Below, piece after piece: positions 1 through 64,000 of a stretch of 64,000 bases of DNA. The notes under the pieces are model-generated. The model did not search any database. It saw only the letters and a list, made by a program, of their open reading frames with translations, and was not told where the DNA came from. Location: positions 2,108,001 to 2,172,000 of the forward strand of contig NZ_CP073315.1 of assembly GCF_018140925.1 (NCBI RefSeq), read 5' to 3'. Within the stretch, counting starts at the first letter, position 1, and every line of letters begins with the position of its first letter. Both the position numbers and the translations under genes were made by a program. This DNA is from Psychrobacillus sp. INOP01. Its GTDB lineage: Bacteria > Bacillota > Bacilli > Bacillales_A > Planococcaceae.

Positions 1-19
1 ACTTATGATACGGTTCTCC
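1..19 (-). repeat. Direct repeat of the rlmH 3' end (outer att-like site)
   Basis: Read on the minus strand this is GGAGAACCGTATCATAAGT, encoding Gly-Glu-Pro-Tyr-His-Lys, the same C-terminal residues as RlmH at 3935-3955. Sixteen bases (GAACCGTATCATAAGT) are identical to the true gene end. No rlmH coding sequence is recognisable upstream of it. SCC elements of staphylococci insert at this end of rlmH and duplicate it. The site is cut by the window edge, so the last bases of the stop codon are not visible. Confidence 0.7.
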
Positions 20-160
20 GGAACTGGTCTAAGAGCAGTTACTATAACTTTTTGTGGATATGATCAAATTTAACTGGTGGATTGATTAGCTGCCTAGAAT
101 TCACTATAAACATCAAAATAAAGTTAGTACTCGATACCAATATGAAAATTTATCAAAAAT

Positions 161-197
161 AAAATCCGATTCATAGAGGAATTATGAATCGGATTTT
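161..197. terminator. Bidirectional hairpin terminator between the two outer att-like sites
   Basis: A perfect 15-bp inverted repeat (161-175 with 183-197) has a 7-nt loop, an A-run on its left side and a T-run on its right side, so it could stop transcription from either direction. It lies in the roughly 200-bp segment between the first and second copies of the rlmH end. No gene is seen in that segment. Confidence 0.7.
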
Positions 198-216
198 TAT
201 AAATTTTAAAACTCAC

Positions 217-237
217 TTATTTATGGTACGGTTCTCC
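217..237 (-). repeat. Direct repeat of the rlmH 3' end (second att-like site)
   Basis: The minus strand reads Gly-Glu-Pro-Tyr-His-Lys followed by a TAA stop at 217-219, as at the end of RlmH. It differs from the true end at only a few bases (GGA for GGT, TAC for TAT, AAA for AAG). A stop codon at 247-249 shows that only the gene's extreme end is duplicated. With the genuine end at 3935-3955 it brackets a segment of about 3.7 kb. Confidence 0.7.
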
Positions 238-273
238 GTGATGCCTCTAAATGAGGTTTAGTAGTAGACCTTT

Positions 274-546
274 CTAATTTTTATTTCTTTCTAGTAGCAT
301 ATCCATTTTATTATCCACTTGTAGTAGTACTTGTTTTATTTGTTTAATCTGTTCTTCTTTTTGAACCATCTGCTTGTATTTATCTTGGAATATTACTTTT
401 ATTCGTAGAAGGTTTTGGATTTCTTCTTTAGACAATTCTTTATTTTGATCGGTATTTTGCAACCTGTCAAAAAGCATTTTGATTTCTTGTAGTGAAAATC
501 CAGTTTGTTTTAGTTTAAGGATTGTATCAATTATAATATGGCATAA
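274..546 (-). pseudogene. N-terminally truncated MerR-family regulator
   Basis: The reading frame runs from a stop codon at 547-549 to the stop at 274. It matches the second half of a MerR-type regulator: the Leu-Lys-Gln-Thr-Gly-Phe-Ser-Leu-Gln-Glu-Ile-Lys segment that follows the DNA-recognition helices, then a long Gln/Lys-rich dimerisation coiled coil. The first roughly 45 residues, with the winged helix-turn-helix, are missing. A start codon inside the frame (475-477) would give only 67 residues of coiled coil. I read it as a remnant left by rearrangement of the accessory segment. The target gene is unknown. Confidence 0.6.
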
Positions 547-582
547 TTAATGAGATTACAGTTATCCCTTTATATAAAATTG

Positions 583-625
583 AAAAAAGAAGTATCAAGA
601 ACGTTTAGTTGTTCTTTGATACTTC
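583..625 (-). terminator. Rho-independent terminator of the nucleoside salvage operon
   Basis: A hairpin with arms close to GAAGTATCAAGAAC and GTTCTTTGATACTTC (one bulge) is followed on the minus strand by a run of six T. It lies about 125 bp beyond the stop codon of the nupG-type gene and would end the minus-strand operon. Confidence 0.7.
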
Positions 626-750
626 TATAAAAAACTGACTATGTGCTTACTAATGGTTGTGATTCTTATGCAACTTTTACTAATATTTTTTATTACATTC
701 CAAACCAAATATCGTTTCAAAGCGGAAACAAAAATGATAAAGAATATCTA

Positions 751-2007
751 TTAAGCAACATTATTTACATTCTTAATTGCATCACGGTCATTCTTGTATT
801 TAAAACTTACAGCAAAAACGATTGCAAGGACGAATGTATATACTGCAAAAACTAACCAGATATTTTGCCAATCCCTCACTCCGTTAATTGTAAAATAATC
901 CACCAGTTTCCCACTAAGAACTGCGCCTACATAGGTACCGATTCCGTTGACCATTGTCATGAATAAGCCTTGTGCACTTCCACGAATTCGACTATCCACT
1001 TCCTTTTCAACAAAAATAGATCCAGAAATATTAAAGAAGTCAAATGCAGCACCATATACAATCATTGATAATAGCAATAAAATGATTCCTACATTAGATG
1101 GGTCGCCAAAGGCGAAAAGAATAAAGCGTAATGTCCACGCCACCATACTCAACAACATTACCGTCTTAATTCCAAATTTACGTAAGAAAAAAGGAATGGC
1201 AAGAATAAAGAATACTTCAGCAATTTGTCCCATTGATAATAAAATTGCTGGATATTTAACAACAAGACTATCTTTATAGTTAGCGTTTGACGCAAAATCA
1301 TGTAAAAATGGGTCAGCAAATGCAATGTTAATTTGCAACGCAGCACCTAACAGCATAGCAAAAATGAAAAAGATAGCCATTCTCTTTTGCTTAAATAATA
1401 CGAAAGCATCTAGACCTAAAAGACTTACTAACGACTTATCCTTTTTGACATTTGATGTTGGACAATCTGGCAGTGTAAATGAATAAAGTGCAAGTAAGAA
1501 GGAAGCCCCCGCAGCTATGTAAAGCTGGATGTTGCTTAACTCAAATCCACCAAGACTAACTACCCACATTGCAAGAATAAAACTAATTGTTCCAAAAACA
1601 CGAACAGAAGGGAAGCCTTTCATTGTATCAAGCCCTTCTTTTTCTAAGCAAAAATATGAAATCGTATAAGATAGAGAAATCGTCGGCATGTAAACCATTG
1701 CGTTAAAAAGCATAGCCCAAAACATAAGATTAGGTTCTGAAATCCCTGCTGCTGAAAATAAGAAAATCGCTCCAAGGAAATGGCAAATTCCATATAATCT
1801 ATTTGCCTTTATCCAACGATCCGCAATAATCCCTACAAGACTTGGCATTAGAAGAGAAGCAAGCCCTATTGTGCTATAAACACCTCCAACTTGTGTGCCG
1901 GAAAAATGCAAAGTATTGAACATATATGAGCCAAGTGTAACAAGCCAACATCCCCAAATAAAAAACTGAAGAGACATCATAATTTTAAGTCGTGATTTTA
2001 TAGTCAT
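751..2007 (-). CDS. nupG: NupG-type nucleoside:proton symporter (major facilitator superfamily)
   Basis: A 418-residue membrane protein with about twelve hydrophobic segments. It resembles E. coli NupG/XapB over its whole length: the Phe-Ile-Trp-Gly-Cys-Trp-Leu-Val-Thr-Leu-Gly-Ser-Tyr-Met start, the LLGLDAF segment before helix 7, RMAIFFIF, and the AFDFFNISGS stretch. It should import nucleosides with protons across the cytoplasmic membrane. I chose the ATG at 2005-2007 because GGAGGAAG lies just upstream; an in-frame TTG at 2020-2022 lies on the wrong side of that ribosome-binding site. It follows the nucleoside hydrolase gene by 251 bp on the same strand and probably shares its guanine-riboswitch-controlled transcript. 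Import of nucleosides followed by cleavage to bases would make a short salvage pathway. Exact substrate preference is not visible. Confidence 0.9.
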   Translation of the reverse strand: MTIKSRLKIMMSLQFFIWGCWLVTLGSYMFNTLHFSGTQVGGVYSTIGLASLLMPSLVGIIADRWIKANRLYGICHFLGAIFLFSAAGISEPNLMFWAMLFNAMVYMPTISLSYTISYFCLEKEGLDTMKGFPSVRVFGTISFILAMWVVSLGGFELSNIQLYIAAGASFLLALYSFTLPDCPTSNVKKDKSLVSLLGLDAFVLFKQKRMAIFFIFAMLLGAALQINIAFADPFLHDFASNANYKDSLVVKYPAILLSMGQIAEVFFILAIPFFLRKFGIKTVMLLSMVAWTLRFILFAFGDPSNVGIILLLLSMIVYGAAFDFFNISGSIFVEKEVDSRIRGSAQGLFMTMVNGIGTYVGAVLSGKLVDYFTINGVRDWQNIWLVFAVYTFVLAIVFAVSFKYKNDRDAIKNVNNVA

Positions 2008-2258
2008 TTCTTCCTCCAACAATGCTTTTTGTGATGAAACTAAATTTTCTAAACTCTATTTTAAAAATCTTGATATTAAATTAGAGCTAAGTATTAATTC
2101 TCTGAATATTCTGTTAATTACATTTATAATATTATTATTTGACTTACTCACACTATAACTTTTTCTATAAAAAATACTATCAATTATATTAATCGTAATA
2201 CATTAAGAACTTCTCTCTAAATGTACTACGATCAATTGTTCACAAACACGAATGTTCT

Positions 2259-3194
2259 TTAAGCTTTTTTAGATAATTCAGTAATATAATCGAAGAAATC
2301 ACTAGAATTTACATCATAAACCACATTTACTGGGCGACCATTGTCTTTTTCTTCTGTACGCCCTTGACTCGGCCCATCTGTATGCACGATACTATTAATT
2401 CTCTTCACTTTTACAAGATCACTATTACCAACAAACGCTGTTGTTAAGACATCCCATAAAAAATATGTTGAGTTTGTTGTAAAATGAACCAACGGCGGGC
2501 ACATCGCATAACATTGGCCAATAAAATCAACACCGAGGTGTTTGCGTTCAGATGCCCAACGATTACGTATATCTACTGTAAGAGGTACCTGGCTAGTGCT
2601 TTCAAGCGCTACTAAATCAATTTCTATACTACTTTTCCATACTCGACCAGCTGCTTCAGGGTCCCAAAACACATTCCATTCCGCTGTCCCATCATGTTCG
2701 GGCTCTTCTACATTTCCTACATCACGAAATGTGCCGCCCATCCATACGAGTCGATCGATTTTTTCTTCAATAGAAGGGTCTTCATCAAGTGCACGAGCAA
2801 GATCCGTAAGTGGACCGGTGAATAAAAGAGTAGTTTTTTCATCTGAAGCGTGAATTGCATCTATCATATGAAGATGTGCTGGTTTCTCCGCTACTGGTGT
2901 AACAATCTTTCCGGATTCATTTAATATTGGCAAGGCATCCACAGTGAAAGCGTGCAAACGCCAATCTTTAGGAAAAGGATTTTTTCCCCGAGAATTTGAC
3001 TCTGCTACATCTAAACTGCCTTTTCCAAAGCGATCAATGATTTTTCGGCTTGCAAACATAGCAGGTTCTAAATAACAATCAGCTGGAATGACGGAAACAC
3101 CAGTTAGTTCAACGGTATCCATTTGTAGTAATAAAAATAGAGAAACTAGATCATCCACACCGCCATCATGATTAAAGTAAATTTTCTTTTTCAT
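2259..3194 (-). CDS. Inosine/uridine-preferring nucleoside hydrolase family protein
   Basis: A 311-residue cytosolic hydrolase of the IUNH family, which cleaves the N-glycosidic bond of ribonucleosides to ribose and free base. The N-terminal Asn-His-Asp-Gly-Gly-Val-Asp-Asp motif (residues 8-15) is the calcium- and ribose-binding signature, a variant of the usual DTDPGxDD. The FTGPLTDLA segment (about residue 125) and the WMGG and AEWNVFWDPEAA segments are also typical. The length is normal. It is the first gene after the guanine riboswitch at 3363-3513, so expression should fall when guanine is plentiful. It sits on the same strand upstream of a NupG-type symporter, inside the segment bounded by copies of the rlmH end. 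The preferred nucleoside cannot be told from sequence alone. Confidence 0.9.
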   Translation of the reverse strand: MKKKIYFNHDGGVDDLVSLFLLLQMDTVELTGVSVIPADCYLEPAMFASRKIIDRFGKGSLDVAESNSRGKNPFPKDWRLHAFTVDALPILNESGKIVTPVAEKPAHLHMIDAIHASDEKTTLLFTGPLTDLARALDEDPSIEEKIDRLVWMGGTFRDVGNVEEPEHDGTAEWNVFWDPEAAGRVWKSSIEIDLVALESTSQVPLTVDIRNRWASERKHLGVDFIGQCYAMCPPLVHFTTNSTYFLWDVLTTAFVGNSDLVKVKRINSIVHTDGPSQGRTEEKDNGRPVNVVYDVNSSDFFDYITELSKKA

Positions 3195-3362
3195 TCTTTC
3201 TCAATCCTTCACATTGAATTTATTTATTGCTTACGAATTGATCCAACTATTTTCCCATCGCTGGAATGGATCACATTTTATTACACATTAAGAGCGAACA
3301 AAGCTTTCTTGGTATGTCACTTCGCATAATAAAATCTAGAATTAACTATTGTTTAAACGATA

Positions 3363-3513
3363 AAAAAACGCTCCGATATCTACCGGAGCGTTTGACTAGG
3401 GCATGAGTAAATAAGAAAGAGATTTCCTCTTTCATTTAACACTTACCTCGTAGTCAAGCCCTTTACGGCAGCTTGGTAGAAACTTTTGGGCCATATTCCC
3501 AACATTATACGAC
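3363..3513 (-). ncRNA. Guanine-class purine riboswitch with transcription terminator
   Basis: The aptamer (minus strand, about 3513 to 3446) carries the conserved purine-riboswitch core: TATAATG, ATATGGCCC, then AGTTTCTACC in the three-way junction, and a P1 helix of TCGTA with TACGA. The specificity base in GACTACG is C, which pairs with guanine; adenine riboswitches have U there. Downstream, AAACGCTCCG/CGGAGCGTTT (3366-3393) followed by seven T is the terminator. TAGTCAA at the foot of this hairpin is complementary to TTGACTA of the aptamer 3' side (3451-3457), giving the alternative antiterminator. Guanine binding should switch transcription of the nucleoside salvage genes off. Confidence 0.93.
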
Positions 3514-3538
3514 ATAATTCTACATTAAATTTACATTT

Positions 3539-3567
3539 ATCTTAGCAACAATTTAAAGTATCGTCAA
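3539..3567 (-). promoter_or_regulatory. Vegetative promoter of the riboswitch-nucleoside operon
   Basis: On the minus strand TTGACG (3562-3567) and TAAGAT (3539-3544) are separated by exactly 17 bases. A start point near 3531 would lie just before the purine aptamer. The spacing and boxes fit a sigma-A promoter. Confidence 0.6.
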
Positions 3568-3934
3568 TAAAAAAAAAAATAATTGTTTATAATTTAAACA
3601 ATTGTTTATATTTTGTTTATTATTATAATATATTAAACGATATACCTTTTATCTGTCCCTCTATGTTCCTAGTCCCATATATGAACTGTCTATCAACGTA
3701 GACTTCCAAAATATAAGATATATTTATATCGAAGGATTCGACAAAATGCTGGTAGTGACAGGACAGGCACTTATGTTTATTGGATCGATGTTTCACTAAT
3801 CATAAAACAGGTCAGGGTATTTGTATGAAAATAGGTAATCGCTAAAGAGTAGGTAAGAAAATATAAGTTTATTTCATAATTTTAGCAGAAATACAACTTT
3901 GTGTATTTCTGCTTTTAAGTCTGATTAACTTCAT
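3568..3934. other. AT-rich gene-free stretch between the salvage operon and rlmH
   Basis: No gene is supported here. An A-run at 3570-3580 is followed by a perfect inverted repeat AATTGTTTA-TAATT-TAAACAATT (3581-3603), which could be an operator for the divergent promoter. A second hairpin, AGCAGAAATACA/TGTATTTCTGCT (3884-3913), is followed by TTTTA on the plus strand, so it points away from the island rather than terminating rlmH. Short open frames here match nothing I know. Confidence 0.5.
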
Positions 3935-3955
3935 TTACTTATGATACGGTTCACC
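3935..3955 (-). repeat. True rlmH 3' end, inner copy of the att-like direct repeat
   Basis: The last codons of rlmH read GGTGAACCGTATCATAAGTAA. Near-identical copies occur at 1-19 and 217-237. In SCC biology this is the junction that keeps rlmH intact, because the element restores the gene end on insertion. Confidence 0.7.
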
Positions 3956-4414
3956 CTTCATAATTCGGAATGCACGGTAGATCTGTTCTACCAACACTAG
4001 CTTCATTAACTGATGAGGCAAGGTCATTTTACTAAAGGACAATTTTTCATCGGCACGTTTCATCACATCTTCGTGTAAACCAAGAGATCCACCGATAACA
4101 AATGCAATTTTACTTCTGCCATACGTCATAAGGGATTCAATATCACCAGCTAGCTGCTCCGATGTTTTCATCTTTCCCTCTATTGCAAGAGCAATAACAT
4201 ATGTGTCCGCTCCTATTTTCGCTAGGATTCGGTCACTTTCTTTTTTCTTAACGATTTCCATATCAGCTTCACTTAGATTTTCCGGGGCTTTTTCGTCAGC
4301 CACTTCTACTAAATCTATTTTGGCATATGCTCCTAGCCGCTTTGTGTACTCTTCTATTCCCATTTTTAAGTATTTTTCTTTTAATTTCCCTACTGAAATA
4401 ATTTGTATATTCAC
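3935..4414 (-). CDS. rlmH: 23S rRNA (pseudouridine-1915-N3)-methyltransferase RlmH
   Basis: A 159-residue protein, the usual length of this SPOUT-class family. It methylates pseudouridine 1915 in helix 69 of 23S rRNA on the assembled ribosome, using S-adenosylmethionine. The FVIGGSLGL loop (about residues 105-113) is the trefoil-knot cofactor site, and the C-terminal [16 protein letters not shown] is the conserved family ending. It is the same protein as YydA of B. subtilis and OrfX of staphylococci. Its 3' end is the classic integration target of SCC elements and is repeated twice further left in this window. DnaA boxes lie immediately upstream. Confidence 0.97.
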
Positions 4415-4419
4415 AGGTT

Positions 4420-4831
4420 ATCCACCTTTACATTTCGTTTACAAACACGTTATACACATAGCTTATCCACATATCCACAACACTTATCTACATCTTGTGT
4501 TTCAATTTTCATTAGCCACAATATATAATGCAGAGCTTTCACAGTAAGAACAAACTGTGGATAACTTTTCTTCGTTTTTTAATTCCTCTAACATTGGAAA
4601 TGTTTTCTGTTCCGCTACAAACATGTCTAATGCGTGATTTATATGGTTTTCACAACTGAATATTCTCATTTTTATCCTCCCTTTTGTTGTCTGAATACTT
4701 TTAATAGTTATACACAAATCATCCATTGTTATCCACAACCTATTTTACCAAATGAAAAACGAGTAGGAAAGACAAGCTTTTCTTTTCCTACTCGCTGTGT
4801 AAATCTTTTTTACATTGTTAAGTTATCCACA
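4420..4831. promoter_or_regulatory. DnaA-box cluster outside oriC
   Basis: Nine DnaA-box-like 9-mers lie within 412 bp. Six match TTATNCACA exactly: 4450-4458, 4463-4471, 4556-4564 (reverse), 4708-4716, 4729-4737 and 4823-4831. Three have one mismatch: 4420-4428, 4471-4479 and 4484-4492. The density rivals that of oriC 31 kb away. One perfect box lies inside the small CxxH/CxxC gene, the rest in the spacers around it. DnaA-box clusters that bind DnaA and delay initiation are known in B. subtilis; this one probably has that titration role. Confidence 0.75.
4502..4669 (-). CDS. Small CxxH/CxxC zinc-finger-like protein
   Basis: A 55-residue protein with an N-terminal Cys-Glu-Asn-His pair (residues 6-9) and a C-terminal Cys-Ser-Tyr-Cys pair (about 40-43), spacing that suggests one bound metal ion. 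It belongs to the short CxxH/CxxC family that sits between rlmH and an HtrA-type protease in many Bacillales; its function is not known. The start at 4667-4669 is preceded by AAAGGGAGGA, while the longer in-frame extension has no such site. The gene lies inside the DnaA-box cluster, and a perfect box falls within its coding sequence, so part of its conservation may reflect that cluster. Confidence 0.8.
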   Translation of the reverse strand: MRIFSCENHINHALDMFVAEQKTFPMLEELKNEEKLSTVCSYCESSALYIVANEN

Positions 4832-4834
4832 TGT

Positions 4835-6067
4835 TTATAATTCTGTTGATTCCTTTAAAAGGAGTGTTAATTCGACTATCTCTCCTTGTCTATACACTTT
4901 CACTTTTAGTTCGTCCCCAGTTTCTTTTTCGTTATATAGGTGTTTACGTAATTCAATAGTATTTTCAACTTTTTCTCCATCCATTTCTACAATGACATCA
5001 TATGATTTCATCCCCGCCAATGCAGCTGGAGTTCCTTCCACTACTTCGTCAACTACTACACCAGTTGTAACTTCCTCAGGTAGTTTTAATGTTTCTTTTT
5101 GGTGAAATGCTGGTACATTCGTCAAATCAATTAGTGTGATTCCCATGGATGGACGATTAACTTTTCCGTTTTGCTCTAAATCCTCTATGATTGGAATAGC
5201 TGTATTAACTGGAATTGCAAGACCTATTCCTTCTACTGTAGACTCAGAAATCTTCATCGAGTTTATACCTATAAGCTGTCCCGCTAAGTTGATCAATGCA
5301 CCACCGCTGTTTCCAGGGTTAATCGCTGCATCTGTTTGTAAAACCTCTGACTGCCAATCCTCTAAACCATCTCCGTTTAGATCAACTGGTACTGCACGGT
5401 CTTTACCAGATACAACTCCAGTTGTAACAGAGCCATAAAAATCAAGTCCTAAAGGATTACCGATAGCAATAACTGTTTCCCCTTGCTTTAATACATCTGA
5501 GTCGCCAAATTCTATAACTGCTTCTACACCAGTGTCGTCAATTGCAAGAACCGCTAAGTCTGACCAAATATCTCCCCCTACAATACTTGCTTCCACTTTA
5601 GATCCGTCAGCTAATGTTACTTCCACTGATTTTGCATCTTCAATAACATGATAATTTGTAATAACATAGGCTTTACCATTTTCTTTCTTATAAATAACAC
5701 CTGATCCTGTGCCAGCATCCTGAGTATCTTCCGATTGACTCCAGAAATTTGTGACGGATTGAATATTTGTTATTCCTACAACTGCACTTGAAGCTTTTTC
5801 TACAGCATCGGTTACATCTGTAGTAACATCTACTGAAAGCTGTTGGGTTTGTTGTGTTGTTTCGCTCGATTTTGTTTCACTGTCCGATGGTAGGTTGGTT
5901 ACTACAGAAGGTATTAAAAACCAGACGAGTAATGCACCAACTAATACACCTGCAAGTCCACTAAAGAAATAGCCGGCTATGCCTCGTTTTTTTCCATTTC
6001 TTTTTTTCTGTTCTATCGGCGGTTGTTCTTGTGGTAATTGCGGTCCATATGGGTTATTTGTATCCAT
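4835..6067 (-). CDS. htrC: Membrane-anchored HtrA/DegP-like serine protease
   Basis: A 410-residue trypsin-like protease. A Pro/Gln-rich cytosolic tail with a basic stretch (residues 21-28) is followed by one membrane helix (about 29-52), a Ser/Thr/Gln-rich linker, the protease domain and a C-terminal PDZ domain (about 320-405). The catalytic triad is visible as His140 (ITNYHVIED), Asp170 (SDLAVL) and Ser254 (PGNSGGAL). It should degrade or refold damaged proteins outside the membrane. The position next to walJ is that of B. subtilis htrC (yyxA). I prefer the start at 6065-6067, with GAGGAAGAG upstream; 38 extra residues are possible in frame but have no good ribosome-binding site. Confidence 0.92.
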   Translation of the reverse strand: MDTNNPYGPQLPQEQPPIEQKKRNGKKRGIAGYFFSGLAGVLVGALLVWFLIPSVVTNLPSDSETKSSETTQQTQQLSVDVTTDVTDAVEKASSAVVGITNIQSVTNFWSQSEDTQDAGTGSGVIYKKENGKAYVITNYHVIEDAKSVEVTLADGSKVEASIVGGDIWSDLAVLAIDDTGVEAVIEFGDSDVLKQGETVIAIGNPLGLDFYGSVTTGVVSGKDRAVPVDLNGDGLEDWQSEVLQTDAAINPGNSGGALINLAGQLIGINSMKISESTVEGIGLAIPVNTAIPIIEDLEQNGKVNRPSMGITLIDLTNVPAFHQKETLKLPEEVTTGVVVDEVVEGTPAALAGMKSYDVIVEMDGEKVENTIELRKHLYNEKETGDELKVKVYRQGEIVELTLLLKESTEL

Positions 6068-6231
6068 CTTTCTCTTCCTCTCTGTTTCTAATATGTCTGT
6101 ATTAACAATGTACCCATTCCAGATTAAAATAAGATGAAAATTACTTAAAAAATAAATAAAAGTTCCAAATACTACATTCATAGTATTTGAAACTTCGATT
6201 AAAAGAGAAGAAAGTATATGGTTTTTCCTAT

Positions 6232-7020
6232 TTAAACAAGAACTAGCTCTGTTGGTTTATTGGCATCTGTGTCATGTAGGTGTACATACTCCCCTGCAAT
6301 CACACCACAGGATTGAAGTGTTTGTGTAACACTCATACGAGCTAAATCTTTCATATTATTATCTTTACTTAAATGTGATAAATAGATATTCGTATTTTTC
6401 ACATCAATTACTTCACTCATAGCTACCGCAGCATCCTCGTTGGAGACATGTCCTACATCACTTAATATTCTTCGTTTAACTGACCAAGGATAGCGTCCCA
6501 TCTGTAGCATACTAACATCGTGATTGCTTTCAAAGACAAAGGAATCGGCTCCTTTAATAAGCCCTTTCATTCGATCGCTTACATATCCAGTATCCGTGAT
6601 TAAAACAAGCTTTCTACCATTTTCATGAAAAATGTAAAACATCGGGTCAGCTGCATCGTGTGATACTGCAAACGATTGGATATCAATGGAGCCAAATTGT
6701 TTTACTGTTTCCATATCAAATTGAAATCGCTGGTCTAATGGCACATTTCCGATAAGTGGATCCATTGCTGACCAGGTTTTTTCATTTGCAAAAATGGGAA
6801 CTCCATATTTTCTAGCTAAGACACCTAATCCCTTAATATGATCGCTATGCTCATGTGTGATAAAAATTCCTGATAGCTTTTTAATATCCCGATCAATTTC
6901 CTGAAATAATTGATCCATCTTTTTTCCACTTAAGCCGACATCTACTAAAAAGGAATGTTCCTCATTTTCCACATAAATAGCGTTACCACTACTACCACTT
7001 GCTAGTACACTGAACTTCAT
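6232..7020 (-). CDS. walJ: Metallo-beta-lactamase-fold hydrolase WalJ (YycJ)
   Basis: A 262-residue soluble enzyme with the metal-binding motif His56-x-His58-x-Asp60-His61 (THEHSDH) and further histidines downstream (SHDAAD, SHLSKD), typical of nuclease-like metallo-beta-lactamase proteins. WalJ/YycJ is the conserved last gene of the wal operon. It has been linked to the coordination of cell division with replication and resembles 5'-3' DNA exonucleases; its substrate in the cell is not settled. It follows walI by 12 bp on the same strand. Confidence 0.93.
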
Positions 7021-7032
7021 TTTTAAAACTCC

Positions 7033-7845
7033 TTACTCCAGCACTTTTTGTTCCGTCTCTTTTTGTATCTCAATAACTCTACCTTCTACCGCATTTACAA
7101 AATATTCTTCAACTGTTCCATCTAGTAGTTCCACAAGGATATGCCATGTGGGTGCAAAAACTTGTGTCTCTGTTAGTTGAGCTAACGTAGAATATCCCAG
7201 TTCAATTTCTTTAATCGTAGAATCTGGTTTTAAATGCGAATTACCATAAAGTATATTAATCACCTGCATATGTGGCAACAATTTTTGATACACATCATAA
7301 TTCTCTAAATCGTCCAGAATAGTCTGTTCATAACCAATAAGCTCGTTTTCCTCATTCCAGTGAACAATTAATTTCGCATTCGTATTATAGTAAACGAGTC
7401 GTTTATTTACTTTTTGGAATAATATAGCTGTTTTATTTTCTTCATCTATTTTCCACAGGCCATAAGCGGAACCTCTTATCACTTGCTCATGTACTATTTT
7501 TTCTAACGTATTTTCATCCGTTATTTTTATAGGTTCTTCAAATGTGCTGACTAATTTATGGCTAACAGGTATTTCTACTGTTTGATTGTCCAATTCTTCT
7601 ATTTCTTCTTGACTAAAATTATGGACGTTACCTGAAACATAAGAAGCCTCTTTAATCTCTTTATCTGTCTCCAAAACTTTTATATTATCTAGAATAAGTT
7701 TTTCCGCGATAGGTGTATCATTGGGTTTATCTATTTGTTGTGATGCGTTATATCGATTCAAATATAGTGAAAGTAAGAATACATTTAAAATAGAAAATAC
7801 AATAATGAATATAGTCTTTGTTTTATTCCAATCCAAATTTTGCAC
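7033..7845 (-). CDS. walI: WalI (YycI), membrane regulator of the WalK kinase
   Basis: A 270-residue protein with a short cytosolic N-terminus, one membrane helix (about residues 8-27) and a large extracellular domain. In B. subtilis YycI and YycH form a complex with the kinase WalK through their membrane helices and restrain it. The coding start overlaps the 3' end of walH by 23 bp, which suggests translational coupling. The sequence is diverged, as usual for this family; assignment rests on topology, size and operon position. Confidence 0.92.
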   Translation of the reverse strand: MQNLDWNKTKTIFIIVFSILNVFLLSLYLNRYNASQQIDKPNDTPIAEKLILDNIKVLETDKEIKEASYVSGNVHNFSQEEIEELDNQTVEIPVSHKLVSTFEEPIKITDENTLEKIVHEQVIRGSAYGLWKIDEENKTAILFQKVNKRLVYYNTNAKLIVHWNEENELIGYEQTILDDLENYDVYQKLLPHMQVINILYGNSHLKPDSTIKEIELGYSTLAQLTETQVFAPTWHILVELLDGTVEEYFVNAVEGRVIEIQKETEQKVLE

Positions 7846-9151
7846 CCCCTAATAATTCCGGAGATACGCGAACCCAGACTCCACTCTCTAAGTAATACCA
7901 AGAAGGCTCCAGATTAAATAAAGCTTGGTCGTCATCTTGAGATAAATAATATCCTATTACAAGATCGTCAATAGAACTCATATTAATATCTGTAGCAGTA
8001 GACAGAAAATCATAAATTGACTGCCCTGAAGCTAATTCTACTTCCCGTGTTTTCAGACGAATAGCAGCATTTAGCGAATAAGTAGGTCGGAAGTATCGAT
8101 ATACTCGGTCAACTCCCCAATACTGCGTGATGTCTGTAGATGTAAGTCTACTAAATACCGGAAGACCCGCTAAATACAATTGATAATTAATTTGCCGAGC
8201 TGAGGTATTCATTCGAGAATAACGATAGTCATCTGTCCATCCGTTATGCTCATTGACAAAATTCAAACTGTTATTAATGAGATCTACGGGATTCGCTGGA
8301 TTTTCATTTTCCGAAGCAGGATGTACATAGCTTAAACTTTTACGAGTAAAATCCACATTCATTAATGCACTATCATCCGTGAATTGTTGTTCATTCATCC
8401 CAACAGGATTAATTCTCACAAGGCTAGGATTATTGAAGAGGGCATCTTTGAATTTATCCGATTCAACATCTTTTATTGAATAGGTATAACTTCCGATATT
8501 TTCCGGTATCGATGAAACATACAAAGATAGTTTATTGTCTCTAACTATTTCATTATATACCTGCATTTTCTCAGCATGTTCTAAAATACGCTTAGTAAAC
8601 CCTAATTTATCTGCTTTTTGTGCCGTTGCCGTATATATTTTCTGCTGTGATGTGCTTATAAAATACAGAGTCACGCTATCTGAGATGTCCCCGTTCCAGT
8701 CTATTATTAATCGATTGAAATAAACTTCCGGAAAATTGTGATCTGCAAAGTTTAAGATATTACCTAATATTTCAATAGGGACATCTGCTGCAAAAAAGAA
8801 ACTCGCACGATTAGGAGCTTTGACAAAATCATTTATTTGATCGGTGTCTGCCTTGTTACTAGCTAACTCAACCGTCTGAATTTCCCAGGTCTTCATGTTG
8901 TTGAACGCAAATTCTATTGGCTGGCTCGCAACTGTACCCTTTAAAGCTTCATCTTGGCTTAAAATCATTCGATACGGTTTAATAACGTTTTCCAAGTTCC
9001 TTTTTTCGGCAATAGATATATCTACAATAGCTTCATCATTTGTTTGAATAACAGGAGAATATGTCCATATAGCAAAAGTTAAAGTAAAGCTGAGGAGAAT
9101 AAGTAAGACTAAAACAACTGATTTTACTTGCTCAATATATTTCAATCCCAC
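7823..9151 (-). CDS. walH: WalH (YycH), membrane regulator of the WalK kinase
   Basis: A 442-residue protein with one N-terminal membrane helix (about residues 9-30) and a large extracellular part, the architecture of YycH. With WalI it controls WalK activity from outside the membrane. Its start overlaps the end of walK by 10 bp and its end overlaps walI, so the three are probably translated together. No catalytic motif is expected or seen. Confidence 0.93.
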   Translation of the reverse strand: MGLKYIEQVKSVVLVLLILLSFTLTFAIWTYSPVIQTNDEAIVDISIAEKRNLENVIKPYRMILSQDEALKGTVASQPIEFAFNNMKTWEIQTVELASNKADTDQINDFVKAPNRASFFFAADVPIEILGNILNFADHNFPEVYFNRLIIDWNGDISDSVTLYFISTSQQKIYTATAQKADKLGFTKRILEHAEKMQVYNEIVRDNKLSLYVSSIPENIGSYTYSIKDVESDKFKDALFNNPSLVRINPVGMNEQQFTDDSALMNVDFTRKSLSYVHPASENENPANPVDLINNSLNFVNEHNGWTDDYRYSRMNTSARQINYQLYLAGLPVFSRLTSTDITQYWGVDRVYRYFRPTYSLNAAIRLKTREVELASGQSIYDFLSTATDINMSSIDDLVIGYYLSQDDDQALFNLEPSWYYLESGVWVRVSPELLGGAKFGLE

Positions 9152-10965
9152 TCACCTTCCTCATCCGTTAAAATATCCAATGTGAAGAAAATAGTTGTTC
9201 CTTGTCCTTCTTCGCTTTCTGCCCATATTCTACCATCATGTGCTTCAATCATTTCCCGGGCAATTGCTAATCCTAGACCCGTGCCTCCCATAGATCTTGC
9301 TCTTGCCCGATCTACTCTGTAAAAACGATCAAAGACTCGATCGACATTTTCAGAAGGAATTCCCATACCGTCATCAGAAATCATTACCTTTAAAATTGAG
9401 TCTGCTACCGCTACCCCAAATCGTATATTCCCACCATCTGGAGAATATTTAATCGCATTTGAAATAATATTATCGATTACCTGTGTTAACTTATCTGTAT
9501 CGATGTCCACATAATAAGCTTTATCGGAGAGCATGCGTACAAAGTTAACATGATCGGATTTGGAAAGTTCAAATCTATCAATAATCCGGTTGAAGAACTG
9601 ATTGAAATTAACAATTTCTCGATTCAAATCATAGTCTCTACTATCCATCTTTGATAGTTGGAGTAGGTCATTTACAAGTCGAATCATTCTATGTGTTTCT
9701 GTTTGAGTTACCTGTAAAAAAGATGGAGCAATTTCTTCATCTTGCCAAGCACCATCAGCTAAAGCCTCTAAATAACTACTCATCGTCGTAAGAGGTGTAC
9801 GTAGTTCATGAGAAACATTTGCAACAAACTCTCTTCTTTCCATATCCACTTTTTCCTGCTCCGTATTATCATGTAATACTGCGATTAAACCGTTAACGAA
9901 ACCAGTTTCTTTTTGAATAACCGAAAAATTGGCACGTAAAATAAACGGTCTTTCGTTTGAGCTTAAATCCAGATTAATCGCTTCTTTTAAATGTATTAAA
10001 TCTTCAAAAGAGTGTAAAGGATCTATTCCAAGTACAGAAATAATGGGACGATTTAACACCATTTCCCTAGGTATGCGCAATAACCTAAGTGCTGGATCGT
10101 TTATCAATATAACTCTACCTTTACGATCTGTAGCTATTACCCCGTCTGTCATATTGGTTAAAACTGAGGCTAGCTTTCTACGTTCTGCTTCGGTTGTAGA
10201 TTGAGCTTCCTGCAATCTATTCGTCAAATGATTAAAGGCAATTGCCAATTGCCCGATTTCATCACTGCCATATACTCGTACTTTCCTGGAAAAATTACCT
10301 TTTGCCATCGCTTGAGCTTGTCTTCTCATATCTGAGATAGGACGTGTAATCGTCTGGGCAATTAGAATTCCTAATATAACGGTAATTACTAGCGCAACTG
10401 CTGTACCCCCAGCTAGGATTTGGTTAATTTCATTCATCTGCCCAAAAATATTTTCAATATTAGATTCCATATATATTGTTCCAATTACTTCTCCCTTATA
10501 AAAAATAGGAGTTGTTAAAATCCAAATTCTGTTTCCGGTTTCTCGATCAAGCGATATACTGTCAAATTTGTCTTCTGCAGTAATGGATTTTCGAACTAAA
10601 TCATCCATTGATCGTTGGCCTACAATAGACTGATTATTTATATCGGAGGTTGCCAAGATTTGATACCGAGAATCTATTACACGTACTTCTTTAATGTCAT
10701 AAGAATTAAGACTAGACAAAATTGAACGTAAACTTTGTTCTTTTGTTTGGTCTTCTTCGCTTCGTGTTTTTATTATTTCTTCTCGCGCACTATATTCTAA
10801 CATGCTAACACGGTCAGTTATAGAATCTTGAAAGTTATCTCTTAATGTCTCCTCAAGCTCGCGAACAAAATATAATCCAATAATTTGCATCGCAATAACG
10901 ATAAGTAATACATAAATCAGCACAATCTTTACGTGAATCGATTTAAAGTATCCAACTTTTTGCAT
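9142..10965 (-). CDS. walK: Sensor histidine kinase WalK (YycG)
   Basis: A 607-residue essential kinase of the cell-wall stress system. Order of domains: membrane helix 1 (about 12-34), extracellular PAS-like sensor (about 35-182), membrane helix 2 (about 184-204), HAMP (about 205-257), intracellular PAS (about 262-370), then HisKA with the phosphorylated His386 in SHELRTP, and the HATPase domain with NAIKYS, DDGMGIP and GGTGLGLAIA. It phosphorylates WalR, encoded 5 bp upstream, in response to peptidoglycan turnover. A near-consensus Noc-binding palindrome falls inside its coding sequence at 9251-9264. Confidence 0.97.
   Translation of the reverse strand: MQKVGYFKSIHVKIVLIYVLLIVIAMQIIGLYFVRELEETLRDNFQDSITDRVSMLEYSAREEIIKTRSEEDQTKEQSLRSILSSLNSYDIKEVRVIDSRYQILATSDINNQSIVGQRSMDDLVRKSITAEDKFDSISLDRETGNRIWILTTPIFYKGEVIGTIYMESNIENIFGQMNEINQILAGGTAVALVITVILGILIAQTITRPISDMRRQAQAMAKGNFSRKVRVYGSDEIGQLAIAFNHLTNRLQEAQSTTEAERRKLASVLTNMTDGVIATDRKGRVILINDPALRLLRIPREMVLNRPIISVLGIDPLHSFEDLIHLKEAINLDLSSNERPFILRANFSVIQKETGFVNGLIAVLHDNTEQEKVDMERREFVANVSHELRTPLTTMSSYLEALADGAWQDEEIAPSFLQVTQTETHRMIRLVNDLLQLSKMDSRDYDLNREIVNFNQFFNRIIDRFELSKSDHVNFVRMLSDKAYYVDIDTDKLTQVIDNIISNAIKYSPDGGNIRFGVAVADSILKVMISDDGMGIPSENVDRVFDRFYRVDRARARSMGGTGLGLAIAREMIEAHDGRIWAESEEGQGTTIFFTLDILTDEEGEWD
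9251..9264. promoter_or_regulatory. Noc-binding-site-like palindrome within walK
   Basis: ATTTCCCGGGCAAT differs at one base from the B. subtilis Noc-binding consensus ATTTCCCGGGAAAT. The noc gene is present in this window, so the protein to bind it exists. A second near-match occurs at 11821-11834. Confidence 0.45.
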
Positions 10966-10970
10966 TCCTT

Positions 10971-11675
10971 CTACTCCTGTTCAGGACTTCGTAAATAGTA
11001 GCCTACGCCTCTTCTAGTTACTATCCAAGTTGGATGACTTGGATTGTCTTCAATTTTCTCGCGTAAGCGGCGAATTGTTACATCAACCGTACGCACATCT
11101 CCAAAATAATCATAACCCCATACTGTTTGTAGTAAATGTTCACGAGTCATAACTTGTCCTATATGTTTTGCCAAGTAATGCAACAGCTCGAATTCTCGAT
11201 GCGTAAGCTCAATTGTCTCTTCTCTCTTTAACACAAGATAAGCATCTGGTTGAATAGTTAGTGGACCAATTACAATGTCATTTGTTATTACTTCTGCGTC
11301 TTCTTGAATAGTTTGGTGTCTACGCATGTTTGCTTTCACTCGAGCTATTAATTCTCTCGTACTAAATGGTTTTGTCACATAATCATCTGCACCAAGCTCT
11401 AGACCAAGTACTTTATCTATCTCTGAATCTTTTGCTGTTAGCATGATTATAGGAAAATCATATTTTTTTCGAATTTCTCTACAGACTTCCATTCCATCTT
11501 TGTTAGGAAGCATAATATCTAATAACATTAAATCTGGTTGATCTTCTTCCACCTTCTTCAATGCTTCATCGCCATTATAAGCACAAACTACTTGGTATCC
11601 TTCTTTTTTTAGGTTAAATTGAAGTATATCTGCAATTGGCTTTTCGTCATCTACAACTAGTATTTTTTTACTCAT
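10971..11675 (-). CDS. walR: Response regulator WalR (YycF)
   Basis: A 234-residue OmpR/PhoB-type regulator. The receiver domain (about 1-120) has the acidic pocket Asp9-Asp10, phosphorylated Asp53 and the LTAK lysine; the C-terminal winged-helix DNA-binding domain (about 130-230) carries the [23 protein letters not shown] segment typical of WalR. It controls autolysins and wall metabolism by binding tandem TGTWAH hexamers; a perfect pair lies upstream of the M23 peptidase gene at 13533-13549. First gene of the wal operon. A weak candidate promoter (TTGATA at 11729-11734, reverse) lies upstream, preceded by an inverted repeat resembling paired Spo0A boxes. Confidence 0.98.
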
Positions 11676-11795
11676 ATTCTAGTCCCCTTTATTCTCGTAT
11701 TCTATATTTAACTCAATTGAATTATTTTTATCAATAATAATATTAACTTTAACATTGTTTCAGGCTTCCTGCATCTCTAAAGAAGTAACGACCCT

Positions 11796-11822
11796 ATAAT
11801 TCGACTCAGTTTGTCGAATTAT
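11796..11822. repeat. Perfect inverted repeat resembling paired Spo0A boxes
   Basis: ATAATTCGAC (11796-11805) and GTCGAATTAT (11813-11822) are perfect 10-bp arms around a 7-nt loop. The right part contains TGTCGAA, the exact Spo0A box, and the left arm gives AGTCGAA in reverse. It lies about 120 bp upstream of walR. No T-run follows, so it is more likely an operator than a terminator. Confidence 0.5.
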
Positions 11823-11834
11823 TTCCCAGGAAAT
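11821..11834. promoter_or_regulatory. Noc-binding-site-like palindrome upstream of walR
   Basis: ATTTCCCAGGAAAT has one mismatch to the Noc consensus ATTTCCCGGGAAAT. It abuts the inverted repeat at 11796-11822 in the intergenic region between the M23 peptidase gene and walR. Confidence 0.45.
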
Positions 11835-11885
11835 CTTATACAGTGAAATTCCCACCAGTGATGGTATTACAGCTTGAAACCGAGA

Positions 11886-11917
11886 TAAAAAAAAGACAGT
11901 CCATATAGCGACTGTCT
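11886..11917 (-). terminator. Terminator of the M23 peptidase gene
   Basis: AGACAGTC (11894-11901) pairs with GACTGTCT (11910-11917), and the minus strand continues into a run of eight T. It lies 12 bp after the peptidase stop codon. Confidence 0.85.
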
Positions 11918-11928
11918 CGTATATACTA

Positions 11929-13404
11929 TTAGTTTAATACAGTTAAAGGATTAATCGTTACTCCATTTTTCTCCACTTCAAAATGTAGATGTGTTCCTGT
12001 AGAACGTCCAGTACTTCCCATTACACCGATTTTAGTACCTGTTGGGACTACTTGCCCTACTTCCGCTGTAATCGAAGAAAGATGTGCATACGTTGTTTTA
12101 TATCCATTTTGATGATCAATGATTATACGTTGGCCGTATGTTCCATCCCAACCAGCAGCTACTACTATACCGTTATCTGCTGCTTTTATCGTAAAACCAC
12201 TTGGTCGTGCAATATCGATACCTTCATGTTGGCGTCCCCAACGATACCCCATTTTACTAGAAATATATCCACCTTCTGCTGGCCAAGCAAATACCCCTGA
12301 GCCGCGTGAAGGAATTACTTTCGTTCCTTTTAATACAATATGATCTTTTGGTTCTACAAGTATTGTTTCTTCTATAACAGATAAACCAACTTGTACTCCA
12401 TTCTCTTTGCGAATTAAGTAAGTTGCCATTTTTTGACCATCTGAACCTTCTTGTATTACCTTCGTATCACCTTTATACATATCCTCTGTTTCTTTTACTT
12501 TTTTCGTATGTATGATGGATTCTTTAGCTTTTTTCTCATACTGTACTTCTATATTAATAAGTGGTTTTAGGACTGTTACATTTAACTCTTGACCTATTTG
12601 TAATACGGTAGAATCCGTTATACCAGCATTAAGTGCTATTAGTTCTGCAGATGTTAGATTATGCTTGTTAGCAATAGTTCCTAAAACATCGCCTGGTGCT
12701 ACTGTATATAAATCTTTTTCTAATGTTCCATCTAAAAGTAGCTTCACAGCATCATCTGGTGAAACAATTTGACTAGGATCTGTTTCTACTGTAACTCCTG
12801 ATACTTTTTCTTTTAAAATTAAATTAGCAATACGAGTTTCATTTTCTTTTAGTTCGGGTAAAGATTCACTAGTATTACTTCTAGCTTCCAGTACGTTCAA
12901 CTCTTCTTCTGAAATAAAATGTAATTTTAGTTTTCTAAGAGCTTCATCGTAAGCATCTAAGTCTTTGACGTAGACTGCCATCTCGTCATTGATCGATAAT
13001 GCAAATGCCTTTGCTTCTACTTCTATCAAGCTATCCAGCTTTTGAAGAGTAGTCTCATCGCTTGTATTAGGAGTAAATACTTGTTCTGGTACTATCGATA
13101 AATTAGATCCAGCAGTTAAAGTCATATTTTTAAACTGGGAGCTAGATTCTTCAACTTTTTTATCGAGTATTGATTGTAATTTGGTTTGATCCGAAATAGC
13201 CCCTACATATTGACCATCCGTGTATATATGGTATATTTCTTTTAATGTATTGCTTTCACTTTCTTTTGCAAAAGCCATATTAAACGAAATACTTGAGATA
13301 AGTAAAACTGATACGGCTGCTTTTTTCACCATATTTGACTTTCCGTTTGAAAGAACATTCAGTTTTGATACCTTCTGTTCCTCATTCTTACTTTTCAAAA
13401 ACAT
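11929..13404 (-). CDS. Secreted LysM-G5-M23 peptidoglycan endopeptidase
   Basis: A 491-residue exported protein. A basic start and a hydrophobic segment (about 27-46) form a long signal peptide or anchor. A mixed region follows, then one LysM domain (about 233-277), a G5 domain (about 280-360), and a C-terminal M23 metallopeptidase domain with zinc ligands His393 and Asp397 (HEGID) and the His472-Leu-His474 pair. It should bind peptidoglycan and cut its peptide cross-bridges outside the cell. GGAAGGGG precedes the ATG. The gene stands alone between purA and walR, with its own terminator, and a perfect WalR box 130 bp upstream suggests direct WalR control. Homologues occupy this place in other Bacillales. 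Confidence 0.93.
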   Translation of the reverse strand: MFLKSKNEEQKVSKLNVLSNGKSNMVKKAAVSVLLISSISFNMAFAKESESNTLKEIYHIYTDGQYVGAISDQTKLQSILDKKVEESSSQFKNMTLTAGSNLSIVPEQVFTPNTSDETTLQKLDSLIEVEAKAFALSINDEMAVYVKDLDAYDEALRKLKLHFISEEELNVLEARSNTSESLPELKENETRIANLILKEKVSGVTVETDPSQIVSPDDAVKLLLDGTLEKDLYTVAPGDVLGTIANKHNLTSAELIALNAGITDSTVLQIGQELNVTVLKPLINIEVQYEKKAKESIIHTKKVKETEDMYKGDTKVIQEGSDGQKMATYLIRKENGVQVGLSVIEETILVEPKDHIVLKGTKVIPSRGSGVFAWPAEGGYISSKMGYRWGRQHEGIDIARPSGFTIKAADNGIVVAAGWDGTYGQRIIIDHQNGYKTTYAHLSSITAEVGQVVPTGTKIGVMGSTGRSTGTHLHFEVEKNGVTINPLTVLN

Positions 13405-13532
13405 GATAAAGCCCCTTCCAAACTATATATAAAACCGTCGATTATTTCATGCTTCTCTAATTTAACATATTTGAAATGAAGATGTGTAGCTTTATATGCG
13501 GTTGTAAAGAAACTGTAGCATTAGTTCCATAT

Positions 13533-13549
13533 ATTACATCATTTTTACA
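13533..13549 (-). promoter_or_regulatory. WalR box upstream of the M23 peptidase gene
   Basis: The minus strand reads TGTAAAAATGATGTAAT: two TGTWAH hexamers (TGTAAA, TGTAAT) with exactly five bases between, the WalR consensus. It lies 129 bp before the start codon. A weaker direct repeat (TGTAAA-N5-TGTAGC, 13503-13519, plus strand) lies nearby. walR itself is the next operon. Confidence 0.7.
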
Positions 13550-13720
13550 TTTTTTAACACATTGCGATTCCTTATACCTAACCGTTAAACTTTTATAAAT
13601 TAGTTTTCTCCAAATTATTCATATTTTATACATAAAGCAACAGAAATCTTCGTTATATTTGTCATAATAGAAGATTCACATAACGGCACTTTCTCAAATT
13701 TTTACATTAGCAGACAAAAA

Positions 13721-13758
13721 AAACGTCAAAAAGCATATGCTTCTTGACGTTTTTTTTC
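13721..13758 (-). terminator. Terminator of purA
   Basis: AAACGTCAA (13721-13729) pairs with TTGACGTTT (13744-13752), with the inner palindrome AAGCATATGCTT extending the stem. Runs of A on the left and T on the right make it usable from both sides. It lies just beyond the purA stop. Confidence 0.85.
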
Positions 13759-13763
13759 ATTTA

Positions 13764-15050
13764 TTATTTCCAAACACTTGTAATGATATTTGTTTGCGTA
13801 CGATCTGGTCCAACTGAGAAGATGGAGATTTGTACACCTGTAAGTTGAGAAATCCGTTCTAAGTAATGACGAGCTGTCTCAGGAAGTTCATCTAGTGATT
13901 TACATTTTGTAATGTCTTCACTCCAACCTGGCATTTCTTCATAAACTGGTTCACATTCACCTAAAATACGAAGGTTAGCTGGATATTCCGTAATTAATTC
14001 ACCTTTATATCTATAAGCAGTACATAATTTAACTGTATCTAAACCAGTCAATACATCAATAGAGTTAACCGTTAAATCAGTTAAACCACTTACACGACGA
14101 GCATGTCTAATTACTACTGTATCAAACCACCCTATACGACGTGGTCTACCTGTAGTTGTCCCATATTCTTTACCAACTTCTCGGATTTGATTTCCAATTT
14201 CATCAAATAGCTCAGTAGGGAAAGGACCATCACCTACACGTGATGTATATGCTTTACAAACACCTACTACATGGTTAATTTTTGTTGGACCTACTCCTGC
14301 TCCAATTGTTACTCCACCAGCTACTGGATTCGAAGAAGTTACAAATGGATAAGTACCTTGATCGATGTCCAACATAACTCCTTGTGCACCTTCAAATAAT
14401 ACACGACGGCCATCATCTAATGCGTCGTTCAATACTTTTGAAGTATCCGTAACATACTTGGCAATCTCTTGCCCATAGCCATAGAATTCTTCTAATATTT
14501 CTTCTGAAGTAAATCCTTCTGTTTCGTAAAACTTCTCAAACATTCTATTCTTTTCTTGTAAGTTAAGTTCTAATTTTTCCTTAAATACTTCGTAGTCCAG
14601 AAGATCAGCAATACGAATCCCGACACGTGCAGCTTTGTCCATATAAGCTGGTCCAATACCTTTACCTGTCGTACCGATTTTATTTGCTCCTCTGCGAGCT
14701 TCTTCTACTTCGTCTTGTTTTAGGTGGTAAGGAAGAATAACATGTGCACGATTAGAAATACGTAAGTTTTCGGTTGTTACTCCACGGTCATGCAATCCTT
14801 TTAGCTCTTTTACAAGTGCTCTTGGATCCACTACCATTCCATTTCCTATAACAGAAATTTTATCTTTATAGAAAATCCCTGAAGGAATTAAGTGAAGCTT
14901 GTAAGTTTCTCCTCCGAAAATAATTGTGTGACCTGCATTATTACCACCTTGGTAACGTGCAATTACTTCTGAGTTTTCGGATAGAAAGTCTGTGATTTTT
15001 CCTTTACCTTCGTCTCCCCATTGTGTTCCAACTACTACTACTGATGGCAT
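13764..15050 (-). CDS. purA: Adenylosuccinate synthetase PurA
   Basis: A 428-residue enzyme, normal length, that joins IMP and aspartate using GTP, the first committed step to AMP. The N-terminal GTP loop [11 protein letters not shown] (residues 11-21), the NNAGHT IMP-binding motif (about 38-43), and the TGRPRRIGW segment are all present. It is transcribed alone from its own promoter with PurR-like boxes upstream, so control by the purine repressor is likely. The ribosome-binding site GGAGGTG precedes the ATG. Confidence 0.98.
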
Positions 15051-15100
15051 TTGCCAGCACCTCCGTCAGACATTTCATATGTCCTGATTCAAACAGTGTT

Positions 15101-15129
15101 ATTGTACCAATCTAAACGTACTTAGTCAA
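15101..15129 (-). promoter_or_regulatory. purA promoter
   Basis: On the minus strand TTGACT (15124-15129) and TACAAT (15101-15106) are separated by 17 bases, a near-consensus sigma-A promoter. A start point near 15094 leaves a leader of about 44 nt. Confidence 0.75.
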
Positions 15130-15142
15130 CTGATTTAACATA

Positions 15143-15188
15143 AAAACACGAACACAAAATGAATTAGCACATTTATTGTTCGTGTTTT
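15143..15188 (-). promoter_or_regulatory. Paired PurR boxes upstream of purA
   Basis: AAAACACGAACA (15143-15154) and its perfect reverse complement (15177-15188) face each other across 22 bases. Each contains the CGAA core of the Bacillus PurBox, and the pair lies just upstream of the -35 box, where PurR binds on purA in B. subtilis. The same structure, with a following T-run on the minus strand, could also end the dnaB transcript. Confidence 0.65.
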
Positions 15189-15247
15189 GTTATTATAACT
15201 ATATCTAAAAATCACTGCCCACAAAACTAAAAGGCGCTTTTGCTTTT

Positions 15248-16603
15248 TTAGGCTGGTGGCGCTTGGTGTTGACTCCAGTCAATGTTAACGAATTTGTTAA
15301 ACTCTTTAACGAACGCAAGTGTAACAGTTCCAGTAGGACCATTACGCTGTTTTGCAATAATAATTTCAATCATGTTCTGATTTTCTGTTTCTTTGTCGTA
15401 GTAATCCTCACGGTACAGGAAGGATACAATATCTGCATCCTGCTCAATAGATCCAGATTCACGTAAATCAGACATCATTGGTCGCTTATCTTGACGCTGC
15501 TCAACTCCACGGGATAACTGTGACAAAGCAATAACAGGAACCTGCAATTCACGAGCTAAACCTTTTAAAGAACGAGAAATTTCCGAAACCTCTTGTTGTC
15601 GGTTAGCTTGGCTTCCTCCACTACCTTGGATTAGCTGTAAATAATCAATCAAAATCATACCCAGACCAGACTCTTGTTTTAATCGACGACATTTAGCCCG
15701 GATTTCATTTACCCGAATACCAGGGGTATCGTCTATATAAATACCTGCATTTGAGAGACTTCCCATCGCCATTGTAAGCTTACGCCAATCCTCGGTTGTC
15801 AGTGCCCCTGTACGAAGTACCTGAGCGTCTATATTCCCCTCCGCACAAAGCATACGCATAACTAACTGTTCTGCACCCATCTCTAAACTAAAGATTGCTA
15901 CATTTTCATCTGTTTTTGTCGCTACGTTTTGTGCCACATTCAGAGCAAATGCCGTTTTCCCTACAGATGGACGGGCAGCGACAATGATTAAATCATTTCG
16001 TTGGAAACCGGCTGTAATTCGGTCTAAATCACGGAATCCAGTTGGAATACCGGTAACATCGCCTTTTCTTGTATGAAGTTTTTCTATATTATCGTATGTT
16101 TCCACTAAAACGTCTTTAATATGCTCGAAATCACCAGCATTTTTTCGGCTTGCGACTTCCATCATTTTGCGTTCGGCTTCTGCTAATAATGCTTCTACTT
16201 CATCTTCCCTAGTAAAACCATCTTCTACTATGGTGGTCGCTACACGTATTAAGCGGCGTAAAATAGATTTTTCTTCTACGATCTTAGCGTAGTATGCTAT
16301 ATTGGCTGCGGTTGGAACTGCATTAGCAATTTCACTAATATACGAAATTCCACCTACATCTTCTAACTCTTTCTTTGCAGAAAGTTCCTCCGTCACAGTT
16401 ACAACATCGATTGCCTTACCTTTATCGCTTAAATGAAGCATCGTTTGGAATATCTTTTGATGTGCTACACGATAAAAATCTTCAGCCAGCAAGATTTCTC
16501 CAGCGGTAATTAATGCCTGTGGTTCTAGAAATATTGCCCCAATGACAGACTGTTCGGCTTCTTGGTTATGCGGCGGTACACGGTCCAACATTGGATCGCT
16601 CAT
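15248..16603 (-). CDS. dnaB: Replicative DNA helicase DnaB
   Basis: A 451-residue hexameric helicase (called DnaC in B. subtilis) that unwinds the fork ahead of DNA polymerase III. The N-terminal primase-interaction domain (about 1-110) begins with PPHNQEAEQSVIGA, and the RecA-like ATPase domain carries Walker A ARPSVGKTA (about 206-214) and Walker B ILIDYLQLI. It lies 12 bp after rplI on the same strand. Confidence 0.98.
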   Translation of the reverse strand: MSDPMLDRVPPHNQEAEQSVIGAIFLEPQALITAGEILLAEDFYRVAHQKIFQTMLHLSDKGKAIDVVTVTEELSAKKELEDVGGISYISEIANAVPTAANIAYYAKIVEEKSILRRLIRVATTIVEDGFTREDEVEALLAEAERKMMEVASRKNAGDFEHIKDVLVETYDNIEKLHTRKGDVTGIPTGFRDLDRITAGFQRNDLIIVAARPSVGKTAFALNVAQNVATKTDENVAIFSLEMGAEQLVMRMLCAEGNIDAQVLRTGALTTEDWRKLTMAMGSLSNAGIYIDDTPGIRVNEIRAKCRRLKQESGLGMILIDYLQLIQGSGGSQANRQQEVSEISRSLKGLARELQVPVIALSQLSRGVEQRQDKRPMMSDLRESGSIEQDADIVSFLYREDYYDKETENQNMIEIIIAKQRNGPTGTVTLAFVKEFNKFVNIDWSQHQAPPA

Positions 16604-16615
16604 TTACCTCTCTCC

Positions 16616-17065
16616 TTACGATTCTTCTGCAACAAGAACTTTTAATGTCGCCACAACTTCATGATGAAGTTTCACAGGTACATTTGTATACCCTAATGCT
16701 CTAATTGCGTCATCTAATTCCATTTTGCGTTTATCTAATTTAATACCATGTGATTTTTCTAATTGAGAGGCAATTTGTTTCGTTGTAATGGAACCGAATA
16801 GTCGACCATCATTTCCTGACTTTGCTTTTAACTCAACTGTTAATTGCTCTAATGTTTCTTTTAATTTTTGGGCTTCTTCTAGCTCTTTAGCTGCTTCTTT
16901 TTCGGATTTTTTCTTTTGCCCTTCAAGAGCACTTAATGCAGCTGCATTTACTTCTACTGCTAATTTGTTTTTTAGCAAAAAGTTATGTGCATACCCATCT
17001 GCAACATTTTTGACTTCGCCTTTTTTGCCTTTACCTTTTACGTCTTTTAAGAATACTACTTTCAT
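16616..17065 (-). CDS. rplI: 50S ribosomal protein L9
   Basis: A 149-residue protein with the N-terminal domain signature [29 protein letters not shown], a long Lys/Glu-rich connecting helix (about 40-75) and a C-terminal domain that binds 23S rRNA. It helps keep the reading frame during translation. Its start overlaps the gdpP stop by 4 bp (ATGA), indicating coupled translation. Confidence 0.98.
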
Positions 17066-19038
17066 TCTTCATTTCCTCCTTCGATTGTATCTATAATTGC
17101 GTTTTTTAGAAGTAATATAGCTTCGTCTATCGAGGTATCTTCCAATTGACAGGCGGCATTAGTTAAATGCCCACCACCGTTTAGTTTTTCCATAATGACC
17201 TGAACATTGATATCACCTAATGATCGAGCACTGATCCCTAACGCGGATTCACTTTTACGTCCTATTACGAAAGAGGCTGCCACATTATTCATCGTCAACA
17301 AAATATCTGCTGTTTGAGCAAGTAATACCTGACTATAGGAGACGTTCTCCATGCCATGAGCAATAGCAATACCTTCTCTAAAAAACTCCACATTTTGGAC
17401 GATTTTAGAGCGTTCTATATAGGTATCAATGTCTTCCTTCAACATTCGTTGAACAAGAATTGTATCTGCACCATGCGTACGTAAATACGATGCTGCTTCA
17501 AATGTTCTTGCCCCTGTACGAAGCGTAAAGCTTTTTGTGTCTACAATAATACCTGCTAGCATAGATGTTGCTTCTAGCATGGATAGCTTTTCATTTTTCG
17601 GCTGATATTCAATTAGTTCAGTTACCAATTCTGAAGTAGAGGATGCATATGGTTCCATATAAACCAACATCGTATTTGAAATGAATTCTTCTCCACGTCG
17701 ATGATGATCAATCACTACTATTTTCTCTGCTTTTTGAAGAAGCTTTTCATCAATAACTAAGCTCGGTTTATGTGTATCTACTACAACTAATAATGTTTTA
17801 TCCGTAATTTTACTTATCGCTTCTTCAGGACTTATAAAACGATTATATAGCTCTGGTTGTTCTTTTATCTCATCCATTAATCGGGTCACGCTATTGTCTA
17901 ACTCATTAGTGTCCAATACAACATAGCCCTCTACTTTGTTCATCCCAGCCATTTTTCTTACCCCAACAGCTGATCCGATTGCATCCATATCTGGCATCCT
18001 ATGCCCCATAACAAATACTTGGTCACTATCTTGTATTAAATCTCGTAGAGCGTGGGAAATAACTCTAGCTCTTACACGTGTCCGTTTTTCTACTGGGTTT
18101 GTTTTCCCACCATAGAACTTCACTTTGCCACTTGAGTGCTTGATGGCTACTTGATCTCCACCACGTCCTAATACTAAGTCTAAGCTAGACTGTGCTAGTT
18201 CTCCAAGTTCAACTAGGGAAGTAGAACCTGCACCAACACCTACACTTAAAGTGAGGGAAAAACCAAACTTAGAAGTAGTTTCTCTTATATCATCCAATAT
18301 GGAGAATTTACTTTTTTCTAGTTCTACTAAAATGGATTCATTAAAAACGGCTAAAAAACGATCTGAGGAAATCCTTTTTACATAAATGCCGTATTTTGCC
18401 CCCCAATCGTTCACACACGAAGTAACGATACTGTTGAGTCTTCCTCGTGTTTGATCGTCCATCCCCTGTGATATTTCATCGTAATTGTCTATGAATAGCA
18501 CACCAATAACGGTTCGATCTCCATAGTATAACGATTCCATCTCTACTTGTTCGGTTATATCAAAGAAATATAGAAGCTTTTCTTCCGCTTTATAAAATAC
18601 TTTATAATTTTTTTCATCCAAAGATATGACCATTTCTTTGGATTCTTCTTGTTTCTTAAGCTGTTGAAAATCCTTTGATATAGAAAGAAGCTCCTCACCA
18701 ATAATCGTATCGAATGGAAGCTGTTGCGTCATATATGGATTTGCCCATTCGATGATGTACTGATCATTTATGAGTAATATCCCGATTGGCATTTCTAATA
18801 AGGCTTCCTCCCCTACCCTTTTCATCCGGTAGGAAAGAGTTTCGATATGTTTTTCTGTCTCTTCATATACACGTTGTTCAATAATCCACGCATAGATAAA
18901 TACACCAATTACCATTAGAGCGAATAATAATCCAATCAATATGTTGGTAGACAGTAATAAATAAGTTGCAACCCCACTAAGTAGTAAAAACAGTATGAGT
19001 GGATATCGAATTGGCCGTTTCCTAAAAAAAGATGCCAC
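17062..19038 (-). CDS. gdpP: Cyclic-di-AMP phosphodiesterase GdpP
   Basis: A 658-residue membrane enzyme (YybT) that cleaves cyclic di-AMP to pApA. It has two membrane helices (about 12-52), a heme-type degenerate PAS domain (about 80-150), a degenerate GGDEF domain (about 170-300), then DHH (GHRMPDMDA near 345 and IDHH near 420) and DHHA1 domains with a late GGGH motif. Translation starts at a GTG preceded by AAGGAG. By lowering c-di-AMP it affects osmotic and beta-lactam responses. It is coupled to rplI and follows yybS by 12 bp. Confidence 0.97.
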
Positions 19039-19050
19039 TAGATCAGCTCC

Positions 19051-19992
19051 TTATTTTTTGTATCTGTCCTTTATAAACCCTCTTACATTAAATCCTAAAT
19101 CTAATACCCCTACTATAATAGTAAACATGTATAGGGGGACTGCTAAAAATGTTGCAATTATCATTGACCATTTAGGCCAGCCTTCAACATTAAAGTAGTA
19201 GTGTATGAAAGAAACACCTTGTAAAAACAAGAGTACTCGTAATATTAATGCAGCGTTCACAAATACTAAATAGCCAAACGTTCCAATTTCAAATGAAACA
19301 AACAATGAGAATATGGATACGATTAAATAATACCATAACACCGCTTTCGGTAGTCTAAAATCCATGAATTTAGGAAACTTAGGTACATCTAATTTCAATT
19401 TTTTTAATAGTGATAAATTAATGATTAAATATAGCCAGGCACTTATAAACACAGCACCAATAAAATAGCTAGGCATGATAGATTCAATAAGAATTATGCT
19501 TTGTTGAACTAACTCCTCATAGCCCTCAGGTAACTGACCAACGGAAGACATAATATTTCCCAGTTGTTCGTAGTATACTTCAATGGTCGTGATAAATTGC
19601 TTCAAAACATTCATATTGAAAAATAAAATGGATAATATGTATTGTAGCGCCGTCATTAAAAGTAAAGATAGCCCAGTTGCCATCAGCATATAAAGCTTGG
19701 ACTTTTTAGCTCGGATTGAATCTCCTATGATAAAACCTAACGGACCAACTAGCAAGCCAAAGATAAATCCAAAAACTCCACCAATAATAAAAGAAATTAG
19801 AACCGCGATAACTGTTACAAATAAAGCATGTTTTCTTTCAAACTTTGCACTGTACCAAGCAAGAGGTAATGGCACAATAAATGAAGTGAAAAACCCAAGT
19901 ACCGGAACATAAACAGACATTGCCAACAAAATAGCAAATAGTGCAATCATCATAGATCCATACGTTAAATAATTTGTTTGATTTCTTTGCAT
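19051..19992 (-). CDS. yybS: YybS family (DUF2232) integral membrane protein
   Basis: A 313-residue protein with about eight hydrophobic segments, typical of the DUF2232/YybS family. Its function is not known; the fold is distantly like S-components of vitamin transporters and MreD-like proteins. It lies 12 bp upstream of gdpP on the same strand, the same order as in B. subtilis, so a link to c-di-AMP or envelope physiology is possible but only inferred from position. Confidence 0.9.
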   Translation of the reverse strand: MQRNQTNYLTYGSMMIALFAILLAMSVYVPVLGFFTSFIVPLPLAWYSAKFERKHALFVTVIAVLISFIIGGVFGFIFGLLVGPLGFIIGDSIRAKKSKLYMLMATGLSLLLMTALQYILSILFFNMNVLKQFITTIEVYYEQLGNIMSSVGQLPEGYEELVQQSIILIESIMPSYFIGAVFISAWLYLIINLSLLKKLKLDVPKFPKFMDFRLPKAVLWYYLIVSIFSLFVSFEIGTFGYLVFVNAALILRVLLFLQGVSFIHYYFNVEGWPKWSMIIATFLAVPLYMFTIIVGVLDLGFNVRGFIKDRYKK

Positions 19993-20100
19993 TTAGGAAC
20001 CTTCCTTTAATGTAATCATCTATCCATTGTAACAGATTACCTACAACAACTAAAATTCCACATACTGTATAGAAAATCAGATTTCCTATTTTTAGGAATC

Positions 20101-20245
20101 ACTCTAAGTTCGCAACGACTGTCTGACTCACATCATGTAGGCCTCCGGCAAGCGCTGAAAGGATTTCACGAAAAATCTTCCTTTGCCATTTCCGGAATCC
20201 TAAAGCAACTCAGGCTGGCTGGGAGCTGAAGCTAGGCAGATAATG
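20101..20245. other. GC-richer gene-free segment with internal stems, function unknown
   Basis: This stretch between yybS and the rpsR terminator is visibly richer in G and C than its surroundings. It contains no plausible gene. AAAGGA (20158-20163) can pair with TCCTTT (20179-20184), flanked by GGCAA and TTGCC, so an RNA or DNA structure is possible. It may be a dispersed repeat or a remnant; I do not recognise it. Confidence 0.35.
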
Positions 20246-20282
20246 AAAAAGCATATACTTTTTTGTATTTTAAAAAGAAAAA

Positions 20283-20306
20283 AAAGACCGGTTTCCCGGT
20301 CTTTCT
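20283..20306 (-). terminator. Terminator of the rpsF-ssb-rpsR operon
   Basis: AAAGACCGG (20283-20291) pairs with CCGGTCTTT (20296-20304), and the minus strand continues into an extended T-rich run. It lies just beyond the rpsR stop. Confidence 0.9.
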
Positions 20307-20315
20307 AATTTATAC

Positions 20316-20552
20316 TTATCTCTCTTCAGAAGAGAATGGAAGTAAAGCCATGATACGAGATACTTTAATAGCTCGTGTTAACTTACGTTGGTACTTCGCA
20401 CTAGTTCCTGTCACACGACGTGGAAGAATTTTTCCACGTTCTGACACGAATTTTTTCAACAAATCTACATCTTTATAATCGATGTGTGTGATATTGTTTG
20501 ATGTGAAGTAACAAACTTTACGGCGTCTTTTGCCTCCGCGACGTGGTGCCAT
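20316..20552 (-). CDS. rpsR: 30S ribosomal protein S18
   Basis: A 78-residue basic protein starting [16 protein letters not shown], with the family core [35 protein letters not shown]. It forms a heterodimer with S6 on the platform of the small subunit. Last gene of the rpsF-ssb-rpsR operon, 49 bp after ssb. An early cysteine (residue 14) hints at the Cys-containing form of S18. Confidence 0.98.
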
Positions 20553-20601
20553 ATTAGGTTGCCTCCTTTTCGATTAAAGTAAACATGCTAAGTGATGCTT
20601 T

Positions 20602-21105
20602 TTAGAATGGTAAGTCGTCATCCGATACTTCGATTGGCCCACTACTATTAGAAAAAGGATCCTCATCTACACGTGTATAGTTTTGCTGATTCATTGGTTG
20701 GTTTTGTTGATATGAAGGTGTTGAAAATTGCTGCTGTCCATTGCCACCAGATGATTGTCCACCTTGGTTGCGTTCTCCAGAGCCATTACGTGGTTCTAAG
20801 AACTGAACGCTGTCTGCAACAACGTCTGTCGTATAAACACGTTTTCCATCTTGTCCTTCATAACTACCCGTTTGAATGCGACCTTCAACACCAGCTAAAC
20901 TTCCTTTTTTCAAGTAGTTTGCTGTGTTTTCAGCTTGCTTTCTCCAAACGACACAGTTGATAAAATCAGCTTCTCTTTCACCTTGTTGGTTGGAGAATGT
21001 ACGATTTACAGCTAGTGTAAATCTTGCCATTGCAACACCACTTGGTGTATAGCGAAGTTCCGGATCTTTTGTTAGTCTTCCAACTAAAACGACACGGTTA
21101 ATCAT
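20602..21105 (-). CDS. ssb: Single-stranded DNA-binding protein SsbA
   Basis: A 167-residue tetrameric protein. The OB-fold domain (about 1-107) begins [23 protein letters not shown], a Gly/Gln/Asn-rich linker follows (about 110-150), and the acidic tip DDDLPF at the C-terminus docks replication and repair partners. It protects single-stranded DNA at forks. Its place between rpsF and rpsR is the standard Bacillales arrangement. Confidence 0.98.
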
Positions 21106-21145
21106 CTGTAAACAACCTCCCTTGATCAGCTTTTTTTAGTCAATT

Positions 21146-21454
21146 TTATTTTTTTGCTTTAACTTTAATATCGTCGATACGAACAGCAATGTGACGGATA
21201 ATGTCTTCATTGATGTTAGCTAAACGTGTATACTCATCGATTGCTTTTGAATCAGCGTTTACTTTAACGATTTGGTAGAAACCTTCACGCAAGTCATTGA
21301 TTTCGTAAGCTAAGCGGCGTTTACCCCACTCTTTTGCTTCGATGATTTCTGCACCATTTGAAGTTAAGATTTCTTGGAAACGCTCTACTAAAGCTTTCTT
21401 TGCCTCTTCTTCAATTGCTGGTTGAATAATGTACATTAATTCGTACTTTCTCAT
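21146..21454 (-). CDS. rpsF: 30S ribosomal protein S6
   Basis: A 102-residue protein ([22 protein letters not shown]...) with the [12 protein letters not shown] core of the S6 family. It pairs with S18 on the small subunit. First gene of the rpsF-ssb-rpsR operon. The 85-nt leader holds a conserved-looking CCGAC-repeat segment that may be the S6:S18 autoregulatory site, though I could not fold it with confidence. Confidence 0.98.
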
Positions 21455-21620
21455 CTATTTACACCTCCCTATGGTCTTTGGCCGACTATGAAAAGCCGAC
21501 AAGGAGCAAGTAATTCTATTACTCACATCAATGAATTGTAACATAGTTTATCAATCGTATCAAGGATGATTGTCATTATTCTGCTCATTCATGTATATTT
21601 ATTTAAAATGGGAGGATTAT

Positions 21621-22172
21621 ATGGAAAATAATGAAGAAACGTTAGTTGTAATTGATATTGATCTAAAAAGGGTCGCGTGGTTTAGTATTGGATTAACTGT
21701 GGGTCTATCCATAATAGGACTAATTCTATTTCCTTGGTTATCTAATGTTACAGAAATAACTTTCTCGTTTTGGAACTTCCTCTGGTTCTTTATCGGTTAT
21801 GTCGTATTAATCGTCTTGCACGAATGCTTTCATCTTGTTGGGTTTTGGTTTTTTGGCACTGCACCTTGGAGTAGTATGGATTATGGGATTAATCTTCAAA
21901 TGGGTGTAGCCTATGCTACTACTACTATTCCGTTACAAAACAGCGCTATGAAAAAGGCTTTATTACTTCCTTTTTGGGTTACTGGTGTTTTACCAATGAT
22001 TATTGGCTTTTGGATGGGTTCTCTTATGCTCGTTCTCTTAGGCGCTTGGCTAATCGCTGGCGCTGCTGGAGACTTTGCTATGTATAAAGAGCTCAGAAAA
22101 TATCCAAACGATCTGTTGATTAAAGATGATCCAGTGAAACCTAGGTTATATGTATTAAGAAAAACCGGGTAA
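21621..22172 (+). CDS. DUF3267-type membrane protein with HExxH zinc motif
   Basis: A 183-residue membrane protein with about four helices. His67-Glu68-Cys-Phe-His71 within a hydrophobic segment is the gluzincin-type HExxH motif found in DUF3267 proteins, so it may be an intramembrane or membrane-bound metalloprotease; no substrate is known. I place the start at 21621, just after GGGAGGA, rather than at an upstream ATG with no such site. It is transcribed against the surrounding genes, from the divergent side of rpsF, and is followed by a weak hairpin (22164-22184). Confidence 0.8.
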   Translation: MENNEETLVVIDIDLKRVAWFSIGLTVGLSIIGLILFPWLSNVTEITFSFWNFLWFFIGYVVLIVLHECFHLVGFWFFGTAPWSSMDYGINLQMGVAYATTTIPLQNSAMKKALLLPFWVTGVLPMIIGFWMGSLMLVLLGAWLIAGAAGDFAMYKELRKYPNDLLIKDDPVKPRLYVLRKTG

Positions 22173-22190
22173 AAAAAGCCCGGTCCTTTA
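22164..22190 (+). terminator. Weak hairpin terminator after the DUF3267 gene
   Basis: ACCGGG (22164-22169) pairs with CCCGGT (22179-22184), overlapping the stop codon. The following T-run is short (CCTTTA), so termination may be partial. Confidence 0.4.
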
Positions 22191-22214
22191 AAAATAATAA
22201 TGTAGATATGCCAT

Positions 22215-22297
22215 TGATTTCCCCTCCGAGCGGACGCTTTCCGTGGGCACGGCTTCAGCCTCTTCCCGCGGAAAGCGTCCACCTGTAACGGAAATCA
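22215..22297. repeat. GC-rich palindromic repeat element
   Basis: The ends TGATTTCC (22215-22222) and GGAAATCA (22290-22297) are perfect inverted copies, and inside them GGACGCTTTCCG (22232-22243) and CGGAAAGCGTCC (22269-22280) form a second perfect 12-bp pair. The element is far richer in G and C than the genome around it. I recall very similar sequences scattered in Bacillaceae and Planococcaceae genomes, so it is probably a REP-like dispersed element; copy number here cannot be judged. Confidence 0.6.
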
Positions 22298-22374
22298 GTT
22301 GTATCGATTAATTCTTTAAAGTACTATGGACACTTGATTCGCAGCACGATAAATTATATACTTTCTTATCTATA

Positions 22375-22408
22375 AAAAAGGATCAGTGATTTCTCACTAA
22401 TCCTTTTC
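22375..22408 (-). terminator. Terminator of ychF
   Basis: GGATCAGTGA pairs with TCACTAATCC with one mismatch across a short loop, and the minus strand continues into a T-run. It lies 10 bp past the ychF stop. Confidence 0.8.
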
Positions 22409-22417
22409 TTTCTATAC

Positions 22418-23518
22418 TTATACGTTGAAGCGGAACAACATTACGTCTCCGTCTTGAACGATATATTCTTTTCCTTCTAAACGAACCTTGCCGGCTTCTT
22501 TTGCAGCAGCCATTGATCCAGTTTCAACTAAATCATCATAGGCAACTGTTTCTGCACGGATAAATCCTTTTTCAAAGTCAGAGTGGATAACCCCTGCGCA
22601 TTGAGGAGCTTTCATACCTTTTAGGAATGTCCAAGCACGTACTTCTTGCACTCCGGCAGTAAAGTATGTTGCTAGACCTATTAATGAATAAGAAGCTTTG
22701 ATTAACTGGTCTAACCCAGACTCTTTAATTCCTAATTCTTCTAGGAACATAGCTTTTTCCTCATCTTCTAGTGCTGCCATCTCTTCTTCAATTTTTGCAC
22801 ATATAAGTATTACCTGTGCGCCTTCTTCAGCAGCAAATGTACGTACTTTTTGTACATATTCATTTTCGCCATCAGCCATGATATCATCTTCTGAAACGTT
22901 TGCAACGTAAAGCATTGGTTTTGTTGTTAGCAGATGAAAGCCTTTTACTACGCGCTGCTCTTCTTCCGTAAACTCAACCGAACGACCTGGTTTCCCCGCT
23001 TCAAAAGCCTCTTTTAAGCGAGTAAGAACTGGTTCTTCTGCCAGCGCCTCTTTATCTCTTTGTTTTACCATTTTAGTTACTCGAGCCAGGCGTTTATCTA
23101 CGCTTTCTAAATCTGCTAATATTAACTCTAGGTTAATTACTTCAATATCAGAGATTGGATCCACTTTTCCAGATACATGCGTGATATTTTCATCTTCGAA
23201 GCAACGAACAACTTGACAGATTGCATCTACTTCACGGATGTGAGCTAGGAATTTATTTCCAAGTCCTTCTCCCTTACTTGCACCCTCCACAATTCCTGCG
23301 ATATCCGTAAATTCAAACGCAGTAGGAACGGTTTTCTTTGGTACTACTAATTCTGTTAATTTATCTAAACGTGCATCGGGTACTTCAACGACCCCTACGT
23401 TGGGATCGATAGTAGCAAATGGATAGTTTGCTGCAAGTGCTCCAGCTTTTGTTATTGCATTAAACAATGTAGATTTTCCTACGTTTGGTAATCCTACGAT
23501 TCCTGCAGTTAACGCCAT
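22418..23518 (-). CDS. ychF: Redox-regulated ATPase/GTPase YchF
   Basis: A 366-residue Obg-family protein. The G1 loop is GLPNVGKST (about residues 8-16), followed by the switch region, NxxE-type specificity loop (NVSEDD) that favours ATP over GTP, a coiled-coil domain and a C-terminal TGS domain. It binds ribosomes and proteins of oxidative stress; the precise role is unsettled. I use the start giving MALTAGIVGLPNVGKS, the conserved family N-terminus, rather than one three codons upstream. Confidence 0.97.
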   Translation of the reverse strand: MALTAGIVGLPNVGKSTLFNAITKAGALAANYPFATIDPNVGVVEVPDARLDKLTELVVPKKTVPTAFEFTDIAGIVEGASKGEGLGNKFLAHIREVDAICQVVRCFEDENITHVSGKVDPISDIEVINLELILADLESVDKRLARVTKMVKQRDKEALAEEPVLTRLKEAFEAGKPGRSVEFTEEEQRVVKGFHLLTTKPMLYVANVSEDDIMADGENEYVQKVRTFAAEEGAQVILICAKIEEEMAALEDEEKAMFLEELGIKESGLDQLIKASYSLIGLATYFTAGVQEVRAWTFLKGMKAPQCAGVIHSDFEKGFIRAETVAYDDLVETGSMAAAKEAGKVRLEGKEYIVQDGDVMLFRFNV

Positions 23519-23605
23519 ATATGTCACAGCCCTTCATTATTTTAAAACCTTAAACTTTATATACAACTTGTTCATTATATTGATTTTAGCAATAAAAGTC
23601 TATCA

Positions 23606-23806
23606 TTACTCAGCATCAGCTTTTACAATAAGCTTCTTCATCTTCTTTTCAAATTCTTTTCTTGGTATCATTACACTATGTTGGCATCCCTCGCATTTTA
23701 TGCGAATATCAGCTCCCATACGAATGATTTTCCAAGCATTCGTTCCACATGGATGTTGTTTCTTCATTTCTACTATGTCATTTAGTTGAAATTGTTTCTT
23801 TTCCAT
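23606..23806 (-). CDS. yyzM: DUF951 protein YyzM
   Basis: A 66-residue protein with the family core NDIVEMKKQHPCGTNAWKI and the second Cys-rich part KCEGCQHSVMIPR, so cysteines at about 20, 38 and 41 may bind a metal. DUF951 members lie beside ychF in most Bacilli; their function is unknown, though the fold suggests nucleic-acid binding. Confidence 0.9.
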   Translation of the reverse strand: MEKKQFQLNDIVEMKKQHPCGTNAWKIIRMGADIRIKCEGCQHSVMIPRKEFEKKMKKLIVKADAE

Positions 23807-23848
23807 TTTATCACCTACTTATTTTTCTTTAGTAAACAATCATTGGAG

Positions 23849-24682
23849 TTATGAAATTTTAATGCCTTTTTGTTCAAGGAACTCTATTAAATCTCTTCTA
23901 ATTTTTCTAGCAACGCTGTTTTGTTTCGTAGGTATAGTCTCAGCGGTAAATCGTACAACTATTTCGGATGCATCAAAACTTTGTACCCCAAGATAACTAG
24001 GTGTTTTAACAAGTTCTTCATATTTGTTAGGTAATTCTTTAAGAAACTCCTCAATGTTTTTTTCCATAGATGGAATATCATTTTCAGGTGCAAGGCTGAT
24101 ATCTATTAACGCTAAGGAGTTATAAATCGAATAGTTTATAACGACTAAAATGCTACCATTTGGAATTATATGAAGTTCTCCCGTATAACTTTTCACTTTT
24201 GTTGTACGTAAACCTATTTCCTGTACAATTCCATTGGCTGTCCCTATCTGTACTTGATCTCCTACCGCAAATTGATCTTCAAATACAATAAAAAAGCCTG
24301 TAATGACATCTTTCACTAAGCTTTGGGCCCCAAAACCAACTGCTAGACCAACAATTCCTGCACCAGCAAGCAAACCGGCCACTTTTATACCAAAAACAGT
24401 CAAAATAGCTATAATAGCACTGAAATACACAACATAAGTTAAAACATTTTGAAGAAGCTTCAGTAATGTATTTTGCCTACGCTCAGAATACCCTAAAGGA
24501 CTTCTCTGTCTTACTAAGAAAGCCTTTTGTATAAGACGTTTACCTACTCTTATCGCAATTGCAGTTACTAATAAAATAAGCATAACTTTAATAACAACAA
24601 GCCCAAGTTGTATCCAAGTCTCTTCTTTAAATAAATAATCCTTCAAATTTTGAATTGTTTCTTCCATTCTAATTGTTTCCAC
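23849..24682 (-). CDS. Small-conductance mechanosensitive channel (MscS family)
   Basis: A 277-residue protein with three membrane helices. The pore helix reads AGLLAGAGIVGLAVGFGAQSLVKDVITGFFI (about 107-137), the MscS hallmark, followed by the soluble beta domain (VGDQVQIG...). It opens when the membrane is stretched and releases solutes after hypo-osmotic shock. Position beside yyzM matches B. subtilis yyaG-like or ykuT-like channels; which paralogue cannot be decided. It is divergent from yyaC, with about 60 bp between them. Confidence 0.93.
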   Translation of the reverse strand: METIRMEETIQNLKDYLFKEETWIQLGLVVIKVMLILLVTAIAIRVGKRLIQKAFLVRQRSPLGYSERRQNTLLKLLQNVLTYVVYFSAIIAILTVFGIKVAGLLAGAGIVGLAVGFGAQSLVKDVITGFFIVFEDQFAVGDQVQIGTANGIVQEIGLRTTKVKSYTGELHIIPNGSILVVINYSIYNSLALIDISLAPENDIPSMEKNIEEFLKELPNKYEELVKTPSYLGVQSFDASEIVVRFTAETIPTKQNSVARKIRRDLIEFLEQKGIKIS

Positions 24683-24745
24683 CTCACTTGAATAAATAAT
24701 TTCCTAGATGCATATACTGACTTTAAAAAGAAAGTGAGTAATTAT

Positions 24746-25345
24746 ATGAACTCTTCTGCTACTACTATTACCGAACCTTCTACAATTTATTATAAGGAAA
24801 CAGGCGCAATTTGGCGATTAAGCAACTACTTTATAGAACAAATACCATTTGACCACCCAAATCTAGTTTTTTGTTGTATAGGCACCGATCGCTCTACTGG
24901 AGATGCACTCGGACCGATGACGGGTTCTTTCCTATCACAACTTAAGTCATTTCCATTTGAAATTGTCGGTACATTGGATAATCCTTTACATGCACTAAAC
25001 ATTGAAGAAATTACGGAGACCATTCGAAGCTCTCCAAAAGCCCCTTATATTATAGCTATAGATGCTTGCTTAGGAAACGCAAATAATATTGGACAAATTA
25101 TCGTTCATCCTGGTCCCTTATATCCGGGCAAAGCAGTAAAAAAAGAATTACCTCCAATCGGAGAAATCTCTATTAAAGCAATTGTAAATATCGGAGGTTT
25201 CATGGAATATAATGTTTTACAAAGTACTAGGCTTCATCTAACTTATGAAATGGGAAGAGTCATCTCTCGTTCGCTACTTTTAGCGTGGCATCGTTATAAT
25301 TTAAAAGTTATAAATAATAGCAACAGCAATACCGACAATAACTAA
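24746..25345 (+). CDS. yyaC: Spore protease-like protein YyaC
   Basis: A 199-residue protein of the YyaC family, related to the germination protease GPR. Motifs: FCCIGTDRSTGDALGP (about 48-63), the DNPLHALN segment and IIAIDACLG (about 100-108). In B. subtilis it is made in sporulating cells; its target is unknown. I prefer the ATG at 24746 over a GTG 12 bp upstream because AAAGTGAG then lies at a usable distance. The 3' end overlaps the end of the convergent DUF554 gene by 45 bp. Confidence 0.92.
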   Translation: MNSSATTITEPSTIYYKETGAIWRLSNYFIEQIPFDHPNLVFCCIGTDRSTGDALGPMTGSFLSQLKSFPFEIVGTLDNPLHALNIEEITETIRSSPKAPYIIAIDACLGNANNIGQIIVHPGPLYPGKAVKKELPPIGEISIKAIVNIGGFMEYNVLQSTRLHLTYEMGRVISRSLLLAWHRYNLKVINNSNSNTDNN

Positions 25346-26005
25346 ACTTGGCAATAGATTTGCCACTCTTACCTTTGTTACCCCCAAAAGATTAAGTCCA
25401 ATAGCAATAATCATAATACCGCCAGTAGCTGTCATTTCTTGAAGAAACAATTCAAGTGCAGCCTCTGGTATTATTTTTGTAATTTGGGTAGCAAACAAAG
25501 CAATTGCTCCTTGATATATAGCTACAGGAATCGCAGAGAAAAGGACACCTATCCCTAGAGTTGCAGACAGAACAATAGATGTAAATCCATCAATTATCCC
25601 TTTACTGATCAATAGTTCATGATCGTTTTGTAAACCTCCGTTAAGGGCCCCGAGTACTCCCATTGCTCCTATTACAAATATTAACGTTCCTGCAACAAAT
25701 CCCTGTGCTATACCTCCACCCTTCTTTTTTGATCCCATTTTAGCTTCTAAGTACTGAGCGAATCGATTCAGCCATTTATCCAAATCAATCCATTCACCTA
25801 TTACGCCCCCAAAAACAATACAAATAATGAGCAGTATAAAATTATCACTTTCTAATCCCATTTTGATACCTAACAAAGCAACTGCTATCCCTATTGCATT
25901 CATAACCGTTTGCTTCATATTTTCAGGAATTCCTTTTAATAATCTACCAATTAATGCGCCTACTACTATTAAGACAGCATTTACCAATGTCCCTAATAAA
26001 ACCAT
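25301..26005 (-). CDS. DUF554 family membrane protein
   Basis: A 234-residue membrane protein with about seven hydrophobic helices and many glycines, matching the DUF554 (YdfK/YqgA-like) family, probably a small-molecule transporter or channel of unknown substrate. Two ATG codons lie two codons apart at the start (26009-26011 and 26003-26005); GAGG is better spaced from the second. The last 45 bp overlap the end of yyaC on the other strand. Confidence 0.85.
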   Translation of the reverse strand: MVLLGTLVNAVLIVVGALIGRLLKGIPENMKQTVMNAIGIAVALLGIKMGLESDNFILLIICIVFGGVIGEWIDLDKWLNRFAQYLEAKMGSKKKGGGIAQGFVAGTLIFVIGAMGVLGALNGGLQNDHELLISKGIIDGFTSIVLSATLGIGVLFSAIPVAIYQGAIALFATQITKIIPEAALELFLQEMTATGGIMIIAIGLNLLGVTKVRVANLLPSLVIVGIAVAIIYNF

Positions 26006-26035
26006 CACCATGCCTCATTCCAATAATAAAAATAT

Positions 26036-26069
26036 AACCTATTCCTAGGCATCGCCTAAGGAATAGGTT
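26036..26069 (-). terminator. Terminator of the parAB operon
   Basis: AACCTATTCC (26036-26045) pairs with GGAATAGGTT (26060-26069), with CCTAGG-like bases extending the stem. It ends one base before the parB stop codon, and an AT-rich TTTTTAT run follows on the minus strand. Confidence 0.75.
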
Positions 26070-26070
26070 C

Positions 26071-26907
26071 TTAATCTTCTAATAATTGCAATATCCTTTC
26101 TAAATCATCATCTGAATAAAACTCAATTTCGATTTTACCTTTATCCTTATTTTTAACAATAGAAACAGGAGTTCCGAAAATTTCTCTTAACTCAGATTCC
26201 TTTTCTTTCGTAAAGATATCCTTTTGGACTTTTTTTGTTTCACGTGGAACATTTTCATTTAAACGTTGTACTAGAGCCTCTAGTTGTCTTACATTTAAGT
26301 TTTCCTTAATTGACTTTTGCATTATTAACGGTATGGATTTTTTCTTCTTTAACCCAAGAAGTGCTTTCCCATGTCCCATTGATAAAGTGCCATCGGAGAT
26401 TGCTTCTCTAACAACTTGAGGTAAAGATAGTAAACGAATATGGTTTGCTATATGTGGTCTACTTTTTCCTAACCTAAAAGCAAGTTGTTCTTGAGTTAAG
26501 TTTAAATGTTCTATTAAATTTTGGTATGCCTCTGCCTCTTCAATTGCTGTTAAATCTTCTCTTTGAAGATTTTCAAGAATTGCAAGTTCCATCATCTGCT
26601 GGTCATTAAGTTCTCTTATCACAGCGGGGATTACTTCTAAATTTGCTAACTGAGATGCTCTGAATCTTCTTTCTCCTACTACAATTTCAAACTTCGAACC
26701 TTTTTTCCTTAAAATAATTGGTTGCAGAACGCCATGTTCCTTAATAGATTCGGAAAGTTCCTTCATAGCCTCTTCGTCAAATATTTTACGTGGTTGAAAA
26801 GGGTTTGGTTTAATATCAATTATGAGAATTTGTTCAACATGTTCTAATTGATCTATATCTTCTCCTGGGAAAAGCGCATTAATACCCTTTCCTAATCCTT
26901 TAGCCAT
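26071..26907 (-). CDS. parB: Chromosome partitioning protein ParB (Spo0J)
   Basis: A 278-residue CTP-dependent DNA clamp. Motifs in order: KPNPFQPRKIF (about 34-44), the CTPase box GERRFRASQLA (about 78-88), ENLQREDLTAIEEA, the helix-turn-helix that reads parS (about 140-165) and a C-terminal dimer domain. It loads on parS, spreads, recruits SMC and stimulates ParA. Its start overlaps the parA stop by 8 bp. A parS site lies inside its own coding sequence at 26236-26251, as in B. subtilis spo0J. Confidence 0.97.
   Translation of the reverse strand: MAKGLGKGINALFPGEDIDQLEHVEQILIIDIKPNPFQPRKIFDEEAMKELSESIKEHGVLQPIILRKKGSKFEIVVGERRFRASQLANLEVIPAVIRELNDQQMMELAILENLQREDLTAIEEAEAYQNLIEHLNLTQEQLAFRLGKSRPHIANHIRLLSLPQVVREAISDGTLSMGHGKALLGLKKKKSIPLIMQKSIKENLNVRQLEALVQRLNENVPRETKKVQKDIFTKEKESELREIFGTPVSIVKNKDKGKIEIEFYSDDDLERILQLLED
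26236..26251. promoter_or_regulatory. parS site within parB
   Basis: TGTTTCACGTGGAACA, whose reverse complement TGTTCCACGTGAAACA is identical to the parS site in B. subtilis spo0J. It encodes part of the NVPRETKK segment. ParB loads here and spreads along the origin region. Confidence 0.9.
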
Positions 26908-27661
26908 TACGAATCACTTCCTTCGCTAGTTCTAAATATACTTCTGCTCCTCTAGACTTCGGATCGTAAATGATAATTGGTTCCCCATGACTTGGTGCCT
27001 CACTTAGTCGGACATTTCTAGGAATAATTGTTTTATACACTTTATCTTGAAAATACTTTTTTACTTCTTCAATTACCTGAATACCTAAATTTGTACGTGC
27101 ATCAAACATTGTTAGTAACACACCATCAATTGAGAGATTTTTATTTAAATGCTTTTGAACTAAACGTATAGTACTTAACAATTGACTTAAACCTTCTAAA
27201 GCATAAAATTCACATTGTACTGGAATAATAATTGCATCAGAAGCAGTTAATGAATTAATCGTCAATAATCCCAGCGATGGTGGACAATCTATAACTATAT
27301 AATCATAAAGACCTTGTACTTCCTGTAAGGCTCTTTTTAGGCGGACTTCTCTAGAAATAGTAGATACTAATTCTATTTCTGCACCAGCCAATGAAATAGT
27401 AGCGGGAACTATATGTAAATTTTCAACTTTTGTTTCTTGGATGGTTTCTTTAACACTAACATCATCAATGAGTACATCATAAATACATTGCTGAACCTCA
27501 CCTTTGTTTACCCCTACTCCACTGGAAGCATTCCCCTGTGGATCTATATCGACTAGTAATACCTTTTTCCCCAAGTATGCAAGGCAGGCACTTAAATTCA
27601 CGGATGTAGTTGTCTTCCCTACCCCACCTTTTTGATTGGCGATTGCTATAATTCTCCCCAC
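26900..27661 (-). CDS. parA: Chromosome partitioning ATPase ParA (Soj)
   Basis: A 253-residue deviant-Walker ATPase with KGGVGKTTT (about 10-18), the VDIDPQGNA motif and YIVIDCPPSLG. It binds DNA when ATP-bound, moves origins apart with ParB and also regulates DnaA. Translation starts at GTG. TTGATA with a TTATAT-like -10 element at 17 bp lies upstream and may be the operon promoter. It forms a coupled pair with parB. Confidence 0.98.
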   Translation of the reverse strand: MGRIIAIANQKGGVGKTTTSVNLSACLAYLGKKVLLVDIDPQGNASSGVGVNKGEVQQCIYDVLIDDVSVKETIQETKVENLHIVPATISLAGAEIELVSTISREVRLKRALQEVQGLYDYIVIDCPPSLGLLTINSLTASDAIIIPVQCEFYALEGLSQLLSTIRLVQKHLNKNLSIDGVLLTMFDARTNLGIQVIEEVKKYFQDKVYKTIIPRNVRLSEAPSHGEPIIIYDPKSRGAEVYLELAKEVIRNG

Positions 27662-27753
27662 ACTTGCACCAACTTTCTTACTATATAATAGCCACTTCTA
27701 TATTCTATCAAATTTTGAGTAGAAAATGGGTGTTATTCTTGTTACAAAAGAAA

Positions 27754-27782
27754 AACTCTCGCAAATAATGTGCGAGAGTTGA
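27754..27782 (-). terminator. Terminator of noc
   Basis: AACTCTCGC (27754-27762) pairs with GCGAGAGTT (27772-27780), followed on the minus strand by TTTTTCTTTT. It lies just after the noc stop and separates noc from parA. Confidence 0.85.
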
Positions 27783-27796
27783 AATAAGATAGTATA

Positions 27797-28666
27797 TTAT
27801 GATTTCTTTTTAGGGATTTTTACAGTAATTTGATAAAATTCTTCTGTATCTTCTTCTTCAGTTTTAATGTTAATACCGCTTTTAGTAACCATCGATAAAG
27901 ATTGTTTAATAGTATTTAATGCAATACGGACATCTTTACTTACTACTTTTCTTTTTGATTTATCCTTCTTACCACTTTTTACTGGCGGGTTAATAATTTC
28001 ATTAACCTTTTCTTCTAACTGCTTAACATTCCATTGTTTTTCAATTGACATGTTCATCAGTTCTAGTTGTGTATCTTTTTCTTTGATAGCCATTAATGCA
28101 CGAGCATGTCTTTCCGAAAGTTCTTTTTTCATAATAGCTTCTTGAACTTCCTGAGGTAACTTTAGTAATCTCAGTTTGTTTGCAACTGTAGATTGTCCTT
28201 TACCTAGACGTTGTGCCAGTGCTTCTTGTGTTAAATCATGCAATTTCAATAATTTTTGATAAGCTACCGCTTCTTCTATAGCTGTTAACTCTTCTCGTTG
28301 TAAGTTTTCTATTAAAGCAATCGAAGCAGTTTCTTTATCACTTAAATTACGAATTATTGCTGGAACCTCAGCCCATTTTAACTTGGTCATCGCTCTAAAG
28401 CGACGCTCTCCAGCAATTATTTCGTACTTTTCATCATCCATTTTCCGGATAATGATTGGTTGGATTACGCCGTGTGTATGGATAGTTCTTGCTAGTTCTT
28501 CTATTTTTTCATCATCAAAAACAGTTCTCGGTTGATATCTGTTAGGTACTATTTTCTCAATTGCTATATTTAAAACTTCTTCTAAATGATTTTGCCTTGG
28601 CTCGATCATTTCTTCCTGCCCTTGTTTTTCAGAACTTCCAAAAAAACGTGAAAAAGGACTTTTCAT
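27797..28666 (-). CDS. noc: Nucleoid occlusion protein Noc
   Basis: A 289-residue ParB paralogue. The N-terminal [15 protein letters not shown] forms the amphipathic membrane-binding helix of Noc; then come the CTPase box [25 protein letters not shown] and a helix-turn-helix. It binds its own palindromes and stops FtsZ assembly over the nucleoid. I chose the start at 28664-28666 because it gives this conserved N-terminus; an upstream start would bury it. Two near-consensus Noc sites lie in the wal region (9251, 11821). A parS-like site lies in the spacer upstream. Confidence 0.95.
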
Positions 28667-28734
28667 CTTACCCGCACCACCTTTTCGAAACTCTATACAC
28701 AAAATATTCACGATTAAAATAATTATACTTTAAA

Positions 28735-28750
28735 TGTTTCACGTGGAACG
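28735..28750. promoter_or_regulatory. parS-like site between rsmG and noc
   Basis: TGTTTCACGTGGAACG differs only in its last base from the parS at 26236-26251. It lies in the short gap upstream of noc, so bound ParB could also affect noc transcription. Confidence 0.75.
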
Positions 28751-28757
28751 TTCCTCA

Positions 28758-29474
28758 TTAAATAATTGGTGTTTTGTTTGGAATACCTGGTTTTCGAGGG
28801 TATCTTTTCGGTGTGCTTTTAGTTTTAGAAAAGACATACAACGTTCTTTCACTATTTTCTATTGGTAACAGAAATGAATAATCAGCAGTTTTTTCCGCAC
28901 CTAAAACGGATAATGCTTTAGAAGCATCTTTTAATTCCTCAGAAGCGCTAGCCGCTTTCATCGCTATAAATTTCCCTCCAACTTTCAATAAAGGAAGACA
29001 AAGTTCAGATAACACGGAAAGTCTTGCGACAGCTCTTGCAGTTACAATATCATAATTTTCTCTATATTCTTTATTTTGCCCGAAGTCTTCTGCACGGGAA
29101 TGTACAAAATGAACATTTGTTAATCCAAGTTCTTGACTCAGATGAGTTAAAAATTGAATTCTTTTATTTAAAGAGTCTACAATTGTGACACTTAAATTAG
29201 GAAAACAAATTTTCAAAGGAATACTAGGAAAGCCTGCCCCCGCTCCAACATCACAAATAGAATATTCTCCTGTGAAATCTTCATAAAAAGAAGCACTAAT
29301 GGAATCGAAAAAATGCTTTAAATAAACAGATGCTTCATCAGTTATTGCTGTTAAATTCATCTTTTCATTCCATTCCACTAGTAGCATAAAATAAGTTTGA
29401 AATTGTTTTAACTGTGTACTACTCAAATCTATTCCTTTTTCATGAAGGGCTTGTACAAATTGTTCTTCGTTCAT
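28758..29474 (-). CDS. rsmG: 16S rRNA (guanine-527-N7)-methyltransferase RsmG
   Basis: A 238-residue SAM-dependent methyltransferase (GidB) that modifies G527 of 16S rRNA; its loss gives low-level streptomycin resistance in other bacteria. The cofactor loop is [17 protein letters not shown] (about 70-86), followed by TIVDSLNKR and TARAVARLS. It follows mnmG by 23 bp on the same strand. Confidence 0.98.
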
Positions 29475-29497
29475 GTAGTTCTCCTTATCATTTTAGA

Positions 29498-31387
29498 CTA
29501 TTCAGTGATTTTAGCTATTTTTCCTTGTTCAATATATATAAGAAGAATAGAAATATCAGCTGGATTTACTCCTGAAATACGAGATGCTTGAGCAATCGAC
29601 AACGGACGGACTTGCATCAGTTTTTGTTTTGCTTCTGTAGCAATACCATTGATTGCATCATAATCAATATTCTCAGGAATTTTTTTGTCTTCCATTTTTT
29701 TAAGTTTTTCTACTTGCTGAAGAGATTTTTCAATATACCCTTCATATTTAACTTGTATCTCTACTTGTTCTTTTTCTTCTAAAACTAATTCTACCTCAGA
29801 AGGTGATAATTGAGCTACTAAATCATAGTTCATTTCAGTTCGTTTTAACAGATCTGCTGCACGAATCCCATCTTTCAATTCGCTACCTTCCACACTTCGT
29901 ATTAAAGCTTGGGTCATGTCATTTGGTTTTATCATTGTAGATCGTAAACGAGCTAACTCATCTTCTATTCTTTTCTTTTTCTCTAAGAATTTATTATATC
30001 GTGTTTCTGGAACTAAGCCAATTTCATATCCAATTTCTAATAGTCTTAAATCGGCATTATCGTGTCGAAGTAATAAACGATATTCTGCACGAGAAGTAAG
30101 TAAACGATAAGGTTCATTCGTTCCTTTCGTTACTAGGTCGTCAATTAATACACCAATATATGCATCTGATCTACTTAACACTTTTTCTTCTTTCTTAAGT
30201 GCTCGTAAACCTGCATTTATTCCTGCCATCAAGCCTTGACCTGCTGCTTCTTCATAACCAGAAGTCCCATTGATTTGGCCTGCTGTATATAAATTTTTTA
30301 CTTTTTTAGTTTCTAATGTCGGCCATAATTGTGTCGGCACCATTGCATCATACTCAATTGCATATCCGGCACGCATCATTTCTGCATTTTCAAGTCCCGG
30401 AACAGATGCTAGAAGCTGGCGTTGAACATGCTCTGGAAGACTTGTGGATAATCCTTGAACATAAACCTCACGTGTATTTCTACCTTCTGGCTCTAAGAAA
30501 ATCTGATGACGCGGCTTGTCATTAAAGCGGACTACTTTGTCTTCAATTGAAGGACAATATCTTGGTCCAGTTCCTTTAATCATACCAGAATACATTGGTG
30601 ATAAATGTAGATTATCATTAATAATTTGATGTGTCGTTTCACTTGTATATGTTAACCAGCAAGGTAATTGATCCATGATGAATTCAGTTGTATCAAAACT
30701 GAATGCTCTCGGAACATCATCTCCAGGCTGGATTTCTGTTTTACTATAATCTATTGTTTTACTATTAACACGTGGTGGAGTTCCTGTTTTAAAACGGACT
30801 AGATCAAATCCTAAATCACGAATACTATCCGCCAATTTAATGGAAGGCTGCTGATTATTTGGACCACTTGAATACTTTAAGTCCCCTATAATAATTTCAC
30901 CGCGTAGGAAAGTCCCAGTCGTAATTACGACTGTTTCTGCACGGTAAACTGCACCAACTTGTGTAACAAGACCAATGATTTTATCGTCTTCCACTAATAA
31001 TTCCTCTACTACAGCTTGATGAATCGTTAAATTTTCTTGCTCCTCTAAAAGCCTCTTCATCTCATGTTGGTATAATACTTTATCTGCTTGCGCACGTAGC
31101 GCTCGAACAGCAGGTCCTTTCCCCGTGTTCAGCATTCTCATTTGAATATGTGTTTTGTCTATAACTTTTCCCATGGCCCCGCCAAGTGCATCTATTTCAC
31201 GCACAACAATTCCTTTTGCAGGTCCTCCGATCGATGGATTACAAGGCATAAATGCAATCATATCAAGATTAATTGTTAGAACTAAGGTATTTGCACCCAT
31301 TTTAGCAGCTGCTAAAGCTGCCTCCACGCCTGCATGTCCAGCTCCTACAACAATCACATCGAACTTGCCTGCTTCAAACTTCGGCAT
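29498..31387 (-). CDS. mnmG: tRNA uridine-34 modification enzyme MnmG (GidA)
   Basis: A 629-residue FAD enzyme. The FAD-binding loop is [14 protein letters not shown] (about 14-27), with two further signatures [11 protein letters not shown] and the C-terminal helical domain that binds MnmE. With MnmE it makes the carboxymethylaminomethyl group at the wobble uridine of several tRNAs. It sits between mnmE and rsmG, the standard order. A perfect DnaA box occurs within it at 30443-30451. Confidence 0.98.
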
Positions 31388-31409
31388 GTTCGTAACTTCC
31401 TTTCGTGTT

Positions 31410-32795
31410 TTATTTTCCTAAACAAAATTGTGAAAACAGTTGATCAATCAAACTTTCTTCTACTGTATCCCCTGTTATTTCACCTAATATCTCCCACGTT
31501 CTAGTAACGTCTATTTGTATCATATCCACAGGCACATCGCTCTGTGCAGCTTCTAATGCATCTGTAATAGTAGATTTTGCCAAAGTTAATAATGATATAT
31601 GACGAGCATTTGAAACATAAGTCATATCTGACGCTTCGATTGAACCTTCAAAGAATAATGAGGCAATCGCTTCTTCTAATTCATCTACACCTTCTTCTTG
31701 TAGCAAAGAAGTGGTCACTATACGTTTATGACTCGATAAATTTCTAACTTCATCTATATCTATTTCGGTTGGTAAATCAGTTTTATTGATAATAACGATA
31801 TAATCCATTCCTTCAATTGCTTCGAACAATCTTCGGTCTTCCATCGTTAACTGTTCAGCGCTATTTAATACAAGTAATATAAGATCTGCTTCTTTAAGTA
31901 CCTGTCTAGATTTTTCTACGCCAATTCTTTCCACAATATCTTCTGTTTCTCGAATACCAGCAGTATCAACCAACTTTAATGGAACACCGCGTACATTAAC
32001 GTACTCTTCTATTATATCTCTCGTTGTTCCAGCTATATCTGTCACAATTGCTTTATTTTCTTGTATTAAACTATTTAATAGAGATGATTTCCCTACATTT
32101 GGTCTACCAATAATCGCTGTAGATAGCCCTTCTCTTAGTATTTTACCTTGAGATGATGTCAAAAGTAATTTGTCGATTTCTTCCATGACCCAAGTACATT
32201 TTTCGATCATTAGCGGAAGTGTCATTTCTTCCACATCATCGTACTCTGGATAATCGATATTTACTTCTACTTGCGCCAAAGTCTCTAAGAGTGCTTGCCT
32301 CAATGTTGCAATAAGTCTTGATAATCGACCGTCCATTTGCCCTAATGCAACATTCATTGCTTTATCTGTTTTTGCTCTTATTAAATCCATTACGGCTTCA
32401 GCTTGTGACAAATCAATTCTTCCATTTAAAAAAGCACGTTTGGTAAACTCACCTGGTTCTGCAAGTCGGGCACCGTTAATTAATACTAACTGTAGTACTC
32501 GATTAACAGAAACTAGTCCTCCATGGCAGTTTATCTCAATTACGTCTTCTCTTGTAAATGTTTTTGGACCTTTCATTAAGGACAGCATGACTTCCTCTAC
32601 AACCTCATCCGTTTTAGGGTCAACTAGATGTCCGTAATGAATGGTATGAGAACTCTGTTCAAATAAATCTTTTCCGTTTGGCGAACGAAATATTTTATTT
32701 GCTATAGCTATTGCACTAGATCCACTTAATCTCACTATTGCAATGGCGCCTTCTCCCATAGGAGTCGAAATAGCAGTTATTGTATCAAATTCCAC
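31410..32795 (-). CDS. mnmE: tRNA modification GTPase MnmE (TrmE)
   Basis: A 461-residue GTPase that works with MnmG. The N-terminal folate-binding domain begins [24 protein letters not shown]; the inserted G domain has [12 protein letters not shown] (about 229-240), DTAGIRET and NKTD; the C-terminus ends with Cys-Leu-Gly-Lys, the catalytic CxGK motif. The start is a GTG at 32793-32795, directly after AAGGAGGTGG; upstream in-frame codons lack this site. Two DnaA-box-like motifs lie just upstream (32824-32841). Confidence 0.97.
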
Positions 32796-33030
32796 AGGTG
32801 TCCACCTCCTTACAAATCCATACATATCCACATGTGTATAACAAAAACGAACACGACTATCTAACATATAACAATACCATAAAACAACTAAAATCAGAAG
32901 TATTGATACTTTTACATATGTGAACAAAAATACCTAAAGTTAGAGATAAGATGATTATGCATAAAAAAGTTTGTTAAAAAGCAAGAAAAACGGACTTCAG
33001 TGTTTTACATAGCTGAAATCCGTTTAAAGG

Positions 33031-33786
33031 TTATTTAATTGGTTCGATGACTAGATAACGATTTGGATCCGTTCCTACTGAATAGGTTTCAATATCTACT
33101 CGTACAGACAATGCATTATGAATTATCTTTCGTTCAAATGATGACATCGGTTCAAATTCTACCTTGTCGCCAGTTCGAGTAGCTTTGTCTGCCATTCTTT
33201 CTGCTAGTTGCTCCAATGACTCTTGTCTTCGTTCTCGGTAATTACCAACATCTAATTTAATAATTATAAAGGAATTAGAAAATTTATTGGCAACTAGTTG
33301 TGATAAATTTTCTAGAGCATTTAATGTTTGCCCACGCTTCCCAATTAGCATAGCTGCTTTCTCACTATTCAGGTGAAGATGAATAAACTTTCCTTCTCTT
33401 TTTTCATTTATAACTAAATCGTCAATACTCATTTCTTTTGCAATTTCATTTATATAGCTTTTTGTTTCTTCTACTGCTAGTTCATTTGTTTCTTTAATAG
33501 TTGGTTCTTCTTCCATAACCGACACATTTGCGACTGTCTTTTCTAGTTCGGCTACTTCTTCAACTTTTTCTTGTTCTTGTGCTTGTACTTGTTCTACTTT
33601 TAGTTCTTGTTCTTTTTTCAAAACAGTTACTTCAACAACTGCAGGCTTCGTTCCAAATCCAAGAAAACCTTTTTTACCTGCTTCCACTACCTTAATTGAC
33701 ACGTCATTTCTTGAAACACCAAGCTTTTCAAGTGCAACTGTTATAGCTTCTTCTTTTGTAGGTGCAGTTTGTGTAATCTGATTCAT
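33031..33786 (-). CDS. jag: RNA-binding protein Jag (KhpB/EloR)
   Basis: A 251-residue protein: N-terminal Jag domain with the KKGFLGFG motif (about 49-56), a Glu/Val-rich linker (about 75-110), a KH domain with IGKRGQTLNALE (about 148-159) and a C-terminal R3H domain. It binds RNA with KhpA and controls cell elongation and division in streptococci; in B. subtilis it is SpoIIIJ-associated. It overlaps yidC by 4 bp. Confidence 0.96.
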   Translation of the reverse strand: MNQITQTAPTKEEAITVALEKLGVSRNDVSIKVVEAGKKGFLGFGTKPAVVEVTVLKKEQELKVEQVQAQEQEKVEEVAELEKTVANVSVMEEEPTIKETNELAVEETKSYINEIAKEMSIDDLVINEKREGKFIHLHLNSEKAAMLIGKRGQTLNALENLSQLVANKFSNSFIIIKLDVGNYRERRQESLEQLAERMADKATRTGDKVEFEPMSSFERKIIHNALSVRVDIETYSVGTDPNRYLVIEPIK

Positions 33787-34553
33787 TTTTTTGGTCCTCC
33801 CGTTTTAACAGGTGTTGTTTTTGGTTTGTTCCAAGGTTTGTAAATGAATAAATTTTGAAGGATAGAAATAATATTTCCAATAACCCAATACAAAGTCAAT
33901 GCAGCTGGTAGCACGATACCAAATCCCATAATCATAAATGGCATAATATACATCATAAGCTTCATTTGAGGATTATCCATTGCTGGACCAGTACGTAAAA
34001 CGATCAATTGCATAAGACCTGCCAGAATAGCTAGGAAAATACTAGGTTCTGCTAGTGCAAAGCCAGCAAAATCTCCAAGATTAATCTCTGGCGTATTATT
34101 CATACGACTAATTGCGTGATAGAAACCAATTAATATCGGCATTTGAACAAAAACTGGTAAACATCCAGCTGCAGGATTAACTCCTCTTTCTTTAAAGAGC
34201 GCCATCATTTCCTGCTGATATTTTTGTTGTGTTACAGCATCCTTAGAGCTATATTTTTCTTTTAACTTTTGTAATTCAGGTTGGACCTCTTGCATATTTT
34301 TAGAGCTTTTCGTTTGCTTGATCATTAATGGTAGTAATACTAAACGAATAATTATTGTTACCGCAATTATACCCAAACCATATGTGCCTAATATTCCTTT
34401 AAAGAACGTAATGGATGATACTAATGGCCATACGATATATTCATTCCAAAATCCTTCTGAGTTATCATAGATTGGCTCATTAAATTCTGTACATCCTGCT
34501 AGTAAGGCAGTAGTTACTATTAATAATAGTACAAGTGATAAACGTTTATTCAA
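33783..34553 (-). CDS. yidC: Membrane protein insertase YidC/SpoIIIJ
   Basis: A 256-residue insertase. The N-terminus is a lipoprotein signal with the lipobox Leu-Leu-Ala-Gly-Cys21, and five membrane helices follow, with the arginine of ITIIIRLVLLPLMIKQTKSS (about 73) in the hydrophilic groove. It inserts proteins into the membrane alone or with Sec. The start codon is TTG, preceded by GGGGAAGAAGG. As the copy next to rnpA it corresponds to SpoIIIJ. Confidence 0.97.
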   Translation of the reverse strand: MNKRLSLVLLLIVTTALLAGCTEFNEPIYDNSEGFWNEYIVWPLVSSITFFKGILGTYGLGIIAVTIIIRLVLLPLMIKQTKSSKNMQEVQPELQKLKEKYSSKDAVTQQKYQQEMMALFKERGVNPAAGCLPVFVQMPILIGFYHAISRMNNTPEINLGDFAGFALAEPSIFLAILAGLMQLIVLRTGPAMDNPQMKLMMYIMPFMIMGFGIVLPAALTLYWVIGNIISILQNLFIYKPWNKPKTTPVKTGGPKK

Positions 34554-34621
34554 CCTTCTTCCCCCTAATAAGTCTTATATATCTCTTCATTTCATCTTAC
34601 CATTTCTTAAAAAAGTTACTA

Positions 34622-34966
34622 CTAACTTTTTTTGTTTAAGACTTTAGCTACTTTCAAAACATGTTCTAAACTTTTTTTGGTTTCATGAAAGTCTAACTTG
34701 GCCGCCGGATTTCTAGCGATAATAATATAGTCCATGTTCGGAAATACTTGATCATGTATTTCAAGGAAGGTTTGTCTAATATATCGTTTAATACGATTAC
34801 GGGCTACTGCATTTCCTACCTTTTTACTGACAGATAATCCAACCCGATAATAATCTTCTTCTTTATTTAAGCAGTACACAACAAATTGTCTATTCGCAAA
34901 GGACTTACCCTTCTTAAAAATTGTCTGGAACTCTGCATTTTTTTTAATACGTTGTTTCTTGTTCAT
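34622..34966 (-). CDS. rnpA: Ribonuclease P protein component
   Basis: A 114-residue basic protein that helps the RNase P RNA remove tRNA 5' leaders. The [24 protein letters not shown] start and the signature [11 protein letters not shown] (about 57-67) are typical. The start at 34964-34966 follows GGTGAGAAG; a longer in-frame extension would run through the hairpin at 35003-35030 and is unlikely. Confidence 0.97.
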
Positions 34967-35002
34967 CTTCTCACCAGCTCCAACTAATCGTTTTAAAAGA
35001 AA

Positions 35003-35030
35003 AAAAAGACCACTGAAATGGTCAGTGGAC
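35003..35030 (-). terminator. Attenuator-like hairpin between rpmH and rnpA
   Basis: CCACTGA pairs with TCAGTGG around a short loop, and on the minus strand a run of eight T follows. It lies directly after the rpmH stop, so it probably stops most transcripts after rpmH and lets a fraction continue into rnpA, matching the greater need for L34. Confidence 0.75.
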
Positions 35031-35165
35031 TTATGCTGATAATACTTTTCTTCCTTTAGCACGACGGGCTGCAATTACGCGTCGACCGTTTTTTGTACTC
35101 ATACGTGCGCGGAAACCGTGATTTTTGGCACGTTTACGTGTATTTGGTTGGAATGTACGTTTCAT
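35031..35165 (-). CDS. rpmH: 50S ribosomal protein L34
   Basis: A 44-residue, highly basic protein: [20 protein letters not shown] at the start and [18 protein letters not shown] at the end, the whole-family pattern. The ATG at 35163-35165 is preceded by AGGAGGTG. It is the first gene left of oriC, transcribed away from it, as in nearly all Firmicutes. Confidence 0.98.
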
Positions 35166-35288
35166 CTATATGACACCTCCTGAGTGATCATCTTCAAACT
35201 TCTTAAGACAGTCTCCGATATTATATATAAATTGCAGTAGTTTTGTCAATGACTTTCAATAATTCTCTTCTCTTTTAGTAATACTCAG

Positions 35289-35583
35289 TTATCCACAATT
35301 ATGAATGAATCTATTTTTGTACCTGTATATAAAAAAATCCCTCGAAAAATTATCCACAATACTTATAAACATATTCTTCACATATTATTCTATTGTGGAC
35401 AACTTATATTGTTAATAATTAAATTAATGTGGATAACTCTTAAATTTCTTGTAATTCCAATGTTTTTTTGGTACGATATTTGTGTTTTACTTTTTCAATA
35501 ATATTTCACTCTTTTTTATTATCCACAGTTGTTAGTAATCTGTGGATAAATTTATTCCCATGACTTTATAAAGGTTATCCACA
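35289..35583. other. oriC: oriC left part: DnaA-box array upstream of dnaA
   Basis: Perfect TTATCCACA boxes lie at 35289-35297, 35350-35358, 35519-35527 and 35575-35583; perfect reverse copies at 35428-35436 and 35541-35549; and a variant (TTGTCCACA, reverse) at 35394-35402. The region is AT-rich and gene-free between rpmH and dnaA. Gene strands diverge from here on both sides, as expected of the replication origin. It is the first half of the two-part Bacillus-type origin. Confidence 0.9.
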
Positions 35584-35593
35584 GTCAGTGGAT

Positions 35594-35621
35594 TTGTGTA
35601 TATGTCGAATTTTGTTATACA
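35594..35621 (+). promoter_or_regulatory. Candidate dnaA promoter containing a Spo0A box
   Basis: TTGTGT (35594-35599) and TATACA (35616-35621) are 16 bp apart, about 60 bp before the dnaA start. An exact Spo0A box TGTCGAA (35603-35609) lies in the spacer. A perfect DnaA box ends 10 bp upstream. The promoter boxes are only fair, so the exact start point is uncertain. Confidence 0.5.
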
Positions 35622-35681
35622 TATTTTATTTTTTGAGAAAAGAGTTTAACTATCAAATCTACAGTAAAGGAGACTGGATAA

Positions 35682-37025
35682 TTGGAACATTTAGAAGAAC
35701 TTTGGGCTAAAGTTCTCTCTGAAGTAGAAAAGAAAACATCGAAACCAAGTTTTGAAACTTGGCTGAAGTCGACCAAACTACTTTCATATAAAGGAGAAAC
35801 TGTCACGATAGCTGCGCCCAATTCATTTGCTAGGGATTGGTTAGAGAATCATTACGTTCACCTAATAGCTGGTATTTTAACTGAGTTAACCGGTAATGAA
35901 CTACTTATATCTTTTGTTGTACCAAAAACTCAAGAAATGGATGATTTCGACATTCCTAAACCAAAAATGCCTCCAAATGATGGAGATCAACCAGATTTTT
36001 CACCAGGGATGTTAAATTCTAAAAATACATTTGACACATTTGTCATTGGATCTGGTAATCGCTTCGCTCATGCAGCATCTTTAGCTGTAGCTGAAGCTCC
36101 CGCTAAAGCCTACAACCCACTTTTCATATATGGAGGAGTTGGATTAGGAAAAACCCACTTAATGCATGCGATTGGTCATTATGTACAAGAACACAATCCA
36201 AATGCTAAAGTGGTTTATTTATCTTCTGAAAAGTTTACAAATGAGTTTATAAACTCCATTAGAGATAATAAAGCTGTCAATTTCCGTAATAAATATAGAA
36301 ATGTAGATGTTCTACTAATAGATGATATTCAGTTCCTTGCAGGAAAAGAATCAACTCAAGAAGAATTTTTCCATACTTTTAATGCCCTACATGAGGAATC
36401 CAAGCAAATTGTCATTTCAAGTGACCGTCCGCCTAAAGAAATTCCTACTTTAGAAGATCGTTTACGTTCTCGCTTTGAATGGGGACTAATCACAGATATT
36501 GCTCCACCTGACCTAGAAACTCGTATTGCTATTTTACGCAAAAAAGCACGTGCTGATGGATTAGATATATCAGATGATGTGATGGCATATATAGCAAATC
36601 AAATAGATTCCAATATTCGTGAATTAGAAGGTGCTCTCATACGAGTAGTGGCCTATTCTTCTCTTATAAATAAGGATATTAATATCGATTTAGCAGCAGA
36701 GGCTCTTAAAGACATACTGCCAAATGCTCGTCCAAGAATTATTACAATCTTAGATATCCAAAAAGTAGTTGGGGAGCATTTTCACATTAAGTTAGAAGAT
36801 TTTGTCGCTAAAAAACGCACAAAGTCGATTGCATTTCCAAGGCAAGTAGCAATGTATCTTTCACGAGAATTAACTGATTTTTCATTGCCTAAAATTGGGG
36901 AAGAATTTGGAGGGCGTGATCATACAACTGTGATTCATGCTCATGAAAAAATCTCTAGAATGCTAAAAGAAGATACAAATCTTCAAGATGACGTTAAACA
37001 AATTAAGTCTATTCTTGGAAGATAA
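35682..37025 (+). CDS. dnaA: Chromosomal replication initiator DnaA
   Basis: A 447-residue AAA+ initiator. Domain I (about 1-82) begins with [17 protein letters not shown]; the ATPase domain has [10 protein letters not shown] (about 151-160) and LLIDDIQFL; the C-terminal domain ends with the DNA signature [11 protein letters not shown] (about 408-418). It binds the box arrays on both sides of the gene and melts the origin. Translation starts at TTG (35682-35684), preceded by AAAGGAG. It is likely regulated by its own boxes. Confidence 0.99.
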
Positions 37026-37033
37026 AAAGTGTT

Positions 37034-37190
37034 TGTGGATAAATGCTTAGTTTACTAGATTACTTAAACACAACTTATGCACATGTGGACAAGTAGCTCT
37101 AAGTAAGCAAAAAAAGACTTATCAACATATCCACAAGCCCTAGTACTATATCTATTATTCTTTTAAATAAATATAATTATATAAGTGAGG
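37034..37190. other. oriC: oriC right part: DnaA boxes, DnaA-trio and unwinding element
   Basis: Between dnaA and dnaN lie boxes at 37034-37042 (perfect, reverse), 37075-37083 (TTATGCACA), 37084-37092 (TTGTCCACA, reverse), 37119-37127 and 37127-37135 (one mismatch each). Next comes a short GC patch (AGCCC) and then CTA-GTA-CTA-TAT-CTA-TTA, which reads as repeated DnaA-trios on the complementary strand, inside an AT-rich segment up to 37190. This is the layout of the B. subtilis unwinding region, so melting should start here. Confidence 0.85.
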
Positions 37191-37197
37191 TATAAAA

Positions 37198-38334
37198 ATG
37201 AAATTCGAAGTAATGAGAGATAGTTTATTAGAGGGATTAAGTGATGTTATAAAAGCAGTAAGTTCCAAAACAACAATTCCAATTCTAACTGGATTAAAAC
37301 TAGAAGTAACTAATAAAGGACTTTATATTACTGGTAGTGATTCAGATATTACTATTCAAACTTTTATACCTGTTGAAAAAAATGGAGAACAAGTTATCAG
37401 TATTACAGAAACAGGTTCTATTGTTTTACAAGCAAGAGTATTTAATGAAATTGTACGTAAGTTACCAACAAATGATGTAGAAATAGAAGTAACCAATCAA
37501 TTCCAAACACATATTAGATCAGGAAAATCGGAATTCAATTTAATTGGGTTGGATGCATCAGAATATCCATTACTTCCTCAAATAGAGGAAGAGAGACAAT
37601 TCTTTATTGCATCTGATTTACTCAAATCTATTATTAAAGAAACTGTATTTGCAGTATCTACTTCTGAAAGCCGTCCTGTTCTTACAGGTGTCAATTGGCA
37701 AGTCAAAGAAGGGGAACTTCACTGTGTAGCTACTGATAGTCACCGATTAGCTAAAAGAAAAACAGTTATTAAAGATTTGCCAGAGGAAGAATACAGTATA
37801 GTAATTCCTGGGAAAAGCTTAAATGAATTAAATAAAATTTTAGAGGAAACATCATCGGAAGTAGCAATTGTGATGACTCAACAACAAATTCTATTTAAAA
37901 CAGGCGATGTACTATTTTATTCACGATTATTAGAGGGTAATTATCCAGACACTTCAAGATTGATCCCTAGTGAGAGCAAAACAACTATTTTAGTAAACAG
38001 TAAATCGTTATTGCAAGCTATAGACAGAGCCTCTTTACTTGCACGTGAAGAAAGAAACAATGTTGTTCGCTTTTCAACTTTAGGTAATGGATTTGTAGAA
38101 GTATCTTCTAACTCTCCAGAGATAGGTAATGTAGAAGAACAAATTCAAGCAGAAGAAATAGATGGGGAAGAATTAAAAATTTCATTTAGCGCCAAATATA
38201 TGATGGATGCTTTAAAAGCTATTGATGGTCAAGATGTAAAAATTTTATTCACAGGCTCTATGAGACCATTTATATTGAAATCTGTACATGATGATTCGAT
38301 ATTACAACTGATTTTACCAGTTAGAACTTACTAA
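37198..38334 (+). CDS. dnaN: DNA polymerase III sliding clamp (beta subunit)
   Basis: A 378-residue clamp subunit with three similar domains. Landmarks are the start MKFEVMRDSLLEGLSDVIKAVSSKTTIPIL, TDSHRLAKR in the second domain, and the C-terminal MRPFIL..LILPVRTY. Two subunits form a ring around DNA and tether polymerases. It follows the oriC unwinding region and has GTGAGG as ribosome-binding site. Confidence 0.99.
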   Translation: MKFEVMRDSLLEGLSDVIKAVSSKTTIPILTGLKLEVTNKGLYITGSDSDITIQTFIPVEKNGEQVISITETGSIVLQARVFNEIVRKLPTNDVEIEVTNQFQTHIRSGKSEFNLIGLDASEYPLLPQIEEERQFFIASDLLKSIIKETVFAVSTSESRPVLTGVNWQVKEGELHCVATDSHRLAKRKTVIKDLPEEEYSIVIPGKSLNELNKILEETSSEVAIVMTQQQILFKTGDVLFYSRLLEGNYPDTSRLIPSESKTTILVNSKSLLQAIDRASLLAREERNNVVRFSTLGNGFVEVSSNSPEIGNVEEQIQAEEIDGEELKISFSAKYMMDALKAIDGQDVKILFTGSMRPFILKSVHDDSILQLILPVRTY

Positions 38335-38342
38335 TATTTAAG

Positions 38343-38372
38343 AGATAGTCACGATTGTGGCTATCTTTTTTA
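38343..38372 (+). terminator. Terminator after dnaN
   Basis: AGATAGTCAC (38343-38352) pairs with GTGGCTATCT (38357-38366), followed by a run of T. It separates dnaA-dnaN from the yaaA-recF-gyrB-gyrA group. Confidence 0.85.
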
Positions 38373-38431
38373 CTTATTTCGTTATTTGGAGTAAAATGAA
38401 GGGATAATGAAAATGAGAAGAGGTTGAATTA

Positions 38432-38662
38432 TTGTTGGAAAAAATTCGATTTGACTCAGAATTTATCACACTTGGTCAATTATTAAAGATGACAGATGCA
38501 ATTAGCTCAGGCGGGATGGCTAAATGGTTCTTAAGTGAGCATGTTATATACGTCAATGGGGAAGTAGATCAAAGAAGAGGTCGTAAATTACGCCATGATG
38601 ATGTAGTGAACATACCAGGAGTAGGAAGATTTCAGTTGGTTGGACCTGAGAACGGGGATTGA
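38432..38662 (+). CDS. yaaA: S4-domain RNA-binding protein YaaA
   Basis: A 76-residue protein with one S4 RNA-binding domain ([39 protein letters not shown]). It sits between dnaN and recF in most Bacilli and is thought to act in ribosome assembly (RlbA). It starts with TTG after a weak AGAGG, and recF begins one base after its stop codon. Confidence 0.95.
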
Positions 38663-38663
38663 C

Positions 38664-39779
38664 ATGTATATTGAACGATTAGAGTTAAAAGATTTCCGAA
38701 ATTACGATTCAATTGAAATGAACTTTTCCTCTAAAATTAATGTGTTAATAGGTGAAAATGCGCAAGGTAAAACAAATTTAATGGAATCTCTCTATGTATT
38801 ATCCATGGCAAAGTCTCATAGGACTTCTAACGATAAAGAATTGATACGTTGGGAAGCAGACTATGGTAAAATAAAAGGAGATATACAAAAAAAGTATGGG
38901 CATTTACCTTTAGAATTGATTCTTTCAAAAAAAGGAAAAAAAGCCAAGGTAAACCATCTAGAGCAAACAAGATTAAGTGATTATATAGGTCAACTTAATG
39001 TCGTAATGTTCGCACCAGAGGATTTATATTTAGTAAAAGGAAGTCCACAAGTGAGAAGACGATTTCTCGATATGGAAATCGGTCAAATTTCCCCTATTTA
39101 TTTACATGATTTACTTCATTTCCAAAAAATAATGAAACAGCGAAATCATATTTTAAAACAACATCAAGGTAAGCCTATATTAAATGATGTGATGTTCGAT
39201 GTTTATACGGAACAATATATAGATGCAGCAATAAAAGTGATTCAAAAGAGATTTCATTTTATGCAATTGTTACAACAATGGGCGGAACCAATTCACTTTG
39301 GGATTTCTAGAGGCTTAGAAAAATTGCGAATTTCCTATAATTCTTCAACTGGAATTCAACCAGAATGGTCAGCAAATGAAATGAAAAATCATCTTGAAAG
39401 AAAAATAGCAGAGAATCAGAATAGAGAACTCTATCGTGGAGTATCCTTAATTGGACCACATCGCGATGATTTACAATTCTTTGTAAACGACTATGATGTA
39501 CAAACTTATGGATCTCAAGGGCAGCAGCGTACAACAGCATTGTCTTTGAAGCTCGCTGAAATTGAATTAATAAAACAGGAGGTTGGTGAATCTCCTGTTT
39601 TATTACTGGATGACGTTCTATCCGAACTAGATGACTATCGACAATCTCACTTATTAAATACAATTCAAGGAGATGTCCAAACGTTTGTTACGACTACAAG
39701 TGTTGAAGGCATTGCACATGAAACAATTCAACAAGCTGAATTGTTTCATGTGGAACAAGGTGCAATAGTAGACCAGTAA
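38664..39779 (+). CDS. recF: DNA replication/repair ATPase RecF
   Basis: A 371-residue SMC-like ATPase: Walker [14 protein letters not shown] (about 30-42), signature motif [17 protein letters not shown] and Walker [12 protein letters not shown]. With RecO and RecR it loads RecA at gaps. The start [14 protein letters not shown] at 38664 is the family N-terminus. A parS-like site (39742-39757) lies within the last codons. remB (yaaB), found here in Bacillus, is absent between recF and gyrB. Confidence 0.98.
39742..39757. promoter_or_regulatory. parS-like site at the 3' end of recF
   Basis: TGTTTCATGTGGAACA differs from the parS at 26236-26251 by one base (T for C in the CACGTG core). It encodes FHVEQ in RecF. 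Confidence 0.6.
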
Positions 39780-39827
39780 AAACATACAACGAACACAAAT
39801 GTACAAATAGAAAAAGTTTATAAATGA

Positions 39828-41795
<1,968 letters not shown>

Positions 41796-41822
41796 GAAAG
41801 TGTGTGACTGGAGGTCTTTAGG

Positions 41823-44348
41823 ATGTCAGAAATACCGAATAAAGGCGTGAAGGGGATCAATATTAGTACAGAAATGAAAACCTCATTTCTAGACTATGCG
41901 ATGAGTGTAATTGTATCCCGTGCCTTACCAGACGTTCGTGACGGGCTAAAGCCTGTACATCGTCGAATTTTATATGGTATGCAAGAGTTGGGGAATACAC
42001 CTGATAAACCTCATAAAAAATCGGCTCGTATTGTAGGAGACGTAATGGGGAAATACCATCCACATGGTGACTCATCTATTTATGATGCAATGGTACGTAT
42101 GGCGCAAGACTTTAGTTACCGTTATATGCTTGTAGATGGTCATGGAAACTTTGGTTCTGTCGATGGGGACGGGGCAGCAGCTATGCGTTATACGGAATCA
42201 CGTATGTCCAAAATTGCTTTAGAATTATTGCGAGATATTAATAAAAATACCATCGATTACAAAGACAACTACGATGGACAAGAAAAAGAACCAGTTGTGT
42301 TACCTAGTAGATATCCTAACTTACTTGTAAACGGTGCTTCTGGAATTGCTGTTGGGATGGCTACGAATATTCCATCACATAATTTAGGAGAAGTAATTGA
42401 CGGAGTATTGGCTTTAGCTGAAAACCCTGCAATTACAATTGAAGAGTTGATGTCTATTATACCTGGACCGGATTTCCCAACTGGTGGTATTATTTTAGGC
42501 CGTAGTGGTATTCGCCGTGCCTATGAAACAGGTAGAGGCTCTATATTAATTCGTGCAAAAGTAGAGATTGAAGTAAAATCGAGTGGTAAAGAAGTTATTC
42601 TTGTTAAAGAATTACCATATCAGGTAAATAAAGCTCGATTAATAGAGAAAATCGCTGAGTTAGTACGCGATAAAAAAATCGATGGTATTACCCATTTAGC
42701 GGATGAATCTGATCGTAATGGAATGCGAATTGTTATTGAGGTACGTAAGGATGCGAATTCTCATGTATTATTAAATAACTTATATAAACAAACTGCATTA
42801 CAATCAAGCTTTGGGGTTAATATGCTTGCATTAGTGGACAACCAACCAAAAGTTTTGAACATAAAAGAAATGCTTTATTATTACTTAGAACATCAAAAAG
42901 TGGTAATACGTCGTCGTACTCAGTTTGAACTGAACAAAGCTGAAGACCGTGCACATATTTTAGAGGGACTTCGAATTGCTTTAGATCATATCGATGAAAT
43001 TATCAAGTTAATCCGAGCTTCACAAACAGGTGAAGAAGCAAAAAATGGATTGATAGAGACATTCAATTTATCCGAAAGACAAGCGCAGGCTATTCTAGAT
43101 ATGCGTCTACAACGTTTAACTGGTTTAGAACGTGATAAAATTGAAGAAGAATATAACAACTTATTGAAATTGATTGAAGAACTAAAATTCATCTTGGCAA
43201 ATGAGTATCGTGTAGTTGAAATAATTAGAGAAGAAATTTCCGAGATTAAAGATCGCTATGCGGACAAACGTCGAACTGAAATTGTTGCTGGAGGAGCAGA
43301 AGTTTTAGAGGATGAAGATTTAATCCCAATAGAAAATTCTGTACTTACTTTAACAAACAAAGGATATATTAAACGTTTACCTGCTAATACGTATAAGAGT
43401 CAAAAAAGAGGCGGTCGTGGTGTTCAAGGTATGGGTACAAATGAAGATGACTTTGTAGAGCATCTATTGTACACATCAACACATGATACAATTCTCTTCT
43501 TTACAAACAAAGGGAAAGTTTATCGAGCTCGAGGATTCGAGATCCCTGAATATGGTCGTACTGCAAAAGGCTTACCGATTATAAATCTATTAGGTGTTGA
43601 GAAAGACGAACATATTACTGCTATGATTCCAATGGCATCGTTTGAAGAAGAAAATTATTTTATCTTTACAACGAAGTATGGAGTAACGAAACGTTCTCCT
43701 GTAACTGGATTTGCGCATATCCGTGCAAATGGATTGATTGCTATTTCGTTACGTGAGGAAGATGAGCTTATTGCTGTTCGTTTAACTAATGGCGATAAAC
43801 AAATCATTATAGGTACTCGCCAAGGTAAATTAGTTCGATTCGAAGAAACCGATATACGCTCCATGGGTAGAACTGCTGGAGGAGTAAGAGGGATTCGTTT
43901 GAAAGATGATGACTATGTAGTAGGTATGGAGATTATCGAACCTGATCAAGAAATTTTAGTTGTTACAGAAAATGGATATGGTAAACGTACTCCAGAGTCT
44001 GAATATCGTTTACAAAGTCGTGGTGGGATGGGTGTTAAAACTTGTCAAATCACAGACAAAAATGGTCCTTTATCAGCTGTTAAGGCAGTTAATGGCACAG
44101 AAGACTTAATGCTGATCACGATTAATGGAATGCTTATCCGTATGGATGTAAAAGATATTTCTAAAACTGGTCGTAGTACGCAGGGAGTCCGTTTAATGAG
44201 GCTAGCAGGAGATGAGCTAATTTCTACTGTAGCAAAAGTTGAAAAAGAAGAAGATGACGATGAAGAAAATGTAGAAATCATAGATAATCTAGAAGAAGGA
44301 TCTACAATTGAAATAGAGTCATCTTTAACAGAAGAACAAACCGAATAA
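41823..44348 (+). CDS. gyrA: DNA gyrase subunit A
   Basis: An 841-residue subunit. The catalytic tyrosine is Tyr123 in AAMRYTES; the quinolone-resistance region reads [17 protein letters not shown] with Ser84, Ser85 and Glu-equivalent positions in the susceptible form. The C-terminal domain has six beta-pinwheel repeats with the GyrA box QKRGGRG (about 535-541) and an acidic tail. It lies 27 bp after gyrB. Confidence 0.99.
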
Positions 44349-44356
44349 ATTTAACA

Positions 44357-44392
44357 AACACCCATAAACAATACTGTTTATGGGTGTTTTTA
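44357..44392 (+). terminator. Terminator of gyrA
   Basis: AACACCCATAAACA pairs perfectly with TGTTTATGGGTGTT across four bases, followed by a T-run. Confidence 0.9.
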
Positions 44393-44476
44393 TGTATCTG
44401 GGTAAAACATTTTCCATATACTTTCAATATGAGTATTTAGTATAATTAAAGAAACGTTTGAAAAGGGGAATTCTAA

Positions 44477-45583
44477 ATGAACCAAACCCTCATTAATCTA
44501 GAGGAATTGAAATTAGGTACTATAATCGCAGAAGATATATTAGTTAATACTAACTCGCCTATAATTCATAAAGAGTCAAAGGTAACTAGAGAACTTATTC
44601 AAGTTTTGAGTGCTTTTAATATAACTAAAGTACCCGTTGTCCTAGAAAATGTTTTTAATAGATCAGAAGAAGAGATAAAAAAGTTATTTGAAGATAAAGA
44701 AGAATCTCCTCATATAGAAGACAAGCCACTAGTTGACACGAGTTTTGTTCAATTATATAAAAAGGCTGTAGATAGTTTCTATAAAGAATATATTGGCTGG
44801 GAAGCAGGCATGAAAGTAGATGTGGCAAAGCTACGGAATATTATTATGCCTTTAGTCGAAAAAGCAATGGTAGAAAAACAAGTATTTTCTCTGTTAAATA
44901 TGTATTCTAAGATGGATAAATATATTGCACATCATTCTATAGCTGTTGGAATTATTTCAGGGGCAATAGCTAAAAAGTTAAATTATCCTTCGGGTCAAAT
45001 AACGCAAATGGCTACAGCTGGTTTAATGGCTGATATAGGTATGGCAAAAGTGGATCCAAAGATAAGAGATAAAAAGTCTAATCTCACGGAATCAGAATTT
45101 TCAGAGGTAAAAAAACATACTATTTATAGTTTTCAAATGATTAAAGATAGCCCTTTACTAAAACCTGAAATGAAATTAGCAATATTTCAACATCATGAAC
45201 GTTTAGATGGGAGTGGCTATCCGAAAAGCGATAAATTGAATGATGTTTCTGTTTACTCTCAAATAATAGCGGTAGCTGACGTCTACCATGCGATGACTTC
45301 AGAACGTATTTACCGTGCTAAAAGTTCTTCTTTTAAAGTTCTAGAAATGATTCGAGAAGAAGAGTTTGGAAAGTATAATATAGAAGTAGTTAATAAATTC
45401 ATAGAGTTAGTTGGGTCTCTACCTATTTCAACTAGTGTTCTTCTATCAACTGGTGAAAAAGGAGAAGTAGTTTTCTTACATAGAGATTCTCCGATGCGTC
45501 CAATGGTTCGATTAACTGACAGTGGTAAAATAATAGATTTAGCAGCAAATAGATCCATTCATATAGAGAGTATTATGAGCTAA
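44477..45583 (+). CDS. HD-GYP-like domain protein with altered metal site
   Basis: A 368-residue soluble protein. The C-terminal half has the HD-GYP layout: AHHSIAVG (about 151-158), a DIG motif, HHERLDGSGYP (239-249) and VADVYHAMTSER. HD-GYP enzymes hydrolyse cyclic di-GMP. Here, however, the first His-Asp pair is Ala185-Asp186 (LMADIGMAK), so metal binding and catalysis are doubtful. The N-terminal 110 residues show no known domain. It follows gyrA with its own terminators, a place where other Bacilli carry a related gene. Confidence 0.85.
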   Translation: MNQTLINLEELKLGTIIAEDILVNTNSPIIHKESKVTRELIQVLSAFNITKVPVVLENVFNRSEEEIKKLFEDKEESPHIEDKPLVDTSFVQLYKKAVDSFYKEYIGWEAGMKVDVAKLRNIIMPLVEKAMVEKQVFSLLNMYSKMDKYIAHHSIAVGIISGAIAKKLNYPSGQITQMATAGLMADIGMAKVDPKIRDKKSNLTESEFSEVKKHTIYSFQMIKDSPLLKPEMKLAIFQHHERLDGSGYPKSDKLNDVSVYSQIIAVADVYHAMTSERIYRAKSSSFKVLEMIREEEFGKYNIEVVNKFIELVGSLPISTSVLLSTGEKGEVVFLHRDSPMRPMVRLTDSGKIIDLAANRSIHIESIMS

Positions 45584-45591
45584 TTTAAGCT

Positions 45592-45635
45592 AAACTCTTT
45601 CGTCTTTTATTAGTAGAGGAAAGAGTTTAATATTA
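45592..45635 (+). terminator. Terminator of the HD-GYP-like gene
   Basis: AAACTCTTTC pairs with GAAAGAGTTT, followed by an AT-rich stretch. It separates the gene from the rRNA promoter. Confidence 0.7.
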
Positions 45636-45650
45636 TTTCTCAATAAAGTG

Positions 45651-45679
45651 TTGACAAATTCCTGAGGACTTGATATTAT
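45651..45679 (+). promoter_or_regulatory. rRNA operon promoter
   Basis: TTGACA (45651-45656) and TATTAT (45674-45679) are 17 bp apart, about 165 bp before 16S. The perfect -35 box fits a strong rRNA promoter. A leader with GAAAACTGAAC, a boxA-like antitermination element, follows. Confidence 0.85.
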
Positions 45680-45845
45680 ATAGAAGTCGCCAAAACGACA
45701 TTACAACAACATGAACATTGAAAACTGAACATGCAAAACGTTAAGACATACAGCTTATCAACTAACTTAGTTAGTTTGATAGCAAAACAATTTTGACATC
45801 ATTTAATGATGATGCCAGCAAAACAAATGAGCTTTTTAAGTTCTC

Positions 45846-47406
<1,561 letters not shown>

Positions 47407-47491
47407 ATAATATCGGAATACAGATTTTTATCTGTATCTTAACGTTTTGCAGTTCAGTTTTGAATGTTCATTTTTATATGAAGATTCGATA

Positions 47492-47508
47492 CTTGTTCTT
47501 TGAAAACT
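47492..47508 (+). promoter_or_regulatory. boxA-like antitermination element in the 16S-23S spacer
   Basis: TGTTCTTTGAAAACTGG in the spacer matches the Bacillus boxA used for rRNA antitermination. The spacer (47403-47597) carries no tRNA gene. Confidence 0.6.
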
Positions 47509-47597
47509 GGATAAAACGACATTGAAACAATAAACAACAAGAAATTCAAGTTGTGATTACTTCGGTAATCATGATGTGTAAGACTTTTTAACTTTTA

Positions 47598-50524
<2,927 letters not shown>

Positions 50525-50707
50525 AAATTTGTTTAACGTAACAATGTCGTTTATCCAGTTTTGAGTGAACAAGCACTCTGTTAAGGGTTTCAAGACACGA
50601 GTAGTTCGAGGAAACAATTGAGAGAGGAAAGGAACGTACTAACGTACGTGACTGACCGAACGAATGAAGTTGACGAAGAAGTACGATGTGTATTGGAAGC
50701 CGTAGAG

Positions 50708-50823
50708 TCTAGTGATGATGGCGAAGAGGTCACACCCGTTCCCATACCGAACACGGAAGTTAAGCTCTTCAGCGCCGATGGTAGTTGGGGGTCTCCCCCT
50801 GTGAGAGTAGGACGTCGCTGGGC
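50708..50823 (+). rRNA. rrf: 5S ribosomal RNA
   Basis: About 116 nt around GGTCACACCCGTTCCCATAC and CGAACACGGAAGTTAAGCTC, the universal 5S core. The ends TAGTGATG and CGTCGCTGG pair into the terminal helix. The terminator follows directly. Confidence 0.97.
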
Positions 50824-50830
50824 ACCAAAG

Positions 50831-50868
50831 AAAAAGTCGTTACCGAATTATCGGTAGCGGCTTTTTTA
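50831..50868 (+). terminator. Terminator of the rRNA operon
   Basis: AAGTCGTTACCGA pairs with TCGGTAGCGGCTT around a 5-base loop, followed by six T. Confidence 0.9.
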
Positions 50869-50869
50869 T

Positions 50870-51510
50870 ATGTATAGTTGGAAAGATGACAGTGGCTTTT
50901 AGTGATCATTTTATTCAGAAACGAAATGGTCTCGAATAATCCCCCTAGCCCACGGATCTCTTCTGAAGAGCGATTATAGACATAGTGAGCAATATATTGC
51001 AATTCTTCTAGCACTTGTTGAAGACCCACTGGATGTGGGGTAGCCAGACGTTGCAAAATATTTTTATTTTGCGACGAGCTTTGAGTAGGAGCACCAGGAT
51101 GTCGCGAACTAAGTTTGATTTCTAAAACAAGGAAAAAAATATACAACATAAAGATAGACAGTATCTATCTTATAGAGCTTTGCTATGCATAAAAATGGGA
51201 AACTTTCTTTCTCTCGATATACCACGATAATGATATAGCAAAGATAGTCCAGAGGTAATTGGAAACAGGAAAAAAACAAGTTTTTTCTCTTAAAAAGAGC
51301 TGGCACAATTCTTATGTTGCTATTGTTAATCTCAGAGAGTCGTGGATTCTTAAGATTACTAACCTACTAAGCATAAATTTATAAAATGGAAAATACCTAG
51401 CTAACTCAACTCTTAATAAACATTAAATATTAATTAATTTATGTAACTATATGCTAAATAAAACAGAGTTTTAACTCTTTCTCACTAATGCAAGAAAAGT
51501 CCGAATAAAC
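50870..51510. other. Gene-poor stretch after the rRNA operon; possible gene remnant
   Basis: No gene is supported here. The part to about 51120 is richer in G and C than the AT-rich part beyond it. On the minus strand 51149-50869 stays open and would encode a peptide with helix-like segments (LQQVLEELQYIAHYVYNRSSEEI), but the frame runs on into the 5S gene, has no convincing start and no family I recognise. TTGCAAAATA/TATTTTGCGA (about 51053-51074) is a local hairpin. It may be a dispersed repeat or a decayed gene. Confidence 0.35.
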
Positions 51511-51527
51511 ATATTATTCAAGGTTTC

Positions 51528-51556
51528 TTGACACTTGTGTGAAGCGCTGATAACCT
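51528..51556 (+). promoter_or_regulatory. Candidate guaB promoter
   Basis: A perfect TTGACA (51528-51533) is followed after 17 bp by TAACCT (51551-51556), about 40 bp before the guaB start. AAGGTT and AACCTT flank the -35 region as a short inverted repeat. The -10 box is weak. Confidence 0.5.
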
Positions 51557-51564
51557 TGTAATAA

Positions 51565-53061
<1,497 letters not shown>

Positions 53062-53091
53062 GTAATTATATAGAAACTTTTGCACTCATTC

Positions 53092-53135
53092 GTCGTCTTA
53101 AACTAGGACGAATGGGTGCTTTTTTGTATACAAGT
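53092..53135 (+). terminator. Terminator of guaB
   Basis: GCACTCATTCGTC (53092-53104) pairs with GACGAATGGGTGC (53117-53129), with one G-T pair, followed by six T. Confidence 0.85.
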
Positions 53136-53198
53136 GTCCTAGCATGCTAAAGTGTGATAAAATAAGCAATGATAATAACAAAAGGTGGAGGTACGATA

Positions 53199-54533
53199 GT
53201 GAAGAAGGTTTGGATGACATCAATGATAAAATGGCTAGTACTTCCGATGTTTCTTGTGTCAGTAGTATGTGGTATGCCTGCTGCTACAAAAGCAGAGGAA
53301 AGCTTGAATTTAAATGTAGATGCAGCAATTTTAATTGATGCAGAAACAGGAAAAATCCTATATGAAGAGAATTCTGAGACAGCACTAGGTATAGCTAGTA
53401 TGACGAAAATGATGACGGAGTATTTGTTATTTGAAGCAATAGAAGAAGGTAAAGTAACATGGGATCAACAATACAATGTTACTGAATATACATACAAAAT
53501 CTCTCAAGATCGTCGTTTAAGTAATGTACCACTACGTGAGGATGGTAGCTATTCTATTCAAGAGCTTTATGAAGCGATGGCTATATACTCAGCAAATGCA
53601 GCTACTATTGCAATTGCAGAGACAATTGCAGGAACCGAAGATAATTTTATCAATCTAATGAACGAAAAAGCAGCCGAAATGGGATTAGAAGGATATAAGT
53701 TTGTCAATTCTTCAGGCCTAAACAATGGAGACTTACAAGGAATGCATCCAGCAAGTACTAATGCTTCTGATGAAAACGTAATGCCCGCTAAATCAGTAGC
53801 AATTCTTGCATATCATTTAATGAACGATTTTCCTGAAGTTTTAGAAACAACGAAGATTGCCAAAAAGACATTCCGTGCAGGAACTTCTGATGCAATAGAG
53901 ATGAGTAACTGGAACTGGATGTTACCAGGTTTAGTATATGAATACGAAGGCGTAGATGGATTAAAAACTGGAACAACAGAATTTGCTGGGCATTCCTTTA
54001 CTGCAACTGCTCAAAAGAACGGAATGCGTGTTATTTCTGTGGTAATGAAAGCAGTAGATGCGAATGGAAAAGGTTCATACAAAGCACGTTTTGATGCAAC
54101 TAGAGCCTTATTAGATTATGGATTCTCCCAATTTTCTAAAGAAGAAATTGTTCCAGCAGGATATAAAATTCCAGAACAAGAGACATTAAAAGTAGAAAAA
54201 GGGAAAGCGGACACAGTAGCAATAGCTGTGAAGGATCCTATTTCTATGGTCATTAAGACAAATGAAAAAGAATTGTACAAGCCTGTATTTACGGCGAGCA
54301 AAGAGACGCTTGAAGCAGATATAAAGAAGGATACAGTTGTTGGTAAAGTTCACTTAGAGAAATCCGAAGGAACTGACTATGGCTATATAATTGATCAAGC
54401 AGCAGAAACGGACGTAGTAACTACTGAGGCCGTAGAACGTGCTAGCTGGTTTAGTTTAATGTTTCAAGGTATTGGTAAGTTTTTCGGAAACTTATGGAAT
54501 AGCACAACAGACTTTATAGGTGGATTATTTTAA
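53199..54533 (+). CDS. dacA: D-alanyl-D-alanine carboxypeptidase DacA (PBP5)
   Basis: A 444-residue penicillin-binding protein that removes the last D-Ala from peptidoglycan stems. A signal peptide (about 1-32, ending AATKAEE) is followed by the peptidase domain with Ser67-Met-Thr-Lys70, Ser131-Ala-Asn133 and LKTGTTE, a beta-rich PBP5 C-terminal domain, and a terminal amphipathic helix that holds it to the membrane. The start is a GTG at 53199, directly after GGTGGAGG. It follows guaB as in B. subtilis. Confidence 0.97.
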   Translation: MKKVWMTSMIKWLVLPMFLVSVVCGMPAATKAEESLNLNVDAAILIDAETGKILYEENSETALGIASMTKMMTEYLLFEAIEEGKVTWDQQYNVTEYTYKISQDRRLSNVPLREDGSYSIQELYEAMAIYSANAATIAIAETIAGTEDNFINLMNEKAAEMGLEGYKFVNSSGLNNGDLQGMHPASTNASDENVMPAKSVAILAYHLMNDFPEVLETTKIAKKTFRAGTSDAIEMSNWNWMLPGLVYEYEGVDGLKTGTTEFAGHSFTATAQKNGMRVISVVMKAVDANGKGSYKARFDATRALLDYGFSQFSKEEIVPAGYKIPEQETLKVEKGKADTVAIAVKDPISMVIKTNEKELYKPVFTASKETLEADIKKDTVVGKVHLEKSEGTDYGYIIDQAAETDVVTTEAVERASWFSLMFQGIGKFFGNLWNSTTDFIGGLF

Positions 54534-54539
54534 ATAACA

Positions 54540-54574
54540 AAAACACTGTAGCTCATTAGAGTTACAGTGTTTTT
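54540..54574. terminator. Shared terminator between dacA and pdxR
   Basis: AAAACACTGTA (54540-54550) pairs with TACAGTGTTTT (54563-54573). It has A-rich and T-rich flanks and serves two convergent genes, overlapping the pdxR stop codon. Confidence 0.8.
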
Positions 54575-55974
54575 GTTATTTCTAAAGCATGCATTAACTG
54601 ATGAATGGAAGAAGCAACCTCCTCTACTTTTAATCCTCCAAACCCTAATACGAGCTTTGGAAGCGTCTTTTCCTCTAATTCCGATGAAATATATTCCTGA
54701 AGACCGTATATCCGAATGTCAGCTTGTTCCGCAAGGGTTACTAATTCTGCCTCTGTTTTAGTTGTTTGAATAGTTAACAATATATGCATACCTGCCTGTT
54801 CTCCAGAGATTGTAATTGTGGGCTCGTATTGCATAATAGTTTTCGTAATAATTTCTAATTTTCGTTTATAAATCTTTCTCATTCTATTTAAATGTTTTGC
54901 AAAGTACCCATCTTCCATAAAGTTTGCTAGTATATGCTGATCCATTCGAGGAACCGTAGCGGAATAATAGGAAAATCGTTGTTTATATTGTAAGAGAAGT
55001 GATTTTGGTAATACTGCATAGGCTATTCTTAAAGAGGGCATTAGTGATTTAGAAAACGTGCTTAAATAAATGACCCGCTCATTTTGATCGATACCTTGGA
55101 GGGAGGGAATAGGCTTGCCCGTATACCTAAACTCGCTATCGTAATCATCTTCAATAATATATCGATTATCCTGCTGGTATGCCCACGCAAGTAACTGGCT
55201 GCGTCGAGTTGCCGATAATACTGCTCCAGTCGGAAATTGGTGGGAGGGAGTTACATACATCACATTAGCAAAAGACTTTTCTAGTTTAGCGACTACGACC
55301 CCATCGTCATCTACTGGAATAGGTACAGATTTCCTACTATCTTTAAAAAATAAATGATGCGTAAGAGGATATCCAGGATTTTCAAATCCATACACTGCTT
55401 TATCTCCAAGTAAATGAATGATGAGTGGCATAATTTGTTCAGTACCTGAGCCTAGAATAATTTGTTCAGGCGTACATTTCACTCCTCTAGATTGGAACAA
55501 ATAAGAAGAGATTTGCTGTCTCAACCCATAATCTCCTTGAGGATGGCCTAACTGAAGAAGGTCTTTGTTTTCCTCATTTACAATGTCCTTCGCATATTTT
55601 CTCCAAGTCTCAAAAGGAAATGAATCTGTATCGATTTTTCCTGGAGAAAGATCAATAGAAAAGGAATATGCATCATTTGCTTCTGGCATTATGGTGGGGG
55701 TATCCTGTTCAATGATAGCTAATTCTTCTAAATTTTGAACGAAGTATCCACGTCTAGGTTCAGAGGAGATAAATCCTTCAGCAACTAACTGGCTATAGGC
55801 AAATTCAATAGTCGTTTGACTGACAGCTAAATAATCAGCCAGCTTTCTTTTAGAGGGAAGCTTAATACCTTCTTCAATCGTTCCGTTTATAATTGCTTCT
55901 TTTATAGCACGATATAGTTGTTCATATAGTGGAGTTTTTGATTCTTGTACTAGCTGAAACATTAAAAAATCCAT
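54562..55974 (-). CDS. pdxR: MocR/GntR-type transcription regulator PdxR
   Basis: A 470-residue fusion: an N-terminal GntR winged helix (about 10-75, with KLPSKRKLADYLAVSQTTIEFAYSQL) and a class I aminotransferase-like domain (about 110-470) with the PLP lysine in YLSTFSKSLMPSLR. MocR regulators of this kind bind pyridoxal phosphate and control vitamin B6 genes. It is divergent from pdxST with 104 bp between, which fits a role as their activator. GGAG precedes the ATG. The exact ligand response is inferred. Confidence 0.88.
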   Translation of the reverse strand: MDFLMFQLVQESKTPLYEQLYRAIKEAIINGTIEEGIKLPSKRKLADYLAVSQTTIEFAYSQLVAEGFISSEPRRGYFVQNLEELAIIEQDTPTIMPEANDAYSFSIDLSPGKIDTDSFPFETWRKYAKDIVNEENKDLLQLGHPQGDYGLRQQISSYLFQSRGVKCTPEQIILGSGTEQIMPLIIHLLGDKAVYGFENPGYPLTHHLFFKDSRKSVPIPVDDDGVVVAKLEKSFANVMYVTPSHQFPTGAVLSATRRSQLLAWAYQQDNRYIIEDDYDSEFRYTGKPIPSLQGIDQNERVIYLSTFSKSLMPSLRIAYAVLPKSLLLQYKQRFSYYSATVPRMDQHILANFMEDGYFAKHLNRMRKIYKRKLEIITKTIMQYEPTITISGEQAGMHILLTIQTTKTEAELVTLAEQADIRIYGLQEYISSELEEKTLPKLVLGFGGLKVEEVASSIHQLMHALEITKTL

Positions 55975-56078
55975 CTTTTCTCCAATCTGACCACTTCATT
56001 TAATTTATTTCTGATGCTTCTCATAGGGTCATAATTTATTATACTAAAGTTTATAAAGATAATGGAGGGAAATTAATT

Positions 56079-56969
56079 ATGGCAACTAATTTAACAGGAA
56101 CAGATCGAGTAAAAAGAGGAATGGCTGAAATGCAAAAGGGTGGCGTTATTATGGACGTTATTAATGCTGAGCAAGCAAAAATTGCCGAGGCAGCAGGTGC
56201 AGTTGCAGTTATGGCATTAGAACGGGTACCATCCGATATTCGTGCAGCAGGAGGAGTAGCTCGTATGGCGGACCCCCGCATTATGGAAGAGGTAATGGGG
56301 GCAGTAACAATTCCAGTGATGGCCAAAGCGCGTATTGGTCATATTACAGAAGCACGTATTTTAGAAGCAATGGGCGTTGACTATATTGATGAATCAGAAG
56401 TACTAACTCCAGCAGATGAAGAATATCATCTACGCAAAAGTGAATTTACAGTACCCTTTGTATGTGGATGTAAAGATCTTGGGGAAGCAGCACGTCGAAT
56501 TGGAGAAGGAGCTTCGATGCTCCGTACCAAAGGAGAACCTGGAACAGGAAACATTGTAGAAGCAGTGCGTCATTTACGTAAAGTAAATTCACAGGTTCGT
56601 AAAATTGTACATATGAGCGAAGATGAACTAATGACGGAAGCCAAAATTTTGGGTGCACCGTATGATGTTTTATTACAAATTAAACATGCTGGTAAATTAC
56701 CGGTTGTAAACTTCGCAGCAGGTGGAGTAGCGACTCCTGCAGATGCGGCTCTAATGATGGAGCTTGGAGCAGATGGTGTATTTGTAGGGTCTGGGATTTT
56801 CAAGTCAGAACGACCAGAGAAATTTGCTAAAGCCATTGTAGAAGCAACAACACATTTCCGAGATTATAAATTACTTGTAGAGATTTCAAAAGATTTAGGA
56901 ATCCCGATGAAGGGAATCGAAATTTCTCGTTTATCTGCCGGAGATCGTATGCAAGATAGAGGGTGGTAA
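56079..56969 (+). CDS. pdxS: Pyridoxal 5'-phosphate synthase subunit PdxS
   Basis: A 296-residue barrel enzyme that makes PLP from ribose 5-phosphate, glyceraldehyde 3-phosphate and ammonia supplied by PdxT. The substrate-binding lysine is Lys83 in [10 protein letters not shown]; the [11 protein letters not shown] phosphate loop and the [27 protein letters not shown] segment are conserved. It lies one base from pdxT and opposite pdxR. Confidence 0.98.
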
Positions 56970-56970
56970 T

Positions 56971-57564
56971 ATGGTTAAAATAGGTGTTCTAGCTCTTCAA
57001 GGAGCAGTTAGTGAGCATATTTGCTCAATTGAAGCGAGTGGAGCAGAGGCTTTAACAGTAAAAAGTGTGGAAGACTTAGCGTTAGTGGATGGATTAATAC
57101 TCCCTGGAGGAGAAAGTACAGCAATGCGAAAGCTGATTGATCGATTTGATATGTTAGAACCACTACAGAAGTTTGCATTAGATGGTAAACCGATGTATGG
57201 AACTTGTGCAGGATTAATCCTACTTGCTAAAGACCTAGTGGGGTATGATTATTCACATTTAGGTGCTCTGGATGCTACTGTAGAACGTAACTCTTTCGGG
57301 AGACAGGTGGATAGCTTTGAAACAGATTTATATATTGAAGGTGTTGCAGATGGTTTTCCAGCGGTATTTATACGAGCACCACATATTGTAAATGTAGAGG
57401 GAAATGTTGAAATACTGGCAACTTATGAGGATAGAATCGTGATGGTAAGACAAGGTCATTTGTTAGGATGCTCTTTTCATCCCGAGTTAACTGATGATCA
57501 TCGGATTACGGCATATTTTGTAGAGATGGTAAAGGAAAGTCTTGCAAAAGAAGTTCACGTATAG
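56971..57564 (+). CDS. pdxT: Pyridoxal 5'-phosphate synthase glutaminase subunit PdxT
   Basis: A 197-residue class I glutamine amidotransferase. [12 protein letters not shown] at the start, LPGGESTAM (about 44-52), the nucleophile Cys79 in [10 protein letters not shown] and the C-terminal SFHPELT with the catalytic His and Glu form the triad. It passes ammonia to PdxS. One base separates the genes, so expression is coupled. Confidence 0.98.
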
Positions 57565-57593
57565 TAAAGTATGAGTAATTTCATGAATCAAAA

Positions 57594-57829
57594 ACGATGA
57601 TAGGAAGCAGTAACAAGCACGTTTTTTTTAGAGAGTCAGCGGGTGGTGAAAGCTGATATAAACACTTGTGAATCCGTCCTTTGAGTTGTGCGGCTGAATG
57701 ATTAGTAAGTCGTGCCGGTTGAAAAGCCGTTACATTACAAGTAAGTGGATTCCGTCTATGACTGGATCAATCAGGGTGGCAACGCGGGTATGCTCTCGTC
57801 CCTTTTCATGGGACGGGGGCTTTTTTGTC
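57594..57829 (+). ncRNA. Serine T-box riboswitch upstream of serS
   Basis: The conserved T-box AGGGTGGCAACGCGG (57773-57787) precedes a strong terminator, CGTCCC-TTTTCAT-GGGACG with a T-run. Upstream, stem I has the AGAGAGTCAGCGGGTGGTGAAAGC-type elements, and GAATCC (57671-57675) offers TCC, a serine codon, as specifier. The variable T-box base is C, which pairs with the G73 discriminator normal for tRNA-Ser. Uncharged tRNA-Ser should stabilise the antiterminator and switch serS on. Confidence 0.92.
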
Positions 57830-57861
57830 GTTTTTTCGAAAATTCTAAGGAGGAGTTATAT

Positions 57862-59136
57862 ATGTTAGATGTAAAATTTGTAAGAGATAATTATGAAACA
57901 GTAAAAGCAAAACTAGCTAAGCGTGGAGAAGATATTTCGGAGTTTGATCAATTCCAACCTTTAGACCAAAAGCGTCGAGAATTAATTGCGAAAACAGAAG
58001 TGTTGAAGGCTGAAAGAAATGAGTTTTCTCAAAAAATCTCTTTGATGAAACGAAATAAAGAAAATGCGGATGATCTTATTGCACGTATGCGTGAAGTAGG
58101 CGATGAAATAAAAGCATTAGATGATGAGTTACGTGACGTTGAAGAAAAGTTTGAATATATGATGATGCGTATCCCTAATGTTCCGCATGACAGTGTTCCA
58201 ATCGGTGATTCTGAGGATGATAATGTAGAAATACTTAAATGGGGAGAAGTTCCTTCATTTGATTTTGAAACGAAAGCACATTGGGATATTGCTACAGATT
58301 TAAAATTGGTAGATTTTGAACGTGCTGCAAAAGTGACAGGAAGTCGTTTTGCGTTTTATCGTGGTCTAGGAGCTAGACTAGAACGTGGATTGTTAAACTT
58401 CATGATGGATTTACATGCAGAAGAGCATGGCTATGAAGAAATGCTGCCACCTTATTTAGCAAACCGTACAAGTTTAACAGGGACTGGACAGCTGCCAAAA
58501 TTTGAAGAGGATGCGTTCCTAATTGGGGAAGAGGATTACTTCTTAATACCAACAGCAGAAGTACCCGTAACAAATTTTTATAGAGATGAGATATTAGATG
58601 GGGGAGAACTTCCGCAAGCATTCACTGCTTTTAGTGCATGTTTCCGTTCTGAAGCAGGCTCTGCAGGTCGCGATACTCGTGGATTAATACGTCAACATCA
58701 GTTTAACAAAGTAGAGTTAGTTCGCTTTGTGAAGCCTGAAGATTCTTATGAGCAGCTAGAACTTTTAACTGGTCATGCAGAGAAAGTATTACAACTGTTA
58801 GGCCTACCTTATCGTAAACTTCATATGTGTACTGCAGATCTAGGCTTTACAGCTGCGAAGAAATACGATTTAGAAGTTTGGTTACCAAGTTATGGTGAAT
58901 ATAAAGAAATTTCTTCTTGCAGTAACTTTGAGGATTTCCAAGCTAGACGTGCAGGAATTCGTTTCCGTCGTGAAGTTGGAGGGAAACCTGAGTACGTGCA
59001 TACTTTAAATGGTAGTGGATTAGCACTGGGACGCACAGTGGCGGCTATTTTAGAAAATTACCAACAAGCAGATGGAACAGTAGTAGTTCCAGAAGTTCTT
59101 GTTCCTTACATGGGTGGAAAAACAGTTATAAAGTAA
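57862..59136 (+). CDS. serS: Seryl-tRNA synthetase
   Basis: A 424-residue class II enzyme. An N-terminal antiparallel coiled coil (about 30-105) binds the long arm of tRNA-Ser, and the catalytic domain has motif 2 ([21 protein letters not shown]) and motif 3 ([17 protein letters not shown]). The start at 57862 follows AAGGAGGAG; an extension into the T-box region is spurious. Expression is T-box controlled. Confidence 0.98.
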
Positions 59137-59241
59137 TAAAATAACGGGCAAGAAAGAAGCCCAGCCTTTCTTCTTGTCGGTAATCTTGACAAGGGTACAA
59201 AGTCTGGTAATCCATATACTTTCTTTAAAAAACCAGATTCG

Positions 59242-59769
<528 letters not shown>

Positions 59770-59790
59770 CTATGATGAAGGAGTGATGCA

Positions 59791-60927
59791 TTGATCCATA
59801 TTGTTAAACAGGGAGATAGTTTATATGCAATCGCCAAACGGTCCGGAACAACAATGGAAAGTATTGTCTCTATAAATGAAATTCCTGATCCTGATGTATT
59901 AGTAGTAGGGCAGGCACTAGTACTACCATCGACCCCAAGTCCAAATAGACCTACCATTGAAACGAATTTATATGTTGAATGGTATACAGAAATACCCTCG
60001 GAACGTGTGCTAGAGCAAGTAGAGAAGGTTGCCTCAAACTTAACTTATATGATGCCTTTTTCGTATGAAGTGCTGCGAGATGGATCATTAACGGAAATGA
60101 ATTGGGGTACCTTAAGTGAAATTGCTAAAGAGCATCAAGTAGAAACAGTTATTGTGCTAGCAAACATTGAGAATTATGCGTTTAATAGTTCCCTAGCTCA
60201 TACTATTTTCACGGATGAAGTAGTAAAGATGAACTTGTTTGAACAAGCGGTGGCAGAGGCAGAAAAAAGAGGGACAAATCATATTCATATAGATTTTGAG
60301 TATATGGATGCTGGTGACAGAGAAAATTATGTGAACTTTATAAAGGAATTTAAAGAATTTGCAAAAGGGTATGTTATATCCGTAACACTACCTCCTAAAA
60401 CAAGTGCTGATCAACCAGGGAGATGGTATGAAGCTTTTGATTATAAGGGGATAGGTGAAGTAGCAGATTTTGTTGTTATTATGACTTATGAATGGGGATA
60501 TAGTGGGGGGCCACCGATGGCAGTTTCACCAATCGGACCTGTTCGCAGAGTATTGGAATATGCAAAAACAGAAATACTTCCAAGTAAAATTATGATGGGG
60601 CAGAATTTGTATGGATACGATTGGAATTTACCATATAAAGTAGGAAACCCAATTGCTAAAGCACTAAGTCCACAGCAGGCCATTCAACTAGCAAAGGATC
60701 GAAATGCCGCAATCGAATACGATCAAAATGCACAGGCTCCTTTCTTTCATTATTGGCAGGATGGTATCGAACATGAGGTATGGTTTGAAGATGCACGATC
60801 TATTCAAGCTAAGTTCAAACTCCTAAAAGAACTACAATTACTAGGAATTGCATATTGGCACAGTGGTTTTGATTTTCCACAAAATTGGTATTTACTTCAC
60901 GAAATGTTCCAAGTAAAGAAAAAATAG
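59791..60927 (+). CDS. LysM-containing glycoside hydrolase family 18 protein (YaaH/SleL-like)
   Basis: A 378-residue protein with one N-terminal LysM domain (about 2-46) and a GH18 barrel, with IDFEYMD (about 170-176) as catalytic motif and VVIMTYEWG and the C-terminal YWHSGFDFP as substrate-binding segments. YaaH and SleL degrade spore-cortex peptidoglycan at germination and usually have two LysM domains; this one has one and no signal peptide, as expected of spore proteins made in the mother cell. Translation starts at TTG, preceded by GAAGGAG. Confidence 0.9.
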   Translation: MIHIVKQGDSLYAIAKRSGTTMESIVSINEIPDPDVLVVGQALVLPSTPSPNRPTIETNLYVEWYTEIPSERVLEQVEKVASNLTYMMPFSYEVLRDGSLTEMNWGTLSEIAKEHQVETVIVLANIENYAFNSSLAHTIFTDEVVKMNLFEQAVAEAEKRGTNHIHIDFEYMDAGDRENYVNFIKEFKEFAKGYVISVTLPPKTSADQPGRWYEAFDYKGIGEVADFVVIMTYEWGYSGGPPMAVSPIGPVRRVLEYAKTEILPSKIMMGQNLYGYDWNLPYKVGNPIAKALSPQQAIQLAKDRNAAIEYDQNAQAPFFHYWQDGIEHEVWFEDARSIQAKFKLLKELQLLGIAYWHSGFDFPQNWYLLHEMFQVKKK

Positions 60928-60973
60928 AGCAAATTAGCCTTTCCTTGGAAAGGTGGATTTGCTCTATTTTTCA
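60925..60973 (+). terminator. Terminator of the YaaH-type gene
   Basis: TAGAGCAAAT...CCTTTCC pairs with GGAAAGG...ATTTGCTCTA (arms 60925-60944 and 60947-60966) with two mismatches, followed by a T-run. It begins at the stop codon. Confidence 0.88.
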
Positions 60974-61032
60974 TTTTCGGCGTGTGCTAAAATAGATGAT
61001 ACGACTTGAAATCTTAGAGTGAGGTTAAACTT

Positions 61033-61665
61033 ATGTCCATTCCATTTATAACGGTAGAAGGCCCAATAGGGGTTGGGAAGACTTCCTTGGCCAAGGCTAT
61101 TGCGACCAAATACCAATTTGAATTATTAAAAGAGATTGTGGATGAAAATCCTTTTTTAAATAAGTTTTATGAGGACATTGCAGAATGGAGTTTCCAAACA
61201 GAGATGTTTTTTCTGTGTAATCGTTATAAACAATTAAGTGATATAGAGAAAAAATATTTATCGAATGAAAGACCAGTTGTTGCAGATTATCATATTTTCA
61301 AAAATCTAATTTTTGCGAAACGGACGTTGAGTGAAGTAGAGTATGAAAAGTATGAATCGATTTATCAAATTTTGACTAAAGATATGCCAGTTCCTAATAT
61401 GGTCATATATATAGATGCAAGTATAGATATACTTCTCGGGCGAATTGATAAACGTGGAAGAGATTTTGAAAAAAAAATTAGCTCTGATTATTTGAAGCAG
61501 CTCTCAGCTGACTATCGCATGTTTATCGATAACTTCGAAAAAAAACATCCAGAAGTACCCATTCTTCGATTTAATGGAGATGAGATAGATTTTGTTCAAA
61601 ATGGACAAGACCTACAAATAATACTAGAAAAAGTAGAGGCAACATTACATAAAAGGAGTTATTAA
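61033..61665 (+). CDS. dgk: Deoxyguanosine kinase
   Basis: A 210-residue deoxynucleoside kinase: P-loop GPIGVGKTS (10-18), substrate residues NPFLNKFYEDIAEWSFQTEMFFL and the RGRDFE LID-region arginines. It phosphorylates purine deoxynucleosides, mainly deoxyguanosine in B. subtilis (YaaG). It is paired with dck 2 bp downstream, the order of B. subtilis dgk-dck. Which one prefers which base is taken from that order and similarity. Confidence 0.92.
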   Translation: MSIPFITVEGPIGVGKTSLAKAIATKYQFELLKEIVDENPFLNKFYEDIAEWSFQTEMFFLCNRYKQLSDIEKKYLSNERPVVADYHIFKNLIFAKRTLSEVEYEKYESIYQILTKDMPVPNMVIYIDASIDILLGRIDKRGRDFEKKISSDYLKQLSADYRMFIDNFEKKHPEVPILRFNGDEIDFVQNGQDLQIILEKVEATLHKRSY

Positions 61666-61667
61666 TA

Positions 61668-62336
61668 ATGAGTTTAAGAGAGAAGTATGGTATACCTTCT
61701 AATGCAGTTATTACGATTGCAGGAACTGTTGGAGTAGGTAAATCAACAATGACTAAAGCATTAGCAGAAGCGTTACATTTTAAAACGTCTTTTGAAAAAG
61801 TGGATACAAACCCTTATTTAGATCGTTTCTACGAGGACTTTTCTAAATGGAGCTTTCATTTACAAATTTACTTTTTAGCGGAGCGATTTAAAGAGCAAAA
61901 AAGAATGTTTGAGTATGGTGGTGGATTTATCCAAGACCGTTCTATTTACGAGGATACAGGAATATTTGCGCAAATGCATAAGGAAAAAGGTACGATGGAT
62001 CCAGTAGATCATGAAACGTATACGAGTTTATTTGAAGCAATGGTAATGACACCATATTTTCCACATCCAAACTTACTTATTTATTTAGAAGGATCAATGG
62101 ATGACATTATTGATCGAATTCATGATAGAGGTCGACCAATGGAGCAGCAAACACCTATCTCTTATTGGGAGGAAATGCATGGGCGTTATGAGAAATGGAT
62201 TGACGCATTTAATGGTTGCCCAGTACTTCGTTTAAATATTAATGATTACGATATTTTGGCAAATCCAGATGATGTGGAAGCAATCTTAGAACGTATTGGT
62301 CATTTCATGGAGCAAACTGCTATTATTCGTAAATAA
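61668..62336 (+). CDS. dck: Deoxyadenosine/deoxycytidine kinase
   Basis: A 222-residue kinase homologous to the preceding one: P-loop AGTVGVGKSTMTKAL (about 18-32), NPYLDRFYEDFSKWSFHLQIYFL, DRSIYED and DRGRPMEQ. It phosphorylates deoxyadenosine and deoxycytidine in B. subtilis (YaaF). It is co-transcribed with dgk and followed by a strong terminator. Confidence 0.94.
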   Translation: MSLREKYGIPSNAVITIAGTVGVGKSTMTKALAEALHFKTSFEKVDTNPYLDRFYEDFSKWSFHLQIYFLAERFKEQKRMFEYGGGFIQDRSIYEDTGIFAQMHKEKGTMDPVDHETYTSLFEAMVMTPYFPHPNLLIYLEGSMDDIIDRIHDRGRPMEQQTPISYWEEMHGRYEKWIDAFNGCPVLRLNINDYDILANPDDVEAILERIGHFMEQTAIIRK

Positions 62337-62340
62337 ATAA

Positions 62341-62374
62341 AATCCTCCTGTATCTTATACAGGAGGATTTTTAT
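62341..62374 (+). terminator. Terminator of dgk-dck
   Basis: AATCCTCCTGTAT (62341-62353) pairs perfectly with ATACAGGAGGATT (62357-62369), followed by TTTATA. Confidence 0.92.
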
Positions 62375-62511
62375 ATAAAGTATTTAACATGGCATAAAAA
62401 AAGTTAGCGAAATTCGCTAACTTCTTAATATTCTGAACACACTATTGTAAGAAAAATTCGTTACCAACGTAACGAATTCAATCTCAAATTTATGCGTGTG
62501 TGTATTTAAAA

Positions 62512-62604
62512 TGGAGGAGGAAGAGGGATTCGAACCCCCGCGCGGTATGACCCGCCTGTCGGTTTTCAAGACCGATCCCTTCAGCCAGACTTGGGTATTC
62601 CTCC
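62512..62604 (-). tRNA. tRNA-Ser(UGA)
   Basis: A 93-nt class II tRNA on the minus strand with a long variable arm. The acceptor stem is GGAGGAA with TTCCTCC, anticodon TGA (62566-62568 reversed), T-loop TTCGAAT and an encoded CCA end. Position 73 reads T rather than the usual G of bacterial tRNA-Ser. It lies between dck and the SRP RNA gene and runs against both. Confidence 0.97.
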
Positions 62605-62808
62605 GAAGTACAAGAACTAATTTATCATGGATAAAAATGAAAGTCAACATATTTTTATTAATTTTCTGTTGTTTTAATCATATATCTTTGTGTGACATTT
62701 AAGCAGTTACCTTGAAAAAGCAATCAAATTTACCGCAAATATTTTAAATAGTTTTCCTGTCAGTTACAATAAATAGTAATGTAGATAAAATTTATATATG
62801 CGTTATCG

Positions 62809-62837
62809 TTGATTTTTGTCTCTAAAAAAAGTATACT
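62809..62837 (+). promoter_or_regulatory. SRP RNA promoter
   Basis: TTGATT (62809-62814) and TATACT (62832-62837) are separated by 17 bp, placing the start point at about 62844, the 5' end of the RNA. Confidence 0.75.
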
Positions 62838-62842
62838 AGTAA

Positions 62843-63115
62843 ATGCCGTGCTAGGTGGGAAGGTAGCGGTGTCTTGTAACTCGCAATCCGCTCTAGCGAG
62901 ACTGAACTCCTTCTCTGAGGTTGAATACATGTAGGGTCTGGTATTTGCACGTGATGTTGACGTTTGGGTCCTGCGCAATGGGTACCCATGAACCATGTCA
63001 GGTCCGGAAGGAAGCAGCATTAAGTGGTGTTTTCTCATGTGCCGCGGGGCAGCCTAAACCGAGTTAACGACAAAGGTGCCGCTTATGTGTTTCAATCGAA
63101 GGAAGGTGCACGGCT
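62843..63115 (+). ncRNA. scr: Signal recognition particle RNA, long Bacillus type
   Basis: About 273 nt, the large Gram-positive form with an Alu-like domain. The ends TGCCGTGC and GCACGGC pair. The apical S-domain hairpin carries ATGTCAGGTCCGGAAGGAAG-AGCA, the Ffh-binding core with its GGAA tetraloop. It lies between tRNA-Ser and dnaX as in B. subtilis. Confidence 0.97.
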
Positions 63116-63130
63116 TTAATTTTACACTTC

Positions 63131-63163
63131 AACTCACTTGTCTAATAGACAAGTGAGTTTTTT
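63131..63163 (+). terminator. Terminator of the SRP RNA gene
   Basis: AACTCACTTGTCTA pairs with TAGACAAGTGAGTT around a short loop, followed by T. Confidence 0.92.
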
Positions 63164-63214
63164 ATTTGAAAAAAAACTACTATATATAAATAAGCGAAGT
63201 CTAGTTGGCTTTAT

Positions 63215-63222
63215 GATATAAT
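63215..63222 (+). promoter_or_regulatory. Candidate dnaX promoter (extended -10)
   Basis: TATAAT at 63217-63222 is preceded by a TG-type extended -10 (ATGATATAAT). No good -35 box lies 17 bp upstream. It is about 40 bp before the dnaX start. Confidence 0.5.
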
Positions 63223-63262
63223 AGAAATCATTAACAGTTAGAAATGAGAAGGAGGGAAACTA

Positions 63263-64000
63263 GTGTCGTATCAAGCTTTTTACCGTGCTTATCGGCCACA
63301 ATCGTTTGCAGAAGTGTCTGGTCAAACTCATATTAAGCAAACCCTTCAAAATGCCCTCCTTTATAACAAAACAACACATGCGTATTTATTTTCAGGGCCA
63401 CGTGGAACAGGTAAAACAAGTGCAGCAAAAATTTTTGCGAAAGCTTTGAACTGTGAAAATGGTCCAGCAAAAGAACCGTGCAATTCATGTGAAACGTGTA
63501 AAAGTATAACAGAAGGCTCGAATACAGATGTGATTGAGTTTGACGCAGCTTCTAACTCTCGAGTAGAAGAAATGCGTGATATTATTGAAAAAGTTCGATT
63601 TGCTCCTTCTAATGCTAAATATAAAGTGTATATTATCGATGAAGTGCATATGCTCTCAACGAGTGCATTCAACGCATTATTGAAAACATTAGAAGAACCA
63701 CCTGCACATGCCGTGTTCATATTGGCAACAACGGAGCCACATAAAATTCCCTTAACTATTATTTCTAGATGTCAGCGTTTCGATTTTAAACGAATTACAT
63801 CTGCTGATATCGTTTCTCGTATGGAAGAAGTATTAACAGATGCTAAAATTGAATACGATGAAAATGTACTAAAAATTATTGCACAAGCTGCTGCGGGTGG
63901 TATGCGTGATGCACTTAGTATGCTGGATCAAGTTGTGTCATTTAGTGTAGATAAAATGACGATTGAAGATGCATTACTTGTAACTGGTTCTATTGGACAG
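63263..64000 (+). CDS. dnaX: DNA polymerase III gamma/tau subunit, 5' part
   Basis: The first 246 residues of the clamp-loader ATPase, open to the window end. MSYQAFYRAYRPQSFAEVSGQ, Walker A GPRGTGKTS (about 45-53), a four-cysteine zinc module (CNSCETCKS and an earlier Cys), Walker B-type VYIIDEVHML and the sensor I region ATTEPHKIP are visible. The start is a GTG after GGAGGG. It loads the DnaN clamp; the C-terminal part lies outside the window. Confidence 0.97.
   Translation, partial: MSYQAFYRAYRPQSFAEVSGQTHIKQTLQNALLYNKTTHAYLFSGPRGTGKTSAAKIFAKALNCENGPAKEPCNSCETCKSITEGSNTDVIEFDAASNSRVEEMRDIIEKVRFAPSNAKYKVYIIDEVHMLSTSAFNALLKTLEEPPAHAVFILATTEPHKIPLTIISRCQRFDFKRITSADIVSRMEEVLTDAKIEYDENVLKIIAQAAAGGMRDALSMLDQVVSFSVDKMTIEDALLVTGSIGQ

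Follow-up and report, generated by a model that had tools for sequence, protein, structure and literature searches.

A DnaA-box cluster near oriC of Psychrobacillus, conserved within its family and retained where the overlapping small gene has been lost

Introduction

What does selection preserve in a 412-bp stretch of the Psychrobacillus sp. INOP01 chromosome (Planococcaceae) that carries a dense group of DnaA boxes around one tiny gene: the small protein or the DNA itself? The original prediction, made from the sequence alone, had described this group as comparable to oriC, had placed it about 31 kb away from it, and had suggested that the conservation of the CxxH/CxxC gene beside rlmH may partly reflect the boxes. 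Here, we followed up these claims in the window, that is, the whole stretch of 64,000 nucleotides that was analysed (contig NZ_CP073315.1, positions 2,108,001 to 2,172,000 of the forward strand), and in relatives; coordinates refer to the window unless a contig or locus is named.

In Bacillus subtilis, whose DnaA-box consensus is given as TTATNCACA, region 8 among those that DnaA binds most strongly in vitro is described as 'upstream of yydA; downstream of yyzF'; in the account of that region it has 7 sites, spans yyzF and shows an apparent Kd of 0.16 µM for ATP-DnaA and 0.33 for ADP-DnaA (PMC4447404). According to two reviews (PMC5295017, PMC13220808), deletion of six non-origin clusters leads to early initiation, and one of these reviews also plays down the link between clusters and initiation. 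We infer that the yyzF-yydA cluster was among the six deleted. The original study of the six-cluster deletion is reportedly that of Okumura in 2012.

Results

The recount of positions 4420-4831 agreed with the prediction of six perfect and three one-mismatch boxes, where 'perfect' stands for the TTATNCACA consensus and four of the six are TTATCCACA. Three boxes on the plus strand lie upstream of the small gene: A (4823..4831) and B1 (4729..4737), both exact TTATCCACA, and B2 (4708..4716), which reads TTATACACA, an exact TTATNCACA match, and is 21 bp from B1. Box C (4556..4564, minus strand, exact TTATCCACA) is the perfect box that had been predicted inside the coding sequence, where it spells the codons TTA-TCC-ACA (L-S-T). 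Two more plus-strand boxes, D1 (4463..4471, exact TTATCCACA) and D2 (4450..4458, TTATACACA, 13 bp from D1), lie downstream, D1 between the stop codon of the small gene and rlmH. The one-mismatch boxes, also on the plus strand, are found at 4471 (ATATCCACA), 4484 (TTATCTACA) and 4512 (TTAGCCACA), within 4471..4520; just beyond the 412 bp there are further ones at the rlmH start (4407..4426, plus strand; ATATTCACA at 4407 and TTATCCACC at 4418) and at 4832.

Such a number of consensus boxes, as in the non-oriC clusters of B. subtilis, is well above chance. In 2000 dinucleotide shuffles of 4420-4831, exact boxes averaged 0.05 and never exceeded 2 (6 observed), and exact and one-mismatch boxes together averaged 1.1 with a maximum of 7 (9 observed); the genome-wide rate of 254 exact TTATNCACA in 4.30 Mb gives 0.024 expected per 412 bp. 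The genome was covered by a pattern search and by selected stretches, with the positions of the 254 matches listed in part. It contains 80 TTATCCACA, and at least three of these fall within 500 bp at four places: the array upstream of dnaA, the 4420-4831 locus and two others. Six exact boxes are likewise found in the dnaA-upstream array (35289-35583), so that 'comparable to oriC' is fair for this half of oriC; the array lies 30.5 kb from the cluster, close to the distance predicted. The equal number of exact boxes could point to a second, cryptic or former replication origin, a reading to which we give almost no credence, because PMC4447404 places the B. subtilis counterpart among the DnaA regions, separately from oriC.

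The small gene (4502..4669, minus strand; 55 aa, yyzF-like) passes the curated cut-off of the CxxH/CxxC protein family TIGR04129 (66.8 bits, cut-off 35), and its product is 96% identical in P. psychrodurans. It is followed by rlmH (3935..4414, minus strand; NF000985, 260.4 bits, cut-off 172), encoding a 23S rRNA methyltransferase, and preceded by an HtrA-like serine protease gene (4835..6181, minus strand), whose best NCBIfam matches are HtrA families, all under their curated cut-offs; these coordinates are those of the longest open reading frame, and the real start is probably further in. We take yydA to be rlmH and yyzF to be the CxxH gene, and by the two family assignments the cluster sits in the same genomic place as the known B. 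subtilis one.

The CxxH gene was matched in 140/151 genomes of the own family, in 188/200 genomes of an order draw and in 189/299 of a class draw. We compared the HtrA-to-rlmH interval in 232 loci: 150 from the own family (19 genera in 149 genomes, with genome G098, listed at 8% contamination, contributing L103 as a second contig) and 82 from 25 other families of Bacilli. The class-level loci numbered 86, comprising the 26 best matches of the search and 60 hand-picked among the matches listed; four loci of family f22 in which the profile found no CxxH gene (L202, L203, L204, L206) were excluded from the 232, and 14 named loci lacking a group code were excluded from all counts. At least three exact boxes were present in 145 of the 150 own-family loci, and in only 24 of the 82 loci of other families. 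With the reversed pattern as control no locus reached three boxes, and over the 232 loci the box density was 7.4/kb in the interval, against 0.02/kb for the reversed pattern and 0.02 and 0.03/kb in the flanks. Conservation of the boxes in relatives, one of the checks that the original prediction had proposed, was strongly borne out within the own family. No exact box was found in the loci of families f3 (18 loci), f13, f22, f30 and f36, where the CxxH gene is present, which shows that the gene can exist without the cluster.

The arrangement of the boxes was examined in 142 own-family loci (18 genera) that could be anchored at the residues LST or IST before CxxC; the other 8 of the 150 family loci have different residues at this place and were excluded. 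Taking the coding box as 0 and reading in the sense of the gene, the common layout has boxes at about -269, -173 and -152 (minus), 0 (plus), and +93 and +106 (minus), and that of the window is -267, -173, -152, 0, +93 and +106. Since standard deviations of spacing taken from narrow position windows are partly circular, nearest-box distances, measured window-free, were used instead. An upstream box is present in 140/142 loci, and for 122 of these the nearest one is 151 or 152 bp away from the coding site (152 bp in 97, 151 bp in 25); it is 172 bp away in 9 loci where the inner box is inexact, and 140 bp away in 4. A downstream box is present in 137/142, and in 134 of these the nearest is at 92-94 or 106 bp (93 bp in 80, 106 in 28, 92 in 23, 94 in 3). 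By position, B1 lies at -175 to -170 in 135/142 loci, B2 150-152 bp from the coding box in 128/142, D1 at +91 to +95 in 106/142 and D2 at +104 to +108 in 102/142; box A, at -275 to -250 in 120/142, is less fixed, as its spacing to B1 varies. Spacing and orientation are thus near-fixed in most of the 18 genera, with g6 and g16 deviating, while many of the bases between the boxes vary widely; common descent explains part of this constancy. Over all families, the own one included, a minus box at +90 to +96 is found in at least one locus in 11/26, and in the other families the upstream boxes are at different places.

Helical phasing of box A was considered and is not claimed: the A-B1 distances fall into several groups, and the Rayleigh test was significant at all seven periods (9.5 to 13) because one mode dominates. 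Spacing shifts by whole turns were likewise set aside, as the two cases near whole turns (L261, -10 bp; L151, -30 bp) are too few.

The distances to the neighbouring genes are looser than those within the cluster: 138-394 bp from the coding box to rlmH and 262-1331 bp to the htrA end. This bears on the possibility that the cluster is first of all an operator, through which DnaA represses the CxxH-rlmH operon and so ties ribosome modification or the small protein to the replication state. Such a role has a precedent in B. subtilis, where the yyzF-yydD operon is apparently repressed directly by DnaA according to the relevant passage of PMC4447404, and yyzF-yydABCD is among the sets that PMC8203912 lists as directly regulated. 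An operator, however, would not readily explain why the internal spacing is near-fixed while the distance to rlmH varies, nor why families f29 and f38 retain the +93/+94 box with rlmH 377 or 1102 bp off or not found in the fetched stretch. A sigma-70 scan of the coding strand found no consensus promoter, which is weak evidence either way. Operator control as the primary role seems possible but rather unlikely, and the near-fixed inner and looser outer distances lead us to favour an element that would work on its own.

In 119 of the 142 anchored loci, the codons before CxxC are exactly TTATCCACA; the other 23 have TTATCAACA (15 loci) or other one-mismatch forms (8 loci). Compared with the codon usage of the neighbouring genes rlmH and htrA (80,372 codons from the same loci), the spelling is strongly biased: serine is TCC in 89% (12% expected), leucine TTA in 97% (40%) and threonine ACA in 100% (56%), the three being jointly expected in 2.6%, and the lysine before them is AAG in 99% (27%); as the loci are related, these counts are not independent trials. 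With genera weighted equally, the mean information per base is 1.9 bits in the coding box, against 1.13 for the remaining coding sequence. Beyond the own family, the coding box is exact in f14 (7/7 loci), LST occurs with an inexact box in f8 (1/2 loci), f29 (two mismatches, 2/3 loci) and f38 (one mismatch), and the remaining families have other residues there, with or without the cluster. That the cluster accounts for part of the gene's conservation is supported for the LST stretch, which in the own family and f14 follows the box far beyond codon usage, and fails for the gene as a whole, since families devoid of the cluster also conserve the CxxH and CxxC motifs and f11, f16, f27, f33, f37 and f44 have the cluster with other residues at LST. 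One could argue the reverse, namely that selection on the protein keeps the LST codons, with the DnaA-box match arising as a by-product, and the persistence of LST in f29 and f38 despite their mismatched boxes would fit this; the synonymous choices described above already disfavour it.

Two other features of the small gene are recorded here. Its 5' part (4600-4669) also has strongly biased codons (isoleucine ATA 95%, 12% expected; serine AGC 76%, 14% expected) and contains neither an exact nor a one-mismatch box; a CATATA stretch in this part is kept in locus L142, from the window's own genus, and not in the gene-less loci of genus g3. At or just past the stop codon, a CACAATATGTAGAT-like stretch (about 4484-4503), which overlaps a one-mismatch box, is apparently more conserved than the nearby exact boxes, in an ungapped comparison in which offsets blur the boxes, and is kept in the gene-less g3 genomes too.

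Genomes that have lost the gene separate the protein from the boxes. Twelve own-family genomes had no CxxH match and a readable rlmH locus; among them are G002 and G039, the two in which the cluster was looked at out of 110 class-level genomes without a CxxH match. Genome G053 (87% complete) matched neither CxxH nor RlmH and was not used. All 12 gene-less genomes have three to six exact boxes upstream of rlmH, and in each of them one box, on the plus strand, matches the coding box in its order and position. As ten of them belong to one genus, g3, the losses amount to about three events, and three is also the fewest state changes on a FastTree tree of RlmH and HtrA. A move of the gene to another place is unsupported, TIGR04129 being without a match at E 0.001 in those genomes.

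The remnants show what has been kept. L142 has a visibly decayed CxxH copy, and between it and the window 52/54 box bases are identical, against 275/406 outside the boxes. In eight g3 genomes nothing recognisable remains of the coding sequence, and 41/45 box columns are invariant compared with 218/416 others (Fisher p 1.4e-7, with columns that are not independent); in each of the eight, as in L142, B2 lies 152 bp from the former coding box. L151, of genus g8, keeps box order and orientation with 122 bp between these two boxes. In L261 (genome G176), at 142 bp, the CxxH frame is open and both metal motifs, CxxH and CxxC, are gone, while KLST and the box are retained; this gene is possibly in decay. 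The box positions of L263 are shifted by 54 bp, as its rlmH start was set 18 codons too early.

With the gene lost and the boxes kept, it is the boxes themselves that selection seems to preserve in these relatives. The survival of the plus-sense box in the 12 gene-less genomes, together with its retention in G176, makes the by-product reading of the LST codons very improbable. The g3 genomes without the gene are closely related (the nearest distances listed run from 0.006 to 0.126), and functionless boxes might have been kept through shared descent alone; this is extremely improbable given the excess of invariant box columns within these same genomes and much the same layout across most of the 18 genera. 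On these comparisons, conservation of the boxes in the own family appears best explained by a function as DnaA boxes and not by the small protein. An operator would be compatible with this result, as the cluster could still control rlmH after loss of CxxH, and rlmH follows it immediately in all 12 gene-less genomes; the conservation facts alone consequently do not separate sequestration of DnaA from an operator role.

Two further arrays were seen in the genome. The first, a second rigid array at C1:2650765-2651135 (L265:2266-2636), has boxes at 0 (+), 79 (-) and 90 (+), repeated 272 bp on, and its two halves are alike mainly in the box parts; a long direct repeat as its cause was rejected, as there is none at 30 nt and at 12 nt mainly the box parts repeat. 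The first element was matched in 10/19 genomes of the genus and in 12/101 genomes of a family draw that overlaps the genus set. Of 13 distinct loci (two of the 15 listed being repeats), 8 show the exact 0/79/90 triplet at the matched element, 3 show it exactly in both halves, and 7 have a recognised SASP or HutH gene in the vicinity; none of the top 20 B. subtilis DnaA regions, as given in the corresponding part of PMC4447404, is at SASP or HutH genes. At the other array (C1:1487604-1487762; L264:2105-2263), which is about 656 kb from oriC, five exact boxes closely follow a gcp-like gene. Its place resembles that of region 4 of B. subtilis, described in PMC4447404 as downstream of gcp and ydiF; here, however, the ydiF-like gene is about 1.25 kb further, with two other open reading frames between (gcp-like and ydiF-like are names given by reading the frames, not by family search).

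Discussion

The loss of the gene about three times, with the boxes staying in place, points to the DNA element as the selected unit. We favour, with moderate confidence and by analogy, the explanation that this is an oriC-proximal DnaA-box cluster selected as DNA, the counterpart of B. subtilis yyzF-yydA, which would restrain initiation, and that it probably also represses the CxxH-rlmH operon. DnaA would bind the six exact boxes together with the weaker intervening ones, giving a complex of near-fixed layout: three boxes ahead of the gene, one of opposite orientation within it and two downstream. Its main selected role would be exerted on DnaA itself: molecules held near the origin would leave initiation restrained, and repression of the operon by the same complex would likely be a second output. 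DnaA binding, known at the counterpart in B. subtilis, is predicted at 4420-4831, and the link to initiation control comes from B. subtilis work through the reviews cited above (PMC5295017, PMC13220808). We infer that the B. subtilis findings hold in Psychrobacillus and that DnaA binding is why the boxes are kept. Against this explanation speak the fixed spacing and orientation, which simple sequestration would not need, and the other families, with three exact boxes in only 24 of 82 loci and in none of the 18 of f3. The 23 inexact coding boxes, the deviating genera g6 and g16 and the crowding of ten gene-less genomes into g3 also count against it.

Because plain sequestration needs no fixed layout, a bolder reading suggests itself, which we put forward tentatively: the own-family cluster may be a rigid, shaped DnaA nucleoprotein device instead of a loose sink, in which one box overlaps a protein gene and would, as DNA, dictate three of its residues, and which has persisted through about three losses of that gene. 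Non-oriC clusters are known from B. subtilis, and whether they are loose sinks, operators or shaped complexes is the question at stake. If true, a second fixed-layout array in the same genome would turn rigid devices into a general class of elements that bind the initiator in this group. The coding box is, in addition, a well-marked case of a protein motif seemingly set by a binding site.

The kind of element is already known, since the same place is a high-affinity DnaA region in B. subtilis. In the open-licence literature we found nothing on this locus besides the B. subtilis papers, which is no proof of novelty; new are the conservation in the own family, the near-fixed layout, the coding box kept as DNA and the boxes outlasting the gene. 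Loci of family f14 share the coding box with the window (7/7) and differ in having their upstream boxes placed elsewhere. Escherichia coli datA, a likeness drawn from its description and not from its sequence, is also a DnaA-box locus outside the origin that holds down initiation; it differs in acting together with IHF and in stimulating the hydrolysis of ATP by DnaA, as described in the datA passage of PMC5295017, and IHF is absent from B. subtilis according to the corresponding statement in PMC13220808. The closest likeness is to B. subtilis region 8, and it stands on gene places and the published description, not on the sequence of that region: in both, the CxxH gene is followed by rlmH/yydA and the boxes span the small gene, with 7 sites in B. 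subtilis and 6 exact boxes in Psychrobacillus. The cluster at 4420-4831 is the counterpart, in another family, of this known B. subtilis region.
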